Positions 1 to 64,000 of a DNA stretch of 64,000 bases are shown here, piece by piece. Each line of letters starts with the position of its first letter. The stretch's first letter is position 1. The DNA is from Desulfarculaceae bacterium (GTDB lineage: Bacteria; Desulfobacterota; Desulfarculia; Desulfarculales; Desulfarculaceae): positions 124,001 to 188,000 of the forward strand of contig JAIPEN010000006.1 of assembly GCA_021737145.1 (NCBI GenBank), written 5' to 3'. A program made the position numbers and the translations under genes. The notes below the pieces were generated by a model. It searched no databases, had not been told where the DNA came from, and saw only the letters and a program-made list of their open reading frames with translations.

Positions 1-1459
1 GACCCAAAACGTGGGTGAGGATGATCAAAATCTGCACATGCTTGAACTGGCGGCCAAAGGCGTCGGCCCGGTTCTTGACCAGCTTTTCCAACAGGCGCAG
101 CCGGTGGGCCCACTTCACGTCGCGCAGCGCCTGGCGGGCCTCCTGGGTCAGCTCGGGGTGACGCTTCAGCTCGGCCTTTTGCTCCGGGTCTTCCAGATAG
201 GAATAGATGACCTTGAGACATCGCTCGAACTGCTCGGAGCTGTAGTCGGCCAGGATGTTGCGGTGCTTGTGCAGCCAGGCGGTGAGGAACTTCAGCCGGG
301 TGGCGGTCTCGGCCGTGCTGCTTAGCTTCTCGCGGCCGCCGTAGATGATGGAGCCCTCGTGCTCGCCGCGCACGATGTCCTGCAAGAGCAGCACCCGGTC
401 GCGGCTCAGGCCCAGAACGTCCAGCCCGCTCAGGGCCTCGCCGGTGAGGGGGTGGATCACCTCCTGGGCGGCCACGCTCATGGCCCGGTCCTCCAGCACG
501 TTGCCCGGGTGATAGGCGTGCTGGTTGTAGTGCACCCTGAGCAGCACCACCCGCCGCTTGGGATCCACGTAATAACCGCCCTCCTGGAGCTCCTTGTGGC
601 CGGCCTTGCTGCAGCCGCCCGCGGTCACCAGGGCCGCCTTCTCCACCCGGGGCAGGCCCTGCCTGGCCCCGATGCTGCTCAGGCTGGTGATGGCCCGGTC
701 CGAGTGGCCCAGCACCTTTACCACGAAGTGCTCCCTCCGCCGCATGAGCCGCCGGGCGAACAGGGCGGCCGAGGTGTGGCGCTCCCCGCAGATGGGAAAG
801 CCGGTCTGCTCCATGAGGAAGTTGTACACGAACTGGCGGTTAGCCGCGTAGGACTCGTTGTCGCCCGGCACGAACTTGCCCACCCGCCGGCCGAAGCGCT
901 TTATCTCGCCGTCCAGGTCCGAGGGGAAGGAGGCGAAGGCCCCGGCCAGGTGGAACTGGCCCTCTTGGTCGCGGGCCAGCACGTGCCCCCGGTCCATGGC
1001 CATGAGCAGGGGCATGAGCTGCACGTAGCGCCGCACCGGGGTGGGGCCGCCCAGGCCCAGGGCCTGGTTCATGTCCGGGGCCAGGTTGCGGGGCAGGCGC
1101 CGCCGCAGGGTGGCCCGATTGGCCGCGGCCAGCCCGCGGTCCGGGGGATCGCCCTCGGCGTAAAACTGGTCGTATTGGAAGCCCTCGTCCTGATAGCTCA
1201 AGGGCCGGTCCAGGGCCACCATGGAAAATGCAGGCAAATCACGGTATTCGATGAGCGGAGCGTCAAAGGGCGGGATCAGTTCGGCCGGCTCCACCAGGGG
1301 ATAGGAGGGGTGGTAGGGCTCCAAAAGCCCCTGGTGCATATGCAGAAAATCCAACACCCGGGACACCTGGGACAGGCTGCCGCCGGGTTTTTTTTGCTCC
1401 AGGATTTTCCACAGGCCCACCTCGCCTATTAGGGCTTTCGCGAACCAGCGAGGTGGCAT
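1..1459 (-). CDS. Unrecognised large protein, N-terminal 486 codons (runs off window)
   Basis: An uninterrupted minus-strand frame starts at the ATG at 1459-1457, preceded by a GGAGGA ribosome site at 1466-1471, and is still open at base 1. The protein begins MPPRWFAKALIGEVGLW and is soluble-looking, with no signal peptide, membrane segment or Cys cluster. It holds a basic stretch (RRRLPRNLAP), a CGERHTSAALFARRLMRRRE segment and a C-terminal part rich in charged helices. I do not recognise the family and assign no function. A possible -35 TTGACC lies upstream with a poor -10. It is divergent from the tRNA gene. The plus-strand frames here are GC-rich shadows. Confidence 0.75.
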   Translation of the reverse strand, partial: MPPRWFAKALIGEVGLWKILEQKKPGGSLSQVSRVLDFLHMHQGLLEPYHPSYPLVEPAELIPPFDAPLIEYRDLPAFSMVALDRPLSYQDEGFQYDQFYAEGDPPDRGLAAANRATLRRRLPRNLAPDMNQALGLGGPTPVRRYVQLMPLLMAMDRGHVLARDQEGQFHLAGAFASFPSDLDGEIKRFGRRVGKFVPGDNESYAANRQFVYNFLMEQTGFPICGERHTSAALFARRLMRRREHFVVKVLGHSDRAITSLSSIGARQGLPRVEKAALVTAGGCSKAGHKELQEGGYYVDPKRRVVLLRVHYNQHAYHPGNVLEDRAMSVAAQEVIHPLTGEALSGLDVLGLSRDRVLLLQDIVRGEHEGSIIYGGREKLSSTAETATRLKFLTAWLHKHRNILADYSSEQFERCLKVIYSYLEDPEQKAELKRHPELTQEARQALRDVKWAHRLRLLEKLVKNRADAFGRQFKHVQILIILTHVLG

Positions 1460-1561
1460 GGATTTTCCTCCGCAATCACAATACGTTGTCTATAGTTAAC
1501 ATTTTGGGAACTTAATGGTCAATCAAATGCGGATCAATACGGTTCTCAATAAGCCCAGACA

Positions 1562-1590
1562 TTGACAACCCCCCGTTGTTCTGATAGATA
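1562..1590 (+). promoter_or_regulatory. Sigma-70-type promoter of the tRNA-Ala gene
   Basis: A perfect -35 TTGACA (1562-1567), a 17-base spacer and a weak -10 TAGATA (1585-1590) place the start of transcription about five bases before the tRNA. Position and spacing fit a tRNA promoter. Confidence 0.6.
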
Positions 1591-1601
1591 AAGAGCCCTT
1601 C

Positions 1602-1677
1602 GGGGCTGTAGCTCAGCTGGGAGAGCGCATGACTGGCAGTCATGAGGTCGTCGGTTCGATCCCGATCAGCTCCACCA
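1602..1677 (+). tRNA. tRNA-Ala (anticodon GGC), CCA encoded
   Basis: The 76-base sequence folds into a full cloverleaf. The acceptor stem GGGGCTG pairs with CAGCTCC, the D stem is GCTC/GAGC, and the anticodon stem CATGA/TCATG encloses loop CTGGCAG, giving anticodon GGC. The T stem GTCGG/CCGAT carries loop TTCGATC, followed by discriminator A and a genomically encoded CCA. It reads GCC codons, abundant in this GC-rich genome. Confidence 0.97.
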
Positions 1678-1687
1678 CGGATATCCA

Positions 1688-1718
1688 GGGCTTAGGCGTT
1701 TTCGCCTAAGCCCTTTTT
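1688..1718 (+). terminator. Intrinsic terminator after tRNA-Ala
   Basis: An 11-base-pair stem (GGGCTTAGGCG with CGCCTAAGCCC, loop TTTT) is followed by TTTTT. It sits 10 bases after the tRNA CCA end, so it ends the monocistronic tRNA transcript. Confidence 0.93.
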
Positions 1719-1934
1719 CTTGGCCTTTTGGGTATAAATCAGCGGCGGCCGGCTCAATGTAGCCGGCCGCTGGTCTTTGCGGGAACAGCCGTTGGCCCGC
1801 CCCGCGCTTGTTACTTTTTGAATTGTGGGTGTTTTCTGAGAATCCGGGCAGGATGTCTTTGAAAAAGGCGTTGCGAATCAGGTTGATCAGCGCCTGCAAG
1901 GTGTTGGTGTCCGGCTCGCCGAGGCGTCCGGAAA
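1719..1934. other. Non-coding stretch, probably degraded sequence
   Basis: No gene is supported here. A 10-bp GC hairpin (GCGGCCGGCT / AGCCGGCCGC, near 1745-1771) follows the tRNA terminator. The part around 1805-1900 is clearly less GC-rich than its surroundings. Its minus-strand frame reads like a protein tail (includes LQALINLIRNAFFKDILPGF) without a credible start, so it may be a second gene remnant. Confidence 0.4.
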
Positions 1935-1937
1935 TGC

Positions 1938-2126
1938 CGGTCTTGGCGGCCCACCCTGTGCCTGGAGAGCGGGCAGAGCCACCTCGGCTCCGAGGTCATG
2001 CCCTGGATCGCCTATCAGACACCCGGCGCGCGGGTGATGATGTTCGACACCCACCACCAGGTTTTTTTGGAAGACCCCGCCGGCTTCAACGCGGCGGTCC
2101 TGTCTTTGCTGAAGGAGCTCGCCTAG
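1938..2126 (+). pseudogene. C-terminal remnant of an alpha/beta-hydrolase
   Basis: Reading from about 1956 to the TAG at 2124-2126 gives LCLESGQSHLGSEVMPWIAY, then about 18 residues, then the segment THHQVFLEDPAGFNAAVLSL and a normal C-terminus. This is typical of the last 60 residues of alpha/beta-hydrolase-fold enzymes, where the HHQVFLE/D-P-FN segment carries the catalytic histidine. No nucleophile elbow, oxyanion motif or start codon is found upstream, and the frame loses sense before about 1950. It is therefore best read as a truncated relic. It converges on the QmoB-like gene, whose stop lies 10 bases downstream. Confidence 0.6.
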
Positions 2127-2135
2127 GCCCGGCTC

Positions 2136-4265
2136 TCAGCTCACGATGGCAAAGGTGTCGTCCATCTCCAGGGTGAAGCGCGAGAGCATCTCGCGCACCC
2201 GGGCCCCGGTCTTGAGCGGGTTGGGACCCAGCTCGGCCAGCGCGGCCAGGGCGTTCTCGATGGCCCCGCGCGCCTCCACGGCCTGGCTGGGGGCCACCCC
2301 GGACCGGAACACCCGCTCCCGGCCCAGGCCGGTCTCCTCCAGCAGGTTGCCCAAATGCTCCCAACGGCGGGCGGCCCAGGTGCTGCCGCCCAGGGATTGG
2401 CAGGCGTCCTCGTGGCAGGAGAGCATGAGCACCCCGTCGAACCCGCGCCTGATTCCCTCCAGCACCATGTCCAGATCCACCTTGCCCGCGCAGGGCACGG
2501 TGATCAGGCGGGCGCCAGGGGGCAGGGGTGCGCCCTTGAGGCGGGCGGCGTGCAGGGCCGGGGCCGCGCTGTTGGCGCAGGCCAGCACCAGCAGGCCCCG
2601 CTCCCCGGCCGGGGACAGTCCGCTGCTCTGGCCGGCGGCGGCGGCGATTTCCTGGCCGTAGCGCTCATCCTCCAGGCCCACGATCTGGATGGCCTCCATG
2701 GGGCACTCGGCCGCGCAGGTGCCGCAGGTGGTGCACACCAGGGGGTTGCTCACCGGCCGCCGGAACAGGCGGTCCATGGCCCCTTGGGGGCAGACCCGCA
2801 CGCAGGTAAGGCAGATGGTGCAGCGTTTGCGGTCCACCAGCACCCGGCCGGTCTCGGCCAGGGGCGCGCCCCGGCCCAACAGCTGGCGGGCGGCCCGGGC
2901 CGCATCGGCCGCCTCGTCGGCCCAGCGCATGGGCTCGCCCTGGCCCCGGGCCGGACCCACCAGCCACTCCCCGCCCCGGCCGCTGGCCAGGGGCAGGGCG
3001 CTGATCGCCTCGGGCTGCAAGGAGCCGTCGCGCCCCACGGCCAGGCCCAGGGTCCCGGCCAGGCCGCGGTAGTCATCGTCCGGCTGTGGCACTTGGTCCA
3101 CGGCCAACAGATCGAACTCGTCGGCCATGACCCGGCCCAGCACCTCCTCGTCCCACTCCAGGGCCAGGCGCGGCAGGGCGGCATTCAGGCGCAGGCCGCC
3201 GCTGGTAAACTTGACCATGACCACGCCCAGGCCCCGGGCCTCCTGGGTCAGGCGCTCCAGGCCCGGCCCGGCCACTTTGGCGTTGCCGGTGAACAACACC
3301 ACCTCGCGCTCCGGGTCTTGGGCCAGTTCCATGGCCGCCAGGGTGGCGGCGCGCAGGGTCAGGGGATCGGACTGGCGCCCCAGGCCCACGGCCAGGGCCA
3401 CCTTGAGCGGCCCTTCGCCCAGGCGCTTTTTGAGGTGCTCCGGCGCGCTGGCCAGGCCCTTCAGCTCGCTCAGGGAGATCACCCGCTCATTGGGCTCGAT
3501 CCCCGGCGGCAGGTTCAGGCCCAGGGGCGGGCCCTGGGCCACCACCACCCCGCCCAGCTCCAGGGCGTGGGTCTCGCCGCCCCGGTCCTGGATGCGGGCC
3601 GTGAACTGCCCGGCCGTGCCGCCGAGCGACAGCAGCCGCCCCTGGCGGAACAGGCCAAGGCCGGATGCCTCCTCCAGCCCGGAGGCCAGCTCCCCGGCGC
3701 GTTCGGCCGCCTCGGGCCCCAACAGGGGCTCGGGCGGGGTCAGGCGCTTGCCCGGGCTCAGCAGCACCACCTCGTAGCCCGCGTCCAGCATTGAGCGCGC
3801 GGCCATAAGCGCGGCCAGGCCCGCGCCCAGCACCAGCACCCTGGTGCTCACCGCCATCTCTTCCTGGCCAAGCTCCTGGCTGAAGGCCAGGCTGCTCAGG
3901 GCCTGGCTAAGGGCGGCGGCCGCCCCCGGAGCCACGGCGCAGGCCCCGGACCTCTCGCCCTCGGCCCGGGCGCAGAGATCGAGCACCGTGGCCATGTCCG
4001 GGTTCAGGCCCTCGGCGGCCAGGGCCCGGCTTAGCTGGCCGGGATGGTGCAGCAGGGGGCAGGCCCCCACCACCGCCGCGCCCAGGCCCAGCTCCTTGAT
4101 GCGCCGGGCAATGGCCTGGGCGCCCTCGGCCTGGCAGCTCTGGGCCACGGTGAACACCGCGCCCGGCGCCGCCTCGGCCGCCCAACGCAACTGCTTGAAC
4201 TCCAGGGAATCGGCGGTTCCCCGCCCGCCCTGGCACAGGAAGACTCCCAGCGAGGCCGCGCTCAT
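2136..4265 (-). CDS. QmoB-like HdrA/MvhD-type flavo-iron-sulfur oxidoreductase subunit
   Basis: This 709-residue protein has the QmoB layout. An N-terminal domain opens with a degenerate GVFLCQGG signature, then comes an FAD/Rossmann region starting at VLVLGAGLAALMAA (about residue 145), and two ferredoxin-type clusters (CTICLTCVRVCP and CTTCGTCAAECP, about 480-525). A C-terminal MvhD-like domain follows, with VPCAGKVDLD and SCHEDACQSL. The first MvhD cysteine motif (normally CCNWC) is reduced to ACANSAA, and the third glycine of the FAD loop is Ala. Its ATG overlaps the TGA of the QmoA-like gene (ATGA), so the two are translationally coupled. In Qmo, QmoAB passes electrons between quinone-linked QmoC and APS reductase. 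No QmoC or AprAB is present here, so a role inside the MetFV/Hdr complex is inferred. Confidence 0.85.
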   Translation of the reverse strand: MSAASLGVFLCQGGRGTADSLEFKQLRWAAEAAPGAVFTVAQSCQAEGAQAIARRIKELGLGAAVVGACPLLHHPGQLSRALAAEGLNPDMATVLDLCARAEGERSGACAVAPGAAAALSQALSSLAFSQELGQEEMAVSTRVLVLGAGLAALMAARSMLDAGYEVVLLSPGKRLTPPEPLLGPEAAERAGELASGLEEASGLGLFRQGRLLSLGGTAGQFTARIQDRGGETHALELGGVVVAQGPPLGLNLPPGIEPNERVISLSELKGLASAPEHLKKRLGEGPLKVALAVGLGRQSDPLTLRAATLAAMELAQDPEREVVLFTGNAKVAGPGLERLTQEARGLGVVMVKFTSGGLRLNAALPRLALEWDEEVLGRVMADEFDLLAVDQVPQPDDDYRGLAGTLGLAVGRDGSLQPEAISALPLASGRGGEWLVGPARGQGEPMRWADEAADAARAARQLLGRGAPLAETGRVLVDRKRCTICLTCVRVCPQGAMDRLFRRPVSNPLVCTTCGTCAAECPMEAIQIVGLEDERYGQEIAAAAGQSSGLSPAGERGLLVLACANSAAPALHAARLKGAPLPPGARLITVPCAGKVDLDMVLEGIRRGFDGVLMLSCHEDACQSLGGSTWAARRWEHLGNLLEETGLGRERVFRSGVAPSQAVEARGAIENALAALAELGPNPLKTGARVREMLSRFTLEMDDTFAIVS

Positions 4266-5491
4266 GGCTGCATCTCCTCCAGGTAGCCCAGGGTTTGCTC
4301 CACCGCCCGCCCGGCCGAAGCCACCGCCTCGGCCACGTCCATGGGCCCCAGGGCCGTGCCGGCCAGGAACACGCCGTCCCGACCCGTACCGTCCAAAAAG
4401 CCGGACTCGTCCAGCCCGGCCCCGGTCAGCTTGGCCAGGGCCTGGTTGGCCGGGTTGGGGCTCAGGCCCACGCTGAGCACCACCAAATCAAAGGGCTCGC
4501 TCACCGGGGCCTGGCCCTCGCCGGGCTGGTAGTCCACCCTGAGGCCGCCCTGGTGATGGCCGTAGACGTCGTAGGGCATGGAGCGGATCAGCCGCAGCTC
4601 GCTGGCGGCCGCGTCCAAAAAATCATCCACCGCGTGTCCGAAGCTCTGCAGGTCCATGTAAAACACCGCCACCTCGCAGCCCTGGCGGCCGCTCAGGGCC
4701 CGGCCCAGGCGCAATGCATAGCCGCAGCACACCCGCGAGCAGTAGTTGTTGCCCGCCACCTCCCGCGAGCCCACGCACTGGATAAAGGCCACCTTGTTGG
4801 CGGGCCGGCCGTCGCTGGGCCGTATGGCCCGGCCCTGGTCGCGCAGCATCCGCTCCAGCTCAAAGGCGGTGACCACATCCGGGAAGCGGCCGTAGCCCAG
4901 GCGTTCCCTCGGGGTGGGATCAAAGGGCGTGAACCCGGTGGCCAGCACCAGGGCCGAGACCTCCAGGGCCTTTTCGCGGTCCTCTTGCCTGAAGTCGATG
5001 GCCTCCTCGGGGCACAGGTCCACGCATACCGTGGAGCGGCCGTCCTTGAAATACAGGCATTGCTCCGGGTCGATGGCCAGGCGGGGAGACTCGGCCGCCA
5101 AGCGGGGCAAGCGGATGGCCCCGTCCTCCAGGGCCGGGCAGGCCTCCAGGCACAGGCCGCAGGCGGTGCAGCGCTCCGGGTCGATGTAGGCCGGCCGCTG
5201 GCACACCACCGCCTGGTAGCCCTGCTCCGTGGCCGTGAGGCTTTGCACCTCGGCCCGGCGGTGCAGGCTGATCAAGGGATGCCCGGCCGTGGCGGTCAGG
5301 CGGGGCTCGGACAGGCAGCCGTTGCACTTGAGGCACTGGTCCACCGCCTTGCAGGCCAGCCAGGCGGCGTGCCCCCCCAGAAAGTCGTCGCGCTCCACCA
5401 GGTCCACCGGCACTCCCTGCTCGGCCAGCTCCAGGGCGGCGGTGGCCCCGGCCACCCCGCCTCCTATGACCAACACCCGCTTTTCAGCCAT
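4262..5491 (-). CDS. QmoA-like / HdrA-like FAD and 4Fe-4S subunit
   Basis: This 409-residue protein matches QmoA length. It starts with an FAD loop (VLVIGGGVAGATAALELA, residues 6-23) and the HdrA-type substrate-side cysteines CLKCNGC. A ferredoxin motif CTACGLCLEACP and a second, incomplete cluster (CLYFKDGRSTVCVDLC) follow. The HdrA core motifs FIQCVGSRE, YCSRVCC and LSVGLSPNP are all present. It lacks the N-terminal and C-terminal extensions of full HdrA. It lies 22 bases after metF and overlaps the QmoB-like gene by four bases. Homology to HdrA/QmoA is firm. The exact partner, Qmo complex or MetFV-Hdr supercomplex, is inference. Confidence 0.87.
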   Translation of the reverse strand: MAEKRVLVIGGGVAGATAALELAEQGVPVDLVERDDFLGGHAAWLACKAVDQCLKCNGCLSEPRLTATAGHPLISLHRRAEVQSLTATEQGYQAVVCQRPAYIDPERCTACGLCLEACPALEDGAIRLPRLAAESPRLAIDPEQCLYFKDGRSTVCVDLCPEEAIDFRQEDREKALEVSALVLATGFTPFDPTPRERLGYGRFPDVVTAFELERMLRDQGRAIRPSDGRPANKVAFIQCVGSREVAGNNYCSRVCCGYALRLGRALSGRQGCEVAVFYMDLQSFGHAVDDFLDAAASELRLIRSMPYDVYGHHQGGLRVDYQPGEGQAPVSEPFDLVVLSVGLSPNPANQALAKLTGAGLDESGFLDGTGRDGVFLAGTALGPMDVAEAVASAGRAVEQTLGYLEEMQP

Positions 5492-5513
5492 TGACGCGGC
5501 GCTCCTTAATGGC

Positions 5514-6260
5514 TCACAAGGCCAGTTGACCGGCCAGCTCGGGCAGCCGGGCCTGGTTTTCCGGGCAGGACAGATGCACCCCAGCGGCTTGGCCCTGGGC
5601 CTTCAGCTCCCGGGCCAGCTCCACCGCCCAGGCGGGGTCCTCCTCCGGGCCCAGCTCCAGGCCGGCCAGCACCCTGGGCGCCTCCCCGCCCGCCTGGGCC
5701 AGCAGGGCCCCCAGGCCCTCGCCGTTGCTGATGGGCTTGGTGATGAAAAAGGCCGCCCCGGCCTGGACCTTTTTGCGCAGCTTGAGGGCCTGCATGCCCA
5801 TCAGGGTGCTGTCCGGCGCCAGCACGGCCCCCAGGAAAAAGGCGGCCTCCTCCAGGGAAGCGGCCAATTGCAGGGTCTGCACCGAGTCCAGGTCGAACAC
5901 CGGCTGGGCCCCGGGCTGGTCGCCCAGGGTGGTGAAGTCGCCGCTGACCACCAGGAGGTTCTCCACCCCGCCGGCGGCCGCGGCCAGCATCTCGCTGGCC
6001 AGGGCCAACCGGTTGCGGTCCCGGCAGGCCAGGGTCATGATCACCTCGGCCGAGGCGTGCTTGATCAGGTGATGGCAGGCCAGCACCGGGCTCATGCGGG
6101 CCACGGCCCCCCGGTTGTCGCTGATCACCAGGGCGTCGGCCTTGCCCCCCAGGCTGGAAGTCAGCTCGGTGAGCGGCTTCAGGTCGCTGCCCCGGGGCGG
6201 GTCCAGCTCCACGGTCAATACGAACTTGCCCCCGTCCAGGGCCTGGGCCAGCTTACTCAT
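5514..6260 (-). CDS. metF: Methylenetetrahydrofolate reductase, MetF subunit
   Basis: This 248-residue TIM-barrel protein starts MSKLAQALDGGKFVLTVELD and contains family signatures: VELDPPRGSD, ISDNRGAVARMSP, a folate/FMN region LLVVSGDFTTLGDQ, and QAGAAFFITKPI. It reduces 5,10-methylene-THF to 5-methyl-THF in the methyl branch of the Wood-Ljungdahl pathway, or the reverse in complete oxidisers. At 248 residues it is shorter than E. coli MetF, as is usual for the MetFV type. The ATG at 6260 is chosen because GGAGG lies 10 bases upstream. It overlaps the end of metV by eight bases. Confidence 0.9.
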   Translation of the reverse strand: MSKLAQALDGGKFVLTVELDPPRGSDLKPLTELTSSLGGKADALVISDNRGAVARMSPVLACHHLIKHASAEVIMTLACRDRNRLALASEMLAAAAGGVENLLVVSGDFTTLGDQPGAQPVFDLDSVQTLQLAASLEEAAFFLGAVLAPDSTLMGMQALKLRKKVQAGAAFFITKPISNGEGLGALLAQAGGEAPRVLAGLELGPEEDPAWAVELARELKAQGQAAGVHLSCPENQARLPELAGQLAL

Positions 6261-6930
6261 GGGCGCTGTACCTCCGTTCATAGGCGGGGTGTACCTGTTT
6301 GCCGGGCAGGGCGTTGCGGCAGTCGCGGGCGGGGACGATGGCCTCCAGTCCCCCCAGGCGGCCGGTGCGCTCCAGGCGCGCGCTTATCAGGGCCCAGGCG
6401 CAGTCGCGCTCCGGGTCGGTCTCGCACTTGCCGTCGTCGCTGCCCCCGCAGGGGCCGTTGAGCATGCCCTTGGGGCACAGGCTCATCGGGCAGATGCCGC
6501 CGGTGAGGGTGAGCACGCAGTCCCGGCAGGAGCGGCACTTCTCCTGCCACACCCCCACGTCGTCGTTTATGCCGATAAAGGTGGTGTTCACTCCGGCCAG
6601 CACCGGCACCTCGGGGAACTTCTCGGCCAGGAACTGGATGCCCGCCCCGCAGGCCAGGGAGAGCACCGCGTCGGCCTGCTCGATCTGAGGGGCCAGCTCG
6701 TCCAGGAATTCCCGGTCGCACTGGCGCTCCACGCAGCCCACCTCGAACGCTTGCTCCCGTTGGTTGAGCTGGGCGGCTATGTCCAACTGGGCGGCCAGGA
6801 TGCCCGCCTCTTTTTCGCCGCCGGTCAGGCACACCGCCACGCAGGTGCCGCAACCGGCCACCAGCACCCGGCGGAACCCCGCCGAAGCCTCCGCGATCTC
6901 TTCAAAGGGCTTTCGCTCCGCTACGATCAT
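6253..6930 (-). CDS. metV: MetV, zinc/4Fe-4S partner of methylene-THF reductase
   Basis: This 225-residue protein belongs to the methylene-THF reductase C-terminal domain family (MetV). Cysteines are clustered as CGTC near residue 28, CVERQC near 65, CRSCRDC, and CPMSLCPKGMLNGPCGG. These are the ligands that bind zinc and 4Fe-4S in MetV. It docks on MetF and feeds electrons to its flavin, and in Moorella-type complexes it bridges MetF to HdrABC-MvhD. The start at 6930 overlaps the mvhD stop (ATGA). An upstream in-frame extension to 7044 would lie inside mvhD and is rejected. Confidence 0.9.
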   Translation of the reverse strand: MIVAERKPFEEIAEASAGFRRVLVAGCGTCVAVCLTGGEKEAGILAAQLDIAAQLNQREQAFEVGCVERQCDREFLDELAPQIEQADAVLSLACGAGIQFLAEKFPEVPVLAGVNTTFIGINDDVGVWQEKCRSCRDCVLTLTGGICPMSLCPKGMLNGPCGGSDDGKCETDPERDCAWALISARLERTGRLGGLEAIVPARDCRNALPGKQVHPAYERRYSAHE

Positions 6931-7388
6931 GTGGACAGCTCCCTTCCGCTCGCCGCCTGGGGCGCGGCCATGGCGCGGCCGCGCAGGGGATTGGGACCCA
7001 GCTCCAGGGCGCGGCGGGTCATCTTCTGAACCGCCTCGGCCCACTTGGGCGCGTCCGAGGCCCCGATGTGGAACATCTCCAGACGGTCTCCCCCCAGGCC
7101 CAGTTCATCCAGCAGCACCTTGGCGTGGGCCACCCGCTCCTTGGCCCGGAGGTTGCCCTCCAAAAAGTGGCAATCCCCGATCTCGCAGCCCGAGACCATC
7201 ACCGCGTCCGCTCCGGCCCGGAAGGCGGCCAGCAGATACATCACGTCCACCTTCCCGGTGCACAGCAGTTTGACGATTCTCACGTTGGGCGGGTATTGCA
7301 GGCGCATGGAGCCTGCCATGTCGGCGGCGGTGTAGGTGCAGTAGGTGCAGATCAAGGCCAGTATCTTGGGCTCGTATTTATCACCCAC
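6927..7388 (-). CDS. mvhD: MvhD-type [2Fe-2S] electron-transfer subunit
   Basis: This 153-residue protein has the MvhD family pattern: ICTYCTYTAAD near the N-terminus, LLCTGKVDV, VSGCEIGDCHFLEGN and the C-terminal LGPNPLRG. MvhD holds a [2Fe-2S] cluster and connects an electron donor to HdrA in methanogens and in MetFV-Hdr complexes. The start is GTG at 7388-7386 with a GAGGA site seven bases upstream. There are 15 bases between it and the hdrA stop. This is the intact, catalytic-looking MvhD of the operon, in contrast to the degenerate MvhD domain of the QmoB-like subunit. Confidence 0.93.
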   Translation of the reverse strand: MGDKYEPKILALICTYCTYTAADMAGSMRLQYPPNVRIVKLLCTGKVDVMYLLAAFRAGADAVMVSGCEIGDCHFLEGNLRAKERVAHAKVLLDELGLGGDRLEMFHIGASDAPKWAEAVQKMTRRALELGPNPLRGRAMAAPQAASGRELST

Positions 7389-7403
7389 TAGTCGTCCTCG
7401 CTT

Positions 7404-10400
7404 TTACAAGGCCATCTCCTTGGCCAGAATCTGGTCGTCGGTGTGGTGCTGCACCTGGATGAGCTTGCGCGGGCAGGCGCTGGCGCAGCTTCCGCAGCCC
7501 TGGCAGGCGGCCGGGTCGATGTAGGCCACCCCCTCCTGATTTATCCGGGGCACTCCGTAGGGGCAGGTGCGCACGCAGGTCAGGCAGGCCACGCAGCGCT
7601 CGGCGTCCACCACCGCCACCTCGCCGCCCACCATCATCTCGGCCTGGCTGAGGATCACCGCCGCGCGGGCAGCGGCCGCCTTGGCCTGGCTGATCACCTC
7701 CTCCAGGAACTTGGGGCCGTGGGCCGCGCCGGCCATGAAGAACCCGGCCCCGGTGAAATCCACCGGCCTGAGCTTGAGGTGGGCCTCCATGAAAAAGCCG
7801 TCCGCGTCCAGGGGCAGCTTGAGGCGGCTGGCAAAGGCATGGGCGTCCTGGTTGGGCCGCACCGCCGCGCTCAGGACCAGGCGGTCCGCGCTCAGGGCGA
7901 TCCACTCGTGCAGGATCTGGTCGTATACCAGCACCTCCAGGCCGCTGGCGCCGGGGGTCACCTGGGGCGGGCTCTGTGGGTCGAAGCGGATGAAGTTCAC
8001 CCCCAGATCGCGGGCCTTTTGATAGGCCAGCTCCTTGAGGCTGAAGGTGCGGATGTCCCTGAACAGGATGCTCACCTGAGCCTCGGGCTTGGCCTCCTTG
8101 ATGGCTATGGCGTTGGCCACCGCCGAGGTGCAGCAAATGCGCGAGCAGTAGGAATGCTCCGGTTCGCGCGAGCCCACGCACTGGATCATCACCACCCGCT
8201 CCACCCCCTCCAGAACGGCCGGGTCGTCGTGCAGGGCCTCGTGCAGGCTCAGCTGGGTGGTCACCCGCTCGTCCTCGCCGAACAGGTACTCGCCGGGCTG
8301 GTATTCCTCCGCGCCGGTGGCCACCACCGTGGCCCCGTGTTTGATCTCCTGGACCTTGCCGCCTCCCTCCAGGCGGCTGGTGAAGTTGCCCACCAGGCCC
8401 CGGGTCTCCTTGATCTGGCAATCAGTGTGCACCCGGATCAGGCCGTGGTGGGTCACCTGGTCGATGAGCTCGTCCAGCCAGGGCCGCACTTCGAAGCCCT
8501 CCACAGTGGAGCGCAGCCGCTTGGCCAGGCCGCCCAGCTCTTCCGAGCGCTCCACCAGGTGGGTCTCGAAGCCCTGCTCGGCCAGGCTCAGGGCGGCGGT
8601 GAGTCCGGCCGGGCCTCCGCCGATTACCAATGCGCTCTGTTCCACGCTCATGGGGAACTGGTGCAGGGGGCTGAGCACGCCGGAGCGGGCCACGGACATG
8701 CGTATCAGGTCTTCGGCCTTTAGCGTGGCCGAGGCGTGGTCGCCCTGGTGCACCCAGGAGCACTGGTCGCGGATGTTGGCCATCTCGAAGAGGTAGGGGT
8801 TGAGCCCGGCCCGCTTCAGGGTGTCCTGGAACAGCTTCTCGTGGGTGCGCGGGCTGCAAGAGGCCACCACCACCCGGTTGAGGTCCTGCTCCTTGATCAC
8901 CGAGGCCATCTTTTCCTGGCTGTCGGTGGAGCAGGTGAAAAGGAACTCCTCGGCGTGCACCACCCCGGGCAAATCGGAGGCGTATTCCACCGCGCCCGGC
9001 ACGTCCACCACCCCGCCGATGTTTATGCCGCAGTGGCACACGAACACCCCGATGCGGCTCTCCGGCCCCTCGCTTTCGCGCTCGGGCGGGAACTCCAGGG
9101 CGCTCACCTCGCTGCCCCGGGCCGGAGCCAACAGCTCCCCGGCCTGGGCCGCCGCGCCCGAGGCCTGCATCACCGTGTCCGGGATGTCGCGGGGGGCCTG
9201 GAACACGCCGCACACATAGACCCCCTCCCGGTTGGTCTCCAGGGGGTTCAGGCCCGCGCGGGCCGCGAAGCCGAAGCGGTCGGTCTCCACCCCGGCGGCT
9301 TCGGCCAGTTGCTTGGCGTCCGGGTGGGGGCTCAGGCCCACCGAGAGGATCACCATGTCGAACTTCTCGGTGACCAGCTCGTCGCGGGCGTCGTAGTAGC
9401 TCATCTCCAGGTCCCCGGTGTGGGGGTCGTCGATGACGCGGCTGGGGATGGAGCGGATGTAGCGCACCCCGTGCTGGTCGCGGGCCCGCTCGTAGTAGCG
9501 GTCGAAACCCTTGCCCTGGGCCCGGATGTCCATGTAGAAGACGGTGCTCTCCAGGCCGGGCAGGTGCTCGGCCGCGATGATGGCCTGCTTGGTGGCGTAC
9601 ATGCAGCACACGTAGGAGCAGTAGTCCCGGCCCAGGGAGGCGTCGCGCGAGCCCACGCACTGGATCCAGGCCACCTTCTTGGGCTCTGCCCCGTCGCCCG
9701 GCCGTTTCACGTGCCCGCCGAAGGGCCCGCTGGCGCTGAGCACCCGCTCGAACTCCAGAGCGGTGAGCACGTTGGGGTAGCGGCCATAGCCGTACTCGGC
9801 CCTGAGCCGCGCGTCAAAGGGCTTGAAGCCAGGCGCCAGGAGCAGGGCCCCCACCTTGAGCTCCAGCTCGGTGGGGAGCATGTCGTGCTTGATGGCCCCG
9901 GCCTGGCACACCTCCACGCATTGGTAGCACTCCGAGCAGATGCCGCAGGACAAGCAGCGCGCCGCCTCGGCCTGGGCGTCGGCCTCGGAATAGGGGCCCA
10001 CCACCTCGCCGAAGTCGCCCCGCCGCTCGGCCGGGTCGCGGTGGGGAGGCCGCAGCCGGGCCTGGACCGCCACGCCCTCGGTTTCGCCCCGGGCCAGGGT
10101 CTGGGATGAGTGGCGGCCCTGGTTCAGGTCCTCGCCGTCCAGGAAGCGCCGGATGCTCTCGGCCGCGGTCTTGCCATGGGCGATGGCCTCCACCGCGGTG
10201 GCCGGTCCGGTCACCACGTCGCCGCCCGCGTAGACCCAGGGCAGGGAGCACTGCAAGCTCACCGGGTCGGTGATGATGCGGGCCCGGGGGCTCACCACGA
10301 TGTCGTCCTCGATGCGCAAAAAGTCCAGGTCCGGTTCCTGCCCGATGGCGGCCAAAGCTCCGTCGATGGGCAGCACCCGGTTGGAACCCTCCACGGGCAC

Positions 10401-11834
10401 CGGCCTCCGGCGTCCCGAGGCGTCGGCCTTGCCCAGCTCCATCTGGATCGTCTCCACCCCGCTCAAGCGGCCGTTCTCCTCCAAAAAACGGGCCGGAGCT
10501 TTCAGGTAGACGATGTTGACGCCCTCGGCCAAGGCATCCTCGACCTCCTCGGCATAGGCGGGCATCTCCTCGCTGGAGCGGCGGTAGAGGATGGTCACCT
10601 CGCTGCTGCCCAGCCTGAGCGCGGTGCGGGCCGCGTCCACGGCCACGTTGCCTCCGCCGACGACCACCACCCTGTCGCCCGGGCTTTCCGCCTGGCCCAG
10701 GGCGGCGGCGCGCAAAAACTCCACCCCGCTTTGCACCCCGGATAGGCTTTCGCCCTCCACCCCCAGGCGCAGGCCCTTGTGGGCCCCGACGGCCATGACC
10801 AGGGCGGCGTAGCCCTCCTGGCGAAGCTGCTCCAAGGCGACGTCGCGGCCCAGGGCGGTGTTGAGCTTTATCTCCACGCCCAGCTTTTTTATGTACTCGA
10901 TCTCGTAGTCCAGCACCTCGGGCGGCAGGCGGTAGTCCGGGATGCCCACCCGGAGCATTCCCCCGGCCACGGGCAGGGACTCGAAGATCGTCACCCCGAA
11001 GCCCTCCAGGGCCAGGTAATAGGCCGCGCTCAGGCCGGCCGGGCCCGCGCCCACGATGGCGACCTTCTCCGTCCGCCGCTCCTTCACCTGGGGCAGGTCC
11101 ATCTCGCACTGCTCCACCTCCCAGTCGGTGACAAAACGCTTTAGCTCGCGGATGGCGATGGCCTGGTCCACCTCGCCCCGCACGCAGGCCAGGGCGCAGG
11201 GCTGGGGACACACCCGGCCGCAAACCGCGGGCAGGGGATTATCCCGGCGGATCAGGGCCAGGGCCTCGCGGTAGCGCCCCTGGGCGATCAGGGCCACGTA
11301 GCCCTGCACGCTGATGTTGGCCGGGCAGGCGCTCTTGCAGGGGCTGGCGCCCAGCTTGTCCACCGCGAAGGCGCTGGGAATGGCCTGGGGGAAGTGGCGG
11401 TAAATGGCCTTGCGCTGGTTGAGACCCTGGTTGAAGTTGGCCGAGATCTGAACCGGGCAGACCTCGATGCAGTCGCCGCAGCCGGTGCAGGCGTCCTCGT
11501 CGATGAAGCGGGGTTCCTTTTTCAGGCGCACCGTGAAGTCGCCGGCCTCGCCGCTGACCTCCTGCACCGTGGCCCGGCTGATGATCTTGATGTTGGGGTT
11601 GGCCGCCACCTCGATGAGCTTGGGCGAGATCATGCAGGTGGAGCAGTCGTTGGTGGGGAAGGTCTTGTCCAGGCGGGCCATGATGCCGCCGATGCTGATG
11701 TCCTTTTCCACCAGATAGACCAGATAGCCCGCGTCGGCCAGGTCCAGGGCCGACTGCATGCCCGCGATTCCCGCCCCGGCCACCAGCACCGCGCCCGAGG
11801 GTTTGTCCTTCAAGGGTATGACCTGCGCGCTCAT
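7404..11834 (-). CDS. hdrA: Giant HdrA: tandem HdrA with inserted GltD-like NAD(P)H oxidoreductase
   Basis: This 1476-residue protein has about twice the length of usual HdrA. Residues 15-130 are an HdrA FAD domain (VAGAGIAGM at 18-26), CSTC at 64-67 and a ferredoxin motif CTGCGDCIEVCP. Residues about 150-640 are a glutamate-synthase-small-subunit-like module: CKSACP, CGRVCPQPCALAC, FAD loop VGAGPAGLSAA at 261-271, NAD(P) loop GGGNVAVDAA at 393-402, and CLSCGICSECYQCVEVC at 627-643. Residues 650-905 resume HdrA (IQCVGSR, YCSYVCC, ILSVGLSPHP). Residues about 928-1476 are a second, complete HdrA with VFVCHCG, FAD loop GGGPAGLTAA at 1072 and two C-terminal ferredoxin clusters (from 1414). The start overlaps the hdrB stop (ATGA). 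HdrA carries the bifurcating FAD. The GltD-like insert suggests an own NAD(P)H site, which is inference. Confidence 0.92.
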   Translation of the reverse strand: MSAQVIPLKDKPSGAVLVAGAGIAGMQSALDLADAGYLVYLVEKDISIGGIMARLDKTFPTNDCSTCMISPKLIEVAANPNIKIISRATVQEVSGEAGDFTVRLKKEPRFIDEDACTGCGDCIEVCPVQISANFNQGLNQRKAIYRHFPQAIPSAFAVDKLGASPCKSACPANISVQGYVALIAQGRYREALALIRRDNPLPAVCGRVCPQPCALACVRGEVDQAIAIRELKRFVTDWEVEQCEMDLPQVKERRTEKVAIVGAGPAGLSAAYYLALEGFGVTIFESLPVAGGMLRVGIPDYRLPPEVLDYEIEYIKKLGVEIKLNTALGRDVALEQLRQEGYAALVMAVGAHKGLRLGVEGESLSGVQSGVEFLRAAALGQAESPGDRVVVVGGGNVAVDAARTALRLGSSEVTILYRRSSEEMPAYAEEVEDALAEGVNIVYLKAPARFLEENGRLSGVETIQMELGKADASGRRRPVPVEGSNRVLPIDGALAAIGQEPDLDFLRIEDDIVVSPRARIITDPVSLQCSLPWVYAGGDVVTGPATAVEAIAHGKTAAESIRRFLDGEDLNQGRHSSQTLARGETEGVAVQARLRPPHRDPAERRGDFGEVVGPYSEADAQAEAARCLSCGICSECYQCVEVCQAGAIKHDMLPTELELKVGALLLAPGFKPFDARLRAEYGYGRYPNVLTALEFERVLSASGPFGGHVKRPGDGAEPKKVAWIQCVGSRDASLGRDYCSYVCCMYATKQAIIAAEHLPGLESTVFYMDIRAQGKGFDRYYERARDQHGVRYIRSIPSRVIDDPHTGDLEMSYYDARDELVTEKFDMVILSVGLSPHPDAKQLAEAAGVETDRFGFAARAGLNPLETNREGVYVCGVFQAPRDIPDTVMQASGAAAQAGELLAPARGSEVSALEFPPERESEGPESRIGVFVCHCGINIGGVVDVPGAVEYASDLPGVVHAEEFLFTCSTDSQEKMASVIKEQDLNRVVVASCSPRTHEKLFQDTLKRAGLNPYLFEMANIRDQCSWVHQGDHASATLKAEDLIRMSVARSGVLSPLHQFPMSVEQSALVIGGGPAGLTAALSLAEQGFETHLVERSEELGGLAKRLRSTVEGFEVRPWLDELIDQVTHHGLIRVHTDCQIKETRGLVGNFTSRLEGGGKVQEIKHGATVVATGAEEYQPGEYLFGEDERVTTQLSLHEALHDDPAVLEGVERVVMIQCVGSREPEHSYCSRICCTSAVANAIAIKEAKPEAQVSILFRDIRTFSLKELAYQKARDLGVNFIRFDPQSPPQVTPGASGLEVLVYDQILHEWIALSADRLVLSAAVRPNQDAHAFASRLKLPLDADGFFMEAHLKLRPVDFTGAGFFMAGAAHGPKFLEEVISQAKAAAARAAVILSQAEMMVGGEVAVVDAERCVACLTCVRTCPYGVPRINQEGVAYIDPAACQGCGSCASACPRKLIQVQHHTDDQILAKEMAL

Positions 11835-12721
11835 AGCCGCTCCCAGTATTGGCGGGGCAGCCCGGCCCCCTCCAGCAGGCCCCGGGGGCTCACCAGGTGC
11901 CGCCCCAGCCAGCGCGGCGTCTGGTCCAGGCCCAGGGCCAGTCCCATGACCTCGGTGAAATACAAGACCGGCAGATAGACCTCGCGGCCCATCTGGCGGG
12001 CGATCTGCTGCTGATACATGTCCAGGTTGGCCTGGCACATCTGGCAGCCGGTGACGATGCAGTTGGCCCCCTGCTGCAAGGCCCGGTCGTAGAGCCGGGC
12101 CACCAGGGCGTGGACCAGGTCGGGCCGGGCCACCGAGTGGGAGGCCCCGCAGCAGTCGGTCTTAAAGGGCCAGTCCATGACCTCCACCCCCAGGGCGGCG
12201 AGCAGGCGGTCCAGGCCCCGGGGGTTCTCGTAGTCGGTCTTGCCGGTCACCCGGGGGGGCCGCTGGCCCTGGCAGCCGTAGTAGCAAACCGCCTTGAGCC
12301 CGCTCAGGTCCTGGCTGGCCTTGTGCTGGGCCAAGGCCATCATCCCTGGGGTGGTGAGGTACTCGTTGAGCTCCATCACCTCCACCGAGGCGTAGTCCGC
12401 GCCCAGGGAGCGTATTTCGTCGATGATGAGGGAGCCGTCGGCCATCAGCTCGTGGCGGGCGCTGGCCAGGCGGTTGTAGCAAAGGGCGCAGGGCACCACC
12501 AGGGGCGAGGGCCCTTCCATGGCCAGGGCCAGGTTGCGCGCCGCCAGGTTCAGGGCGGCCCGGTGGTCCAGGCTGTGGGCCGCGGTGGCCCCGCAGCAGT
12601 TCCAGTCCTCCAGCTCCCTCAGCTCGAGGTCCAGGGCCTTGGCCACGCCCTCGATGCTTTCGGCATAGTCCCGGGCCGTGGCCTCCAGGGAGCAGCCGGG
12701 GTAATAGCTGACCTCAGGCAT
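11831..12721 (-). CDS. hdrB: HdrB, heterodisulfide reductase subunit B
   Basis: This 296-residue protein has both CCG domains that define HdrB. The first runs from the N-terminal PGCS through NCCGA to PCALC, and the second from CYYGCQG through DCCGASHS to GCQMCQ. In methanogen HdrB these ligate two non-cubane 4Fe-4S clusters where a disulfide is cleaved. In MetFV complexes HdrB-like subunits relay electrons and the natural acceptor is unsettled. It overlaps hdrC by eight bases and hdrA by four. All expected cysteine ligands appear present. Confidence 0.94.
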   Translation of the reverse strand: MPEVSYYPGCSLEATARDYAESIEGVAKALDLELRELEDWNCCGATAAHSLDHRAALNLAARNLALAMEGPSPLVVPCALCYNRLASARHELMADGSLIIDEIRSLGADYASVEVMELNEYLTTPGMMALAQHKASQDLSGLKAVCYYGCQGQRPPRVTGKTDYENPRGLDRLLAALGVEVMDWPFKTDCCGASHSVARPDLVHALVARLYDRALQQGANCIVTGCQMCQANLDMYQQQIARQMGREVYLPVLYFTEVMGLALGLDQTPRWLGRHLVSPRGLLEGAGLPRQYWERL

Positions 12722-13331
12722 GGCTGCCTCCCCGGCGCTTTTTGAAAAGGGCCCGGCGCCAGCGGCTTTCCCGGGTGCGCGCGGGCAACAGCTTCAGGCG
12801 GCCCTTGCGCAGCATGGTCAGCCCCAGGCGGGCGTTGGCCATGGCCTCGGGGCCAAAGGCTCCGCCGGTGCGCAGCATGTAGGATCCCATGAGCTCGCCC
12901 TCGAAGACCCGGCCCCGCTTGGCCACGCCCTTGAGAAATAGCTCGTGGAACAGGCGGATGTCTTTTTCGCCCACCTCCTCGCCCCGGCCGTGCAGGCGCT
13001 CCTTGAGCCAGTCCATGAGCCGGGGCAGGTCCACCTGGTTGGGGCAGCGGGTCAGGCAGGTCTGGCAGGAGGCGCATATCCACACCGTGGCCGAGGATTC
13101 CAGGCGCTCCATCTGGCCCAGCTGCAACAGGCGCACCGCCTGATAGGGGTGCAGGTCCATGGCAAAGGTGAGGGGGCAGCCGTTGGAGCACTTCTTACAG
13201 CCGTAACAGGCCCCGGCCTTCACCCCGCTGGACGCCTCCACCTCGGCCAGCCAGCGTCCTTCGGGGCGCAGGGCCTCGCCGGGCGGGGGCAAGGCTGGGG
13301 CCGCTTCGGGTTGGGGCTGGGTCCGGGACAT
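12714..13331 (-). CDS. hdrC: HdrC, heterodisulfide reductase subunit C
   Basis: This 205-residue protein has two classic 4Fe-4S motifs, CYGCKKCSNGCP (about residue 42) and CASCQTCLTRCP (about 86), in the HdrC order. It is soluble, has no membrane part, and is the first gene of the operon. HdrC transfers electrons between HdrA and HdrB. The ATG at 13331 follows a GGGGAGG site. The N-terminal Pro-rich tail (about 25 residues) is an extension relative to typical HdrC. Upstream lies a two-copy direct repeat that may carry the operon's control. Confidence 0.93.
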   Translation of the reverse strand: MSRTQPQPEAAPALPPPGEALRPEGRWLAEVEASSGVKAGACYGCKKCSNGCPLTFAMDLHPYQAVRLLQLGQMERLESSATVWICASCQTCLTRCPNQVDLPRLMDWLKERLHGRGEEVGEKDIRLFHELFLKGVAKRGRVFEGELMGSYMLRTGGAFGPEAMANARLGLTMLRKGRLKLLPARTRESRWRRALFKKRRGGSHA

Positions 13332-13381
13332 GGCGTCCTCCCCTCGGGGTTAGCCTGGACGTTTGACGGGCGCGAACCGCC

Positions 13382-13412
13382 CTTGTGCCGCTAGTGCTTT
13401 TCTTGTGCCGCT
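13382..13412. repeat. Two 11-base direct repeats upstream of the hdr-met operon
   Basis: CTTGTGCCGCT occurs at 13382-13392 and again at 13402-13412, exactly 20 bases apart, or about two helical turns. They lie 51-81 bases before the hdrC start on its upstream side. On the minus strand, CGGCAC-A-AGAA-AAGC has GG and GC at sigma-54 -24/-12 spacing but poor -12 identity. An activator or repressor site is the likeliest reading. Confidence 0.45.
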
Positions 13413-13466
13413 CCGGGTGTGTTTGGTTGTTGATTCATGCTGTCCGGCCCTCTGGAAACACGGGGG

Positions 13467-13859
13467 CTAGCCTACAATGCGCTTGACCTCTCCCAAGAGC
13501 TCCTCGGGCTCGGGGGGCTTTTCAATGTAGCCCTCGGGCTCGGGAACGCTCTGGTTCTTGAATTGGTCCAGCACCTTTTGGGAATGCAAAAAGGTCTTGC
13601 GGGCCAACCCGCTGATCACCAGCACCGGCGTGGCGGCCAGGGCGGGATCGGTCTTGATGTTCCTGTACATCTTGATGCCGCTCTCCTTGGGCATCATCAC
13701 GTCCAGGGTCACCAGGTCGGGTTTGACCTCGTTGAACTTGTCCCACCCCTGCTCGCCGTTTTCAGCCACCACCACCTTGTAGCCGTTGCTGTCCAGGAGG
13801 GTGGAGATGAAGGTGCGAACGTCCATCTCGTCGTCCACCACCAAAACTCGCTTAGCCAT
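13467..13859 (-). CDS. Single-domain response regulator (CheY-like)
   Basis: This 130-residue protein is only a receiver domain: acidic pair DD at residues 9-10, phospho-acceptor D53 in LVTLDVMMP, the VISG segment, and a conserved Lys in YIEKP. It has no output domain, so it works by protein contact or phosphotransfer. It is the last gene of the run sensor kinase - REC-kinase - UspA - receiver, and is likely phosphorylated by one of those kinases. AGGGAGA precedes the ATG. Confidence 0.93.
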   Translation of the reverse strand: MAKRVLVVDDEMDVRTFISTLLDSNGYKVVVAENGEQGWDKFNEVKPDLVTLDVMMPKESGIKMYRNIKTDPALAATPVLVISGLARKTFLHSQKVLDQFKNQSVPEPEGYIEKPPEPEELLGEVKRIVG

Positions 13860-13879
13860 GATCCGTCTCCCTCTTATGG

Positions 13880-14350
13880 CTATAGGGTGTAAACCCGTTC
13901 AGGATTGCGAATGGCCATTACGTGGCAGGGGCAGCGCTTGGCCACCTGCTCCACCGTGCTGCCATAGTGGGTGTCCTCGCCGCCCGAGGCGCCCTCGGTG
14001 CCCATGACCACCAGGTCGATGCCGTGCTCGCGCACGTAGCGCAGGATCTCCACGAAGGGGGTGCCCACCAGCACCACCCACTCCACGTCCAATCCCTTGA
14101 GCCGGTCTCCGTAGCGCTGCTTGAGCTCTTCGGTGAGCTTGGTCAAGAGCTCCGGCGAGGTGTAGGTCACATCGCCGGGGGGGGCCCCCTCGTCGGTCTC
14201 GCTGGGCATGTAGCGCAGGGTGGAGTGGGGGCAGTGCAACACGTGCAGCTTGGCCCCATGGCGCTTGGCCAGGTCCACCGCGTGGTGCAGGGCAATCTCC
14301 GCGTCCTCGGAGAAGTCCGTGCAGTAGAGGATGTTCTGGTAGGTAATCAT
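13880..14350 (-). CDS. Universal stress protein (UspA family)
   Basis: This 156-residue protein starts MITYQNILYCTDFSEDAE. It has the Usp fold pattern with a hydrophobic first strand, the segment DLVVMGTEGASGGEDTHYGS and closing VEQVAKRCPCHVMAIR. The G-2x-G-9x-G(S/T) nucleotide loop is only approximately kept. The ATG at 14350 is preceded by GGAGGTGA. The longer frame to 14401 lacks a ribosome site. Its place inside a two-component operon suggests a stress-response output. Confidence 0.92.
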   Translation of the reverse strand: MITYQNILYCTDFSEDAEIALHHAVDLAKRHGAKLHVLHCPHSTLRYMPSETDEGAPPGDVTYTSPELLTKLTEELKQRYGDRLKGLDVEWVVLVGTPFVEILRYVREHGIDLVVMGTEGASGGEDTHYGSTVEQVAKRCPCHVMAIRNPERVYTL

Positions 14351-14404
14351 GGACTCACCTCCTGGTTTGGCCGGGGGCTTGCCGCGCCCGCCGGACGCCA
14401 ATGC

Positions 14405-15568
14405 TCATGTGTCTTGGCCCTGCTCCGGGGCGGTGGGCGGCAGAATAAGCCTAAACACCGCGCCCGAGCCGGGATCGCTTTCAAAAACCACCTTGCCGCC
14501 GTGTTCCTCGGCGACCTTCTGGGCCACCATCAGGCCCAGGCCGGTGCCCCCGGCGCCCTTGGTGCTGTAAAAGCCCTGGAAGATGCGCTGGGCCGCTTCT
14601 GGCTCCAGGCCGGGGCCGTTGTCCTGCACCTGCAAGCAGACCCCGTCCATCCCTTGCCGGCAGCTCAGGGTCACCCGCCCCCGGGTCACGGTGCCCGCCG
14701 CGTCGATGGCGTTGCTCAGCAGGTTCAGATAGGCGTCCAGGAGCATCTCCCCGTCGGCCGAGGTCGTGGGCCCGCCGTGCTCGGGCACCACCAGCACCAT
14801 CTCCACTCCCCGCCGCTCCGCCTCGTTGGCCAGGCAGGCCGCCGCCTCCTTGACCACCTCGCTCAGGTCCACCGGGGCCTTTTCCGGGGCGCGCGGCTTG
14901 GAGATGCTCAGCAGGTCCTTTATCAGTTCCTGCACCCGGCCGATGTTGCGGCCCAGCATCTCCAGCCCTTCGTTGGACAGGTTAGGCTGTTCCTTGGCCA
15001 GCCCCTGGGAAACCATGTAGGTCCCGCCCTTGAGCCCGGCCAGCATGTTCTTGATCGAATGCACCAGGGCGCTCACCGTCTGGCCCACCGCGGCCAGGCG
15101 CTCGTTGGCCACCACCTTGGCCGTGGCCTCGGCCACCCGCTCTTCCAGCTCCTCGGTGTAGGAGCGCAGCTCGGCCTTTAGGGCCAGGCGCTCCGAGGCC
15201 CGTTTGAGGGCCACGGCCAGGGCCTGGTCGTTGATGGGCTTGGTGACGAAGTCGCTGGCCTGGAGTTGCAGGGACTTTATGGCCACATCCAGATCGCCGT
15301 GCCCGGTGATGATGATCACCTCGGTGTCCGGGCTTATCTGCTTGATGCGCTTGAGCACCTCGATGCCGTCCATGCCCGGCATCTTGATATCGGTGAGCAC
15401 CAGCTCGGGCTTCTGCTCGCCGAATATCTCCAGGCCCTCGGCCCCGGAGGCGGCCGTGGCCACCTCGTAGCCGTCGGCGGCCAGGGACAGCGACATCATG
15501 CGCCGGATGCCCGCCTCGTCGTCTATGAGCAGCAGGCGGCGATAGGCCAGGGGGGAGCACCGGTTCAT
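14405..15568 (-). CDS. REC-histidine kinase (receiver fused to HisKA/HATPase)
   Basis: This 387-residue protein has an N-terminal receiver (phospho-acceptor D60 in LVLTDIKMPGMDG, Lys110 in FVTKP), a coiled-coil linker around 125-155 and a dimerisation helix with H170 in ALVHSIKNMLAG. It ends in a GHKL ATPase with N box LLSNAIDAAG, G1 DNGPGLEP and GTGLGLMVAQK. There is no membrane segment. Its ATG overlaps the stop of the upstream sensor kinase (ATGA). The receiver is probably phosphorylated by that kinase, giving an intracellular relay, which is inference from order. Confidence 0.92.
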   Translation of the reverse strand: MNRCSPLAYRRLLLIDDEAGIRRMMSLSLAADGYEVATAASGAEGLEIFGEQKPELVLTDIKMPGMDGIEVLKRIKQISPDTEVIIITGHGDLDVAIKSLQLQASDFVTKPINDQALAVALKRASERLALKAELRSYTEELEERVAEATAKVVANERLAAVGQTVSALVHSIKNMLAGLKGGTYMVSQGLAKEQPNLSNEGLEMLGRNIGRVQELIKDLLSISKPRAPEKAPVDLSEVVKEAAACLANEAERRGVEMVLVVPEHGGPTTSADGEMLLDAYLNLLSNAIDAAGTVTRGRVTLSCRQGMDGVCLQVQDNGPGLEPEAAQRIFQGFYSTKGAGGTGLGLMVAQKVAEEHGGKVVFESDPGSGAVFRLILPPTAPEQGQDT

Positions 15569-17877
15569 GCCGCGGCCTCCCCCCGCACCGGCAGGCTGAG
15601 CCGGAAGGTGGCTCCCTCTCCGGGCGCGCTGGTAACGCTGATGTTGCCCCCGAAGTCGCGCACGATGCCGTAGGAGATGGACAGGCCCAGGCCGGTGCCC
15701 TTGCCCACTTCCTTGGTGGTGAAAAATGGCTGGAAGATGCGGTCCTGGTCCGCCGGGGCGATGCCCGCCCCGTTGTCGCCGACCGTGACCACCGCCTGGC
15801 CGTCCTGCGTAAAGCTCTTGATCTCGATGAGCCCCTCGGGCCCGCCCTGGCTCTCGCGGCGCTGCTCGATGGCGTCGCGGGCGTTCATCACCAGGTTGAT
15901 CAGCACCTGCTCCAGGCGGTTGACGTCGGCCAGCACCGGGGGCAGGTCCGGGTCCAGCTCGGTGCGCACCGAGATGTCTCGCACGGCCAACTGCTGGCCC
16001 ATAAGGCCCAGCACCCCTTGGATGGGCTGGTTGAGGCTGATGCTCTCGGCGCTCACCTCGTATTTGCGGCCGAACTCCCGGAGATGGTCGATGATGCGCC
16101 GGGCCCGCTCCACCTGCTGGCCCAGCTCCCGGGCCACCGAGAGCAGGTCCGTGGGGTCGATCTCCTGGCCGCGCTCCACGCTCTTTTTGAGGAAATCGCT
16201 GCCCGTGCCGATGACGCTGAGCGGCTGGTTGAGCTCATGGGCCACCCCGGCGCTCATCTCGCCCAGGGTGGCCATCTTGGCCGCCTGGATGAGCTGCTGC
16301 TCGGTCTGCAAGCGCTCGGTGATGTCGCTGGTGGTGGCGATCACCGCCGAGCGTCCCAAGTGCTCGCCATAGGAGGCCCTGAGGTTCACGTAGAAGCTCT
16401 CGCCGTCGCCGCGGGTCTGGCGCACGTTGGGCAAAAAGGCCTCGCGCCCGGCGATGAACTCCACCACCCGCTGGCGGTCGGCCTGGTGGGTCAGGCAGAG
16501 GAAGGTGTTGCCGATCAGCTCCTCGGGGGGATAGCGGTATTCGGCGGCCGCCCGGTCGTTGGCGTCCATTATCTCCAGGCTCTCGGCGTCGAACACGAAG
16601 ATGGGGTTGGGGTCGTTGTTGAAGAAAAGGCGGTACTTCTCTTCCGAGCGCTTGAGCTCCTCCTCCAGGCGCATCACGTCGGTGATGTCCGTGGCCATCT
16701 CCATCACCGCCACCAGGTCGCCCTTCTTGTCGGTGATGGGGGTGGTCATGTTCAGGAAGTAGCGGGCCTGCCCGTCGGCCCCCACCACCCGCTCCTCGGC
16801 GCTGTGGGCGCGGCCGTCGCCAAAGGTCTTGGCCACCGCGCAGTTGGGACAGCGGGAGTCGCGGTTCTTGTAGGCGCGGTAGCAATACTGCCCCAGGCTG
16901 GGTCCGAAGTCGTTGGCAAAGCGCTTGTTGTGGGCCAGCAGCCTGAAGTCCGCGTCCTGCACGGTGATGTAGCAGGGCACCTCCTCGAATAGCTGCTGAT
17001 ATTCCCGGCGGCCGTGCTCCAGGTCCTCGGTCTTTTCCTTTATGCCCTGGCGCATCAGGTCAAAGGCCGTGGCCAGCTCGCCGATCTCGTCGTCGGTTTG
17101 GGGCCTGATCTGCTGGTCGTAATCCCCGGCGGTGATGCGCCGGGTGGCCCCCAGCAGGGCCGAGAGGGGGCGTTTGACGAAAAAGAAGGTGAACAGGGCC
17201 ACCAACGCGCATATGACCACGCACATCAGCGCCGCGTACAGGGCCACCCTGCGGGTGGTGTCGCCCAGTTGCTTGTCCACCGCGCCCAGGGACAGGGCAA
17301 CGTCCAGCACCCCCAGCACCTTCTGGCCGGGCGGATGCACGTGGCAGGGGTCGGTGTAGCAGGCCGGGCTGGTGTAGATAGGGTTGATCACCCCCAGCAC
17401 CCGATGCGGGCCCCGGGCCGCATTGACCGTGAAGATGCGGCTGCGGTCGTCTATGGCCAGGCGCTCCAGCGGGCGGTCCTTGCGGTGGCAGGCGTAGCAG
17501 GCCTCGGAGTCCATGTCCACCAGGCGGCCGATCTCCGAGGACCGGCTGGAGAACATGATGCGCCCCTTTTTGTTGAACACCCGGATGACCTCCACCCCGG
17601 TCTGGCTACCCATGGACTCGATCATCTGGTGCAGGCTCTCCCGCTGGTTCTTGAGCATGGCGTAGCTGGTGGCCCGCTTCACCGTGTCCGAGAACCAATG
17701 GCCCGTCTGCAGCATCTTGCCGATGGAGCGGCTCTCCTGCAGGCGCACCGCCCAGTAGGCCGAGATGGTGGTCAGGGCCACCAGGCAGATGCCCACCCAC
17801 AGGGTGAGCTTGAAGGCCAGGCGGTTGGTGAACTTGATGGTCTTATGTTGCGGGGGCTGTTGCATTAATTCCGCCAC
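15565..17877 (-). CDS. Membrane sensor histidine kinase with periplasmic c-heme motif
   Basis: This 770-residue protein has a transmembrane helix at about 22-44, a periplasmic domain with a covalent heme site CYACH (127-131) and a second motif CYTDPCHVH (173-181), and a second helix at about 212-234. HAMP follows, then a PAS with the Cys pattern CYRAYKNRDSRCPNC, a second PAS, HisKA with H547 in GVAHELNQP, and HATPase (NLVMNARDA, GNGAGI-type box, GTGLGLS). Such heme sensors respond to redox state or gases. GTG at 17877 is given. ATG at 17865 is an alternative and fits better if transcription starts near 17887, as the sigma-54 promoter predicts. Confidence 0.9.
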   Translation of the reverse strand: MAELMQQPPQHKTIKFTNRLAFKLTLWVGICLVALTTISAYWAVRLQESRSIGKMLQTGHWFSDTVKRATSYAMLKNQRESLHQMIESMGSQTGVEVIRVFNKKGRIMFSSRSSEIGRLVDMDSEACYACHRKDRPLERLAIDDRSRIFTVNAARGPHRVLGVINPIYTSPACYTDPCHVHPPGQKVLGVLDVALSLGAVDKQLGDTTRRVALYAALMCVVICALVALFTFFFVKRPLSALLGATRRITAGDYDQQIRPQTDDEIGELATAFDLMRQGIKEKTEDLEHGRREYQQLFEEVPCYITVQDADFRLLAHNKRFANDFGPSLGQYCYRAYKNRDSRCPNCAVAKTFGDGRAHSAEERVVGADGQARYFLNMTTPITDKKGDLVAVMEMATDITDVMRLEEELKRSEEKYRLFFNNDPNPIFVFDAESLEIMDANDRAAAEYRYPPEELIGNTFLCLTHQADRQRVVEFIAGREAFLPNVRQTRGDGESFYVNLRASYGEHLGRSAVIATTSDITERLQTEQQLIQAAKMATLGEMSAGVAHELNQPLSVIGTGSDFLKKSVERGQEIDPTDLLSVARELGQQVERARRIIDHLREFGRKYEVSAESISLNQPIQGVLGLMGQQLAVRDISVRTELDPDLPPVLADVNRLEQVLINLVMNARDAIEQRRESQGGPEGLIEIKSFTQDGQAVVTVGDNGAGIAPADQDRIFQPFFTTKEVGKGTGLGLSISYGIVRDFGGNISVTSAPGEGATFRLSLPVRGEAAA

Positions 17878-17897
17878 AAGGGTTTGCTCACCTATAA

Positions 17898-17913
17898 GGC
17901 ACGTTACGTGCCA
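17898..17913 (-). promoter_or_regulatory. Sigma-54 promoter of the heme-sensor-kinase operon
   Basis: On the minus strand the site reads TGGCACG-TAAC-GTGC, with GG and GC at the exact -24/-12 spacing and one mismatch to TTGC. Transcription would start near 17887, only 10-22 bases before the kinase start. Palindromic upstream sites and an adjacent sigma-54 activator gene support it. Confidence 0.8.
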
Positions 17914-17962
17914 AACGGCACATGAAAAAAATGATTAAGGATATAGGTATTATAGGTAAAAG

Positions 17963-18085
17963 GTTGCGGCAGGGGCAACGCCATTGTTGCGGCTCTGTGC
18001 AACAGTCTTTACTGATGCGGGAGATGCAACATCACCTAATGGGCCGAATTTCATGAGAGGTTTGGTGTTGCGCCTGGCGCAACAC
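17963..18085. promoter_or_regulatory. Three TGTTGC/GCAACA palindromes, putative activator binding sites
   Basis: Sites are GTTGC-N7-GCAAC (17963-17979), TGTTGC-N8-GCAACA (17985-18004) and a perfect 21-base palindrome with arms GTGTTGCGCC/GGCGCAACAC around a central T (18065-18085). They lie about 75 to 200 bases upstream of the predicted start at 17887, which is where sigma-54 enhancer sites sit. Fis-type HTH activators usually bind such palindromes. The region 17878-18111 holds no gene. Confidence 0.75.
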
Positions 18086-18111
18086 CCCGGTCGCGGACAC
18101 GCAACAGGGGC

Positions 18112-19452
18112 TTATTGGGGCCGGGCCACCCCCAGGCGCTTCATGCGCCGCCACAAGGTGGTGCGGTTGATGCCCAGCTCCTGGGCGGCCTGGGTCTGGT
18201 TCCAGTTGTGCCGGTCCAACACCTGCACCAGCTCGTCCTTTTGGCGGCGCCGGCTGGTGGGGGGGAGCTGGATGTCGCCCAGGGTGCGCAGGTTGGCCGG
18301 CAGATGGTTGAGCTTGATAATGTCGCCCCGGCACAACAGGCAGGCGTGCTCCAGGATGTTCTCCATCTCGCGCACGTTGCCCGGGTAGTCGTAGTTGAGC
18401 AGGACGTTCAGGGTTTCCGGCGAAAAGCGGCAGATGTAGGTGCCGTTTTCCACGTTTTTCTTTTGGATGAAGCGCCGGATCAACAGCGGAATGTCCTCGG
18501 AGCGCTCCTTGAGCGAGGGCACGGCCACCTTGATCACGTTGAGGCGGTAGTAGAGGTCTTCCCTGAACAGGCCCTGTTCCACCTGGTGGGCCAGGGGCTT
18601 GTTGCTGGCGGCCAGGATGCGCACATCCACCTTGCTGGTGGCGTGGGCCCCCAGGGGGAAGAACTCCCGGTCCTCCAGCACCCGGAGCAGCTTGGCTTGC
18701 AGGGACAGGGGCAGCTCGCTGATCTCGTCCAAAAAGATGGTGCCCCCGTCGGCCAAATGAAAGCGGCCCGGCTTGTCGCGCTCGGCCCCGGTGAAGGCCC
18801 CCTTGCTGTAGCCGAACAGCTCCGACTCCAGCAGGTTCTCGGGCAAGGCGGCGCAGTTCACCTTGATGAAGGGCCGGCCCGAGCGGGTGGAGTTGTGATG
18901 GACGATCTGGGCCAGCAGGTCCTTGCCCGTGCCGGTTGGGCCCTCGATGAGCACCGTGATGCGGCTGGGCGCGGCCACCTGCAGGGTGTCGAACATGCGC
19001 CCCACCTCCGGGCTGGCCCCGATGAAGTCCTCCCATTTGCGGTGGCCAGGGTCTTTCTTGCCTTGCAGGCTGCCCAGGGGCAGGCTCTGGAAGGTCTCCA
19101 CCGCCCCGACGATCTCGCCTTGCTCGCCGTACAGGGGCGAGGCGCACACCTTCACCGGCACCACCGAGCGGCCGCCCTGGCGGATGAACACCGCCTCGGT
19201 GGCGGCCTGCTCCTCGCCGGACTCCATGGCCCGCCTGACCGGGCAGTATTCCTCGCACAGGGTGGACTTGAGCACATCGGAGCAGGCCGCGCCCAGGGCC
19301 CGCTTCCGGCCCACCCCGCAGATTCGCTCGGCCGCCTGGTTGAAATAGGTGATGCGGCCTTCCAGATCCACGGCCAAAACCCCCAGGGTAACCGCCTCCA
19401 AAACCCGGCCGGGCTCCAGGATGGGGGGCTTGGGCTGGTCCGGAGGGGTCAT
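18112..19452 (-). CDS. Sigma-54-dependent activator, PAS-AAA+-Fis
   Basis: This 446-residue protein has an N-terminal PAS (about 15-125) holding LCEEYCPVRRAMESG, a Cys-containing signature seen in putative redox or metal sensing. The AAA+ domain has Walker A EGPTGTGKD, an intact GAFTGA loop, Walker B GGTIFLDEI and the arginine-finger region REDLYYRLNV. It ends in a Fis-type helix-turn-helix (NQTQAAQELGINRTTLWRRM). No receiver domain is present, so it senses directly. It lies just upstream of the sensor-kinase operon in the same direction, next to the palindromes it probably binds. A sigma-70-like promoter drives it from 19548. Confidence 0.94.
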   Translation of the reverse strand: MTPPDQPKPPILEPGRVLEAVTLGVLAVDLEGRITYFNQAAERICGVGRKRALGAACSDVLKSTLCEEYCPVRRAMESGEEQAATEAVFIRQGGRSVVPVKVCASPLYGEQGEIVGAVETFQSLPLGSLQGKKDPGHRKWEDFIGASPEVGRMFDTLQVAAPSRITVLIEGPTGTGKDLLAQIVHHNSTRSGRPFIKVNCAALPENLLESELFGYSKGAFTGAERDKPGRFHLADGGTIFLDEISELPLSLQAKLLRVLEDREFFPLGAHATSKVDVRILAASNKPLAHQVEQGLFREDLYYRLNVIKVAVPSLKERSEDIPLLIRRFIQKKNVENGTYICRFSPETLNVLLNYDYPGNVREMENILEHACLLCRGDIIKLNHLPANLRTLGDIQLPPTSRRRQKDELVQVLDRHNWNQTQAAQELGINRTTLWRRMKRLGVARPQ

Positions 19453-19519
19453 GCGCCTTGTGCCGCCTTAAATAAATTACCGGGTAAAAGCCTATAAAAC
19501 TCTGTGATAACTATAGCTT

Positions 19520-19548
19520 AAAATAGTTGGCCCCATCACGGGTGTCAA
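19520..19548 (-). promoter_or_regulatory. Sigma-70-like promoter of the PAS-AAA-Fis gene
   Basis: On the minus strand a perfect -35 TTGACA (19548-19543), a 17-base spacer and -10 TATTTT (19525-19520) lie about 70-95 bases before the ATG at 19452. This suggests constitutive synthesis of the activator. Confidence 0.65.
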
Positions 19549-19654
19549 GTGAATAAAGCGAAGCCAATCAGGGGCTTGCCATGCCTAGTGAAAAAATATA
19601 TTTTAAGTCTCGTCGTTTTGGCGGCTGTTAGAACTCGCAACACCCTGGAGGCCC

Positions 19655-19921
19655 GTGAGTCCCGACCGCACCTGCAAGCGTTGTTCCGTGGCCAGGGTCA
19701 ACGCCCTGACCAAAGCCTACGCCCGAGCCCACGAAGAAGTTTCCTCCGGCAAGGGCCCTCTGCTGAACCTGGTCCAACTGGCGAACCGCCGCGGCTACGC
19801 CGACGCCCGCAAGTTGCTCACCCCCGGGCTGAGCGACAAGGAAGTGCGGGCCGCCTGTTGGAACGTGTCGTCGTTCCTGGAGGACGAAGAGGTGGAGACG
19901 GTCCTGGGCATCAAGCTCTGA
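19655..19921 (+). CDS. Small conserved-looking hypothetical protein (88 aa)
   Basis: The GTG start at 19655 follows GGAGG with suitable spacing. The protein opens with MSPDRTCKRCSVARV, so a CxxC pair sits near the N-terminus, and continues as a mainly helical 80-residue domain ending VETVLGIKL. I do not recognise it. It is divergent from the first activator gene and 75 bases upstream of the second one. The CxxC pair and size suit a small metal-binding or regulatory partner, but that is a guess. Confidence 0.7.
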   Translation: MSPDRTCKRCSVARVNALTKAYARAHEEVSSGKGPLLNLVQLANRRGYADARKLLTPGLSDKEVRAACWNVSSFLEDEEVETVLGIKL

Positions 19922-19996
19922 ACTCCTCCGTTGCGTGGCCTGCTTGCATAATGCTCCCAATATTGTAGGCTGGTTCATGGCATGCGGGGAGAGGGC

Positions 19997-21724
19997 ATGA
20001 GTTCGGCTGAATCCAACGGAGCCCTGGTCACCGGCGAGGCGGTGGTGGCTCTGGACGGCGCCCAGCGCATAATGGGCGGCAACCAGGCCGCCCGCCAGCT
20101 CTTGGGCGACAAGCTGGAGCCCGGCGAGGTGTTCAGCCTGGTCGGCCTGCTGCAGGGCCCGGACCTGGCCGAGGCCCAGAGCGCCCTGGAGGCGGCCCTG
20201 GGCAAGGGACGCGCCGCCCAGAACCTCAGAGCCATGGCCCGGGACGCCTCGGGCCAGGAATTCTCCTGCGAATACTCCATCAATCCCCTGTTCGGACCGG
20301 GCCGCCAGGTGACCGGCGCGGTGCTCAACCTGCGCGACCTGGACTTCACGCCCCTTAGCTCGGGCCGTTTGGACCCGGGCGAGAGCCTGCCCAACATGCC
20401 CCGCCTGGGCTACCAGTCCCTGTTTGAAAACCTGGCCGAGGGCATCTTCACCATCAACACCCGCTGGCGCATCACCTCTTTCAACCAGCGGGCCGAGGAG
20501 CTCACCGGCTACCGCCGCGAGGAGGTGTTGGGCCGCCACTGCTGGGACATCTTCCGCTCCGACCTGTGCGGCTCGGGCTGCCCCCTGCGCACCACCCTGG
20601 AGACCGGGGTGACCCGCATGGACCAGGACGTGCGCATGCTCGACAAGCGGGGCGGCCGCCTGGGGGTGCTGGTCAACACCAGCGTGGTGCGCGACCGCAC
20701 CGGCAGCGTGGTGGGCGCGGTGGAGAGCTTCCGGCCCCTGGACGGCCTGGAGCAGCCCGCGTCCAACGAGAGCCACTCCTTCGAGGAGATCGTGGGTTCC
20801 AGCGAGCCCATGCGCAAGCTCTTCGCCATGCTGCCCGACGTGGCCGCCAGCGAGGCCAGCGTGCTCATCTCCGGGGAGAGCGGCACCGGCAAGGAGCTGT
20901 TCGCCCGGGCCATCCATGCCCAGTCGCCCCGCAGCAAGGGGCCCTTTGTGGCGGTGAACTGCTCGGCCCTGGCCGAGACCCTGCTGGAGAGCGAGCTGTT
21001 CGGCCACGAGAAGGCGGCCTTCACCGGCGCGGTGCGCTCCAAGGTGGGGCGCTTCGAGCTGGCCAAGGGCGGCACCCTGTTCCTGGACGAGATCGGCGAG
21101 CTGAAGCCAGAGCTGCAGGTGAAGCTGCTGAGGGTGCTGGAGCAGCGGGTCTTCGAGCGGGTGGGCGGCACCCGGCTCATCCCCATGGACGCGCGCATCA
21201 TTGCGGCCACCAACCGCAACCTGCCCCGGGCCATGGCCTCGGGCGGGTTCCGCGAGGACCTTTTCTACCGCCTGCGCACCGTGCCCCTGACCATCCCGCC
21301 CCTGCGCAAGCGTCCCGAAGACATCCCCCTGCTGGTGAGCCACTTCATAAAGGTAATGAACCAGCGCTACCAAAAACAGGTGCGCTCGGTGGACACCAAG
21401 GTGATGCGCCTGTTCACCAACTACCCCTGGCCGGGCAATGTGCGCGAGCTGGAACGGGTCATGGAGCATGCCTACGTGTTCGTCAAGGGCCCGGTGATCC
21501 TGCCGGCCTATCTGCCTTCCCTGGGCGAGTTCTGGCGGGAGCGCCTGGGCGCGGCCGAGCCCGAAACCGAGGACGCGGCGCCGGCCGATGGCCAGGAGTC
21601 CGAGCGCCAGGCCATTTTGGAGGCCCTGTCCCAGGCCGGGGGGCGCCGCCAGGACGCGGCCGACCTGCTGGGCATCAGCCGCACCTCCCTGTGGCGGCGC
21701 ATGAAGAGCCTGGGACTGGGCTGA
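19997..21724 (+). CDS. Sigma-54-dependent activator, PAS-PAS-AAA+-Fis, variant AAFTGA loop
   Basis: This 575-residue protein has a first PAS-like region (about 10-115) and a second PAS (about 135-255) with the sensor signature [15 protein letters not shown]. The AAA+ domain has Walker [10 protein letters not shown], Walker [10 protein letters not shown] and the finger region REDFL/FYRLRT. A Fis-type HTH closes it ([22 protein letters not shown]). The sigma-54 contact loop reads AAFTGA instead of GAFTGA (Ala at about residue 340, codon 21014-21016). ATG at 19997 is chosen because GGGGAGAGGG precedes it. It is a candidate activator of the sigma-54 promoter at 23107, although the small iron-sulfur gene lies between. 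Confidence 0.93.
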
Positions 21725-21809
21725 GCCGCTTTTCCCGCCGCCTCCGCTCTCTCACGGGTTATGATCAGACACTCTCCGCGGCCCGCACCGCAAGTCAGGA
21801 GGCCACCTC

Positions 21810-22877
21810 ATGAGCCAAGACATCTACCGCGACCTGCAACAAAAGCTGGACAAGTTCTCCATGGGCTTCCCGCCCACCGAATCGGGCATTGAGATCAAGA
21901 TCCTCAAGCACCTGTTCTCCAAGGACGACGCCGAGATGTTCCTGGCCATGAGCCATCGCCTGGAAACCGCCGAGTCGGTGGCGGCCCGCCTGGGCCTGCC
22001 CGGCGAGGATGTGGCCGAGCGCCTGGAGGACATGGCCGAGCGGGGCCTGTTGTTCCGCGTCATAAAAGGGGCCTCCCGCCGCTATGCGGCCATCCCCTTT
22101 GTGCACGGCCTGTTCGAGTTCCAGGTAAAGGACCTGGACCGCGAGCTGGCCCAGATGGTGGAGGACTACAGCGAAGAGGGCTTTGACCTGGCCATGCAGC
22201 AGGGGGCCGAGCATTTTCTGCGGCCCATCCCGGTGCACCGCTCCATCCCGGTGCAGCACAACGTGGCCTCCCACGACGACGCGGTGAAGATCCTGGCCTC
22301 CATGCCCCGGATCGTGGTGACCGATTGCATCTGCCGCAAAAAGAGCCAGGTCATGGACCAGGGATGCGGCAAGCCTCTGGAGGCCTGCTTCATGTTCGGC
22401 TCCATGGGCCAGTACTACCTGGACCGGGGCATGGGCCGGGAGGTGAGCCTGGAGGAGGGCGTGCGCATTCTGGAGGACTGCCGCGAGGCCGGTTTGGTCA
22501 CCCAGCCGGCCACCGCCCAAAACCCGGGCGGCATGTGCAACTGCTGCGGCGACTGCTGCGGGGTGCTGCGCTCCCTGAACAAGCACCCCAAGCCCGCCTC
22601 CATGGTGCTGGCCAACCACTTCGCGGTGGTGGATTCCGAAGAATGCACCGGATGCGGCACCTGCCTGGAGCGCTGCCAGATTGGGGCCATCGCCCTGGAC
22701 GGCGACGACCAGGCCCAGGTGAACCTGGACCGTTGCATCGGCTGCGGCCTGTGCGTCACCCACTGTCCCGGCGAGGCCCTGCGGCTGGAGGCCAAACCAG
22801 GGGATCAGATGCGGGTTCCGCCGGCCAGCGCCAGCGAGCAGATGATCCTCATGGCCCAAAAACGCGGGCTCATCTAG
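21810..22877 (+). CDS. 4Fe-4S protein with winged-helix-like N-terminus and extra Cys clusters
   Basis: This 355-residue protein has residues about 25-100 resembling a winged-helix domain (LGLPGEDVAERLEDMAERGLL). A Cys-rich centre follows with CICRKKSQVMDQGCGKPLEAC and CNCCGDCCGVLRSL, then two ferredoxin motifs CTGCGTCLERCQIGAI and CIGCGLCVTHCPGEAL. The architecture is common in strict anaerobes, but its function is not established. ATG follows AGGAGG. It stands downstream of a sigma-54 activator and upstream of the NADH/Hdr-like operon, so it may belong to that redox system. A hairpin terminator follows. Confidence 0.85.
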   Translation: MSQDIYRDLQQKLDKFSMGFPPTESGIEIKILKHLFSKDDAEMFLAMSHRLETAESVAARLGLPGEDVAERLEDMAERGLLFRVIKGASRRYAAIPFVHGLFEFQVKDLDRELAQMVEDYSEEGFDLAMQQGAEHFLRPIPVHRSIPVQHNVASHDDAVKILASMPRIVVTDCICRKKSQVMDQGCGKPLEACFMFGSMGQYYLDRGMGREVSLEEGVRILEDCREAGLVTQPATAQNPGGMCNCCGDCCGVLRSLNKHPKPASMVLANHFAVVDSEECTGCGTCLERCQIGAIALDGDDQAQVNLDRCIGCGLCVTHCPGEALRLEAKPGDQMRVPPASASEQMILMAQKRGLI

Positions 22878-22895
22878 GTCAGGGGCTCTCGTCAG

Positions 22896-22917
22896 CGCGC
22901 CTTTTCGGGCGCGTTTC
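22896..22917 (+). terminator. Probable intrinsic terminator
   Basis: CGCGCC and GGCGCG pair around a TTTTCG loop and are followed by TTTCATT. It lies 19 bases after the iron-sulfur protein stop. Confidence 0.6.
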
Positions 22918-23023
22918 ATTGTGTTTCATTTGTTGCAAATTACGTTTCAACTTGCATAAGCCACGCTATTTAATGTAAAAAATAGCATATTATCTTGCGA
23001 AGACCTCCTTTGTCGGTGCCTTT

Positions 23024-23043
23024 TGAAACACATTTATGTTTCA
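23024..23043. promoter_or_regulatory. Inverted repeat TGAAACA-N6-TGTTTCA, putative enhancer site
   Basis: A 20-base inverted repeat lies about 110 bases upstream of the predicted sigma-54 start. Further TTTCA half-sites occur at 22913-22928 and 22954 in the same orientation. The intergenic stretch 22878-23181 holds no gene. It contains the terminator, these sites and the promoter at 23107. Confidence 0.6.
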
Positions 23044-23106
23044 GAGGCTACCCGCTGGTTGGGGTTTTGCAGACGATTATGAGTTATTTGAGCTATTTAT
23101 GTCTTC

Positions 23107-23122
23107 TGGCCCGGCATTTGCT
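23107..23122 (+). promoter_or_regulatory. Sigma-54 promoter of the NuoEFG/HdrA-like operon
   Basis: TGGCCCG-GCAT-TTGCT is a near-consensus -24/-12 element with correct spacing. Transcription would start near 23133, leaving a leader of about 50 bases that contains the AGGAGGAGG site for the GTG start at 23182. Confidence 0.88.
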
Positions 23123-23181
23123 CTATTGAGAACAAAATATTGCCGCCAAAAGTTCGCGCGGTGAAGCCAAGGAGGAGGAAC

Positions 23182-23652
23182 GTGGCCCAAACAGCCATTG
23201 ACATCGACATTGACGAGATCATCGAACGCTACCCCGGCAAACCGGAATACCTGATCTTCCTGATGCAGGACATCCAGGCCGCCTTCAACTACATCTCGCC
23301 CGAGGCCCTCACCCTGGTCTGCGACCACACCGGGGTGGCTGAGAGCCAGGCCTACGCGGTGGCTACCTTTTACAACTCCTTCAGCCTGGAGCCCAAGGGT
23401 GAAAACCTGGTCCAGGTCTGTCTGGGCACCGCCTGTCACCTCAAGGGCAGCGGGCTCATCGCCGAGAACCTGATGCGTTCCATCGGCCTGGACGAGCCCG
23501 GCACCACCGAGGACCTCAAGTACACCGTGGAGACGGTCAACTGCCTGGGCGCCTGCGCCCTGGCCCCGGTGGCGGTGGTCAACGAGGCCTACCAGCCCAA
23601 GGTGAGTTCGCCCAAGTTGATGAAAACGGTCAAGAAGCTAGGTGATGCCTGA
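23182..23652 (+). CDS. NuoE-like (24 kDa type) [2Fe-2S] subunit
   Basis: This 156-residue thioredoxin-like ferredoxin has the four ligands of the NuoE/HndA/BamG family (CLGTACH and CLGACALAPV) after an N-terminal helical bundle. It passes electrons to or from the NuoF-like flavoprotein. The GTG at 23182 is preferred because AGGAGGAGG precedes it. An earlier TTG at 23140 would start only seven bases after the predicted transcription start. It is the first gene of a four-gene operon. Confidence 0.93.
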   Translation: MAQTAIDIDIDEIIERYPGKPEYLIFLMQDIQAAFNYISPEALTLVCDHTGVAESQAYAVATFYNSFSLEPKGENLVQVCLGTACHLKGSGLIAENLMRSIGLDEPGTTEDLKYTVETVNCLGACALAPVAVVNEAYQPKVSSPKLMKTVKKLGDA

Positions 23653-23675
23653 GTCGGGCAGGGGAGTGTGAGGTA

Positions 23676-25562
23676 ATGCAAGTTACGGCAAAAGACTCGG
23701 CTGAGGTGAGGTTGAACTCCATGGAGGAGTTGGAGCAGCTCCGCGGCGAGTTGCAGGCGGCGGTGGACCCGGACCAGACCATGATCGTGGTCTGTCACGG
23801 CACCGGTTGCGTGGCCAACGGCAGCCAGGATGTAACCCAGGCCCTCAAGAATGCCCTGGCCGAAGCCGGCGAGGACATCAAGGTGATGCCGGGCATCAAG
23901 ACCACCGGCTGTCACGGGTTCTGTTCGCGGGGCCCCCTGGTCATCATCAAGCCGGCCAACGTCTTCTATCAGCAGGTCAAGCCCGGCGACGTCGAGGAAA
24001 TCGTGGCCCAGACCATCCTCAAGGGCGAAACCGTGGACCGGCTGCTCTACAAGCATCCCCAGAGCGGGGATGCCCTGGAGACCACCGACGAGATTCCCTT
24101 CTACGCCGGCCAGGAGCGGGTGGTGCTCCAAAACATCGGCCAGATCGACCCCACGGACCTGGAAGACGCCCTCAGGGCGGGGGCCTATGCCGGAATGGCC
24201 AAGGCCCTGACCGCCATGCAGCCCGCCGAGGTGATCGAATCGGTCACCAAGGCCGGCCTCAGGGGCCGGGGCGGCGCCGGCTTCCCCACCGGAGTCAAGT
24301 GGGGCCTGGCCGCCAAGCACGGCGACGTGGAAAAGTTCGTGCTGTGCAACGCGGACGAGGGCGACCCCGGGGCCTTCATGGACCGCTCGGTCATGGAGGG
24401 CGATCCCCACGCGGTGGTGGAGGGCATGATCATCGGCGGCTACGCCATCGGAGCCAACGTGGGCTACGTGTACGTGCGCGCCGAGTATCCCCTGGCCATC
24501 AAGCATCTGGAGATGGCCCTGGACGACGCCCGGGCCCTGGGCCTGCTGGGCGAAAACATCCTGGGCTCCGGCTTCAATTTCGACATCCGCATCAACCGGG
24601 GCGCCGGCGCCTTTGTCTGCGGCGAGGAAACCGCCCTCATGCGTTCGGTGGAGGGCAAGGTGGGCGAGCCGGTGCCCCGGCCGCCTTACCCCTCGGACAA
24701 GGGCCTGTTCGGCAAGCCTTCGGTGTTGAACAACGTGGAGACCTGGGCCAACGTCAGCCGCATTCTGGACCGCGGCTGGGAGTGGTTCGCCGGGTTGGGC
24801 ACCGAGAAGTCCAAGGGCACCAAGGTCTTCGCCTTGGTGGGCAAGGTCAACAACGTGGGCCTGGTGGAAGTGCCCATGGGCATCAAGCTCAAGGAAATCG
24901 TCATGGAGATCGGCGGCGGGGTTCCCGGCTCCGACCACTTCAAGGCGGTGCAGACCGGCGGTCCCTCCGGCGGCTGCCTCCCCTGGGAGGACGCGGAGCT
25001 GCCGGTGGACTTCGACTCGCTCATCGCGGCCGGGTCCATGATGGGCTCGGGCGGCATGATCGTCATGGACGACCGGGACTGCATGGTGGACGTGGCCAAG
25101 TACTTCCTGGGCTTCTTGGAAGAAGAGTCCTGCGGCAAGTGCTTCCCCTGCCGTTTGGGGGTGCCGCGCCTGCGCGAGACCCTGAACCGCTTCTCCAAGG
25201 GCCAGGGCACCGTCGAGGACATCGACGACCTCTACAGCCTGGCCGAGGCAATCAAGATGGGCTCCCTGTGCGCCCTGGGCGGCACCGCGCCCAACGCGGT
25301 GCTTTCCACCCTGCGCTACTTCCGCGGCGAGTACGAGGCCCACATCCTGGAGCACCGCTGCCCGGCCGGGGTCTGCAAGGACCTGATCACCTACAAGATA
25401 GACCCGGACACCTGCACCGGCTGCCGCGCCTGCGCCCGGGCCTGCCCCCAAGAGGCCATCAGCGGCGAGAAGAAAAAGCCGCACACCATCGACGAGAGCC
25501 TCTGCATCCGCTGCGGCATGTGCATGGAGTCGTGCAAGTTCGGGGCGATCCAGGTCTTTTAG
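23676..25562 (+). CDS. NuoF-like NADH-binding flavo-iron-sulfur subunit
   Basis: This 628-residue protein starts with a thioredoxin-like [2Fe-2S] domain (C40, C45, C79, C83). The FMN/NADH-binding core of NuoF/HndC/BamH follows, with GRGGAGFPTGVKW near 197, NADEGDPGAFMDR and GAGAFVCGEETAL, then the 4Fe-4S ligands SCGKCFPC near 485 and a distal cysteine. Two C-terminal ferredoxin clusters complete it (CTGCRACARACP and CIRCGMCMESC). It oxidises NADH or reduces NAD+. This length and the added ferredoxin tail match the bifurcating-complex form rather than respiratory complex I. Confidence 0.95.
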   Translation: MQVTAKDSAEVRLNSMEELEQLRGELQAAVDPDQTMIVVCHGTGCVANGSQDVTQALKNALAEAGEDIKVMPGIKTTGCHGFCSRGPLVIIKPANVFYQQVKPGDVEEIVAQTILKGETVDRLLYKHPQSGDALETTDEIPFYAGQERVVLQNIGQIDPTDLEDALRAGAYAGMAKALTAMQPAEVIESVTKAGLRGRGGAGFPTGVKWGLAAKHGDVEKFVLCNADEGDPGAFMDRSVMEGDPHAVVEGMIIGGYAIGANVGYVYVRAEYPLAIKHLEMALDDARALGLLGENILGSGFNFDIRINRGAGAFVCGEETALMRSVEGKVGEPVPRPPYPSDKGLFGKPSVLNNVETWANVSRILDRGWEWFAGLGTEKSKGTKVFALVGKVNNVGLVEVPMGIKLKEIVMEIGGGVPGSDHFKAVQTGGPSGGCLPWEDAELPVDFDSLIAAGSMMGSGGMIVMDDRDCMVDVAKYFLGFLEEESCGKCFPCRLGVPRLRETLNRFSKGQGTVEDIDDLYSLAEAIKMGSLCALGGTAPNAVLSTLRYFRGEYEAHILEHRCPAGVCKDLITYKIDPDTCTGCRACARACPQEAISGEKKKPHTIDESLCIRCGMCMESCKFGAIQVF

Positions 25563-25591
25563 GCGAATAGCCTTTTTCGGGAGACAGCAGA

Positions 25592-26197
25592 ATGTTGAAC
25601 CTGACCATAGATGGCAAGAAAGTTCAGGCCGAGGCCGGCTGGACCCTGTTGGACACGGCCCGCCAGCACCACATCGAGATACCCACCCTGTGTTACCACG
25701 AGGCGGTGGAGCCCTTCGGAGCCTGCCGCCTGTGCGTGGTGGAGCTCAGGCAGGGCGACAACTCCCGCCTGGTGGCCTCCTGCGTGTATCCGGCCGAGGA
25801 GGGCCTGGAAGTCCACACCATGAGCGAAAAGGTCAAGAACGTGCGCCGCTGGATTCTGGAGATGCTCCTTTCCGAGTGTCCGGCCAGCGAGGCGGTGCGG
25901 GAGATGGCCGCCGAATACGGGGTCGACTCCACCCGCTTTGAAGTAAGAAACCCCGAGGAGGAGTGCATCCTCTGCGGATTGTGCGTGCGCGCCTGCGCCC
26001 AGGTGGTGGGGGCCAACGCCATCAGCACCGTGGGCCGCGGGGCTCAGAAGGAGATCGGCTCTCCTTACCTGATCCCCGGCGAGGCCTGCGTGGCCTGCGG
26101 CACCTGCGTGACCGTCTGCCCCACCGGGGCCATGCGGGCCCGCTTCGACCGGGTGCGCGGAGTCCCTGAAGTGGTCATGGCCAAGGCCGGCAAGTGA
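25592..26197 (+). CDS. NuoG-N-terminal-like / HoxU-like iron-sulfur subunit
   Basis: This 201-residue protein has an N-terminal [2Fe-2S] ferredoxin (CYHEAVEPFGACRLCVVE ... C), the His-Cys cluster region found in NuoG, and two 4Fe-4S motifs (CILCGLCVRAC and CVACGTCVTVCPTGAM). It lacks the molybdopterin-like domain of NuoG and the H-cluster of Fe-only hydrogenases. It therefore acts purely in electron transfer, like BamI or HoxU. It sits 29 bases after the NuoF-like gene with GGGAGA before the ATG. Confidence 0.92.
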   Translation: MLNLTIDGKKVQAEAGWTLLDTARQHHIEIPTLCYHEAVEPFGACRLCVVELRQGDNSRLVASCVYPAEEGLEVHTMSEKVKNVRRWILEMLLSECPASEAVREMAAEYGVDSTRFEVRNPEEECILCGLCVRACAQVVGANAISTVGRGAQKEIGSPYLIPGEACVACGTCVTVCPTGAMRARFDRVRGVPEVVMAKAGK

Positions 26198-26215
26198 TAG
26201 CAAAGGAGGCGAGAC

Positions 26216-28645
26216 ATGGCTGATAATTCCAAGATAGGCGTCTTCCTCTGCGAATGCGGCCGCCGCATCGCTCCCCTGGTGGACCTAAAGGACCTGGCCG
26301 CCAAGCTGGAGGCCGATCCTCTGGTGGATTACGTGGCGGTGGAGCCGTTTTCCTGCCTGGCTCCGGGTCTGGACCAGATCACCAAGGCGGTGGAGGAAAA
26401 GGGTCTGGACCGGGTGGTCATCGCCGGTTGCGAGGCCCGGGTGATGCTCAAGAAGTTCCAGAACGAGCTGGCCGCCACCGGGTTGGAGGAGGGCCAGATC
26501 GACATCGTCAACCTCAGAGGCCACGTGGCCCAGGTCAGCGACCTGAGCCCCGAGGAAAAGGCGGCCAAGGGCTTCAAGCTCATCAAGGCGGTCGCCGCGG
26601 GTCTGGACGCCCTGGCGCCCAGCGTGCACGAGCAGGTGGAGTTCAAGGGCCCGGTGATGATCCTGGGCGGCGGCATCGCCACCTACAGCGCGGCCCAAGA
26701 GCTGAGCCGCCGGGAGATCGAGAGCATCATCGCGGTGTCCACCGACGAGTGGGAAGACGAGATCCGCATGCTGCACGAGCACTACCCCGGCGAGCGCCAC
26801 TACTACGACCGCATGGAAGCCATCATGCGCGATGTGGACGCCAGCCCCTTTGTGCGGCGCATCACCGTGGGCGAGCTCAGCTCGGTCAGCGGGCGCACCG
26901 GCGAATACCTGGTCACCTTCAGCGACCCCATGGGCGGACCGCCCCGGGTTTACGAGGTGGGGGCCATCATCGCCGCGCTGGACGGCCAGATGCTAAACCA
27001 GGGCACCAACTTCGGCCACGACGGCCGCACCGTGATCTGCCACACCGAGGCCGAGGAACTGCTCTGGACCAAGGGCGTGCCCGAGGGCCAGATCGTCTTC
27101 TGGATCAACGACTACGAGGCCGGGCACCCGGAATACGCCTACCTGGCCTCCCGCGCCGCCTGGTCCATGGCCCGCTACATGCGCGAGCGCTCTCCGCTGA
27201 CCAAGGTGACGGTGCTCTACAACCACCAGATGCCGGTGCCCCTGTCGGCCGGCGAACGGGCGGCCAGCCGCAAGCTGGGAATCGACTGGGTGGCCTATGA
27301 CGGCGCTCTGCGGCCCACGGTGCAGGCCGGCTACGTCACCTACTGCGACCCCGAGGATCACACCGAGCAGGAGATGCCCTGGGACCGCCTGATCCTCAGC
27401 CCCCGGCGCTCCGTGGGCCAGGAGGCCACCAAGGTGGCCCACGTCCTGGGCCTGGAGCACGTGGAGGGCCACTTCCTGGAGCCCCACAAGCAGCGGGTGC
27501 GTCCGGAGATGGTGGGCCGGGCCGAAGCCTTCCTGGCCGGCAGCGCCCGCTATCCCTGCGACCTGCACGAGGCCCTCAGGCAGGGCCGCCGGGCGGCCAG
27601 CAAGACCGCCGAGATGGTGGAAAAGGCCCAGACCGGCGAGCTTTTCGCTCCCCGCATGGTCTGCACGGTGGATCAGTCCAAGTGCATCGGCTGCGGCTTG
27701 TGCAAGGAGATCTGCGACTGCGGCGGCATCGAGCCGGTGGAAGGCCACGGCGGCAACATACCCCGCCACGTGGACCCCATGGTCTGCACCGGCGGCGGCA
27801 CCTGCGCCGCGGCCTGCCCCTATCACGCCCTGACCCTGCAGAACAACACCACCTCCCAGCGCGAGGCCCGGGTGTCCACTCTGTCCAAGGAGCTGGCCGC
27901 CGACGAGATTCTGTCCTTCGGCTGCGCCTGGGGCGGTCTGGCCGCGGCGGACAACGCCGGGGTCAAGGGCCTGAAGTACGACCCGCGCATGTACATGCTC
28001 AGGGTGGGCTGCATCGGCCAGCTGGACCCCTCGGTCATGGCCCGCGCCTTCCTGGAGGGAGCCAACAGCCTGCTGTTGATCGGCTGTCCCCCCGAGGACT
28101 GCCACCACTCCTACGGCCTGGACCACACCTGGAGCCGGGTGAACCTGATCAAGAAGCTGTTGCACCTGTGTGGCTTCGACCGGCGGCGCATCGCCCTGGC
28201 CCACGCGGACCTGAACAACCCCGAGGAGTACATCCGCACGGTCAACAGCTTTGTGAACCAGATGGCCGACCTGGGCCCCATCGAGCGCAACTCCGAGAAT
28301 CTGGAGAAGCTGGCCGGGCTCTACGCCACGGTGAACAACGCCCGGGTCCGCTGGGTCCTGGGAGCCACCCTGCGGCGTCCCTGGGAGGAGATCTACCCCG
28401 GCAACCAGCGCAACGCCCTGGCCTTTGACCGCGACATGATGGGCGTGGTCAGCGAGGAGTTCATCAAGAGCCGGGTGGCCAACCTGCTCCGGGACACCCA
28501 AAAGCCCTACCAGCTCCACGAGCTGGCCAACGCCCTGCAGGCGGAGGAGAAGCCGCTCATGGAGAGCGTCCGCGAGATGGTGGGCGAGGGTCTCATCGGC
28601 CGCATGCACAAGGACGGCAAGGCCCACTACATGCTGCGGGCCTGA
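26216..28645 (+). CDS. HdrA-MvhD fusion with degenerate FAD loop and cluster ligands (BamE/F-like)
   Basis: This 809-residue protein starts with the HdrA signature GVFLCECGRRI (8-18) and continues with an HdrA-like Rossmann region. Its loop reads GGGIATYSAA (151-160), so the third FAD-loop glycine is Thr, and the acidic ribose-binding residue is not seen. The ferredoxin motifs are CIGCGLCKEIC and CTGGGTCAAACPYHAL, with Gly527 where a Cys ligand is expected. The MvhD domain begins FGCAWGGLAAAD, with Gly569 and Gly573 where CCNWC has cysteines, but RVGCIGQLDP and IGCPPEDCHHSYG are kept. A winged-helix-like tail follows. It closes the NuoEFG-like operon. I infer an electron-bifurcation or confurcation partner similar to BamEF. 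The lost FAD motif means it may not bifurcate by itself. Confidence 0.88.
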   Translation: MADNSKIGVFLCECGRRIAPLVDLKDLAAKLEADPLVDYVAVEPFSCLAPGLDQITKAVEEKGLDRVVIAGCEARVMLKKFQNELAATGLEEGQIDIVNLRGHVAQVSDLSPEEKAAKGFKLIKAVAAGLDALAPSVHEQVEFKGPVMILGGGIATYSAAQELSRREIESIIAVSTDEWEDEIRMLHEHYPGERHYYDRMEAIMRDVDASPFVRRITVGELSSVSGRTGEYLVTFSDPMGGPPRVYEVGAIIAALDGQMLNQGTNFGHDGRTVICHTEAEELLWTKGVPEGQIVFWINDYEAGHPEYAYLASRAAWSMARYMRERSPLTKVTVLYNHQMPVPLSAGERAASRKLGIDWVAYDGALRPTVQAGYVTYCDPEDHTEQEMPWDRLILSPRRSVGQEATKVAHVLGLEHVEGHFLEPHKQRVRPEMVGRAEAFLAGSARYPCDLHEALRQGRRAASKTAEMVEKAQTGELFAPRMVCTVDQSKCIGCGLCKEICDCGGIEPVEGHGGNIPRHVDPMVCTGGGTCAAACPYHALTLQNNTTSQREARVSTLSKELAADEILSFGCAWGGLAAADNAGVKGLKYDPRMYMLRVGCIGQLDPSVMARAFLEGANSLLLIGCPPEDCHHSYGLDHTWSRVNLIKKLLHLCGFDRRRIALAHADLNNPEEYIRTVNSFVNQMADLGPIERNSENLEKLAGLYATVNNARVRWVLGATLRRPWEEIYPGNQRNALAFDRDMMGVVSEEFIKSRVANLLRDTQKPYQLHELANALQAEEKPLMESVREMVGEGLIGRMHKDGKAHYMLRA

Positions 28646-28665
28646 TCGCGCAAACTCTAGACAAC

Positions 28666-28695
28666 ACCGGGGCCGGAGAACTCTCCGGCCCCGGT
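28666..28695 (+). terminator. Perfect 14-bp hairpin at the end of the NuoEFG/HdrA-like operon
   Basis: ACCGGGGCCGGAGA pairs completely with TCTCCGGCCCCGGT around two bases. No T-run follows, so it may act as a stabilising 3' end or weak terminator. It lies 20 bases after the HdrA-MvhD stop and 13 before the next gene. Confidence 0.55.
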
Positions 28696-28708
28696 CTGAT
28701 GAAACGCC

Positions 28709-29146
28709 ATGGAAAACGATCAACAATCCGGCTTGAACCTGGGCAACCATTCGCCCTCATTTTTGACCCACGCCCTCACCCCGGCCAATGTGGGCATCCT
28801 GCCCGACCCCGACGGCTACGCCCAACCCAAGGGGAGCTGCGGCGACTACCTGGAGCTCTACCTCAAGGTGGCCGACGGCAAGGTGGCTGACGCCCGTTTC
28901 ATGACCAACGGCTGCTTGCACACCATCGCCTGCGGCAGCGCCATGACCAGCCTGATCATGGGCCGCGAGCTGGGCGAGGCGGCCCAGCTCAGCGCCGGGG
29001 ACATCGAAACGGAGCTGGGCGGTCTGGAAAAAGAACACCGCCACTGCGCCGCCCTGGCCGCGGCCACCCTCAAGGCGGCGGTGCGCGACCACCTCAAGCG
29101 CAAGCAGGCCCCCTGGAAACAGCCCTACCAGCGCCGCCGTCCCTAG
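28709..29146 (+). CDS. IscU/NifU-N-like iron-sulfur scaffold protein
   Basis: This 145-residue protein has the three IscU ligand regions in order: GSCGDYLELYL, NGCLHTIACGSAMTS and EKEHRHCAALAAATL. The first half matches the U-type scaffold fold. It probably builds or carries Fe-S clusters for the many iron-sulfur proteins coded around it. It follows the HdrA-MvhD gene after a hairpin and may be transcribed with it by readthrough. A basic C-terminal tail (KRKQAPWKQPYQRRRP) is unusual. Confidence 0.85.
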   Translation: MENDQQSGLNLGNHSPSFLTHALTPANVGILPDPDGYAQPKGSCGDYLELYLKVADGKVADARFMTNGCLHTIACGSAMTSLIMGRELGEAAQLSAGDIETELGGLEKEHRHCAALAAATLKAAVRDHLKRKQAPWKQPYQRRRP

Positions 29147-29168
29147 GAGCGCCTCGACGCGCTCCGGC

Positions 29169-29199
29169 TTGCTCCGGCCACGGCCGAATCCTATATAAT
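29169..29199 (+). promoter_or_regulatory. Possible sigma-70-like promoter before the class III cyclase
   Basis: A perfect -10 TATAAT (29194-29199) is paired with a weak TTGCTC (29169-29174) at a long 19-base spacing. A GCCCCGCC/GGCGGGGC hairpin (29208-29228) then fills the short leader just before the ribosome site GGAG (29231-29234) and could tune translation. Confidence 0.4.
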
Positions 29200-29241
29200 T
29201 AAGCCAAGCCCCGCCGCGTTGGCGGGGCGTGGAGCGTGCCG

Positions 29242-31044
29242 GTGCGCTTTCGACTTACCAGCCTGCGTCAGCGTCTGCTGATCTTGCTGCTCTTGCCCGT
29301 GGCCCTGTTGTTGGTGGGCCTGGGAGGGGTGGGCTTTTATTATGCCCGCGACAGCCTCTTGGATGGCTGGCGGGAGTCGGCCCTGCTCAGCCTGGAGCGG
29401 GCGGCCCACGCGGTGGACATGCGCCTGGCCCAGCCCGAGGACGCGGTGGAGCTTATCAACAGCCTGGCCGGGCTGACCCCCACCACGGCCGAGGAATGGG
29501 AGGCCCAGCTCACCAAGCTGCCCGGGGTGGACCGGGCGCGCGTGGAGCTCACCGCCCTGGCCCCTCCCGCCGCCCTGGGCCCGGAGGGCAGCCCCCTTCC
29601 CCGGCGGGGCCGCGGCATGGGCCGCGGGGGCATGGGCCAGGGAATGGGCTCCGCCATGGGCCCCATGCGCTTCCACCAGGTGGTCATGGCCAAGGTGACC
29701 AGCCCCCGCCTGGACACCGCCTCGGGCCAGGAGACGGTGACCATGGTCTTTGACCTGGAGAGCCAGGATAAAAAGCCGGTGGCCCGCCTGGAGGTGGTGG
29801 TGAGCTTCGCCCATCTGATGGAGGATCTCAGGGCCCTCAACTGGTGGCAGAGCGACAACGTGTATCTGGTGGACTCCACCGGCCGGGTGCTGGCCCACGG
29901 CGCCGAGGCGGTGCCCCTGGGCGAGCGCCTGGGCGCCCCAAACGACCCCTTCCGGCTGAAGGTGCTAAGCGCCCTGCTGGCCAAGGACAAGGGCACGGTC
30001 ATGGGCTCGGGCCATCCGGCCAAGGAGGTGGCCGGCTTCTACCGCCTGAGCCGGGCCCCCTGGACCCTGGTGCTCTTCGCCCAGGGCGAGGCGGTGCTCA
30101 GCCCGGTCACCGGTTTTCTCAGGGCCTACGTCACCACCGGCCTGGTGTGCATCGGCCTGGTGCTTCTGATCATCTTCACGGTCACTGGCAAGGTGGCCGG
30201 CTCGGTGCGCCAGGTGTGCCAGGCCGCCCTGCAGGTGGCCCACGGCAATTATCAGCGGGTGCCGGTGCCCAACAGCCGCGACGAGTTCTTCCGCCTGTCG
30301 CGCCACTTCAACACCATGGTGGCCGGGCTCAAGGAAAAGGACTACATCCGCGACACCTTCGGCCGCTACGTGGACCCCGGGGTGGCCCGCCGCCTCATGG
30401 CCCGTCCCGAGGCCACCAGCCTGGGCGGCGAGAAGCGCCAGGTGGCCATCATGATGACCGATGTGCGCGGCTTCACCGCCATGTGCGAGCAGCTTAGCCC
30501 GGAGGAGACCATCGCGGTGATCAACCGCTACCTCTCGCGGATCATCGCGGTGATCCAGCGCCACGAGGGCATTATCGTGGATTTTCTGGGCGACGCGGTT
30601 CTGGCCTTTTTCGACAGCCTGGAGGAGGGCATCGAAGCGGCGGTGCAGCGCTCGGTGTGCTGCGCCCTGGAGCTGCAAGAGGCCACCGCCGAGTTCAGCC
30701 GGGAGGCGGCCGAGCAGGGCCGGCCCCAGTTGGAGACCGGCATCGGGCTCAACGCCGGCGAGGTGGTGGTGGGCAACATCGGCTCGGACACCCGCACCAA
30801 GTACGGCATCGTGGGCGGGCCGGTGAACCTGACCCAGCGCATTCAGGCCCAGGCCGAGGGCGGCGAGATCGTCATCTCCACCTCGGTGCGCGACCTGTTG
30901 CCCAGCGAGCTAAGCCTGGGGCGCAGCTTCTGGGTCCGGCCCAAGGGCCTGGACCGGGACATCGAGCTGTTCGCCCTCACCGGGGCCGCCTCCTGCGGCG
31001 GTCCCCAGCCCGAGCCTTACCCGGCGCCACCTGTTAACAATTAA
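29242..31044 (+). CDS. Membrane class III adenylate/guanylate cyclase with HAMP
   Basis: This 600-residue protein (from GTG 29242) has an N-terminal helix (about 13-35) and a periplasmic sensor part with a Gly/Met/Arg-rich loop (RRGRGMGRGGMGQGMGSAMG). A second helix near 295-318, HAMP and a class III cyclase domain follow. The metal site MMTDVRGFTAMC, the second Asp in VDFLGDAVLAFF, and Asn and Arg in VNLTQRIQ are present. The usual purine-selecting Lys before this FxGD motif is Asp, so the nucleotide made is uncertain. GTG 29242 has GGAG seven bases upstream, while GTG 29236 is too close. It ends in CTGTTAA-CAA-TTAACAG. Confidence 0.9.
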   Translation: MRFRLTSLRQRLLILLLLPVALLLVGLGGVGFYYARDSLLDGWRESALLSLERAAHAVDMRLAQPEDAVELINSLAGLTPTTAEEWEAQLTKLPGVDRARVELTALAPPAALGPEGSPLPRRGRGMGRGGMGQGMGSAMGPMRFHQVVMAKVTSPRLDTASGQETVTMVFDLESQDKKPVARLEVVVSFAHLMEDLRALNWWQSDNVYLVDSTGRVLAHGAEAVPLGERLGAPNDPFRLKVLSALLAKDKGTVMGSGHPAKEVAGFYRLSRAPWTLVLFAQGEAVLSPVTGFLRAYVTTGLVCIGLVLLIIFTVTGKVAGSVRQVCQAALQVAHGNYQRVPVPNSRDEFFRLSRHFNTMVAGLKEKDYIRDTFGRYVDPGVARRLMARPEATSLGGEKRQVAIMMTDVRGFTAMCEQLSPEETIAVINRYLSRIIAVIQRHEGIIVDFLGDAVLAFFDSLEEGIEAAVQRSVCCALELQEATAEFSREAAEQGRPQLETGIGLNAGEVVVGNIGSDTRTKYGIVGGPVNLTQRIQAQAEGGEIVISTSVRDLLPSELSLGRSFWVRPKGLDRDIELFALTGAASCGGPQPEPYPAPPVNN

Positions 31045-31047
31045 CAG
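31031..31047. repeat. Inverted repeat CTGTTAA-N3-TTAACAG at the cyclase 3' end
   Basis: A perfect 7-bp inverted repeat spans the last codons of the cyclase and its stop. TTAAC motifs recur downstream at about 31050, 31171, 31361 and 31531, so these may be copies of one binding site. Confidence 0.45.
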
Positions 31048-31578
31048 CAACTTAACAGGTTCCCATTCGCGCCCTGATAAGGTTGGTTTAGCTAACCAAT
31101 TAAATTAAATCATAAAATATACCCAAGCCTCGCAAATCCCTAAAACAAGATCGAATTAATTAGTGTAAAGTTAATCGGCTCGTTTAGCACCCGGCGCGTC
31201 GGGGAGCCGGTTCATACTGCCGCCCCGTTGGGTCGAGTTGCTAAGTCATAAACAATTGAAAGATAGGCGTAATTACTCTTGGGCTTCGTTCAGGGCAGGG
31301 AGGGGGCCTGCTGCGGCGATCGTGTGGGCTGGTGTTAGCTGTTTAGCGACTGTTCACTTAATTAACACCTTGCACCCTTGCTACTAAGGGTTTGTGTAAC
31401 GGTGATGCAACATAACACTCCGGATTAATCCCAAAAATCCTTTTTACTCTCCCGAGCGGCATGTCTGTTGCATTAGTTGGTGCCCCAGTTCGAGGGCACC
31501 GCTAATGGTGAGCAATCGTAAACAACATATGTTAATCGGCCGAGCGCCTAGGCCGGCCGCGCATGAGGAGAGGCTGCA
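31045..31578. other. 534-base AT-rich non-coding region upstream of the sulfur-reductase island
   Basis: No gene or RNA family is recognised. The first 150 bases are strikingly AT-rich against the genome. Repeated TTAAC/GTTAA words occur, ATGCAACA (about 31402) and TGTTGCAT (about 31466) are inverted half-sites like those at 17963-18085, and GGTGCCC-N8-GGGCACC (31479-31500) forms a strong hairpin. It most likely holds the promoter and control sites of the cytochrome/molybdopterin operon. No -24/-12 element with correct spacing and good identity was found. Confidence 0.6.
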
Positions 31579-31911
31579 ATGTTAAAGCGAATTCTGATGG
31601 TGCTGTTGGTTCTGAGCTTCATCGGCGTCGGCCTGGGTGTGTCCCTGGCCGCCGACGGCAAGGGCAACTCCCGCAAGGGCAAGTACCTCTACCGCAAAAA
31701 CTGCCGCACCTGTCACGTGGAAAACGGCAAGGCCAAGGAGCTGAGCCCCGTCAGCAAGACCCAGGCTCAGTGGAAGACCACCTTCGCCGACCCCAAGAAG
31801 CTGCCCTGCGCGGGCGAGTGGGCCAAGCTGTCGGACAAGGACCTCACCGACATTTACGCCTATCTCTGGGGACACGCCAAGGACTCGCCTTCCCCGGCCA
31901 AGTGCAAGTAA
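31579..31911 (+). CDS. Periplasmic mono-heme cytochrome c
   Basis: This 110-residue protein has a signal peptide (MLKRILMVLLVLSFIGVGLG, cleavage near SLA-AD) and one heme-attachment motif CRTCH. The short remaining domain includes LPCAGEWAKLSDKDLTDIYAYLW, typical of small class I cytochromes. It is probably an electron carrier to the reductase encoded next. GAGGAGAGG precedes the ATG. A distal Met ligand is not obvious. Confidence 0.9.
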   Translation: MLKRILMVLLVLSFIGVGLGVSLAADGKGNSRKGKYLYRKNCRTCHVENGKAKELSPVSKTQAQWKTTFADPKKLPCAGEWAKLSDKDLTDIYAYLWGHAKDSPSPAKCK

Positions 31912-31983
31912 ACCTCCGGGGCGCGGCGGGCCCTCGCCGCCGCGCCTTTCCCTTTGAATCGCCCCTGTTCGGAGAGAGCAACC

Positions 31984-34182
31984 ATGGCTGATTCCTATCG
32001 CCCCGCCCTGTCCCGGCGCGGCTTCCTCAAGCTGGCCGGCGCGGCCGGCGCGGCCGCGGCCCTGGGCGGCGGAGGGCTGTCGGCATCCAAGCCTGCCCAG
32101 GCTGCCGGTGGCCTCCGCCCCGGCTTTGAGAGCAAGTTCACCGTGTGCGACATGTGCTTCAACAAGTGCAGCGCCATCGCCCGGGTGCAGGGCGGGGTAG
32201 TTCAGAAGCTGGACCCCAACCCCAAGTTCCTCAAGTCGCGCGGCATGCTCTGCGCCCGGGGCAACGCCGGGGTGGAGCAGGTCTACAGCCGCGACCGCCT
32301 CAAATATCCCCTGCTCCGAGTGGGCGAGCGCGGCGAAGGCAAGTTCAAGCGCATCTCCTGGGACGAGGCTTTGGACATCGCGGCCGAAAAGATGAAGTCC
32401 ATCGGCGAGCGCTATACCCGCTGCGGCTTCATGTTCATGGCCGGCAGCGACATGCAGTCCTCCTTCGTGCACCGCTTCGCCGAGGCCTACGGCTCCTACA
32501 ACACCCTAAGCCATGAGTCCATGTGCCTCATCGCGGGCACCCGGGCCTTTTTGGACACCTTCGGCGAGGTGCCCATCCCGGACATGCTCTACACCAAATA
32601 CGTGGTCATGGTGGGGGCCAACCGCTTCGAGTCCCTGGTCACCCCCGACAGCATCGACCTGATGACTGCCATGAATAACGGGGCCAAGCTGGTGGTGCTG
32701 GACCCGCGCTACACCAAGACCGCGGCCAAGGCCGACGAGTGGTTCGCCATCCGGCCCCGCACCGACATGGCCTTCATGCTCGCCCTGGCCCATGTGCTCA
32801 TCAAGGAGAAGCTCTACGACCGGAAGTTCGTGGGAGAAAAGACCTACGGTATCGAGCAACTGGCCAAGCACGTGGAGCCCTGCACCCCCCAGTGGGCCTC
32901 CGAGCAATGTGACATCCCGGCCGAGGACATCGCCCGCATCGCGCGCGAGCTGGCCAAGGCGGCCCCGGCGGCCATGGTCTACCCCGGCCGCCGCTCCTCC
33001 AACTACACCGACTCCACCCAGATCCGGCGCTCCTACGCCATAGTCAACGCTCTCTTGGGCAACTGGGACCGCCCCGGCGGCCTCACCGCCGCCCGCAAGG
33101 TGGGTTTGTCCGGCGGGGTGCCCTTTGAGCCGCCATTTTACGAAAACAACCCCGAGGACCGCATCGACGCCGGACGCGCCAAGTTGATGTTCCCGGAGGA
33201 GGGATCGTTCAAGCTGGCCCGAGACGCGGTGATCGCCGGCAAGCCCTACCCGGTCAAAGGATGGTTCACCTATCACACCAATCCCATGCAGACCGCGGCC
33301 AACCGGCAGAAGACCATCAAGATGATCAACGACATGGAGTTCATGATCTCCATGGACATCCAGATGAGCGATACCGCCTGGATGGCCGACCTGGTGCTGC
33401 CCTCCCAGACCTACCTGGAGCGGCAGGACCCCTGCACGGCCCAACAGGGCTCCAGCGCCTGTGCCTGCGTGGTCATGCGCGATCCGGTGGTGGCCCCGCT
33501 ATACGAGTCCAAGCCGGTATTCTGGGTCATGCAGCAGATCGCCAGGCGCATCGGCCTGGGCGAGCATTTCGACTTCACCATTGAACAGTTCCGCGAAAAG
33601 CAGCTCTCCGGGCTGCAGGGAGCCATGGACGCCCTCAAGCGCGACGGGGTCTACTACAACCCTTCCAAGCTCTACGGGGTCTACGAGGGCAAGATCTACA
33701 AGACCAAGTCCCACAAGATCGAGCTGTTCAACAGCCGCTACGCCGAGATGGGGCTGGACCCCATGCCGGTGTACACCCCGCCCAAGGCCGGCGGCTACGA
33801 CCGCTTCCGCCTGGTGGTGGGGCGCAACGCTGTTATCACTCAGTCCTCCAGCCAGAACAACTCCCTGCTGGTCAAGTTCCAGCCCACCAATCACCTGTGG
33901 ATCCATCCGGACCCGGCCAAGGAGATGGGAATCAAGGACGGCGATTGGGTGTGGGTCAAGGGCCCGCACGGCAAGCAGCGGCTGCAGGCCAAGGTGACCC
34001 ACCAGACCCGGCCGGACACGGTCTACATGGCCACCGGCTTCGGGGTGCTGAGCACGGGGCTCAAGAACATCTACGGCGAGGGCGCCTGCATCGCCGAGGT
34101 CTTGAACGACGATTTCGACGGAATCAGCGGCAACATGGCCATGCATGAGACCTGGGTCAGCGTGGGCAGGGAGGCGGCGTGA
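31984..34182 (+). CDS. Molybdopterin catalytic subunit, thiosulfate/polysulfide-reductase type (PhsA/PsrA-like)
   Basis: This 732-residue protein starts with a twin-arginine signal (LSRRGFLKLAGAAGAAAALG). A 4Fe-4S site follows (C55, C58, C62, C90), then the bis-MGD domains. SHESMC places Cys181 as the likely Mo ligand, as in Psr/Phs reductases. The ATG at 31984 follows GGAGAGAGCAACC, and an earlier in-frame ATG at 31954 has no better site. The order cytochrome c - A - B - C - rhodaneses points to periplasmic reduction of thiosulfate, polysulfide or a related sulfur compound. Tetrathionate, arsenate or other oxyanions cannot be excluded. Confidence 0.9.
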   Translation: MADSYRPALSRRGFLKLAGAAGAAAALGGGGLSASKPAQAAGGLRPGFESKFTVCDMCFNKCSAIARVQGGVVQKLDPNPKFLKSRGMLCARGNAGVEQVYSRDRLKYPLLRVGERGEGKFKRISWDEALDIAAEKMKSIGERYTRCGFMFMAGSDMQSSFVHRFAEAYGSYNTLSHESMCLIAGTRAFLDTFGEVPIPDMLYTKYVVMVGANRFESLVTPDSIDLMTAMNNGAKLVVLDPRYTKTAAKADEWFAIRPRTDMAFMLALAHVLIKEKLYDRKFVGEKTYGIEQLAKHVEPCTPQWASEQCDIPAEDIARIARELAKAAPAAMVYPGRRSSNYTDSTQIRRSYAIVNALLGNWDRPGGLTAARKVGLSGGVPFEPPFYENNPEDRIDAGRAKLMFPEEGSFKLARDAVIAGKPYPVKGWFTYHTNPMQTAANRQKTIKMINDMEFMISMDIQMSDTAWMADLVLPSQTYLERQDPCTAQQGSSACACVVMRDPVVAPLYESKPVFWVMQQIARRIGLGEHFDFTIEQFREKQLSGLQGAMDALKRDGVYYNPSKLYGVYEGKIYKTKSHKIELFNSRYAEMGLDPMPVYTPPKAGGYDRFRLVVGRNAVITQSSSQNNSLLVKFQPTNHLWIHPDPAKEMGIKDGDWVWVKGPHGKQRLQAKVTHQTRPDTVYMATGFGVLSTGLKNIYGEGACIAEVLNDDFDGISGNMAMHETWVSVGREAA

Positions 34183-34934
34183 TGGCTAAGCAACTGGGCA
34201 TGGTAATCGACGCCAACGCCTGCATCGACTGCAAGGGCTGCATGGTCGCCTGCAAGGTGGCCAACCAGGTGCCCGGAGACAACTGGCGCAACTGGATCAA
34301 GGACGGCGCGATGGACCGGAGCGCCAAGAGCAAGAAACGCATGGTCTTCCAGCCGGGCAACTGCATGCAGTGCGACAAGCCCACCTGCGTCACCGCCTGC
34401 CCCACCGGGGCCACCTACAAGAGCAAGGCGGACGGGGTGGTGATGATCAACCGCGACTTGTGCATCGGCTGCGGCCAATGCATCAAGGCCTGCCCCTATG
34501 GGGCCCGCTACCGCAACGAGAAGCTCAAGGTGGCTGACAAGTGTGACTTCTGCTCCAACCGCCGCGAGGTGGGCCTGGAGCCCGCCTGCGTGAGCACCTG
34601 CCCCACCAAGGCGCGGGCCTTCGGCGACTTGAACGACCCCTCATCCCCGGCGGGCAAGCTCTACGCCGCCCAAAAGGAAGAGGCGGTGCAGGTGGTCAAT
34701 GCCCAGAGCGACACCGACCCAAACATCTACTACCTGGGTGCGCCCGGCGACAAGCACTGGCCGGTCAAGGCCCAGATGCCCTCGGCCTTCACCTTCTGGA
34801 AGAACGTGGCCGATCCCGGGGTCAAGGTGCTCATGGGCCTGATGGGCGTGGGCGTGCTGGCCATGCTGGGCAAGCAACTGGTCATGAAAAACGACGCTCC
34901 CGAGGAGCATCACGGGGAGGACGGCCATGAGTAG
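34182..34934 (+). CDS. 4Fe-4S electron-transfer subunit (PhsB/PsrB/DmsB-like)
   Basis: This 250-residue protein has four ferredoxin-type motifs: CIDCKGCMVAC, CMQCDKPTCVTACP, CIGCGQCIKACP, and CDFC ... CVSTCP. They are in the standard order of DmsB/PsrB subunits and form the wire between catalytic and membrane subunits. A C-terminal helix (VKVLMGLMGVGVLAMLG) adds a membrane anchor not found in most PsrB proteins, followed by an acidic His-containing tail. ATG 34182 overlaps the A-subunit stop (TGATG). It ends eight bases inside the next gene. Confidence 0.94.
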   Translation: MAKQLGMVIDANACIDCKGCMVACKVANQVPGDNWRNWIKDGAMDRSAKSKKRMVFQPGNCMQCDKPTCVTACPTGATYKSKADGVVMINRDLCIGCGQCIKACPYGARYRNEKLKVADKCDFCSNRREVGLEPACVSTCPTKARAFGDLNDPSSPAGKLYAAQKEEAVQVVNAQSDTDPNIYYLGAPGDKHWPVKAQMPSAFTFWKNVADPGVKVLMGLMGVGVLAMLGKQLVMKNDAPEEHHGEDGHE

Positions 34935-35673
34935 CCGCCAGGTCCCCCGCCACACCAGGGCGGGCATCTTCATTCACTGGTTCAACGCGGCCTGCTGGTT
35001 TTTCCTGCTGGTCACCGGTGTGGCCCTCATCTCCAACCCGGAGCTCAACCCCCTGGGCGCCTGGTACCCCAAGGCGGTCCGCGCGATTTTCTTCGGCGGC
35101 GAGAACCTCCTGGTTGCCCACTGGCTGGTGGCCTTCATCTGGCTGGCGGTGTGGCTGGTCTACCTGTTCTGGGGCATGAACCGCCTCGTGGCGCCGTTTA
35201 TCAACTCCATCTTCACCATTGAGCCCAACCGCGACATCCAGTGGATGATCAAGAAGAACCTACAGATGACCGTGGGCTACAAGATGATGGCCAGGCTGGT
35301 CAAGCCCCTGGGCTACGACGGGACCATGCCCGATCAGGGCTACTACAACGTGGGCCAGAAGCTGGCCGCCCAGGGGCTCATCATCGGCGGGCTGGCGCTG
35401 GTGGGCACCGGCTTCATCATGTTCACCAGCAAGTACTTCCTGACCGCGGCCGACGTCTGGCTGGTGCAGTGGTCCATCACCGTGCACTTCATCGCCGCCG
35501 GGGTTACCACCGCCCTGCTGATCCTGCACATTTACATGGCCGCCATCAGCTCCGAGGAGCGCCCGGCCTTCATTTCCATGTTCACCGGAACCGTGCCGGC
35601 CGAGTATGCCAAGCATCACCACCGGCTCTGGTACGACGAGCTAGAGGATTCCAAACCATCGGAGGTAGGATAA
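34927..35673 (+). CDS. Membrane cytochrome b subunit (FdnI/PhsC-like)
   Basis: This 248-residue protein has four predicted membrane helices and histidines in the first (IHWFNAACWF), second (VAHWLVAF) and last pair (ITVHFIAAG, LILHIYMAA). These fit heme b ligation as in formate-dehydrogenase gamma and PhsC-type cytochromes. It connects quinol to the B subunit. The extra C-terminal cytoplasmic stretch ends HHHRLWYDELEDSKPSEVG. It overlaps the B gene, so the ABC set is co-translated. Confidence 0.9.
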   Translation: MSSRQVPRHTRAGIFIHWFNAACWFFLLVTGVALISNPELNPLGAWYPKAVRAIFFGGENLLVAHWLVAFIWLAVWLVYLFWGMNRLVAPFINSIFTIEPNRDIQWMIKKNLQMTVGYKMMARLVKPLGYDGTMPDQGYYNVGQKLAAQGLIIGGLALVGTGFIMFTSKYFLTAADVWLVQWSITVHFIAAGVTTALLILHIYMAAISSEERPAFISMFTGTVPAEYAKHHHRLWYDELEDSKPSEVG

Positions 35674-35675
35674 AC

Positions 35676-36866
35676 ATGAAACGTTTCAGCAGAAGCCTGG
35701 CCGTGGCCTTGGTGGCCATCCTGGCCGTGGCCCTGGCCGTCCCGGCCCTGGCCTCGGAAAAACCGGCTTTCAAGACTTATCCCAACATCGTTGACGCCGC
35801 TTTTGTCAAGGAAGTGGTGGACGGCAAGGTGAAGGGATACATTTTCGACGCCCGGCCCTACAAGAAGAAGTACGTCAAGGGGCACATACCCGGCGCGGTG
35901 AACCTGCCCACCACCTACTTCGATCAAAAGAAGAACCTGCTGCCTGCCGATAAGAGCGCGCTGGTCGTGTTCTACTGCGGCGGCCTCAAGTGCGCCCTGA
36001 GCCACAAGAACGCCTATAAGGCCCAGGCCCTGGGCTACAACAACATCGTGGTTTTCGCCAAGGGCTACCCCAACTGGAAGAAGGCCTACGGCGCCGGTGT
36101 GACCGGCCCCAACCCCACGGCCGTGGCCGCCAAACCCGCCTTCAAGACCTTCCCGGTCATCGTGGAGGCGGCTTTCGTCAAGGACGTGGTGGACGGCAAA
36201 AAGGTGGGCCTGGTCATCGACGCTCGCCCCAAGAAAAAGAAGTATGACAAGGGTCACATCCCCGGATCCCTGAGCATGCCCACCAGCCAGTTCGGCAAAC
36301 TCAAGGGCCTGCTGCCGGCTGACAAGAGCGCCCTGATCGTGTTCTACTGCGGCGGCCTCAAGTGCGCCCTGAGCCACAAGGCCGCGTTCAAGGCCCAGGC
36401 CATGGGCTACAAGAACGTTAAGGTCTTCGCCAAGGGCTACCCCAACTGGAAAAAGACCTACGGCGCCGGCGCCATGGGCGTGGCCAAGGCCGCGGCCCCC
36501 AAGAAGGCGGCCAAGGGCAGCCTCAAGCCGGGCAAGGAAGAGGGCAGCGTGGACCTGGTCTACTTCCAGAAGACCTACAAGAAGAGCCCTCAAAGCATCT
36601 ATCTGGTGGACGTGCGCGACCCGGGCGAGTACAAGGCCGGGGCCATCAAGGGCTCGGTCAACATCCCGGTGGACAAACTGGCGGCTAGCATCGGCAAGCT
36701 GCCCAAGGACAAGCCCGTGGTGTTCGTGTGCGGCACCGGCGCCCGCTCCGGCGAGGCCTACTACATGATCAAGGACCTGGCCCCGAAGATGTCCGATGTG
36801 TACTACATCGACGGCGAGACCACCTTCAACTCCGACGGCACCTACAAGGTGGGCCCTCCCAAGTAG
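35676..36866 (+). CDS. Exported triple-rhodanese protein
   Basis: This 396-residue protein has a signal peptide (MKRFSRSLAVALVAILAVAL) and three rhodanese domains. Domains 1 and 2 are near duplicates (about 25-140 and 150-270), with active loops reading YCGGLKCALSHKNAY and YCGGLKCALSHKAAF. Domain 3 (about 295-390) has VCGTGARSGEAYY. Each first Cys is the expected persulfide carrier. The second Cys of C-GGLK-C is an unusual paired residue. GGAGGTAGG precedes the ATG. Directly after the PhsABC-like genes, it probably binds sulfane sulfur for or from the reductase in the periplasm. Confidence 0.93.
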   Translation: MKRFSRSLAVALVAILAVALAVPALASEKPAFKTYPNIVDAAFVKEVVDGKVKGYIFDARPYKKKYVKGHIPGAVNLPTTYFDQKKNLLPADKSALVVFYCGGLKCALSHKNAYKAQALGYNNIVVFAKGYPNWKKAYGAGVTGPNPTAVAAKPAFKTFPVIVEAAFVKDVVDGKKVGLVIDARPKKKKYDKGHIPGSLSMPTSQFGKLKGLLPADKSALIVFYCGGLKCALSHKAAFKAQAMGYKNVKVFAKGYPNWKKTYGAGAMGVAKAAAPKKAAKGSLKPGKEEGSVDLVYFQKTYKKSPQSIYLVDVRDPGEYKAGAIKGSVNIPVDKLAASIGKLPKDKPVVFVCGTGARSGEAYYMIKDLAPKMSDVYYIDGETTFNSDGTYKVGPPK

Positions 36867-36873
36867 GGATGCC

Positions 36874-37911
36874 TTGCGTCATCGGCTGAAATGGCTGAAC
36901 AACGGCCCGGCTCCCCTTGCCGGGGGGCCGGGTTTCGTCTTGGCCCTGGTCCTGGCGGTCCTGCTTCTGGCCGCCGGGCCCACCCGCGCGGCCGCGCCCT
37001 CATGGTGGGCCCAGGCCCGGGCCCAGGCCGATCATTACGGCTACGGCCTGATCGACGATGCTGGCCTGGACCAGCTCCTGGCCTCGGGTAAGGACTTCCT
37101 GCTGCTGGACGTGCGGCCGGATTATGAATACGCCCAGGGCCACATCAAGGGATCGACAAACCTGGAGTTCCACCTGGGAGACCGCCTGAAGCTGGACCCG
37201 GCCAAGGCCCAGAAGTTCGCCGAGTTGGCCGGGCCGGACCACAAGCGGCTGCTGGTTATCTACTGCCGCTCTTTCCGCTGACTGCGCAGCGGCATCGCCG
37301 CCCGCTGGGCCGTGAGCCTGGGCTACAAGAAGGTTCTGCGCTACGCCGGGGGCTGGCACGGCTGGCTGGCCCACCAGGGCAAGGCATCGGCGGAGCTGCC
37401 TCCGGCCGGGCTCAAGAAGGGCGACTACTTCCCCTCCTGCCGCCTGGTGCTGCTCAACAAGGCATCCGACCGGGCCTACCTGGGTATAACCCACCGGGAG
37501 TCGGCCTTCTCCCTGGAGGACGTGGACGCGGACTACTTGTTCGTGGAGCTCTACGACGAGCTGTGCTTCGGCTGCCTCAAGGAGGTGGCCTCCTACAACC
37601 ATCTGTTCTCGGATATCCAAAAGGACCCCTTTCTCAAGGGGCGAATGAAGATGCTGGGCCTGGGGGTGGGCAGCCTCAACCGCGAGGTGATGCGCTTCCG
37701 TCGCCAAAAGAAGGTGCTCTTCCCTCTGTTCGCCGACCGACGCCGCGAGGTCTTCAACTGTCTGGGCATGCCCGAGTTGCCGGTGGCCTACCTAATCAAG
37801 CGCACGGGTCACGGCCGCTGGAAGATTCTGAAAATCATGTCCGGGCACATCGGGGACACCGGCGCGGTGCTGCGCCAGATCAAGGCGACGGTGGCCGCGG
37901 CCGCGCCCTAG
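36874..37911 (+). CDS. Rhodanese-thioredoxin fusion, predicted selenoprotein (in-frame TGA = Sec136)
   Basis: The frame from TTG 36874 (AGGGA upstream) codes a signal peptide (VLALVLAVLLLAAGPTRAAA) and a rhodanese domain, then meets TGA at 37279-37281, then continues in the same frame to 37911 with full coding sense, 345 residues in all. Across the TGA the loop reads IYC-RSFR-U-LRSGIAA, lining up with YC-GGLK-C-ALS of the neighbouring triple rhodanese, so Sec takes the place of the second Cys. The rhodanese ending (GYKKVLRYAGGWHGW) lies after the TGA. A C-terminal thioredoxin-like domain carries CFGC (231-234). A hairpin follows the TGA. The other reading is two fragments of a broken gene. 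The clean frame and alignment argue against that. Confidence 0.85.
37275..37307 (+). promoter_or_regulatory. Candidate bacterial SECIS element at the TGA codon
   Basis: CAGCGG (37287-37292) can pair with CCGCTG (37302-37307), giving a stem-loop beginning five bases after the TGA. It can alternatively pair with CCGCTG at 37275-37280, which overlaps the TGA. A nested GCGGC-ATC-GCCGC fold is also possible. Bacterial SECIS hairpins sit in this position, but sequence alone does not settle which fold forms. Confidence 0.5.
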
Positions 37912-38555
37912 GCTATCTGGTCGACCTCGGCGGCCAACAACTCCAAAATGGCGATGAGCAGCTTGGCGGCCAGGGGATACAGGGCCACGGGCGCGGCCTC
38001 CTCCTGGCGGGCCAGGAACTCCTTGACCCAGGGCAGCATGAAGCGCCCCGCGAACTCGGCCGCCTCGGCCTGGCCCTCGCCCCGCCGCCCGCCCCATGCC
38101 TCCTCCAGCAGATAGATGAGGTACTCCAACTCCACGGCCAGATGGTCCGGGGGCTCGCCCGGCTTTTCTTCCAGGGCCAGGCCCTCGGCCTCCAGGCGCG
38201 CGGCCATGCTGCCGGCCGGCGGGCCCATCACCCGGCCCTCGCCCACATAGCAGGAGTGATACAGCGGCGCGGGCACCCCGCCGGGCCGGGAGACGAACAG
38301 CTCCACGTAGCCCGGCTCCAGCTCGGCGCACAGCTCTTCCGGCGCGGCGAAGCCCTCGATATAAGCGCCCAGGGAGCGCATCGTCCCGGCCGCGTCTGGC
38401 ATCAGGCCGGCCAGCTCGCCCAGGAGCTCGCCGGTCTCCGGACCTGCCAGGTCCCCGCACAACTCCGGGTCCGGGCCCCAATAAAGGCGGGCCAACAGGG
38501 CCAGGCCGTCCAGCACCGCCTCCTGCCCTGGTTCCATTTGCTCCAGCTCGCTCAT
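37908..38555 (-). CDS. TorD/DmsD-family molybdoenzyme chaperone
   Basis: This 215-residue, all-helical protein has the family signatures YVELFVSRPGGVPAPLYHS and PPDHLAVELEYLIYLLEE. Such proteins guard the signal peptide and help insert the molybdopterin cofactor. The partner is most likely the PhsA-like enzyme at 31984-34182, which carries a Tat signal. It is convergent with the selenoprotein gene and overlaps its end by four bases. The ATG at 38555 is preferred over the longer frame to 38582. Confidence 0.9.
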   Translation of the reverse strand: MSELEQMEPGQEAVLDGLALLARLYWGPDPELCGDLAGPETGELLGELAGLMPDAAGTMRSLGAYIEGFAAPEELCAELEPGYVELFVSRPGGVPAPLYHSCYVGEGRVMGPPAGSMAARLEAEGLALEEKPGEPPDHLAVELEYLIYLLEEAWGGRRGEGQAEAAEFAGRFMLPWVKEFLARQEEAAPVALYPLAAKLLIAILELLAAEVDQIA

Positions 38556-38629
38556 GACCGGTTGCCTGCCTCGCTCCCCCAAAGATTAGGGCCGCCCCAG
38601 GGCGGCCCGGTTGACTCGATTGGCCGCGG

Positions 38630-39274
38630 CTAGTCCCAGATGGGCTCGGCCGAGGCGTCCACCGCCCCCAGCACCAGCTCGGCGATCTGCTCCTCGGCCG
38701 CCTCCAGGTGCACCAGGCTGGTGTTGAGCACCATGTGGTAGAGGCTGGGGTCGTTGGGGTCGCCCTTGTGGAAGTTGGCCAAAAAACGTTCCCGCTTGCG
38801 CGATTCGCGGGTGACCATGGCCTCGGCCTTGTCCGGGGGCATGTTGTACATGCCCTCCATGAACTTGATGCGGTCGGCCCGCTCGGCCACCAGGAGCACC
38901 CGCATGGTGTCGGGGTGCTGGCGCAGGATGAATTGGCTGCCCCGGCCCAGGAGCACCACGTTGTCCTCCTCGGCCAGGTCCAGGATGATGCGGGTCAGGA
39001 ACTCCACGTAGCGCTTTTCGTCAAAGTCCGAGCCGCTCTCGCCCAGATGGCGGTCGATGAAGGTGGAGGGCACCAGGCTGGTCAGGATGCGCATGAGCCG
39101 CCCCCCGGCTTCGCGCTGCACCCCCTCCACCCACTTGATGGAAACGTTGGCCTCTTCGGCCACCTTCAGCAGCAGTCCTTCGTCCACGAACTCGTACCCC
39201 AGCCGCTGGGCCACCCTCTGGCCCAGAGTCTTGCCGCCCGCGCCGAACTGCCGTGAAATGCTTAAAACCGCCAT
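38630..39274 (-). CDS. Cytidylate-kinase-like family protein (copy 1)
   Basis: This 214-residue P-loop protein opens MAVLSISRQFGAGGKTLGQ, where the GAGGKTLG loop replaces the classic GxxxxGKS. VVLLGRGSQFIL and RVLLVAERADR are typical of the cytidylate-kinase-like family (Pfam CMK2), whose substrate is not established. It shares about the same length and most motifs with the next gene upstream, so the pair is a tandem duplication. Both are read in the minus direction, 57 bases apart. Confidence 0.88.
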   Translation of the reverse strand: MAVLSISRQFGAGGKTLGQRVAQRLGYEFVDEGLLLKVAEEANVSIKWVEGVQREAGGRLMRILTSLVPSTFIDRHLGESGSDFDEKRYVEFLTRIILDLAEEDNVVLLGRGSQFILRQHPDTMRVLLVAERADRIKFMEGMYNMPPDKAEAMVTRESRKRERFLANFHKGDPNDPSLYHMVLNTSLVHLEAAEEQIAELVLGAVDASAEPIWD

Positions 39275-39331
39275 TATCGCCCTCCGCCGATTCTAGGTCC
39301 GCGCTGCTACAGAATTTGGAAAGGTCCGTAA

Positions 39332-39964
39332 TCAAGCATAGGCATGCTGTTTCAGCTTCTCTTCTATGCGGCGCACCAGCCGGACCACCAGGTTGGTGGC
39401 CCCCGAAATGCTCAGCAGGCTGGTGTTGAGCACCAGATGGTACAGGCTGGATTCGTCCGGCTCGCCGGGATAGAAGTTGTTCAAGAAGCGGGCCCGCTTC
39501 TTGTCCGCCTCGGCGATGAGCTTCCTGGCCGTGGCCTGGTCCATGTCGTAGTGCTGAACCATGAAGTTCACCCGCTGCTCCAACTCGGACACCAACAGCA
39601 CCCGCACCGTGTCCGGCCGGTAGCGCAGGATGAACTGGGCCCCCCGGCCCAGGAGCACCACCTTGCCCGCCTCGGACAACTCCTGAATCACCCGGCTCAG
39701 GCTTTCGATGAGCGCCTTGTCCTCGCCCTGGGCCCCGGTCCAGCGGTCCATGAAGTTGCTGGGGGCCAGAGAGGTCAACAACTCCACCACCTGGGTGTGA
39801 TACTGGCTCTGGGTAGCTTCCTGCCCGTTGGCTTGGTCTGCTTGCGCGGCCATCTGGTCCAGCTGGGATTCATGCAAAAAATGGTAGCCAAGCTCGCTGG
39901 CCACCATCTCTCCCAAGGTCCTGCCCCCGGCTCCGAACTGACGCGAAATGCTCAGCACCGCCAT
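39332..39964 (-). CDS. Cytidylate-kinase-like family protein (copy 2)
   Basis: This 210-residue paralogue of the neighbouring gene starts identically (MAVLSISRQFGAGG) and keeps VVLLGRGAQFILR, VRVLLVSELEQRV and SLYHLVLNTSLL. The linker after residue 40 is Gln-rich (QADQANGQEATQSQ). GGGAGGGG precedes the ATG at 39964. The 39-codon extension to 40081 lacks family similarity. Two diverged copies side by side suggest a heteromeric or specialised pair. Substrate unknown. Confidence 0.87.
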   Translation of the reverse strand: MAVLSISRQFGAGGRTLGEMVASELGYHFLHESQLDQMAAQADQANGQEATQSQYHTQVVELLTSLAPSNFMDRWTGAQGEDKALIESLSRVIQELSEAGKVVLLGRGAQFILRYRPDTVRVLLVSELEQRVNFMVQHYDMDQATARKLIAEADKKRARFLNNFYPGEPDESSLYHLVLNTSLLSISGATNLVVRLVRRIEEKLKQHAYA

Positions 39965-40325
39965 GCCCGGCCCCTCCCTTCTGCCCCGGCAACTGGACTC
40001 TCGGTCTCGCCAAGGTCCAGGCTTGGAGCTTTTTTGGTAGTTTTCATCATAAACCACCGGCCCTCCGCCTGGCAATGACATCCCAGGCGGCCTCTGGCAT
40101 TACCCGGTTGAAATGCTCCCGGCCGCTCCTCTATACTGGCCACGGACGGCAAAGGTCCGGCGGGTCGGCAGCCGGCCGGGCCAAACGCGACACAGACTCC
40201 AACCATGACAACGACCGCTACGAGGACGCGAATCCGGAAGCACAGCAAGTTCAAGCTCTACTGAGACCCAGGCGCGAAGTCATAGAGGCTGTAGACACTC
40301 TCTTGCCCCAAGAGGTGAACCGCCC
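39965..40325. other. Divergent intergenic region before the Mrp operon
   Basis: No gene is supported in these 361 bases. It contains the plus-strand promoter at 40108-40137 and a leader of about 180 bases before the first antiporter gene. No clear riboswitch fold was recognised. Confidence 0.6.
40108..40137 (+). promoter_or_regulatory. Sigma-70-type promoter for the Mrp/Mbh operon
   Basis: TTGAAA (40108-40113), an 18-base spacer and TATACT (40132-40137) match the consensus at five of six positions each. They point toward the antiporter genes. Confidence 0.65.
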
Positions 40326-40895
40326 ATGCCGCAGACTCAGCCCCCCGAGGACCGGTACCGAGCCGAAGCCGACCTAGTCTCGGGCCAGGTGCGCCCCGTC
40401 AAACGGATCTACTCTTTCCTTTTCGTCTTTCCCACCATGCTGGCCCTTTGGGTGGTGCTCTCCGGGCGCTTCGACGCCTTCCACCTGACTCTGGGCGTGA
40501 TCTCCTGCGCCCTGGTGGCATTTTTTTCGGGCGACCTTTTCTTTCCCCGCCCGCCCCATCCCCAGCAGACATTTATCCTGTGGCTGCGCTTTCCCATCTA
40601 CGTGCCCTGGCTGATGTACCAGATCGTCCTGGCCAACCTGCACCTCCTCTACCTCACCTTCCACCCCCGCATGCCCGAGCTGATCGACCCCCACGTAATC
40701 CACTTCCGCAGCTCCCTGAAGAGCGAGTTGGCCCTGTTGGCCTTTGCCAACTCCATCACCCTGACCCCGGGAACCATCACCGTGCGCTGCTCGCCGGACG
40801 GCGACTTCGCGGTGCACGCCATCGACCGGGCCTCGGCCCAGGCCCTGCCCGGCGAGATGGAACGCCGGGTGGCCCACACCTTTGGGGAGGATTGA
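40326..40895 (+). CDS. mnhE: MnhE/MrpE antiporter subunit
   Basis: This 189-residue protein has two or three N-terminal membrane helices (RIYSFLFVFPTMLALWVVLSG, LGVISCALVAFF), YQIVLANLHLLYLTFHPRMP and the cytoplasmic signature ANSITLTPGTITVRC of MrpE. It opens the operon. In Mrp antiporters E supports assembly and ion exchange. Its N-terminal 30 residues are hydrophilic and longer than usual, so a later start is possible. Confidence 0.9.
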   Translation: MPQTQPPEDRYRAEADLVSGQVRPVKRIYSFLFVFPTMLALWVVLSGRFDAFHLTLGVISCALVAFFSGDLFFPRPPHPQQTFILWLRFPIYVPWLMYQIVLANLHLLYLTFHPRMPELIDPHVIHFRSSLKSELALLAFANSITLTPGTITVRCSPDGDFAVHAIDRASAQALPGEMERRVAHTFGED

Positions 40896-41164
40896 TGGAT
40901 AAAATCTTTCTCTACGCCGGCCTTGCCCTCTGCGCCCTGATGCTGGCCTCCCTGTACAGGGGGGTGTTCGGACCCACGGTCCTGGACCGGCTCATCGGGG
41001 TCAACGCCATCGGCTCCAAGACCACGGTGCTGCTGGTGTTGGTGGGGTTTTTGTTCCACCGGGAGGACATGTTCGTGGACATCGCCCTGGCCTACGCCCT
41101 GCTGAACTTCGTGGCGGTGCTGGCCGCCTCGCGTTACTTCCAGAAGCGGGGAGGCCTGGGATGA
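40895..41164 (+). CDS. mnhF: MnhF/MrpF antiporter subunit
   Basis: This 89-residue protein has three helices and the MrpF core RGVFGPTVLDRLIGVNAIGSK followed by DIALAYALLNFVAVLAASRY. Its ATG overlaps the mnhE stop (TGATG). F is an integral small subunit of Mrp complexes that contributes to the Na+/H+ exchange core. Confidence 0.93.
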   Translation: MDKIFLYAGLALCALMLASLYRGVFGPTVLDRLIGVNAIGSKTTVLLVLVGFLFHREDMFVDIALAYALLNFVAVLAASRYFQKRGGLG

Positions 41165-41183
41165 TGCTGGGGGAGGGATGCTG

Positions 41184-41510
41184 ATGGACTGGGTGGTGAC
41201 GGTGATGCTGGCCCTGGGCCTGGTGTTCTTCACCGGGGCGGCGGTGGGCATCCTGCGCTTCCCGGACTTCTATTCCCGCTTGCACCCGGCCGGCAAGATG
41301 GACACCCTGGGCAGCTTTCTCATGCTGGCCGCCCTGGCCCTGCAGGAGCTCAGCCACTTCACCCTGGACAACGTGCTGGTGGCGGTGAAGATCATGCTCA
41401 TCGTGGTGTTCTATTTCATCGCCAGCCCCACGGCCACCCACGCCATCGTGGACGCGGGCCTGAGGGCGGGGCAGGGGGCCTGGCATAAGCCTCCGGGAGA
41501 GCGTCCATGA
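41184..41510 (+). CDS. mnhG: MnhG/MrpG antiporter subunit
   Basis: This 108-residue protein has three helices and the MrpG signature FFTGAAVGILRFPDFYSRLHPAGKMDTLG. ATG 41184 is chosen over ATG 41178 because GGGAGGG ends right against the latter but is about six bases from 41184. The end overlaps the next gene by four bases. Confidence 0.92.
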   Translation: MDWVVTVMLALGLVFFTGAAVGILRFPDFYSRLHPAGKMDTLGSFLMLAALALQELSHFTLDNVLVAVKIMLIVVFYFIASPTATHAIVDAGLRAGQGAWHKPPGERP

Positions 41511-41752
41511 TCTGGCAGATCGACCTGGCGGTTCTTGTTCTGGTGGTCATCTGCGCCATCGGCGCCCTGGCGGTCAAGGATCTGGTGGGGGCCTCCATTC
41601 TCTTCGGGGCCTACAGCTTTCTCATGTGCATTCTCTGGGCGGTGATGGGCGCGGTGGACGTGGCCTTCACCGAGGCCTCGGTGGGCGCCGGGGTGAGCAC
41701 CGTGTTCTTCCTGGCCGCCGTGTTCCGCACCAGCCGAAGGAGCAAGGATTGA
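41507..41752 (+). CDS. MbhD-like subunit (DUF4040, MrpA C-terminal part)
   Basis: This 81-residue, three-helix protein contains LVGASILFGAYSFLMCILWAV and AFTEASVGAGVSTVFFLAAV, the DUF4040/MbhD pattern found in the C-terminal part of MrpA. Here it is a separate gene, as in membrane-bound hydrogenase and split Mrp operons. It overlaps mnhG and the next gene by four bases each. Confidence 0.88.
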   Translation: MIWQIDLAVLVLVVICAIGALAVKDLVGASILFGAYSFLMCILWAVMGAVDVAFTEASVGAGVSTVFFLAAVFRTSRRSKD

Positions 41753-42579
41753 AGCTGATCTCGCTGGCTCTAGTGGTGCTTTTGGGGGGGCTGTTCATGG
41801 CGGCCACCGCCGATTTCCCCGATTGGGGCGACCCCGCCTCGCCGGCCAGCGTGCACGTTTCGCCCCGCTACATCGAAAAAACCATGGAAGAGACCTCGGT
41901 GCCCAACATCGTCACCGCGGTGCTGGCCGACTATCGTGGTTATGACACCATGTTCGAAACCGCGGTGGTCTTCACCGCCGGGGTGGCCTGCTTCCTGCTG
42001 CTGCGGCGGCGCGACCCCCGCCCGGGCCCGGAGCGCATCTACCGCCACCAGGCCACCGGGGTCATCGTGGAGATGAGGCACAAGCCGGCCAAGGAGCCGG
42101 CCGGGGAGGTGTTCGCGCGCATCGACGACGACTGGGTTCCGCACGATTTGATCATCATGAACGTCTGCCGTTTGCTCATCCCCTTCATCCAGCTCTTCGG
42201 GCTTTACGTCATCGCCCACGGCCACCACAGCCCGGGCGGCGGCTTCCAGGGCGGGGTGATCTTGGGAGCCAGCATCATCCTGCTGGCCCTGTCCTGGGAT
42301 TTGCGCACGGCCATGGGCCGCCTGAGCGAGGCCGCCACCGGCCTGATGAGCGCGGTGGGAGTGTTCATCTACGCCGGGGTGGGGGCCATGTGCCTGGCCA
42401 TGGGCTCCAACTTTTTGGACTACGAGGCCCTGGGCCCGCTGATGTTCGTGGACCCGGTGCACGCCCGCAGCCTGGGCATCTTCTTCGTGGAGCTGGGGGT
42501 GGGCCTGGCGGTGATGGCCACCATGGTGCTCATCTACAAGAACCTGGCCTCCGAGGGCCGTTTGGATCAAGGGTTGTAA
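41749..42579 (+). CDS. MbhE-MnhB fusion antiporter subunit
   Basis: This 276-residue protein runs from TTG 41749 (GAAGGAG seven bases upstream, overlapping the previous stop). Residues 1-90 are MbhE-like (SVPNIVTAVLADYRGYDTMFE and one helix). Residues 120-276 are MnhB, with MNVCRLLIPFIQLFGLYVIAHG, HSPGGGFQGGVILGAS and FVELGVGLAVMATMVLIYKN. The join of these two usually separate or MrpA-attached parts is a lineage form of the split MrpA organisation. Confidence 0.87.
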   Translation: MKLISLALVVLLGGLFMAATADFPDWGDPASPASVHVSPRYIEKTMEETSVPNIVTAVLADYRGYDTMFETAVVFTAGVACFLLLRRRDPRPGPERIYRHQATGVIVEMRHKPAKEPAGEVFARIDDDWVPHDLIIMNVCRLLIPFIQLFGLYVIAHGHHSPGGGFQGGVILGASIILLALSWDLRTAMGRLSEAATGLMSAVGVFIYAGVGAMCLAMGSNFLDYEALGPLMFVDPVHARSLGIFFVELGVGLAVMATMVLIYKNLASEGRLDQGL

Positions 42580-42583
42580 GCCC

Positions 42584-42985
42584 ATGGACATGGCTCAATA
42601 CATCCCGGTGCTGCTGACCAAGTACAACTACTGGGTCTACATAACCCTGATGATGATCGGCCTGTGGGCCATGATCGCCAAGAACAACCTGGTCAAGAAG
42701 ATCATCGGCATGAGCATCTTCCAGACCGCCATCATCCTGTTCTACGTGTCCATCGGGGCCAAGTACGGGGCCACCATCCCCATCCTGCGGCACGGCCACA
42801 ACGGGGCCCATGAGGCCATCAGGACGGTGGACTACATCAACCCGCTGCCCCACGTGCTCATGCTGACCGCCATCGTGGTTTCGGTGGCCACCCTGGGGGT
42901 GGCCCTGGCCCTGTCCATCCGCATCCATCGCCGGCACCGCACCTTGGAGGAGGACGACATACTCACCCAGCTTAGGGAGCCATGA
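42584..42985 (+). CDS. mnhC: MnhC/MrpC (NuoK-like) subunit
   Basis: This 133-residue protein has three helices of the NuoK/MrpC type. LVKKIIGMSIFQTAIILFYVSIG and the PLPHVLMLTAIVVSVATLGVALAL helix are the family core. The insertion RHGHNGAHEAIRTVDYINP is longer than in Bacillus MrpC. It overlaps mnhD by four bases. It scaffolds the contact between the A/B/G part and the D subunit. Confidence 0.92.
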   Translation: MDMAQYIPVLLTKYNYWVYITLMMIGLWAMIAKNNLVKKIIGMSIFQTAIILFYVSIGAKYGATIPILRHGHNGAHEAIRTVDYINPLPHVLMLTAIVVSVATLGVALALSIRIHRRHRTLEEDDILTQLREP

Positions 42986-44487
42986 CCCAGCACTTCCCAG
43001 CCCTGTTGGTGACCGCGCCTCTGCTGTGCGCCCTGTTGGTCAGCATCGCCGGCTGGCTGCGCCCCCGCCTGTGCCTGCCCATCGCCCTGGTCGGCCTGGG
43101 GGTGGCCACCCTGGCCGCCACCGGCATGCTGGCCCAGGTGCTCACCAGCGGGCCTATCGGCTACCGCCTGGGCGGCTGGGACCCTCCCTGGGGCATCTAC
43201 TACTTCCTGGACCAGCTAAACGCGGTGGTGGCCGCGGTGGTGGCCTGGGTGGCCCTGGTCAACCTGGCGGCCAGCCACCGGGCGGTGCAGGCCGACTACG
43301 AAGACAAGCAGGGCCCCTTTTACACCCTGTACGTGCTGGCGGTCACCGGCCTGCTGGGCATGGTGGCCACGGGCGACGCCTTCAACCTCTACGTGCTCCT
43401 GGAGATCAGCTCGCTCACCGGCTACGCGCTCATCGGCCTGGGGCCGAACCGGGCTCCCCTGTCCAGCCTGAACTATTTGTTCCTGGGCACCATCGGGGCC
43501 AGCTTCTATCTGCTGGGGGTGGGCTACCTCTACATCGTCACCGGCAGCCTGAACATGGCCGATTTGGCCGAGCTGCTCAAGCCGCTCTACGGCTCCCTGG
43601 CGGTGACCACCGCCTTTTCCCTCATCGTGGTGGGCCTGTGGATGAAGATGGCCTTCTTCCCCCTGCACGCCTGGCTGCCCAACGCCTATTCCCAGGCTCC
43701 GGGACCGGCGGCCAGCCTGTTGGCCCCGTTGATGACCAAGGTCATGGTCTACGTGATGATCCGCATGATGCTCAGCGTGTTCACCGTGGATTTCGTGGGC
43801 ACCCAGGCGGTGCTCCAGCAGGCGGTGGGCTGGCTGGCCGTGGCGGCCATCGTGGCCGGAGCCCTGTTCGCCCTGGCCCAGCGGGACCTGAAGCGCATGC
43901 TGGCCTATATCGTGGTCGGCGAGGTGGGCTACATGGTGGGCGGGGCCTGGCTGGGCAACCGCATCGGCATGACCGGCGCGGTGCTGCATCTGATCAACGA
44001 CGCGGTGATGACCTTCTGCGTGTTCCTGGCCGCGGGCTGCATCTTCCAGAAGATCCGGGGCACCGCCTTCGAGGATTTGCAGGGCCTGTTCAAGAAGATG
44101 CCCTGGACCATGGCCGCACTGGCGGTGGGGGCCCTGGCCATCATCGGGGTGCCGCCCACCTGCGGGTTCTTCAGCAAGTGGTATCTCATCCGGGGAGGCC
44201 TGGAAGCCGGCCACTGGGGCTTCGTGTGCGCCCTGTTGTTCAGCAGCCTGGTGAACGTGGTGCTGTTCTTCCGGCTGTTCGAGATCGCCTTTTTCGAGCC
44301 CATGGCCGAGGGCAACGGCCACGGAGACCACCATGGCCACGCCCCGGCCGTGGCCATCGCCGAGGCCCCCTTGTCCATGCTTCTGCCCCTCATGGCCGCG
44401 GCCTTGGGCCTGGTGGCCCTGGGGCTGGCCACGGGGCCCCTTGTCAAGTACGTGATCACCCCGGTCATGCCCACGGGGCTGTGGTAG
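42982..44487 (+). CDS. mnhD: MnhD-like proton-translocating subunit 1
   Basis: This 501-residue protein has about 14 helices and the NuoN/MrpD core: LLEISSLTGYALIGLGP with the key Glu, MKMAFFPLHAWLPNAYS with the key Lys, and TKVMVYVMIRMML. A His-rich loop (GHGDHHGHAPA) lies near residue 450. It is one of three such subunits in the operon, and each should provide a proton channel. Confidence 0.93.
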   Translation: MTQHFPALLVTAPLLCALLVSIAGWLRPRLCLPIALVGLGVATLAATGMLAQVLTSGPIGYRLGGWDPPWGIYYFLDQLNAVVAAVVAWVALVNLAASHRAVQADYEDKQGPFYTLYVLAVTGLLGMVATGDAFNLYVLLEISSLTGYALIGLGPNRAPLSSLNYLFLGTIGASFYLLGVGYLYIVTGSLNMADLAELLKPLYGSLAVTTAFSLIVVGLWMKMAFFPLHAWLPNAYSQAPGPAASLLAPLMTKVMVYVMIRMMLSVFTVDFVGTQAVLQQAVGWLAVAAIVAGALFALAQRDLKRMLAYIVVGEVGYMVGGAWLGNRIGMTGAVLHLINDAVMTFCVFLAAGCIFQKIRGTAFEDLQGLFKKMPWTMAALAVGALAIIGVPPTCGFFSKWYLIRGGLEAGHWGFVCALLFSSLVNVVLFFRLFEIAFFEPMAEGNGHGDHHGHAPAVAIAEAPLSMLLPLMAAALGLVALGLATGPLVKYVITPVMPTGLW

Positions 44488-44491
44488 AGCC

Positions 44492-45976
44492 ATGAGCCTG
44501 GTGCACTCCATAGTCCCCCTGCTGGCGGTGCTGGTGTCGTTGGCCGCCTTGCCGGGCATCATCCTGGCCCGGGGGCGGCCCAACCTGCGCGAGACGGTCA
44601 CCTTCGCGGCGGCCGGGCTCAAGCTGATCCTGGTGGCCTCCCTGCTGCCCTATCTGCTCAACGGCCAGGAGGTGGCCTGCGATCTGGTGCGGGTGTTGCC
44701 CGGCGCGCCCCTGGCCTTCAAGGTGGACGCCTTTGGCCTGCTGTTCGCCCTGGTTTCCTCCAGCCTGTGGATCGTTACCAGCGCCTATTCCATCGGCTAC
44801 ATGCGCGGCCTGGACGAGCACTCCCAGACCCGCTACTACTGCTTCTTCGCGGTGGCCCTGTCCGCCACCATCGGGGTGGCCTTCAGCGCCAACCTGTTCA
44901 CTCTGTATCTCTTTTACGAGATGCTCTCCCTGGCCACCTATCCCCTGGTAACCCACCACCAGGACGCCGAGGCCCGCACCTCGGGGCGCAAGTACCTCTT
45001 CTACATCATGGGCACCAGCATCGGCCTGGCCCTGCCCGCCATGATCATCGCCTATCAGCAGGCCGGCACCCTGGCCTTTTCGCCGGCCGGCTTCCTGGCC
45101 GGCAAGGTCAGCCCGCTCATGGCCGGGGTGCTCTTGTTCATGTTCATCTTCGGCTTCGCCAAGGCGGGCATGATGCCGGTGCACTCCTGGCTGCCCGCGG
45201 CCATGGTGGCCCCCACGCCGGTCAGCGCCCTGTTGCACGCGGTGGCCGTGGTCAAGGTGGGGGTGTTTTGCATCCTCAGGGTGATAACCGGGGTGTTCGG
45301 GGTGGGGCTGTTGAAAAGCCTGGACTTGGGGCTCGCCGTGGCCTGGGTGGCCGCCTTCACCATCATCGTGGCCTCGCTCATCGCGCTCAGCCAAGACGGG
45401 CTCAAGCGGCGGCTGGCCTTCTCCACCATCGGCCAGCTCTCCTACATCGTGCTGGGCCTGGCCCTGTTGTCGCCCAAGGGAATGATCGGCGGCAGCCTGC
45501 ACATCGCCATGCACGCGTTCGGCAAGATCACCCTGTTCATGTGCGCCGGGGCCATCTTCGTGGCCACGGGCAAAAAAAACATCAGCGAGATGACCGGCAT
45601 CGGCAAGCGCATGCCCTGGACCATGGCCGCCTTTTTGGTGGGCAGCCTCAGCGTAATCGGCCTGCCCCCGGCCGGCGGTTTCATCAGCAAGTGGTATCTG
45701 GTCCTGGGCTGCTTGCAGGCGGGCTCCATCGGCCTGCTGGTGGTGCTGCTGGTCAGCTCGCTGCTCAACGCGGCCTACTTCTTGCCCATTGTTTACCGGG
45801 CCTATTTCAAGCCGCCCAGCGAGGCGGCCTGGCTGGAGGGCCGCCACGAGGGGCCGGCCGCGGCCTGGGTGCCGCCGCTGATCACCGCGGCCTGTTCCCT
45901 GATCCTGTTTTTCTATCCCCAGCCCTTCTTGCGCCTGGCCCAGATGGCCGTGGCCGGGCTGGGCGGAGGCCAGTGA
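44492..45976 (+). CDS. MnhD-like proton-translocating subunit 2
   Basis: This 494-residue protein is a second NuoN/MrpD homologue with LYEMLSLATYPLVTHHQD, FIFGFAKAGMMPVHSWLPAA and LHAVAVVKVGVFCILRV. It carries the conserved Glu, Lys and the helix-break Lys/His. It differs clearly from copy 1, so this is an old duplication with specialised roles rather than a recent repeat. It is four bases after copy 1. Confidence 0.92.
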   Translation: MSLVHSIVPLLAVLVSLAALPGIILARGRPNLRETVTFAAAGLKLILVASLLPYLLNGQEVACDLVRVLPGAPLAFKVDAFGLLFALVSSSLWIVTSAYSIGYMRGLDEHSQTRYYCFFAVALSATIGVAFSANLFTLYLFYEMLSLATYPLVTHHQDAEARTSGRKYLFYIMGTSIGLALPAMIIAYQQAGTLAFSPAGFLAGKVSPLMAGVLLFMFIFGFAKAGMMPVHSWLPAAMVAPTPVSALLHAVAVVKVGVFCILRVITGVFGVGLLKSLDLGLAVAWVAAFTIIVASLIALSQDGLKRRLAFSTIGQLSYIVLGLALLSPKGMIGGSLHIAMHAFGKITLFMCAGAIFVATGKKNISEMTGIGKRMPWTMAAFLVGSLSVIGLPPAGGFISKWYLVLGCLQAGSIGLLVVLLVSSLLNAAYFLPIVYRAYFKPPSEAAWLEGRHEGPAAAWVPPLITAACSLILFFYPQPFLRLAQMAVAGLGGGQ

Positions 45977-46101
45977 TGGACAAGGGCGAACTGCAAGAGC
46001 TCAAGCACGACGCCAAGCCCGGCTATAGGCCGGTGCTCTGGGTGCTGGTGGGAGTGGCCGTGGCCTATATGGCCGTGGTCTTTTCCGGGATCATGGGCTG
46101 A
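45976..46101 (+). CDS. Small single-helix membrane peptide (41 aa)
   Basis: ATG 45976 overlaps the preceding stop (TGATG). The product is a hydrophilic start (MDKGELQELKHDAKPGY), one helix (VLWVLVGVAVAYMAVVF) and a short tail. It is too short for most gene callers, but overlap and frame support it as a real member of the antiporter operon. Function unknown, probably an accessory subunit. Confidence 0.72.
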   Translation: MDKGELQELKHDAKPGYRPVLWVLVGVAVAYMAVVFSGIMG

Positions 46102-46112
46102 GGAGGCGAGCC

Positions 46113-46355
46113 ATGCGCGAGCTGAAGATATTCGACAACCCGGCCAACATCAAACGCCTGCTCATCGCTTTGTTCATCTTTTTGGCCGGTCTGCTGGGCG
46201 CGGACTTTCTGATCCACAAGCACGCCCACTTCCCCTGGGAGACGGCGCCAGAGTTCTACGCGGCCTACGGCTTCCTGTGCTATCTGCTGCTCATCGTTCT
46301 GGCCAAGACCCTGCGCATCTTCATCAAGCGGCGCGAGGACTACTATGATCAGTAG
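46113..46355 (+). CDS. Small two-helix membrane protein of the antiporter operon (80 aa)
   Basis: Two helices (LLIALFIFLAGLLGADFLI and FLCYLLLIVLAKTLRIFI) are separated by a short loop HKHAHFPWETAPEFYAA, followed by a basic C-terminus. GAGGAGGCGAG precedes the ATG, and the end overlaps the next gene by 11 bases. I do not recognise the family. Position and overlap suggest a structural subunit between the MrpD copies. Confidence 0.85.
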   Translation: MRELKIFDNPANIKRLLIALFIFLAGLLGADFLIHKHAHFPWETAPEFYAAYGFLCYLLLIVLAKTLRIFIKRREDYYDQ

Positions 46356-48117
46356 TCTGCCGCCGGCCTTGCTTTTCCTGGTGGGCGCGGCCCTGGTGCC
46401 GCTTATGCCCCGGGGCGTGAAAAAGGCCTTCATGCTGGCGCTGCCCCTGGCGGCCCTGTACATGATCTGGCAGACTCCGCTGGGCACCTCCTGGTCCTTC
46501 AGCTTCCTGGACATGCAGTTGGTTCTGCTAAAGCTGGACCGCCTGAGCCGGGTGTTCGCCTTCATCTTCCTGATCATCTCGGTTATCGGCTTCCTGTTCG
46601 CCCTTAAGGTCGAGGACGACCTGCAACACAGCGCGGCCCTGTGCTATGCCGGCGGCGCGCTGGGGGTCACCCTGGCCGGCGACTGGTTCAGCCTCTACAT
46701 CTTCTGGGAAATCATGGCCGTGGCCTCCACCTTCCTCATCCTGGCCAGCCGCACCAAGGCGGCCCGGGCCGCGGCCTTCCGCTATATCCTGGTGCACCTA
46801 TTCGGCGGGCTGCTCTTGTTGGCGGGCATCGTGCTCACCCTGAGCGCGGGAGGCGGCGTCGCCATCGGCGCGCTAAAGCTGGAGGGCGCGGCCGCCTGGC
46901 TCATCTTCCTGGGCATCGCCCTGAACGCGGCCATCCCGCCCCTGCACCCCTGGCTCAAGGACGCCTATCCCGAGGCCACCCCCACGGGCGCGGTTTTCCT
47001 GAGCGCCTTCACCACCAAGAGCGCGGTGTATATCATGTGCCGCGTGTTCGCCGGGGCCGAGGTCTTGATCTGGGTGGGGGCCATCATGACCATCTTCCCC
47101 ATCTTCTACGCGGTGCTGGAAAACGACATCCGCCGGGTGCTGTCCTACAGCCTGATGAACCAGGTGGGCTACATGATGTGCGGCATCGGCATCGGCACCA
47201 CCCTGGCCATCAACGGCACGGTGAGCCACGCCTTTTGCCATATCCTCTACAAGGCCCTGTTGTTCATGGCCGCGGGCAGCGTGCTCACCATGACCGGGCG
47301 CAGCCGCTGCACCGACCTGGGCGGGCTCTATAAAACCATGCCCCTCACCGCCATATTCTGCATGGTCGGATCGGCCTCGATCAGCGCCTTCCCCCTGTTT
47401 TCGGGCTTCGTGTCCAAGTCCATGATCGTCAGCGCGGCCGGGTTGCAGCACCTCACCGTGATCTGGTTCATGCTCCAGTTCGCCTCGGTGGGGGTCATCG
47501 ACCACGCGGGCATCAAGGTGCCTTACTTCACCTTCTTCGGGCACGACTCCGGGGTGCGGGCCTCCGATCCGCCCTGGAACATGACCTGGGCCATGGGCAT
47601 CGCCGCCGCCTTCTGCCTGGGCATCGGCATCTTCCCCCAGCCGCTCTACAGCATCCTGCCCTTCGCGGTGGACTACGCCCCCTACACCGGGGCCCACGTG
47701 GTGGGGCAGTTGCAGCTGTTGCTGTTCGGGGCGCTGGCCTTCGTGCTTCTTATTTACTCCGGCTACTACCCGGCCGAGATCCGGGCCATCAACCTGGACT
47801 TCGACTGGTTCTACCGCAAGGGCGGCCGGGCCTTCGCCCGGCTCATGGACCGGGGGCTCAACGGCATCAACGCGGCCAGCGACCGTTGGCTGGTCAGCGA
47901 CCTCACCGGCGCGGTCAACCGCTTCGCGCGCCGGGCCCCGGTCACGATAAGCAAGGGGGTGATGATCCCCCTGTGGCGTTTGGTGGGGGTGCGCGGCTGG
48001 CCCCTGGAACAGAAGAAGCGGGACCTGGAGCGGGGCATGGCCATCGGGGCCCTGCCGGTGGGAGTGGGAGCGGCGGCCGCCGCGTTGATGACCCTAATCG
48101 TGTTCGTCCTGTCCTGA
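46345..48117 (+). CDS. MnhD-like proton-translocating subunit 3 with C-terminal extension
   Basis: This 590-residue third NuoN/MrpD-like protein has YIFWEIMAVASTFLILASR (Glu), LNAAIPPLHPWLKDAYPEATP (Lys) and FTTKSAVYIMCRVF. The last 110 residues (from about 475) form a long amphipathic and helical tail that ends in a hydrophobic helix, as in NuoL/MrpA or Hyf-type subunits with a lateral arm. It closes the antiporter operon. Confidence 0.9.
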   Translation: MISSLPPALLFLVGAALVPLMPRGVKKAFMLALPLAALYMIWQTPLGTSWSFSFLDMQLVLLKLDRLSRVFAFIFLIISVIGFLFALKVEDDLQHSAALCYAGGALGVTLAGDWFSLYIFWEIMAVASTFLILASRTKAARAAAFRYILVHLFGGLLLLAGIVLTLSAGGGVAIGALKLEGAAAWLIFLGIALNAAIPPLHPWLKDAYPEATPTGAVFLSAFTTKSAVYIMCRVFAGAEVLIWVGAIMTIFPIFYAVLENDIRRVLSYSLMNQVGYMMCGIGIGTTLAINGTVSHAFCHILYKALLFMAAGSVLTMTGRSRCTDLGGLYKTMPLTAIFCMVGSASISAFPLFSGFVSKSMIVSAAGLQHLTVIWFMLQFASVGVIDHAGIKVPYFTFFGHDSGVRASDPPWNMTWAMGIAAAFCLGIGIFPQPLYSILPFAVDYAPYTGAHVVGQLQLLLFGALAFVLLIYSGYYPAEIRAINLDFDWFYRKGGRAFARLMDRGLNGINAASDRWLVSDLTGAVNRFARRAPVTISKGVMIPLWRLVGVRGWPLEQKKRDLERGMAIGALPVGVGAAAAALMTLIVFVLS

Positions 48118-48171
48118 GACGGCCGGAACTCTGGGCAGGGGCGAACCACGCGGGAACAGGAGGAGCAAGCC

Positions 48172-48648
48172 ATGGCTTCGGTGAGTGAACTCAAGGAAAT
48201 CTACCTGGTGCAAAACCTGGCGGAAAAGATGCTCGCGGCCCTGGCCCCCCTGGCCGAGGAGCGGCACTTCGAGGAAAAGGATGTGGTCTTCGAGGAGGGC
48301 TTGGCCGCCGATCAGTTCTACATGCTGCGTAGCGGCAAGGTGCTTCTGAAGGTTGACGTGAACCCGGCGGTGACCATATCCCTGGGAGCCATCAAGCCGG
48401 GCTATTCCTTTGGCTGGTCCTCGCTCATGGAGGGCATGACCTACACCTCCCAGGCCGCCTGCGCCGAGCCCTGCGAGATGCTGGTGCTCAACGGGGCCAA
48501 GTTCAGGGAGGTCCTGGACCAGGACCACACCATGGGCTACCAGGTCATGGACGGCATCGTGCGCATCATGGAAAACCGCCTCAAGCGGCGCACCGAGCAG
48601 TTCATCAAGACCCTGCGCAAGCAGATGGAGATCTGGGACCTGTTCTAA
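48172..48648 (+). CDS. Cyclic-nucleotide-binding-domain protein without DNA-binding domain
   Basis: This 158-residue protein has a CRP-like beta-roll: FEEKDVVFEEGLAADQFYML, SGKVLLKVDV and GYSFGWSSLMEGMTYTS. The last part stands in the place of the phosphate-binding cassette but lacks the classic RAAT arginine. A C-terminal helical tail (RIMENRLKRRTEQFIKTLRK) follows, with no HTH. It probably works as a ligand-binding partner or membrane-near regulator of the preceding antiporter operon. Two class III cyclases lie in this window and could supply ligand. Confidence 0.85.
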   Translation: MASVSELKEIYLVQNLAEKMLAALAPLAEERHFEEKDVVFEEGLAADQFYMLRSGKVLLKVDVNPAVTISLGAIKPGYSFGWSSLMEGMTYTSQAACAEPCEMLVLNGAKFREVLDQDHTMGYQVMDGIVRIMENRLKRRTEQFIKTLRKQMEIWDLF

Positions 48649-48657
48649 TCCGGGCTC

Positions 48658-48710
48658 CCGCCCCGGCCGGGCGTCCGCCCCGGCCGGGCAGGGCTCTGGC
48701 CGGCGGACGC
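48658..48710. repeat. Tandem GC repeat and hairpin after the CNMP-binding gene
   Basis: A 15-base unit (CCGCCCCGGCCGGGC) occurs at 48658-48672 and 48675-48689. GCGTCCGCC (48671-48679) pairs with GGCGGACGC (48702-48710) to form a hairpin. No T-run follows. It may end transcription between two convergent genes. The 48649-48806 gap is otherwise empty. Confidence 0.5.
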
Positions 48711-48806
48711 GGCCGGCAGCGGCCAAGAACGCCCCGCCAGCTCAGCGCCGCCCTCACGGCGGCGGCCTTCCCCAAAAACAGCCCGGGTCGACCGGCGGCC
48801 TTTGGC

Positions 48807-48944
48807 CTAGAAGTAGGCCACCAGGCCGGCCGCGCCTATGATGATCAGGTATATGGCCACGATGTAGTTGAGCAGCTTGGGAAAGATGAGGATAAGGATG
48901 CCGGCGGCCAGGGAAACTATGGGCGCCAGGGGTACGGTGGTCAT
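48807..48944 (-). CDS. DUF3096-type small membrane protein (45 aa)
   Basis: The product MTTVPLAPIVSLAAGILILI... is two hydrophobic helices with a FPKLLNYIVAIYLIIIG core, the pattern of the DUF3096 family of small bacterial membrane proteins of unknown role. GGAGCAC precedes the ATG at 48944. It is divergent from the corrinoid adenosyltransferase gene. Confidence 0.82.
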   Translation of the reverse strand: MTTVPLAPIVSLAAGILILIFPKLLNYIVAIYLIIIGAAGLVAYF

Positions 48945-49106
48945 GACGAGTGCTCCCGCGGTTGAGTTTGACCGATGATTGCGCTTGCTGATTATTGTGG
49001 GGCAGGCGGCAAGGCGAAACAATACCGCGGGGCTTCGGCTTGACGCGGGGGGCCGGGGGCAGTAAGCCATAAAGGGTACGGCAACCAATCGCAGCGGGGA
49101 AAAGAC

Positions 49107-49631
49107 ATGGACGAAACCAAGGGCCTGGTGATGGTCAACACCGGCCGGGGCAAGGGCAAGAGCACCGCCGCCTTCGGCCTGGCAGTGCGGGCGGCCGGCC
49201 ACGGCTGGCGCACCCTTATCATCCAGTTCGTCAAGAGCGGCCAGGGCTACGGCGAGGTCAAGGGCCTGGGCTTTCTGCCCGGCGTGGAGCTTCGGGCCAC
49301 CGGCCTGGGGCTCATAGGCGATCACGACGACCTGGCCCCCCACCGCGAGGCCGCCCGCAACGGCTGGGACATGGCCGTGGCCGAGGTGACCGGCGGCGAT
49401 TGGGACCTGGTGATCCTGGACGAGATCAACGTGGCCATGCGGCGGGGTTTCGTTGGCCCGGAAGAGGTGGCCGGGCTCATCAAGGCCAAGCCGCCCCGGA
49501 TGCACCTGGTGCTCACCGGCCGCTCCTGCCCGCCGGAGATACAAGAGTTGGCCGACATGGTCACGGTGATGGAGCCCAAGCGCCATCACGCCCAGGCCGG
49601 GGTGCCGGCCCAGGCCGGGGTGGAGTTCTAG
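49107..49631 (+). CDS. cobO: Cob(I)yrinic acid a,c-diamide adenosyltransferase (CobO/BtuR type)
   Basis: This 174-residue protein has the family's P-loop MVNTGRGKGKSTAAFGLA and the signatures IIQFVKSGQGYGE, DLVILDEINVAMRRGFV and MHLVLTGRSCPPEI. It adenosylates cobalt corrinoids for vitamin B12 coenzyme formation. Corrinoid is needed by the Wood-Ljungdahl methyl branch encoded at 2136-13331. ATG 49107 is kept. GGGGAAAAG precedes it. Confidence 0.94.
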   Translation: MDETKGLVMVNTGRGKGKSTAAFGLAVRAAGHGWRTLIIQFVKSGQGYGEVKGLGFLPGVELRATGLGLIGDHDDLAPHREAARNGWDMAVAEVTGGDWDLVILDEINVAMRRGFVGPEEVAGLIKAKPPRMHLVLTGRSCPPEIQELADMVTVMEPKRHHAQAGVPAQAGVEF

Positions 49632-49633
49632 CC

Positions 49634-49810
49634 GTGTCGCCGGTGCAGTCGGCCGTGGGCTATTGCGCCTGCGGGGCCGAGATTTGGATCGAATACCTGC
49701 ACGGGGCCGAGGGCTGGTTCTGCCGCTTCAGCGACCCCGAGGGCCGCGAGGTGCAACAGTGCCCTTCCTGCGGACGCCCTCTGGACGAGGACGGCCTCTT
49801 ACCCCGCTGA
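49634..49810 (+). CDS. Small zinc-ribbon protein (58 aa)
   Basis: GTG 49634 begins two bases after the adenosyltransferase stop, with GGAG upstream. The product has two Cys pairs (CACG and CPSCGRPL), a WFCRFSDPEG segment and looks like a zinc ribbon. I do not recognise a named family. Coupling suggests co-expression with cobO. Confidence 0.65.
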   Translation: MSPVQSAVGYCACGAEIWIEYLHGAEGWFCRFSDPEGREVQQCPSCGRPLDEDGLLPR

Positions 49811-49867
49811 GCCCCGGTTTGGCATCCGCGCTTGCCTTATAATTGAAGTCAGAACCCTAGCCTGGAT

Positions 49868-50488
49868 ATGCCCATGCGCATCAGCTTGCTGGTCCTGTTT
49901 TTGGCGGCGCTGGCCGTTTTGGCGGCCCCCGCGGCGGAGGGAAAGAACATGAGCGACAATGACGGCAAGACCGCCGTGGCCACCTTTGCGGGCGGCTGCT
50001 TCTGGTGCATGGAGCCGCCCTTCGACAAGCTGGAGGGGGTGGTCTCCACCACCTCGGGCTACACCGGCGGCCAGACCGAGAACCCCACCTACGAGGAGGT
50101 CTCTGCCGGGACCACGGGACACGCCGAGGCCTTGCGGGTCGTCTACGACCCGGCCAAGGTCAGTTATCAGAAGCTTTTGGAGGTGTTCTGGCGCAACATC
50201 GACCCCACGGTGAAGGACCGCCAGTTCTGCGACGTGGGCAATCAGTACCGCTCGGCCATTTTCTATCACGACGCCGAACAGAAGCGCCTGGCCGACCAGT
50301 CCAGGGCCAAGCTGGAGGCCTCGGGCAAGTTTGACGCCATCCACACCGAGATCGTGCCGGCCGGGCCCTTTTATCCGGCCGAGGACTACCACCAGAACTA
50401 CTACGAGAAAAATCCCGTCCGCTACAAGTATTACCGCTGGGGCTGCGGCCGGGACAAACGGCTGGATGAACTGTGGGGCAAGAAGTAG
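49868..50488 (+). CDS. msrA: Peptide methionine sulfoxide reductase MsrA, exported
   Basis: This 206-residue protein has a short signal peptide ([21 protein letters not shown]) and the MsrA catalytic motif [37 protein letters not shown] and the [11 protein letters not shown] and [10 protein letters not shown] segments follow. It repairs methionine-S-sulfoxide in exported proteins. The signal peptide is unusual among bacterial MsrA but occurs in periplasmic forms. It is convergent with the cyclase gene. Confidence 0.95.
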
Positions 50489-50495
50489 GGCCGGG

Positions 50496-52391
50496 CTAGG
50501 CCGCCTTGGGCCCCTGCACCGCGAAGACCTCCACCGGCTGGGCCACGTTCTTCAGGGTCTGGGGGCCGATGGCCTTTAGCTCGAAGCGGTCCTCGACCCG
50601 CTTGGCGGTCTCGGGGCCCAGGTAGATTTCGCCCTGGGTGGCCAGGGCGCCGATGCGCGCGGCGGTGTTGGTCACCGGACCCGAGGCGGTGAAGGTCCAG
50701 CGGGTGCCGGCCAGGCCCTCGAAGCGCGACGAGCCCACCTGGGCGGTGCCCGAGTTCACCCCGATGTTGATGGTCACCGGCTGAAAGCGGCCTTCCAATT
50801 CCCGGTTCACCGCGGCCACCTTGTGACGCACCGCCAGGGCGCAGGTCACCGCGTTGACCGCGTGCACCACGGGGTCGTCCTCCTGGAAGATGATCATCAG
50901 CCCGTCGCCGGCCGTCTCGTTGATGTCGCCGTGGTTCACGTAGATGTCGTCCAGGAAGCTGGAGAAGTAGCGCTCGATCAAGAAGTTCATGTCCTCGCCG
51001 TTGACCTGTTCGCTCATCTTGGTGTAGCCGGCCACGTCCAGGAAAAGCACCGACACGTCCTGTTCGCGTTTTTTCAGGTCCGGGGCCTCGGGGGCCTCCT
51101 CGATGCGCGCCTTGACCGAGGCGGGCACGAACTTGCCCAGGGTCTGCTCGATGTTCTCCAGCAGCTCGATGCGGTGCAGGCTGTCCTCCAGCTCCTGCTT
51201 CTTGCGCTTGAGCTCCTCCACGTGGGCCGAGAGGTCCGAGGCCATGGTGTTGAAGGTGTTGGCCAGCTCGCCCACCTCGTCGCCGGGGCGGATGCCCTCC
51301 ACCCGGCACGCCAGGTCGCCCCCGGACAGGCGCTTGGCCCCGTGGGTCAACAGCTTCACCGGCCTGGTAAGGCCCACCACCATCAGCAGCACCACCAGGC
51401 CCAGGATGGCCAGGCCCACCACCGCGAAGAAAAGCTGGTGGGTGGTCAGGTCCGTCACCGGGGCCAGCACCGCCTCCGAGGGGGCCACCACCCCGAAGCT
51501 CCAGCCCACTCCCTTTACCGGGGCGTAGGCCAGCCAGGCCTTCTGCTGGTTCAGGGGGTCGATTATCTCCCGCAGCCCGGCGGCGCCGCGCACCATGTGG
51601 CGGCCCAGGGCGCGCAGCTCGGGGCGCTGCATCTCCTCGGCCACCGAAAAGATGCTGGCCCGCATGACCAGGTTGGGGTCCGGCGCGGCCAGGAAGGTAC
51701 CCTGGCGAGTGAGCAGGAAGCCGTAGCCCCCTTCGTGCAGGCTCAGGGAACGAACCAGCTTGCCCAGGTCGCCCAGGTCCACATCCGCGGTGACCACCCC
51801 CAGCATCTTGCCCTTGTCCACCATGGGGGCGGAGTAGGTGGTCATGAGCACGTTGCCGGCCCCTTCGTCGAAATAGGGCTCGCTCCACACCGGCCGCCCC
51901 AGCAGGGCGGGGATCAGGTACCAGTTCTGGCTCAGATAGTCGTAGCGGGGGTTGTTGAGGTCCATGACCTTGAGCCCCTTGGGCGAACGGAAGGCATAGA
52001 CCGCGGCGTAGCGCTGGCTGGGGCTCAGGGAATAGGGGGCCAAGGCCAGGGCCATGCCGTAGATGTGCGGGTTGGCGATGAGGTTCTGCTTGAGCAGGGC
52101 GGTGGCAAAGGATTCGTTTTTGACCCCCACCAGCTCCAGGGAGGTGGCCAAATCCCGGGCCGGGCCGGCCACCGAGTCCAGGCGGCGGGCCAGCTGGTTG
52201 GCCTGGGCCTCGGCCAGGGAGAGCAGATAGGCCTGGCTGGCGTCCAGCAGGGCCGAGGAGGCCTCCATGTGGCTCACCACGGCCATGGCCGCCGAGACCA
52301 GGGCCACCCCGCTGAGCACGAAGATGACAAAGCGGGCCCTGAGGCGCAGCCAGCGCGGCTTGAGGCTATCGTTTTTCACTTCTTTTGCCAT
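50496..52391 (-). CDS. dCache-HAMP class III adenylate/guanylate cyclase
   Basis: This 631-residue protein has a first helix (VIFVLSGVALVSAAMAVV), a large periplasmic dCache sensor (about 45-320), a second helix (FFAVVGLAILGLVVLLMVVG), HAMP, a coiled coil (EELKRKKQELEDSLHRIELL) and a cyclase domain. FLDVAGYTKMSEQ and GDINETAGDGLMIIF carry the metal Asp residues and TNTAARIG the Asn/Arg pair. The Lys expected before the GD motif is Glu, so substrate choice is open. It overlaps the upstream binding-protein gene by 16 bases, suggesting that a bound ligand outside controls cyclic nucleotide synthesis inside. Confidence 0.9.
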   Translation of the reverse strand: MAKEVKNDSLKPRWLRLRARFVIFVLSGVALVSAAMAVVSHMEASSALLDASQAYLLSLAEAQANQLARRLDSVAGPARDLATSLELVGVKNESFATALLKQNLIANPHIYGMALALAPYSLSPSQRYAAVYAFRSPKGLKVMDLNNPRYDYLSQNWYLIPALLGRPVWSEPYFDEGAGNVLMTTYSAPMVDKGKMLGVVTADVDLGDLGKLVRSLSLHEGGYGFLLTRQGTFLAAPDPNLVMRASIFSVAEEMQRPELRALGRHMVRGAAGLREIIDPLNQQKAWLAYAPVKGVGWSFGVVAPSEAVLAPVTDLTTHQLFFAVVGLAILGLVVLLMVVGLTRPVKLLTHGAKRLSGGDLACRVEGIRPGDEVGELANTFNTMASDLSAHVEELKRKKQELEDSLHRIELLENIEQTLGKFVPASVKARIEEAPEAPDLKKREQDVSVLFLDVAGYTKMSEQVNGEDMNFLIERYFSSFLDDIYVNHGDINETAGDGLMIIFQEDDPVVHAVNAVTCALAVRHKVAAVNRELEGRFQPVTINIGVNSGTAQVGSSRFEGLAGTRWTFTASGPVTNTAARIGALATQGEIYLGPETAKRVEDRFELKAIGPQTLKNVAQPVEVFAVQGPKAA

Positions 52392-53368
52392 GCCTGCACC
52401 GCGAAACCCTCGGCCTCCACCGGCGAGGGGATAAAGCCCTGCTCCAGCAGCACCAGGTTGACCTGCTTGAGGTCGTCGGGCGAGAGGTGGCCCATCTTGT
52501 CCAGGCCCACCCGGTGGGTGTAGATCTCCTTCATGCTGTGCAGCATCCAGCGCTGGTGGGGCCGGTTGCTGGCCAAATGGGCCTCGTTGACCCGCTTCAT
52601 CACCGAGACCAGGGCCTGGTCCTTCTGGGCAAAGGCCCGCCGCCATCCTTCCAGGCTGGCGGCCACGAAACGCCTGCAAACATCGCGGCGCTCGTTCCAG
52701 GTGTCTTCCAGGGCGTAGAGCCCGTCCTCGGGAAAGTTGAGCCCCATGTCGGCAAAGGAGAATATCTTGATCTGATCCAGGTCCACCCCGGCCTGATACA
52801 GGGAGTGGTACTCGTTGTAGAGCATGGCCATGGCCGCGTCCACCGCGCGGCTCAGGAAGGGGGCCATGGAGGTGCGCTGGGCGATCTCCTTGGCCCTGAT
52901 CTTGTTGCGCGCGAACAGGGCGTGGGTGGGCACGCTGAACTGGTTGCGCCACAGCCCCACCCGGTGGTTGTTCAGGTCCTCGATCTTGTTGATGCCGCTG
53001 TTGTTGAAGGTGACCAGCACCAAGGCCGAGCGCTGGATGAGCTGGGCCAGGTTGACCAGGGGGACTTCCTTGGCCCGCAGCACCATTGCCTCGGAAAGCC
53101 AGCCGGTGGCAAAGTCGCAGCCCAGGGAGGCCAGGTTGTGCAGGGGGTTGATGTCCGGGCCGCCGGGCCTGATCTCCACTTCCAGGCCGGCCTGGCGGTA
53201 GAGCCCCTGGTCCTGGGCCACGTAAAAGCCGGCGAACTGGGCCTGGTGCACCCATTGCAGTTGCAGGGACACCTTGTCCAGGGCCATGGCCGGCAGCGCC
53301 GAGACCAGCAGCAGCGCGGCCACCAGCCACGCCGCCAAGCACCCCCTTGTGAAACCAGTTTTCTTCAA
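52376..53368 (-). CDS. NMT1/THI5-like periplasmic binding protein
   Basis: This 330-residue protein has a signal peptide (LAAWLVAALLLVSALPAMA) and the family start DKVSLQLQWVHQAQFAGFYVAQDQGLY, as in thiamine-precursor, taurine and aliphatic sulfonate binding proteins. GFIPSPVEAEGFAVQAW ends it. The start is set at TTG 53368, nine bases after GAGGAGG. ATG 53395 is an alternative without a good site. No permease or ATPase gene lies beside it. Instead it is fused by overlap to a sensory cyclase, so it probably acts as a ligand sensor. Confidence 0.85.
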   Translation of the reverse strand: MKKTGFTRGCLAAWLVAALLLVSALPAMALDKVSLQLQWVHQAQFAGFYVAQDQGLYRQAGLEVEIRPGGPDINPLHNLASLGCDFATGWLSEAMVLRAKEVPLVNLAQLIQRSALVLVTFNNSGINKIEDLNNHRVGLWRNQFSVPTHALFARNKIRAKEIAQRTSMAPFLSRAVDAAMAMLYNEYHSLYQAGVDLDQIKIFSFADMGLNFPEDGLYALEDTWNERRDVCRRFVAASLEGWRRAFAQKDQALVSVMKRVNEAHLASNRPHQRWMLHSMKEIYTHRVGLDKMGHLSPDDLKQVNLVLLEQGFIPSPVEAEGFAVQAWQKK

Positions 53369-53734
53369 AGGCGTTCGCCTCCTCGTGGCCCACATCCTAG
53401 CCCTGCGGCCACTTTTGGGCAAGGGGCAGATGTTCACCGGCCGGAGGGCATCTCCCACCATTTTGCTGGAAAATGCCGCTTGATAGTACCGCCGGGGGTG
53501 GGGGAGCCTGAATTGGCGGCCAACTTTACTCCTGGAATCCCCCATGGGCCGCCAGCCTGCCCCCCAAATGACCGCGCATCCAAGCTGCGGCCTTGCAATC
53601 TGAATTAGCAACGCAGCCTGCTCCGGGAACCGCGCCGGGGCTGCCCTGGAGAGGCATTTGCGGCAGATATATTAAAAAGTGTGAGGTGGCACTTTGCACT
53701 TGACACACAGCTGGGGCGAGGCTAGCCTGAGGAC
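53369..53734. other. Divergent intergenic region before the MerR gene
   Basis: No gene is supported in these 366 bases. On the plus strand a perfect -35 TTGACA (53700-53705) with 17-base spacing to a weak TAGCCT lies right against the MerR-family ATG, so either the messenger is leaderless or this is not the true promoter. A GGTGGCACTTTGCA string resembles -24/-12 but the spacing is wrong. Confidence 0.5.
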
Positions 53735-54487
53735 ATGAGCAAGAAAAACCCAACCAAGGAAGCCGTGGAGAGTTCCAAGCCGGACAAGGGCCTGCGCATG
53801 AACCAGCTGGTGGCCGCCACCGGCCTGCCCAAGTCCACCCTGCTTTACTACGTGGAGCAGGGGCTGCTGCCCAAGCCGGTCAAGACCAGCCCCAACATGG
53901 CTTATTACGATCCCGTCTGCGTGGAGCGGGCCGGGATGATCAAGAACCTGCAAAGCCAGCACCGCCTGCCCTTGGGCAAGATCAAGATCCTGCTGGAGGC
54001 GGCGGAACAGGGCCAAGACCTGGCCCCGCTTCTGGCCCTGACCCAGGAGGTCTTTGGCCCCGCCCAGGAGGAGCTCATGGACACCAAGCATTTTTTGGTC
54101 GCCACGGGCATGGAGCCCGAGCAGCTGGAAGGGCTTCTGGCCTCCGAGCTTATCCTGCCCCTGGAGCCGGGCCGCTTCGACCAGCAGGACCTGGCCATGG
54201 CCCGCGTGTATATGCGCGGCTGGAATGCGGGCCTCCAGCTCGGGGATGCGGAGTATTACGTGCGCCTGGGCAAGCAGATCGTGGAACAGGAAATGCGCCT
54301 GCGCAACCGCGTGACCCGGAACCTGCCCACCGCCCAGGACGCCGAGGCCACCCTGGCCATGGTGCAGGCCGCCCGGGCCACCCGCGCCTATGTCATCGAC
54401 CGCCTGTTCCAGCACCGCATAGCGGCCATGGGCGGGCTCAAGGACCACCAACTTCCGCCGGAGGACGGCGATGAGCAAGATTCTTAG
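53735..54487 (+). CDS. MerR-family transcriptional regulator with long helical C-terminus
   Basis: This 250-residue protein has an N-terminal winged HTH of MerR type, KGLRMNQLVAATGLPKSTLLYYVEQGLLPKP, and the wing segment YYDPVCVERAGMIKNLQ. The remaining 150 residues are helical and carry no Cys metal site, so the effector is probably organic. Its last 17 bases overlap the next gene, which it probably regulates. Confidence 0.88.
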   Translation: MSKKNPTKEAVESSKPDKGLRMNQLVAATGLPKSTLLYYVEQGLLPKPVKTSPNMAYYDPVCVERAGMIKNLQSQHRLPLGKIKILLEAAEQGQDLAPLLALTQEVFGPAQEELMDTKHFLVATGMEPEQLEGLLASELILPLEPGRFDQQDLAMARVYMRGWNAGLQLGDAEYYVRLGKQIVEQEMRLRNRVTRNLPTAQDAEATLAMVQAARATRAYVIDRLFQHRIAAMGGLKDHQLPPEDGDEQDS

Positions 54488-56345
54488 ATACCTGCCCATT
54501 GTCTGCTCCTCCTGCCTGATCGCGGTGGGCGAGGTAATGGCCTTTCCCCCCGGGCTGATGGCCGCCCTGGGCCTGATCATGGCCGTGGGCCTGCTTCCCC
54601 TGGTGCTGCTGCTGGCGCGCCGCGACCAGGCCTCCATGATCGAGTGGGGCATGACCGCCTATGTGGCCGTGGCCGGGCTGAGCTTTCTGCTGTGGCCCGG
54701 TGGCGCGGGCCGGGCAGTGGCCGCCGCGCCGGTGGCGGTGCTCTACGGAGTGCTGTTTATGGCCGTGGTCTTGCCGCCCCTGTTCGGCGGGCCCCTGTTC
54801 ACCGAATACTTCGCCAAGAAATCCACCCCCGAGGCTGTGTGGCAGACCGATATCTTCCTGACCATCAACCGCAACATGAGCCGGGTGTGGGCCCTGCTTT
54901 TCGCGGCCTGCTGCCTTTCGGCTCTGTTGCCCCTGGCCTTTTCGCCCCCCAGGGGCCCGGTGCCCCACATCGTGTTCTACGCCTTCATCCCCCTGGTCCT
55001 GCTCCTGGGAGTGGGCCTGCCCTTCACCCTGAAATACCCCGGCCATTACCAGCGCAAGCTGGGCATAGAGCCGGTGACCGGTGTCGCGGCCACCTCGGCC
55101 GCGGCGGACCCGCCCGACCCAAACCAAACCTTTCCGCCGGAGACCCCGGCGGCCAGTCCAAAGGAGGCTGTCATGTCCCAAACCGGCAAAATCGTGGCCA
55201 TCAACGGATCGCCCCACGGCGGCGTGGGCAACACCAGCCTGATGATCGAGATGTTCCGGCCCACCCTGCGGCAGGAGGGCTTCGACTTGGAGGTCATCAC
55301 CCTCAACGGCAAGAACATCGAATATTGCACCGGTTGCGCCCTGTGCCTGGAAAAGGGCAAGTGCTGGATTCCCGACGAGCACCGGGGCCTGGTGAGCAAG
55401 CTGATGGAGGCCGACGGCATTATCCTGGGCGCGCCGGTGTACTTCATGCACGTGCCTGCCGTGATGAAGAACTTTTTCGACCGCAGCCTGGCCTGGGGCC
55501 ACAAGACGCCGGACACCCACAAGCCGGGCCTGGCCGTGAGCGTGGCCGCCGCTTTTGGCGAGGTCGAGGTGGCGGATTACCTGGCCCGTCTGCTGCATGT
55601 CTACGGCGCCTATTCCGTGGGCACCCTCACCAGCCTGGCCACCGGGCCGGGCGGCTTCCTGGGCAAGGAGGCGGTGGAGGCCCGCGCCCAGGATCTGGCC
55701 CGCGATCTGGCCCGGGCCATCAAGGAGAAGCGGCGCTATCCGGCCAGCTCGGGCGAGCTGTTCTTCTATCTGCACATGGGCTGGCTGGTGAACAACCACA
55801 AGGACGGGGTCATGGCCGATGACTACCGTCACTGGCGGGAAAAGGACTATTACCAGGGATTCGAAAAGTTCGTGGACCAGCAGTGGTCCCCCAACATGGG
55901 CAGCGACGAGACCCGCAAGGCCTGGATCAAGGGGATGATCGAGGACTACAAGAACAAAGGCAAGATCAAGCCCCGGCCCGCCACGTCGGCCACTCCAAAA
56001 AGCGCCCCGCCGGCCGAAATGCCCCAGAACTGTCATGCCTTGATCCAGGGCATGCCCACCGTGTTCCAGGCCGGACAGGCCGAGGGCGTGGATGCTGTGA
56101 TCCAGTTCAAGGTCAGCGGCGAGGAAAGCTTTGACGCCTATCTGCGAATCGCCGACGGCAAGTGCCAATACCACGAGGGCCAGGCCGAGGCCCCGGCCCT
56201 GACCATCGAGACCCCCTGCGACGTGTGGCTGGACATCGCCTTTGGCCGCAAGGACGGTCAGGCCGCCTTCATGCAGGGGCTCTACAAGGTTCAGGGGGAC
56301 ATCAGCCTGCTGATGCGCCTGAACACCATGTTTTCCCTGAGATGA
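54471..56345 (+). CDS. Membrane - iron-sulfur flavoprotein - SCP2 domain fusion
   Basis: This 624-residue protein has three parts. Residues 1-195 hold about six membrane helices (MSKILRYLPIVCSSCLIAVG onward). Residues 235-420 form a flavodoxin-like NADPH-FMN reductase fold with GSPHGGVGNTSLMIEMF, the Cys motif CTGCALCLEKGKC and GAPVYFMHVPAVMKNFFDR. Residues 520-624 form an SCP2 sterol-carrier-like domain (DAYLRIADGKCQYHEG, ETPCDVWLDIAFGRKDGQAA). I have not met this exact combination. It may reduce a lipid-soluble substrate at the membrane, held by the SCP2 domain. That is inference. Confidence 0.85.
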   Translation: MSKILRYLPIVCSSCLIAVGEVMAFPPGLMAALGLIMAVGLLPLVLLLARRDQASMIEWGMTAYVAVAGLSFLLWPGGAGRAVAAAPVAVLYGVLFMAVVLPPLFGGPLFTEYFAKKSTPEAVWQTDIFLTINRNMSRVWALLFAACCLSALLPLAFSPPRGPVPHIVFYAFIPLVLLLGVGLPFTLKYPGHYQRKLGIEPVTGVAATSAAADPPDPNQTFPPETPAASPKEAVMSQTGKIVAINGSPHGGVGNTSLMIEMFRPTLRQEGFDLEVITLNGKNIEYCTGCALCLEKGKCWIPDEHRGLVSKLMEADGIILGAPVYFMHVPAVMKNFFDRSLAWGHKTPDTHKPGLAVSVAAAFGEVEVADYLARLLHVYGAYSVGTLTSLATGPGGFLGKEAVEARAQDLARDLARAIKEKRRYPASSGELFFYLHMGWLVNNHKDGVMADDYRHWREKDYYQGFEKFVDQQWSPNMGSDETRKAWIKGMIEDYKNKGKIKPRPATSATPKSAPPAEMPQNCHALIQGMPTVFQAGQAEGVDAVIQFKVSGEESFDAYLRIADGKCQYHEGQAEAPALTIETPCDVWLDIAFGRKDGQAAFMQGLYKVQGDISLLMRLNTMFSLR

Positions 56346-56361
56346 TGAAAGGAGCGGGGGG

Positions 56362-56907
56362 ATGAAAGCTTTTTTGTGCGCCCTGGCCTTGGCTCTCTCG
56401 GTGCTCTGGGCCCTGCCCGCGGCCGCCCTTCAGGTGGGGCAAAACGCCCCGGCGTTCGTGGTGGAGTCGGGCGAGGAAAAGACCCTGGACTCGGCCGCTT
56501 TGCAGGGAAAGGCCGTCACCCTGTTTTACGAGGCCCGCGACGCGGTGGAAAAGAGCCGGAAGCTCAAAAAGGAGCTGGACGTGTTCTACAAGGCCCAGCC
56601 GCCGGAGATACAGAAGAAGGTAGCCCGGGTGGCGGTGGTGGACTGCTCCGGGGCCTCCTGGCCCTTCAAGGGGCTGTGGCGCGACGGGCTTTTGGACGCC
56701 AGCAAGAAAGAGGGCCTCACCGTGTACGGCGATTGGGACGGCAAGATGCGCACCGCCTACGGCCTGCCCGAGGACGGCACCAGCTTCCTGGTCATCGACC
56801 CCAAGGGCGAGGTGCTCTACATCGCCGAGGACGCGTCCCAACTGGGGCCTAAGGATTTCGACAAGATCAAGGACGCCATCATGCAGGCCACCATGGCGGC
56901 CAAATAA
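56362..56907 (+). CDS. Periplasmic redoxin-like protein without CxxC
   Basis: This 181-residue protein has a signal peptide (MKAFLCALALALSVLWALPA) and a thioredoxin-like fold (QVGQNAPAFVVESGEEKTLD, VTLFYEARDAV, GTSFLVIDPKGEVLYIAEDA). The redox-active CxxC is missing. The only mature Cys lies in VVDCSGASWPF. It resembles YtfJ-type proteins. It sits 16 bases after the SCP2-fusion gene and is likely part of the same operon. Role unknown. Confidence 0.78.
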   Translation: MKAFLCALALALSVLWALPAAALQVGQNAPAFVVESGEEKTLDSAALQGKAVTLFYEARDAVEKSRKLKKELDVFYKAQPPEIQKKVARVAVVDCSGASWPFKGLWRDGLLDASKKEGLTVYGDWDGKMRTAYGLPEDGTSFLVIDPKGEVLYIAEDASQLGPKDFDKIKDAIMQATMAAK

Positions 56908-56955
56908 GGGCCATGCCGGGCGCCGGCGGGAGGTGAACAATTACGGGACTGAGCT

Positions 56956-57918
56956 ATGCATGACCGCAGATCATTCCTGAAAAAGAGCGCCGTGGCCGCG
57001 TTGGCCCTCTCCCTGCCAACGACTCCGGCCTGTGCCTGCAACGGGACCATCAGCGCCAAGTTGCCTATGAAGACCCGGCGGGTGGAGCGCGCCCTGGTGG
57101 CCTGGTACAGCCAGACCGGCAACACCGGGCGCTACGGCCGCCTGCTGGCTGCCACCATGCGCCGGGCCGGGGTCCAGGTGACTGCCGGCGATATGCGCGA
57201 GCTGGACCGCCCCGGGGCGGGCAAATACGACCTGATCGTGGTGGGCGCGCCGGTCTTTTACTACGACGCGCCCATGCTGGTGCAAAACTGGGTGCGCTCC
57301 CTGCCCGACCTGGGGGGCGCCGCTGCCGCGGCTTACGTAAGCTTCGGCGGGCCGGAGGGCAACCAGCACAACGCGGCCTGCTCCATCCTGGAGTGTCTGG
57401 TGGAGCGCGGGGCGGTGCCCGTGGCCCAGAAGGCCTTCATGAACCTGGGCACCTATCCTTTGTCCTGGGCCGGGGACAAGATTAATAAGACCCCCTGGCG
57501 CAGCCGGAACCTGCCGGACCGCGAGACCTACCAACAGGTGCGCCGCTACGCCCAATACGTGCTGGACCGGGTGGCCAAGGGGCAGTCCGCCGAGTTCTCC
57601 AAAAAGGTCACCATGCGCGAGATTTCCACCTTCTTCGGCCCCATTTGGTGGACCAAGCGCAGCATAGACCAGCATTACATCCTGGCCGACAAGTGCATCG
57701 CCTGCGGCGCCTGTGTGGAGAAGTGTCCCGTGGGGGCCATCGATCTGGGGGCGCACACGGTCAACCGCGAGGCCTGCGTGCTCTGCTTCGGGTGCTTGAA
57801 CAACTGCCCGGCCCAGGCGGTGTACATGGACCAGGACGGCACCCGCCTGGTCGGCTACCGGGAATTTTTGAAAATCAAGCACATCAAGATATCCGAGCCG
57901 CCCGAGCTGAAGGCCTGA
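56956..57918 (+). CDS. Flavodoxin-ferredoxin fusion (EFR1-like), Tat-type signal
   Basis: This 320-residue protein starts HDRRSFLKKSAVAALALSLP, a Tat-like signal with lipobox-like CAC nearby. A flavodoxin-like domain (ALVAWYSQTGNTGRYGRLLA, VVGAPVFYYDAPM) and two 4Fe-4S motifs follow (CIACGACVEKCPVGAI and CVLCFGCLNNCPAQAV). The layout fits EFR1-family electron carriers. It lies 48 bases after the redoxin gene and may complete a four-gene redox operon with the SCP2 fusion. Export of a folded flavoprotein explains the Tat signal. Confidence 0.88.
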   Translation: MHDRRSFLKKSAVAALALSLPTTPACACNGTISAKLPMKTRRVERALVAWYSQTGNTGRYGRLLAATMRRAGVQVTAGDMRELDRPGAGKYDLIVVGAPVFYYDAPMLVQNWVRSLPDLGGAAAAAYVSFGGPEGNQHNAACSILECLVERGAVPVAQKAFMNLGTYPLSWAGDKINKTPWRSRNLPDRETYQQVRRYAQYVLDRVAKGQSAEFSKKVTMREISTFFGPIWWTKRSIDQHYILADKCIACGACVEKCPVGAIDLGAHTVNREACVLCFGCLNNCPAQAVYMDQDGTRLVGYREFLKIKHIKISEPPELKA

Positions 57919-58041
57919 GCCGGCCCGCCACGGCCGAGGCGCGATGCCCGCTGGCCTTCCACGCCCCATGCCGGGCTGGCCCGTTGGCATGGGCCCCTAA
58001 TGCCTATTGTCAGGCAAGGCGCTTTGGCTTAATCTTGGGGA

Positions 58042-58059
58042 GCCGGGCCGGAGCCCGGC
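58042..58059 (+). terminator. GC hairpin in the gap before transketolase
   Basis: GCCGGGC-CGGA-GCCCGGC forms a stable stem-loop, without a T-run, 124 bases after the flavodoxin-ferredoxin stop. The gap 57919-58195 holds no gene. A palindromic CCCCCGGGCGGGGG-like stretch near 58138 also folds. Confidence 0.45.
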
Positions 58060-58195
58060 ACCCGGCCGCGGCGCGGGGAAACAAGGCGCGTGGCCGGGCG
58101 GAGCGTAGCGAATCACAATCAGTAAGAACGCCGGCAGCCCCCGGGCGGGGGCCGCGATGCGGTGTTTTTATCCCAACGACCCCGGGAGAGGCCCC

Positions 58196-60196
58196 ATGAG
58201 CGACAAGGACCTGGAGCAACTGTCCATCAACACCATCCGCTTGCTGGCCGCCGACATGGTGGAAGGGGCCAACAGCGGCCATCCCGGCATGCCTCTGGGC
58301 GCGGCTCCCATGGCCTATGTGCTGTGGTCGCGCTTCATGCACTACAACCCCTCGGACCCCGAGTGGAGCAACCGGGACCGCTTTGTGCTCAGCGCGGGGC
58401 ACGGCTCGGCCCTGCTCTACGCCATGCTCCACCTGACCGGCTACGACCTCTCCGTGCAGGACCTGAAGGACTTCCGCCAGTGGGGCTCCAAGACCCCGGG
58501 GCACCCGGAATACGGCGTGGCTCCCGGCGTGGAGGCCACCACCGGTCCCCTGGGGCAGGGATTCGGCATGGGGGTGGGCATGGCCCTGGCCGAGCGCTTT
58601 TTGTCCCAGGAGTTCAACCGCGACGGCTTCCCGGTGGTGGACCACTACACCTACGCCATTGTCAGCGATGGCGACCTCATGGAGGGCGTGGCCAGCGAGG
58701 CGGCCTCCCTGGCCGGCACCCTGGGACTGGGCAAACTCATCTATCTCTATGACGACAACCACATCTCCATCGAGGGCGGCACTGAGCTGACTTTCAGCGA
58801 GGACCGCATGGCCCGCTTCGCGGCCTACGGCTGGCACACCCAGAGCGTGGCCGACGGCAACGACGTGGAGGCCATGGCCGCGGCGGTGGAGGCGGCCAAG
58901 GCCGAGACCGGGCGGCCCTCCATCATCGCCGTCCGCACCGAGATCGGCTTCGGCAGCCCCAAGGTGAACACCTCGGGGGTGCACGGCGAGCCCCTGGGGG
59001 CCGAGGCCATGGAGGCCACCCGCAAGAACCTCAACTGCCCCACGGACGCCTTCTGCCTGCCCGATGGGGTGAAAGATCACTTCCACCAGTGCCAGAAGCG
59101 CGGGGTCAAGGCCCAGGGAGAGTGGCAGAAGATGTTCGCCCGCTACTCGGACCAGCACCCCGAGCTGGCCCGCCGCTTCCAGGACCAGCTGGGCGGCATC
59201 CTGCCCAAGGGCTGGGACAGCGAGGTGCCGGTGTTCGAGGCCGGCGAGAAGATCGCCACCCGGGCCGCATCGGGCAAGGTGCTCAACGCCCTGGCCCTCA
59301 AGGTGCCCAACCTGGTGGGCGGCTCGGCCGACCTGGCCCCCTCCACCAAGACCATCATCGCGAACAGCCCGGACATGCGGCCCGATCAGGAGCCCGGCGG
59401 GCGCAACATCCACTTCGGGGTGCGCGAGCTGGGCATGGGCACGGTGGTCAACGGCATGGCCCTGCACGGCGGAGTGATCCCCTACGGGGCCACCTTCTTC
59501 GTGTTCAGCGACTACATGCGCCCGGCCCTGAGGCTCTCGGCCATCATGGGCTGCCAAAGCATCTGGATCTTCACCCACGACAGCATCGGGGTGGGCGAGG
59601 ACGGGCCCACCCACCAGCCGGTGGAGCACCTGATGTCGCTCAGGATCATGCCCGGCTTCACCCTGCTGCGCCCGGCCGAGGGCAACGAGACCGCTGCCGC
59701 CTGGAAGGTGGCCCTGGAGCACAAGCACGGCCCGGTGGCCCTGGTGCTCACCCGCCAAAAGCTGCCCTGCCTGGACCCGGCCACTTACCCCGTGGCCAAG
59801 GGCGTGGCCAAGGGGGCCTACGTGCTCTCCGATTGCCAGGGCGAGCCGGACTTGCTGCTGCTGGCCACCGGCTCGGAGGTGACCCTGGCCCTGGCCGCCC
59901 AGGAGGAGCTGGCCAAAAAGGACGTGGCGGCCAGGGTGGTGTCCATGCCCTCCTGGGAGCTGTTCGCGGCCCAGGACAAGGAATACCGCGACAAGGTGCT
60001 GCCGCCCAAGATCAAGGCCCGCCTGGCCATCGAGGCCGGCGCGGTGCTGGGCTGGGAGCGCTACGTGGGCCTGGACGGCGCGGTGATCGGTTTGGAGCGC
60101 TTCGGCGAGAGCGCCCCCGGTCCGGTGGTCATGGACAAGCTGGGCTTCAACCTGGACAACGTGGTCAAGAGCGCGCTCAAGCTGCTCAAGGGCTAG
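58196..60196 (+). CDS. tkt: Transketolase
   Basis: This 666-residue protein is near the usual length. Diagnostic segments are [50 protein letters not shown] and the thiamine-diphosphate motif [23 protein letters not shown], present as [29 protein letters not shown] and [11 protein letters not shown]-like region [16 protein letters not shown] follow. It exchanges C2 units in the non-oxidative pentose phosphate pathway. ATG 58196 follows GGGAGAGG. It leads a pentose-phosphate set with zwf and pgl. Confidence 0.97.
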
Positions 60197-60218
60197 CTCC
60201 CTCGCATAACAAAATCCG

Positions 60219-60254
60219 AGGCCCGGGCGGCGACACGGCTGTCCGGGCCTTTTT
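60219..60254 (+). terminator. Terminator after transketolase
   Basis: AGGCCCGG (60219-60226) pairs with CCGGGCCT (60243-60250) and is followed by TTTT. It lies 23 bases after the stop, so tkt is probably transcribed apart from zwf. Confidence 0.7.
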
Positions 60255-60332
60255 GCGCACGCGCCTGCCCAAGCCATGCCCGATCCTTTACAATAGGAAT
60301 CGTTGGTGATCAGCCTGAAAAGGGGAGGGACC

Positions 60333-61865
60333 ATGGCCCAGGACAATGCCCAGCGCGAGGGAAAGCAGGCTCCGGCCTCCCGGCGGCCCGAAGCCTGCGC
60401 TATCGTCATCTTCGGGGCCTCGGGAGACCTGACCGGGCGCAAGCTGGTGCCCGCCCTGTACAACCTGTTCGCCAACCGCATGGCGCCCGAGAGCTTCTAC
60501 ATTTGCGGGGCGGCGCGTAGCGAGCTGAGCGACGAGGAGTTCCGCGCCAAGATGCACGCGGCGGTGGAGCAGTCCGGCGGCGACATGGCCGCGTGGGATG
60601 ATTTCGCGGCCCGGCTGCACTATCAGTCCGTGATCTACGATGACCCCGGGAGCTACCAGGCCCTGGCCGAGCGCCTGGACCGGCTGGACCAGGAGCACGA
60701 GGTGCCGGGCAACCGCATCTTCGAGTGCGCCATCCCGCCCACCCTGTACATGACCGTGGCCCGCATGCTGGCCCAGTCCGGGCTTTCCGGCGAGGAGCGG
60801 GGCTGGCGGCGGCTGGTGGTGGAAAAGCCCTTTGGCTCGGACCTGGCCTCCAGCCAGGAGCTGAACCAGGCCATTTGCCAGGGCTTCGAAGAGCACCAGG
60901 TGTTTCGCATCGACCACTACCTGGCCAAGGAGACGGTGCAGAACATCATGATGTTCCGCTTCGCCAACGCCATCTTCGAGCCGCTTTGGAACCGCAACTA
61001 CATCGAGCAGGTCTCCATCCTCTCGGCCGAGACCCTGGGGGTGGAGCATAGGGCTGGTTATTACGAAAAGGCCGGGGTGCTCCGGGACATGTTCCAGAAC
61101 CACATGATGCAACTTTTGGCTCTGGTGGCGGCCGAGCCGCCCAGCATCTTCGCGGCCGACCGGGTGCGCGACGAGAAGACCAAGCTCTTTCGCAGCCTGC
61201 GGCCCTTTCCCACCGACCAGCTCTACGACTACCTGGTCCTGGCCCAGTATGAGGCCGGCGACCTGGACGGCCGCGAATACCCCGCCTACCGGGCCGAGCC
61301 CGGGGTGGACCCCAGCTCCCTGACCCCCACCTATGCCACCATGAAGGTGTTCGTGGACAACTGGCGCTGGCAGGGGGTGCCCTTTTACATCACCTCCGGC
61401 AAGCGCCTGGCCCAAAAGCTGACCCGCATCGAGATACAGTTCCGCGAGGTGCCCCATTCCCTGTTTCGCCAGGTGCTGGGCGAGGAGATCAAGGCCAACC
61501 GCTTGGTATTGAACATCCAGCCCAACGAGGAGATAACCCTCTACTTCCAGGCCAAGCAGCCCGGGGGCGAGGTGGACCTGCGGACCGTGGGCCTGCACTT
61601 CGAGTATCAGGATGGAGCCGCCCGCCAGGGCCTGGAGGCCTATGAGAAGGCCCTGGCCGACGCCATGCTGGGCGACCAGATGCTCTTTTGGCGCCAGGAC
61701 GGGGTGGATCTGTGCTGGGCCTTTTTGGACCCGGTGCTGGAGGCCTGCGAGTCCTGCGGCGACCGGGCCGACCGTCTGCACCGCTACCGGGCCGGGTCCT
61801 GGGGTCCGCGCGACGCGGCCAAACTGTGGCCCGGTCATCCTCTCAATCATCTGGAGCGCTACTGA
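60333..61865 (+). CDS. zwf: Glucose-6-phosphate 1-dehydrogenase
   Basis: This 510-residue protein has the N-terminal NADP loop IVIFGASGDLTGRKLVPALYN, the active-site block RIDHYLAKETVQNIMMFRFAN with catalytic His/Lys, and YFQAKQPGGEVDLRTVGLHFE. ATG 60333 follows GGGGAGGG. It makes 6-phosphogluconolactone and NADPH. The next gene is the matching lactonase. No 6-phosphogluconate dehydrogenase is in the window. Confidence 0.97.
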   Translation: MAQDNAQREGKQAPASRRPEACAIVIFGASGDLTGRKLVPALYNLFANRMAPESFYICGAARSELSDEEFRAKMHAAVEQSGGDMAAWDDFAARLHYQSVIYDDPGSYQALAERLDRLDQEHEVPGNRIFECAIPPTLYMTVARMLAQSGLSGEERGWRRLVVEKPFGSDLASSQELNQAICQGFEEHQVFRIDHYLAKETVQNIMMFRFANAIFEPLWNRNYIEQVSILSAETLGVEHRAGYYEKAGVLRDMFQNHMMQLLALVAAEPPSIFAADRVRDEKTKLFRSLRPFPTDQLYDYLVLAQYEAGDLDGREYPAYRAEPGVDPSSLTPTYATMKVFVDNWRWQGVPFYITSGKRLAQKLTRIEIQFREVPHSLFRQVLGEEIKANRLVLNIQPNEEITLYFQAKQPGGEVDLRTVGLHFEYQDGAARQGLEAYEKALADAMLGDQMLFWRQDGVDLCWAFLDPVLEACESCGDRADRLHRYRAGSWGPRDAAKLWPGHPLNHLERY

Positions 61866-61867
61866 CC

Positions 61868-62587
61868 GTGTGGTTCGAGGTTTTCGACGACGCAGAGTCC
61901 CTGAGCCGGGCCAGCGCGGCCTTTATCACCCGGGCGGCCCAGGAGGCGGTGGCCGCGCGGGGCCTGTTCACCCTGGTGCTCTCGGGCGGTTCCTCGCCCC
62001 TGGGGGCCTACGGACTCATCGGGGCGGACCCGGCTTTCCCCTGGCCCTCCACCCACCTTTTCTGGGGCGACGAGCGCTGCGTGCCCCCGGACCACGAGGA
62101 GAGCAACCGCCGCGCGGCCCTGGAGTCCCTGGGCCCGCCGGAGCGCCTGCCCCGCGACAACATCCACCCCATGCGCGGCCAGCTCAGCCCCCGCGAGGCT
62201 GCCCAGGACTATGAGTGGCGGCTGCGGGGGTTTTTCGAGGGAGAGGAGCGCCCTCCCTGGGACCTGCTGCTCCTGGGCCTGGGGCCGGACGGCCACACCG
62301 CCAGCCTGTTCCCCGGCGTGCCCGCCCTGGACGAGGCCGAGGCCTGGGTGGCCCCGGTGGACGCGCCCAGTCATATCGGGCCCCATCTGCCCCGGGTCAC
62401 CCTGACCCTGCCGGCCATCAACGCGGCCCGCCGGGTGCTGTTCATCGCGGCCGGGGCCAACAAGCAGCCGGTGGTGGCGGCCATCCGGGCCGACCAGCAG
62501 CGGGCGGCCCAAAACTACCCCGCCGCCCGGGTGCGCCCCAGGGGAGAGATGATCTGGCACCTGGACCGGGCTGCGGCGGGCGATTGA
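61868..62587 (+). CDS. pgl: 6-phosphogluconolactonase (Pgl/DevB)
   Basis: This 239-residue protein starts at GTG 61868, three bases after zwf. It has LVLSGGSSPLGAYGLI, HLFWGDERCVPPDHEESNRRA, LLLLGLGPDGHTASLFPG and TLTLPAINAARRVLFI, the Pgl signature set, with the catalytic His in DGHTAS. It hydrolyses 6-phosphogluconolactone and is translationally coupled to zwf. Confidence 0.96.
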   Translation: MWFEVFDDAESLSRASAAFITRAAQEAVAARGLFTLVLSGGSSPLGAYGLIGADPAFPWPSTHLFWGDERCVPPDHEESNRRAALESLGPPERLPRDNIHPMRGQLSPREAAQDYEWRLRGFFEGEERPPWDLLLLGLGPDGHTASLFPGVPALDEAEAWVAPVDAPSHIGPHLPRVTLTLPAINAARRVLFIAAGANKQPVVAAIRADQQRAAQNYPAARVRPRGEMIWHLDRAAAGD

Positions 62588-62621
62588 TTCCGCCCCGCCG
62601 CTGTGGTCCAATGAGCCTGTC

Positions 62622-63326
62622 ATGTGCGGCCGATTCCAACAGAGCAGCGACCTGGCCACCCTGCAGGATCGGTTCGCCTTTCGCGCCGAGGGGCTGGAGT
62701 TGCGGCCCCGCTGGAACCTGGCCCCCGGCCAGGACGCCCTGGTGGTGCGGCTCGCGGAGGAGGGGCGCCGGGGCTCCCTGCTGCGCTGGGGCCTGGTGCC
62801 CGCCTGGTCCAAGGATGCGGCCACGGGTTACAAGATGATAAACGCCCGCTCCGAGGGCATTGCGGCCAAGCCGGCCTTCCGGGGGCCCTTCAAGCGCTCC
62901 CGCTGCCTGGTGCCGGCTGATGCTTTTTACGAATGGGCCAAGCAAAAAGGCCACAAGCAGCCTTACCGCCTGGCCCTGGCCGATGATGAGCCCTTTGCCC
63001 TGGCCGGGCTGTGGGACCGTTGGCAGGCGCCGGAAGGCCGCGAGCTGGAGAGCTTCACCATCATCACCACCCAGGCCAACCAGCTGGTGAAGCCCATCCA
63101 CGACCGCATGCCGGTGATGCTGGCGCGATCCGACGAGGACGCCTGGCTGGACCCGGCCAGCCCGGCCGAGGCGCTGGAAGGGCTGCTCAAGCCGTATCCG
63201 GCCCAGGCCATGGGTTCGCGGGCGGTGTCGGCGCGCCTCAACTCGCCGGCCAACGAGGGGCCCGAGCTAGTCGAGCCGGTGGCCACCCAAGGGGGCTTGT
63301 TTTCAGAGGAGGGGGATGGCGCATGA
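62622..63326 (+). CDS. SOS-response-associated peptidase (SRAP/YedK family)
   Basis: This 234-residue protein begins MCGRF, with Cys2 as the residue that crosslinks to abasic DNA in YedK/HMCES after Met removal. RWNLAPGQDALVV, LRWGLVPAWSKD, INARSEGIAAKPAFRG, ADAFYEWAKQKG (active Glu) and HDRMPVML (active His) follow. It shields abasic sites in single-stranded DNA. It is followed by the DUF362 gene with an ATGA overlap. Confidence 0.95.
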   Translation: MCGRFQQSSDLATLQDRFAFRAEGLELRPRWNLAPGQDALVVRLAEEGRRGSLLRWGLVPAWSKDAATGYKMINARSEGIAAKPAFRGPFKRSRCLVPADAFYEWAKQKGHKQPYRLALADDEPFALAGLWDRWQAPEGRELESFTIITTQANQLVKPIHDRMPVMLARSDEDAWLDPASPAEALEGLLKPYPAQAMGSRAVSARLNSPANEGPELVEPVATQGGLFSEEGDGA

Positions 63327-64000
63327 AGCACAGGGTGATCATCCGGCGCTGCGAGCGCTACGACCCGGAGCTTATCGCGGGAATCATCGCCGAGGGCATG
63401 CAGGAGCTGGGGGCCAAGCCCAGAGGCCGGGTGTTGGCCAAGCCCAACGTGGTGCTGGCCCACCGCGAGGTGTTTCCCTATGCCTACACCCGGCCCGAGT
63501 TCTTGGAAGGCGCGCTCATGGCCGCCCGAAGGGTGGGCGGGGCGGAGATAGGCGAGCTGGCCGTGGGAGAGCGCTCGGGCATCACCGTGCCCACCCGCTT
63601 CTGCTTTGACCAGGCGGGCTACCCCGGGGTGATCAAGCGCCAAAAGGCCAAGGCCTACTATTTTGACGAGTGCCCCCATGAGCCGGTGCCCTTGCCCGGC
63701 GGCGGGGCCCTGCGAAACCAACTCTATCTGCCCCGGCCGGTGGTGCGGGCCGACTTCCTGCTCAACCTGCCCAAGTTCAAGGCCCATCCCTGGACCCGCA
63801 TGACCCTGAGCCTCAAAAACTTCATCGGCATTCAGGACGACTCCCACCGCCTGCTGGATCACAACACCTTTTTGGAGCACAAGATCGTGGACCTGAACCT
63901 GGCCAGGCGCCAGGACTTCATCGCCATCGACGGCATCGTGGCCGGCCAGAAGATGATGCTCACCCCGGACCCCTATGACCTGGGGGCCATTGTCATGGGC
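63323..64000 (+). CDS. DUF362-family protein, 5' portion (runs off window)
   Basis: ATG 63323 overlaps the SRAP stop. The 226 visible residues begin MKHRVIIRRCERYDPELIAG and contain VLAKPNVVLAHREVFPYAYT, GAEIGELAVGERSG, FLLNLPKFKAHPWTRMTLSLKN and FIAIDGIVAGQK. These are typical of the DUF362 family, which is often found with ferredoxin domains in anaerobes and has no firmly assigned reaction. No ferredoxin motif is seen before the right edge. The start is supported by GGAGGGGG upstream. Confidence 0.88.
   Translation, partial: MKHRVIIRRCERYDPELIAGIIAEGMQELGAKPRGRVLAKPNVVLAHREVFPYAYTRPEFLEGALMAARRVGGAEIGELAVGERSGITVPTRFCFDQAGYPGVIKRQKAKAYYFDECPHEPVPLPGGGALRNQLYLPRPVVRADFLLNLPKFKAHPWTRMTLSLKNFIGIQDDSHRLLDHNTFLEHKIVDLNLARRQDFIAIDGIVAGQKMMLTPDPYDLGAIVMG

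Follow-up and report, generated by a model that had tools for sequence, protein, structure and literature searches.

Does the frame at 36874-37911, crossed by a single TGA, encode a selenoprotein, and what would such a protein do beside a Phs-like operon? The gene lies in a 64,000-nucleotide stretch of a Desulfarculaceae genome (the whole stretch that was analysed, hereafter the window), from a bacterium that belongs among the sulfate reducers and their relatives. A first-pass annotation of the bare sequence had proposed a rhodanese-thioredoxin fusion with selenocysteine (Sec) at the TGA. Rhodaneses with selenocysteine have been published, and so has the x4 pair of the active loop; what appears to be new is the joining of a rhodanese to a ResA-like domain, the pairing as C-x4-U and the association with phs genes. 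The table of rhodanese selenoproteins in the accessible part of the review PMC13188914 contains no rhodanese-thioredoxin fusion. No such fusion was named in the titles and abstract beginnings covered by a literature search, and the primary description of TsoB, a rhodanese selenoprotein treated below, might include one. The main text of the deep-Sep paper does not mention rhodanese. The roles of many rhodaneses in anaerobic respiration are unsettled, according to the accessible portions of PMC5317093 and PMC12998232.

The gene, its domains and its orthologues

Read through the TGA, the frame extends from a TTG start to a TAG stop and comprises 345 residues plus the stop, with residue 136 at the TGA (Table 1). 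The reading of a single TGA in a frame open on both sides was borne out, the two halves forming one conserved gene. Residue 136 does fall, as had been noticed, at the second Cys position of the C-x4-C loop in the neighbouring triple rhodanese, and residues 131 and 136 form a C-x4-U pair. The TTG start is supported because a TTG or GTG is kept at the aligned place, directly past the stop of the upstream rhodanese, in six of the ten orthologues from the order. Of the remaining four, L014 likewise has a TTG, just past a TAG upstream; two have other starts, and the last is truncated by the end of its contig.

Table 1. Predicted selenoprotein gene, its parts and the neighbouring genes, in window positions
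Feature	Position	Strand	Remark
Predicted selenoprotein gene, rhodanese and thioredoxin-like fusion	36874..37911	+	345 residues with Sec136
Probable signal peptide	36874..36993	+	Basic start, hydrophobic stretch, then TRAAA; judged by eye, cut approximate
Rhodanese domain, residues 66-166	37069..37371	+	PF00581, 65.9 bits (cut-off 22.2)
Cys131, presumed catalytic rhodanese Cys	37264..37266	+	Cys in 17/17 orthologues
TGA codon read as Sec136	37279..37281	+	TGA in 8/17 orthologues, Cys in 9/17
Cys189, linker	37438..37440	+	Cys in 16/17 orthologues
Thioredoxin-like domain, residues 210-312	37501..37809	+	PF00578 (AhpC-TSA-type), 27.8 bits (cut-off 26); ResA/DsbE-like fold
CFGC, the CxxC (Cys231, Cys234)	37564..37575	+	In 16/16 orthologues readable there
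Small c-type cytochrome	31579..31911	+	Profile match
PhsA-like molybdopterin oxidoreductase, Tat signal	31984..34182	+	ORF opens at TTG 31954; ATG 31984 the likelier start, by eye
PhsB/TtrB-like iron-sulfur subunit	34179..34934	+	Profile match
PhsC-like cytochrome b561-type membrane subunit	34927..35673	+	Profile match
Triple rhodanese, two C-x4-C loops	35676..36866	+	Stop 7 bases before the selenoprotein start
TorD-like chaperone	37908..38582	-	Convergent; 4-base overlap with the end of the selenoprotein gene

Both domains of the two-domain form first proposed were recovered by profiles above their cut-offs, and the CxxC of the thioredoxin-like half was kept wherever it could be read (Table 1); Cys296 was kept in 14 of 16 readable orthologues. 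No NCBIfam model reached its cut-off with the fusion: the rhodanese_LYCAU selenoprotein model NF041203 gave 28.1 bits (cut-off 115) and the ResA model 30.5 bits (cut-off 170). With the gene split at the TGA in the mechanical list of open reading frames (ORFs) and no NCBIfam model scoring high enough, misannotation of the family is probable. The gene itself appears to be unannotated, and close relatives have, by their translations, an ordinary Cys at the same site.

A structure model of the fusion, built with 14 alignment rows, reached a pLDDT of 84.3 and a pTM of 0.55; the modelled domains are mostly confident and their mutual arrangement is not fixed by the model. Within the signal-peptide region the model placed a helix at residues 19-33, with low confidence for residues 1-18 and 34-37. 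The best Foldseek matches of the second half were of the ResA/DsbE type (best E 4.0e-8), and the first rhodanese among the matches listed was 6mxv, in 49th place (E 7.8e-6, TM-score 0.28-0.38). Compared with structure sequences, the family profile matched 6mxv, ResA entries and 1qxn (E 1.8e-5). ResA/DsbE-type thiol-disulfide oxidoreductases have the fold and the CxxC of the C-terminal half; the fusion differs from them by the attached rhodanese.

In total, 17 distinct orthologues were compared. Ten of these, including the window's own gene and one cut by a contig start, came from 21 searched genomes of the order, and a wider scan of genome contigs gave seven more (L071, L072, L074-L076, L078 and L079). 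A phylum-wide search at E <= 1e-30 matched 19 of 395 genomes, 12 of which lie beyond the order and gave no more than partial matches; all seven additional orthologues therefore stem from the contig scan. L080 (37% identity over query residues 39-97) and the partial phylum matches, including L086, were not counted as orthologues. L066-L070, L073 and L077 were also left out of the count, being taken as duplicates of G007, G006, G009, G010, G014, G019 and G002. L016 is cut at its contig start, and L079 is masked in its second half, where its CxxC is unreadable. Three plasmid records were matched, in the rhodanese part only.

At the TGA column all 17 orthologues have either TGA or Cys and no other residue. 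The aligned codon in the ten genomes of the order is TGA four times and TGC six times, TGC being the only Cys codon used. Every orthologue runs through the site (L079 is masked further on). A chance open frame is excluded because the column is conserved as Sec or Cys across the whole set. Close homologues with another residue at the site and an unconserved part past the TGA, which would also have told against the first-pass reading, were thus not seen. dN/dS in six pairwise comparisons was 0.20-0.50 in the 95 codons before the TGA and 0.22-0.60 after it, and both halves are under purifying selection in these six pairs. The orthologue tree, several branches of which are long or weak, calls for four changes between Sec and Cys, and for three to four over the bootstrap trees; the well-supported branches alone force one.

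Decoding of the TGA

The source genome (G000; 4.03 Mb, 94.7% complete) had profile matches above cut-off to selA (610.8 bits), selB (402 bits) and selD (374.8 bits). A tRNA-Sec candidate scored 73.2 bits (gathering score 47), and a second match scored 47.1 bits, barely above the cut-off. The tRNA-Sec model gives matches in all 14 control genomes and exceeds its cut-off in five only, so the 73-bit match is likely a tRNA-Sec gene. The sel genes, whose absence would have told against the first-pass reading, were thus found. The selD gene (L006, G000:C19) has an in-frame TGA of its own, in the predicted motif KARAAGUAAKIG near the N-terminus.

Genomes with the Cys form of the fusion were similarly equipped. 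selB was above its cut-off in five of the six genomes of the order with that form, and the sixth (G007) had a contig-end fragment of 237.8 bits against 242.25. Cys forms also occur in Sec-decoding genomes. Natural Sec/Cys pairs in close relatives, in genomes that decode Sec, would offer a ready comparison of what a rhodanese gains from selenium.

The annotation had also pointed to a stem-loop after the codon. A stem-loop is indeed present 3' of the TGA, with its loop 22 nt downstream; as an argument for a SECIS it was dropped. The 48 nt from the codon were folded in all 17 orthologues, and hairpins with a G in the apical loop were sought by a constrained search. In the window gene, at least equal stability was reached by 38% of the synonymous recodes, and by 30% when the G-containing loop was imposed. 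Hairpin stability showed no general excess over synonymous recodes, L017 alone standing out among the eight Sec orthologues, and Sec and Cys orthologues did not clearly differ. A hairpin with its loop at the same distance is formed by four of the Cys forms (L010, L012, L013 and L075). With synonymous recodes and several Cys orthologues folding equally well, no weight can be given to the SECIS argument, and the hairpin speaks neither for nor against a bSECIS. Rfam models run over the window gave one tRNA only.

Two other readings of the codon were considered. An altered code, with TGA as Trp, was rejected: the aligned residues are Cys, and TGA also serves as an ordinary stop, ending 7 of 17 window genes checked. 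It is hardly credible that no selenoprotein is made here, the locus being instead a split gene (a truncated rhodanese and a second protein from GTG 37312), a sequencing error or a dead gene. The two ORFs of the mechanical list and a SECIS signal that does not discriminate would suit this explanation; against it stand the TGA in orthologues from different assemblies, the Cys in all the remaining ones, the selection on either side of the codon and the presence of the sel genes. Sequence evidence as a whole supports 36874-37911 as a selenoprotein gene with Sec at residue 136.

Relatives among the rhodaneses

Of the known proteins, among four groups compared by sequence, the selenoprotein TsoB is closest to the rhodanese half; the first-pass annotation had not named it. 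In an unrooted tree of 41 rhodanese domains in four groups, for which the bootstrap had not settled, the fusion domain grouped with the TsoB domain (100/98), and two sets of domains from triple rhodaneses fell apart from them. The tree has no single-domain rhodaneses and neither the G004 nor the G002 triple rhodanese, so the grouping holds among the four groups only.

TsoB is listed as 'form 5, UxxxxU', a rhodanese/DsbD fusion-like selenoprotein, in the accessible part of PMC13188914, and the TsoB sequences of the order have U-x4-U in agreement with the table given there. In TsoB as in the fusion, a rhodanese is joined to a thiol-redox module and the x4 pair has selenium at its second position. 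The pair of TsoB is Sec at either end, and the protein includes a DsbD membrane part that has a thioredoxin too, whereas the fusion has Cys then Sec, no membrane domain and a ResA-like end. Membership of TsoB was rejected on score (88.9 bits against the cut-off of 805 of model NF045694, the match covering positions 12-152 of 572 in the profile) and on architecture (C-x4-U, no DsbD part).

TsoB genes above the cut-off, with two in-frame TGA codons, were found in four of 20 genomes of the order (G005, G012, G013 and G016), and the fusion was found in ten. None of the 20 genomes had both above the cut-off. Mutual exclusion of the two (chance 0.043, ignoring kinship) was considered and rejected, as G010 has the fusion together with a contig-end TsoB fragment (L113, G010:C557) 73% identical to the TsoB of G005.

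Triple rhodaneses formed a second set of relatives. The source genome encodes one with a haem-type CLKCH motif (L052, G000:C10:5200-8000; 758-2110, minus strand), whose loop YCQGFRUVLS would be C-x4-U. This protein matched no NCBIfam model at its cut-off and may be related to the Geobacter ExtH of PMC5877670, to go by the accessible portion of that paper. Triple rhodaneses with CxxCH had C-x4-U in all 12 genomes fetched (L052 and 11 relatives), a count of 12/12 that arises by selection, the set having been picked for a flagged TGA. These genomes include the six whose fusion has Cys. A further triple rhodanese, in a PhsAB cluster of G019 (L063, G019:C38:20000-28000; 3793-4935, plus strand), contains two in-frame TGA codons and is apparently a double selenoprotein, with C-x4-U twice (YCQGPTUKLS and YCQGFTUKLS) where the triple rhodanese of the window has C-x4-C twice. 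Selenium at the x4 site would therefore recur in phs-linked rhodaneses.

The C-x4-U triple rhodaneses have the same loop pair as the fusion but three rhodanese domains and no thioredoxin half. The C10-type protein falls elsewhere in the rhodanese tree than the fusion, and the G019:C38 protein is outside the tree sample. Overall, predicted selenium at the second rhodanese x4 position recurs in several architectures of the order.

Forms 1 to 5 of the rhodanese selenoproteins are given the motifs UxxS, UxxG, CxU, UxxG and UxxxxU in the accessible part of PMC13188914, which names WP_010941598.1 for 'form 1'. The ULRS of the fusion, beginning at Sec136, fits UxxS by the printed motif alone; because of this fit, form 1 may use the same site as Sec136.

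Operon setting and proposed role

The link to a PhsABC-like cluster, also part of the first-pass claim, was upheld as to its conservation. PhsB and PhsC occur in the same gene run as the fusion in 15 of 17 orthologues, the triple rhodanese in 14 and TorD in 15; in G019, TorD is about 6 kb from the fusion. The naming of the first subunit was softened, as the neighbouring PhsA scored 562.6 bits against the curated cut-off of 694 of the NCBIfam PhsA model and is PhsA-like only. The two orthologues without phs genes are L072, where none occurs in the 5 kb examined upstream, and that of G014, whose gene stands at the very start of its contig. In L071 and L072 the triple rhodanese is on the downstream side of the fusion, and in G019, L079 and G014 the stretch next to the fusion did not show one.

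Two clusters, G000:C14 and G019:C38, contain PhsA, PhsB and a triple rhodanese, with no PhsC in the stretch read and without the fusion. As both PhsC-less clusters lack it, these two cases suggest that the fusion goes with the membrane-bound Phs form. In G227 a rhodanese-only Cys relative (L086, 1501-1971) occupies the same operon position without a thioredoxin half, so the thioredoxin half is not indispensable.

We regard it as close to an even chance that the fusion is a secreted, periplasmic, Sec-dependent sulfane-sulfur transferase or persulfide reductase working with the PhsABC-like enzyme. A rhodanese carries persulfide on its loop Cys. In the exported protein that we infer, Cys131 of the rhodanese domain would be loaded with sulfane sulfur by thiosulfate or polysulfide. 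The persulfide would then be attacked by Sec136, a second chalcogen placed five residues further along the active loop and so able to resolve it; this would release sulfide and leave a Cys131-Sec136 selenenylsulfide. This bond would be reduced by Cys231-Cys234 of the ResA-like domain, a fused CxxC of this kind being a natural reductant for it; contact between the CxxC and the pair is putative, the domain arrangement not being fixed at a pTM of 0.55. The ResA-like domain would in turn be recharged by a DsbD/CcdA-type membrane protein. The fusion would thus be a soluble sulfur acceptor and reductase with the same substrate as the molybdoenzyme of the operon. The Cys found at the Sec site in over half of the orthologues (Table 1) counts against a necessity of Sec.

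For the electron source, a DsbD-type supply is suggested by analogy, because TsoB, which groups with the fusion rhodanese, has a DsbD-like part on the same chain. The source genome encodes two DsbD_TM proteins (G000:C8:2339-2977 and G000:C10:13565-14116), and a scan of ten window proteins around the cluster gave no DsbD-like one. The protein at G000:C10:13565-14116 is of CcdA size, lies about 6.3 kb from the Sec rhodanese of L052 and is a possible electron donor.

Sud offers the closest precedent for a sulfur carrier beside a molybdoenzyme. The entry 1qxn is deposited as 'sulfide dehydrogenase'; we take it to be Sud, the polysulfide-sulfur transferase of Wolinella. Sud is a rhodanese, and to our knowledge it has neither a thioredoxin domain nor Sec. 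In the accessible part of PMC2628731 it is a periplasmic carrier that presents polysulfide to PsrABC, a molybdoenzyme of the type concerned here; the likeness of the fusion to it consists of the neighbourhood and the weak profile match to 1qxn given above. The fusion could accordingly be read as a Sud-like carrier whose rhodanese half binds polysulfide or other sulfane sulfur and hands it to PhsA for reduction, with Sec and thioredoxin keeping the carrier reduced. The conserved PhsABC neighbourhood, the profile match and the Wolinella precedent all argue for this reading, which we still consider unlikely: a pure carrier could do without a resolving Sec and without a fused CxxC, and the adjoining triple rhodanese, present also in the G000:C14 cluster without the fusion, is another candidate for the carrier.

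ResA-like domains are reductants as a rule, and we judge it quite unlikely that the system runs in the oxidising direction, from sulfide or persulfide to thiosulfate or polysulfide or in disproportionation, with electrons passing to the quinone pool or to cytochrome c. The c-type cytochrome of the operon and its cytochrome b-type PhsC would fit such a direction. So would the clusters of molybdopterin A/B subunits with TorD ('MOLY') that the accessible part of PMC12998232 proposes as markers of disproportionation in Desulfobacterota, their likeness to the present cluster being one of description only.

The ResA-like fold, the haem and molybdoenzyme partners and the frequent nearness of TorD would also agree with upkeep of thiol-disulfide or cofactor sites in the exported partners, PhsA or the cytochrome, with the rhodanese half limited to sensing or repairing persulfidated Cys. 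Such a role would leave the restriction to phs clusters and the conserved rhodanese pair unexplained, and is very unlikely.

Returning to the persulfide reductase, its fullest version would make the fusion a self-contained periplasmic enzyme for persulfide (thiosulfate or polysulfide), in which the rhodanese Cys, the resolving Sec and the fused thioredoxin make up a single-chain catalytic relay that specifically serves a PhsABC-like respiratory operon. We hold this as possible, at somewhat under an even chance. If true, this would link selenium with the way anaerobic respiration deals with sulfane sulfur. At least four rhodanese architectures in Desulfarculaceae and related bacteria would then have selenium at the second C-x4-C position, namely the fusion, TsoB, the haem-type triple rhodanese and the phs-linked double-Sec triple rhodanese of G019, and a lineage-wide strategy of selenium for sulfur in sulfane-sulfur chemistry would be indicated.

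Two minor observations concern the surroundings. L053 (G000:C14:109500-115500), the G000:C14 cluster named above, is a second cluster of PhsA, PhsB, cytochrome and triple rhodanese in the source genome, with neither PhsC nor the fusion in the stretch. On the minus strand of the window, at 38630-40081, there are two tandem cytidylate-kinase-like genes (PF13189). Of six other members of the genus that were read, two have stretches that end earlier or are cut, and the other four have the PF13189 pair beside the cluster as well.
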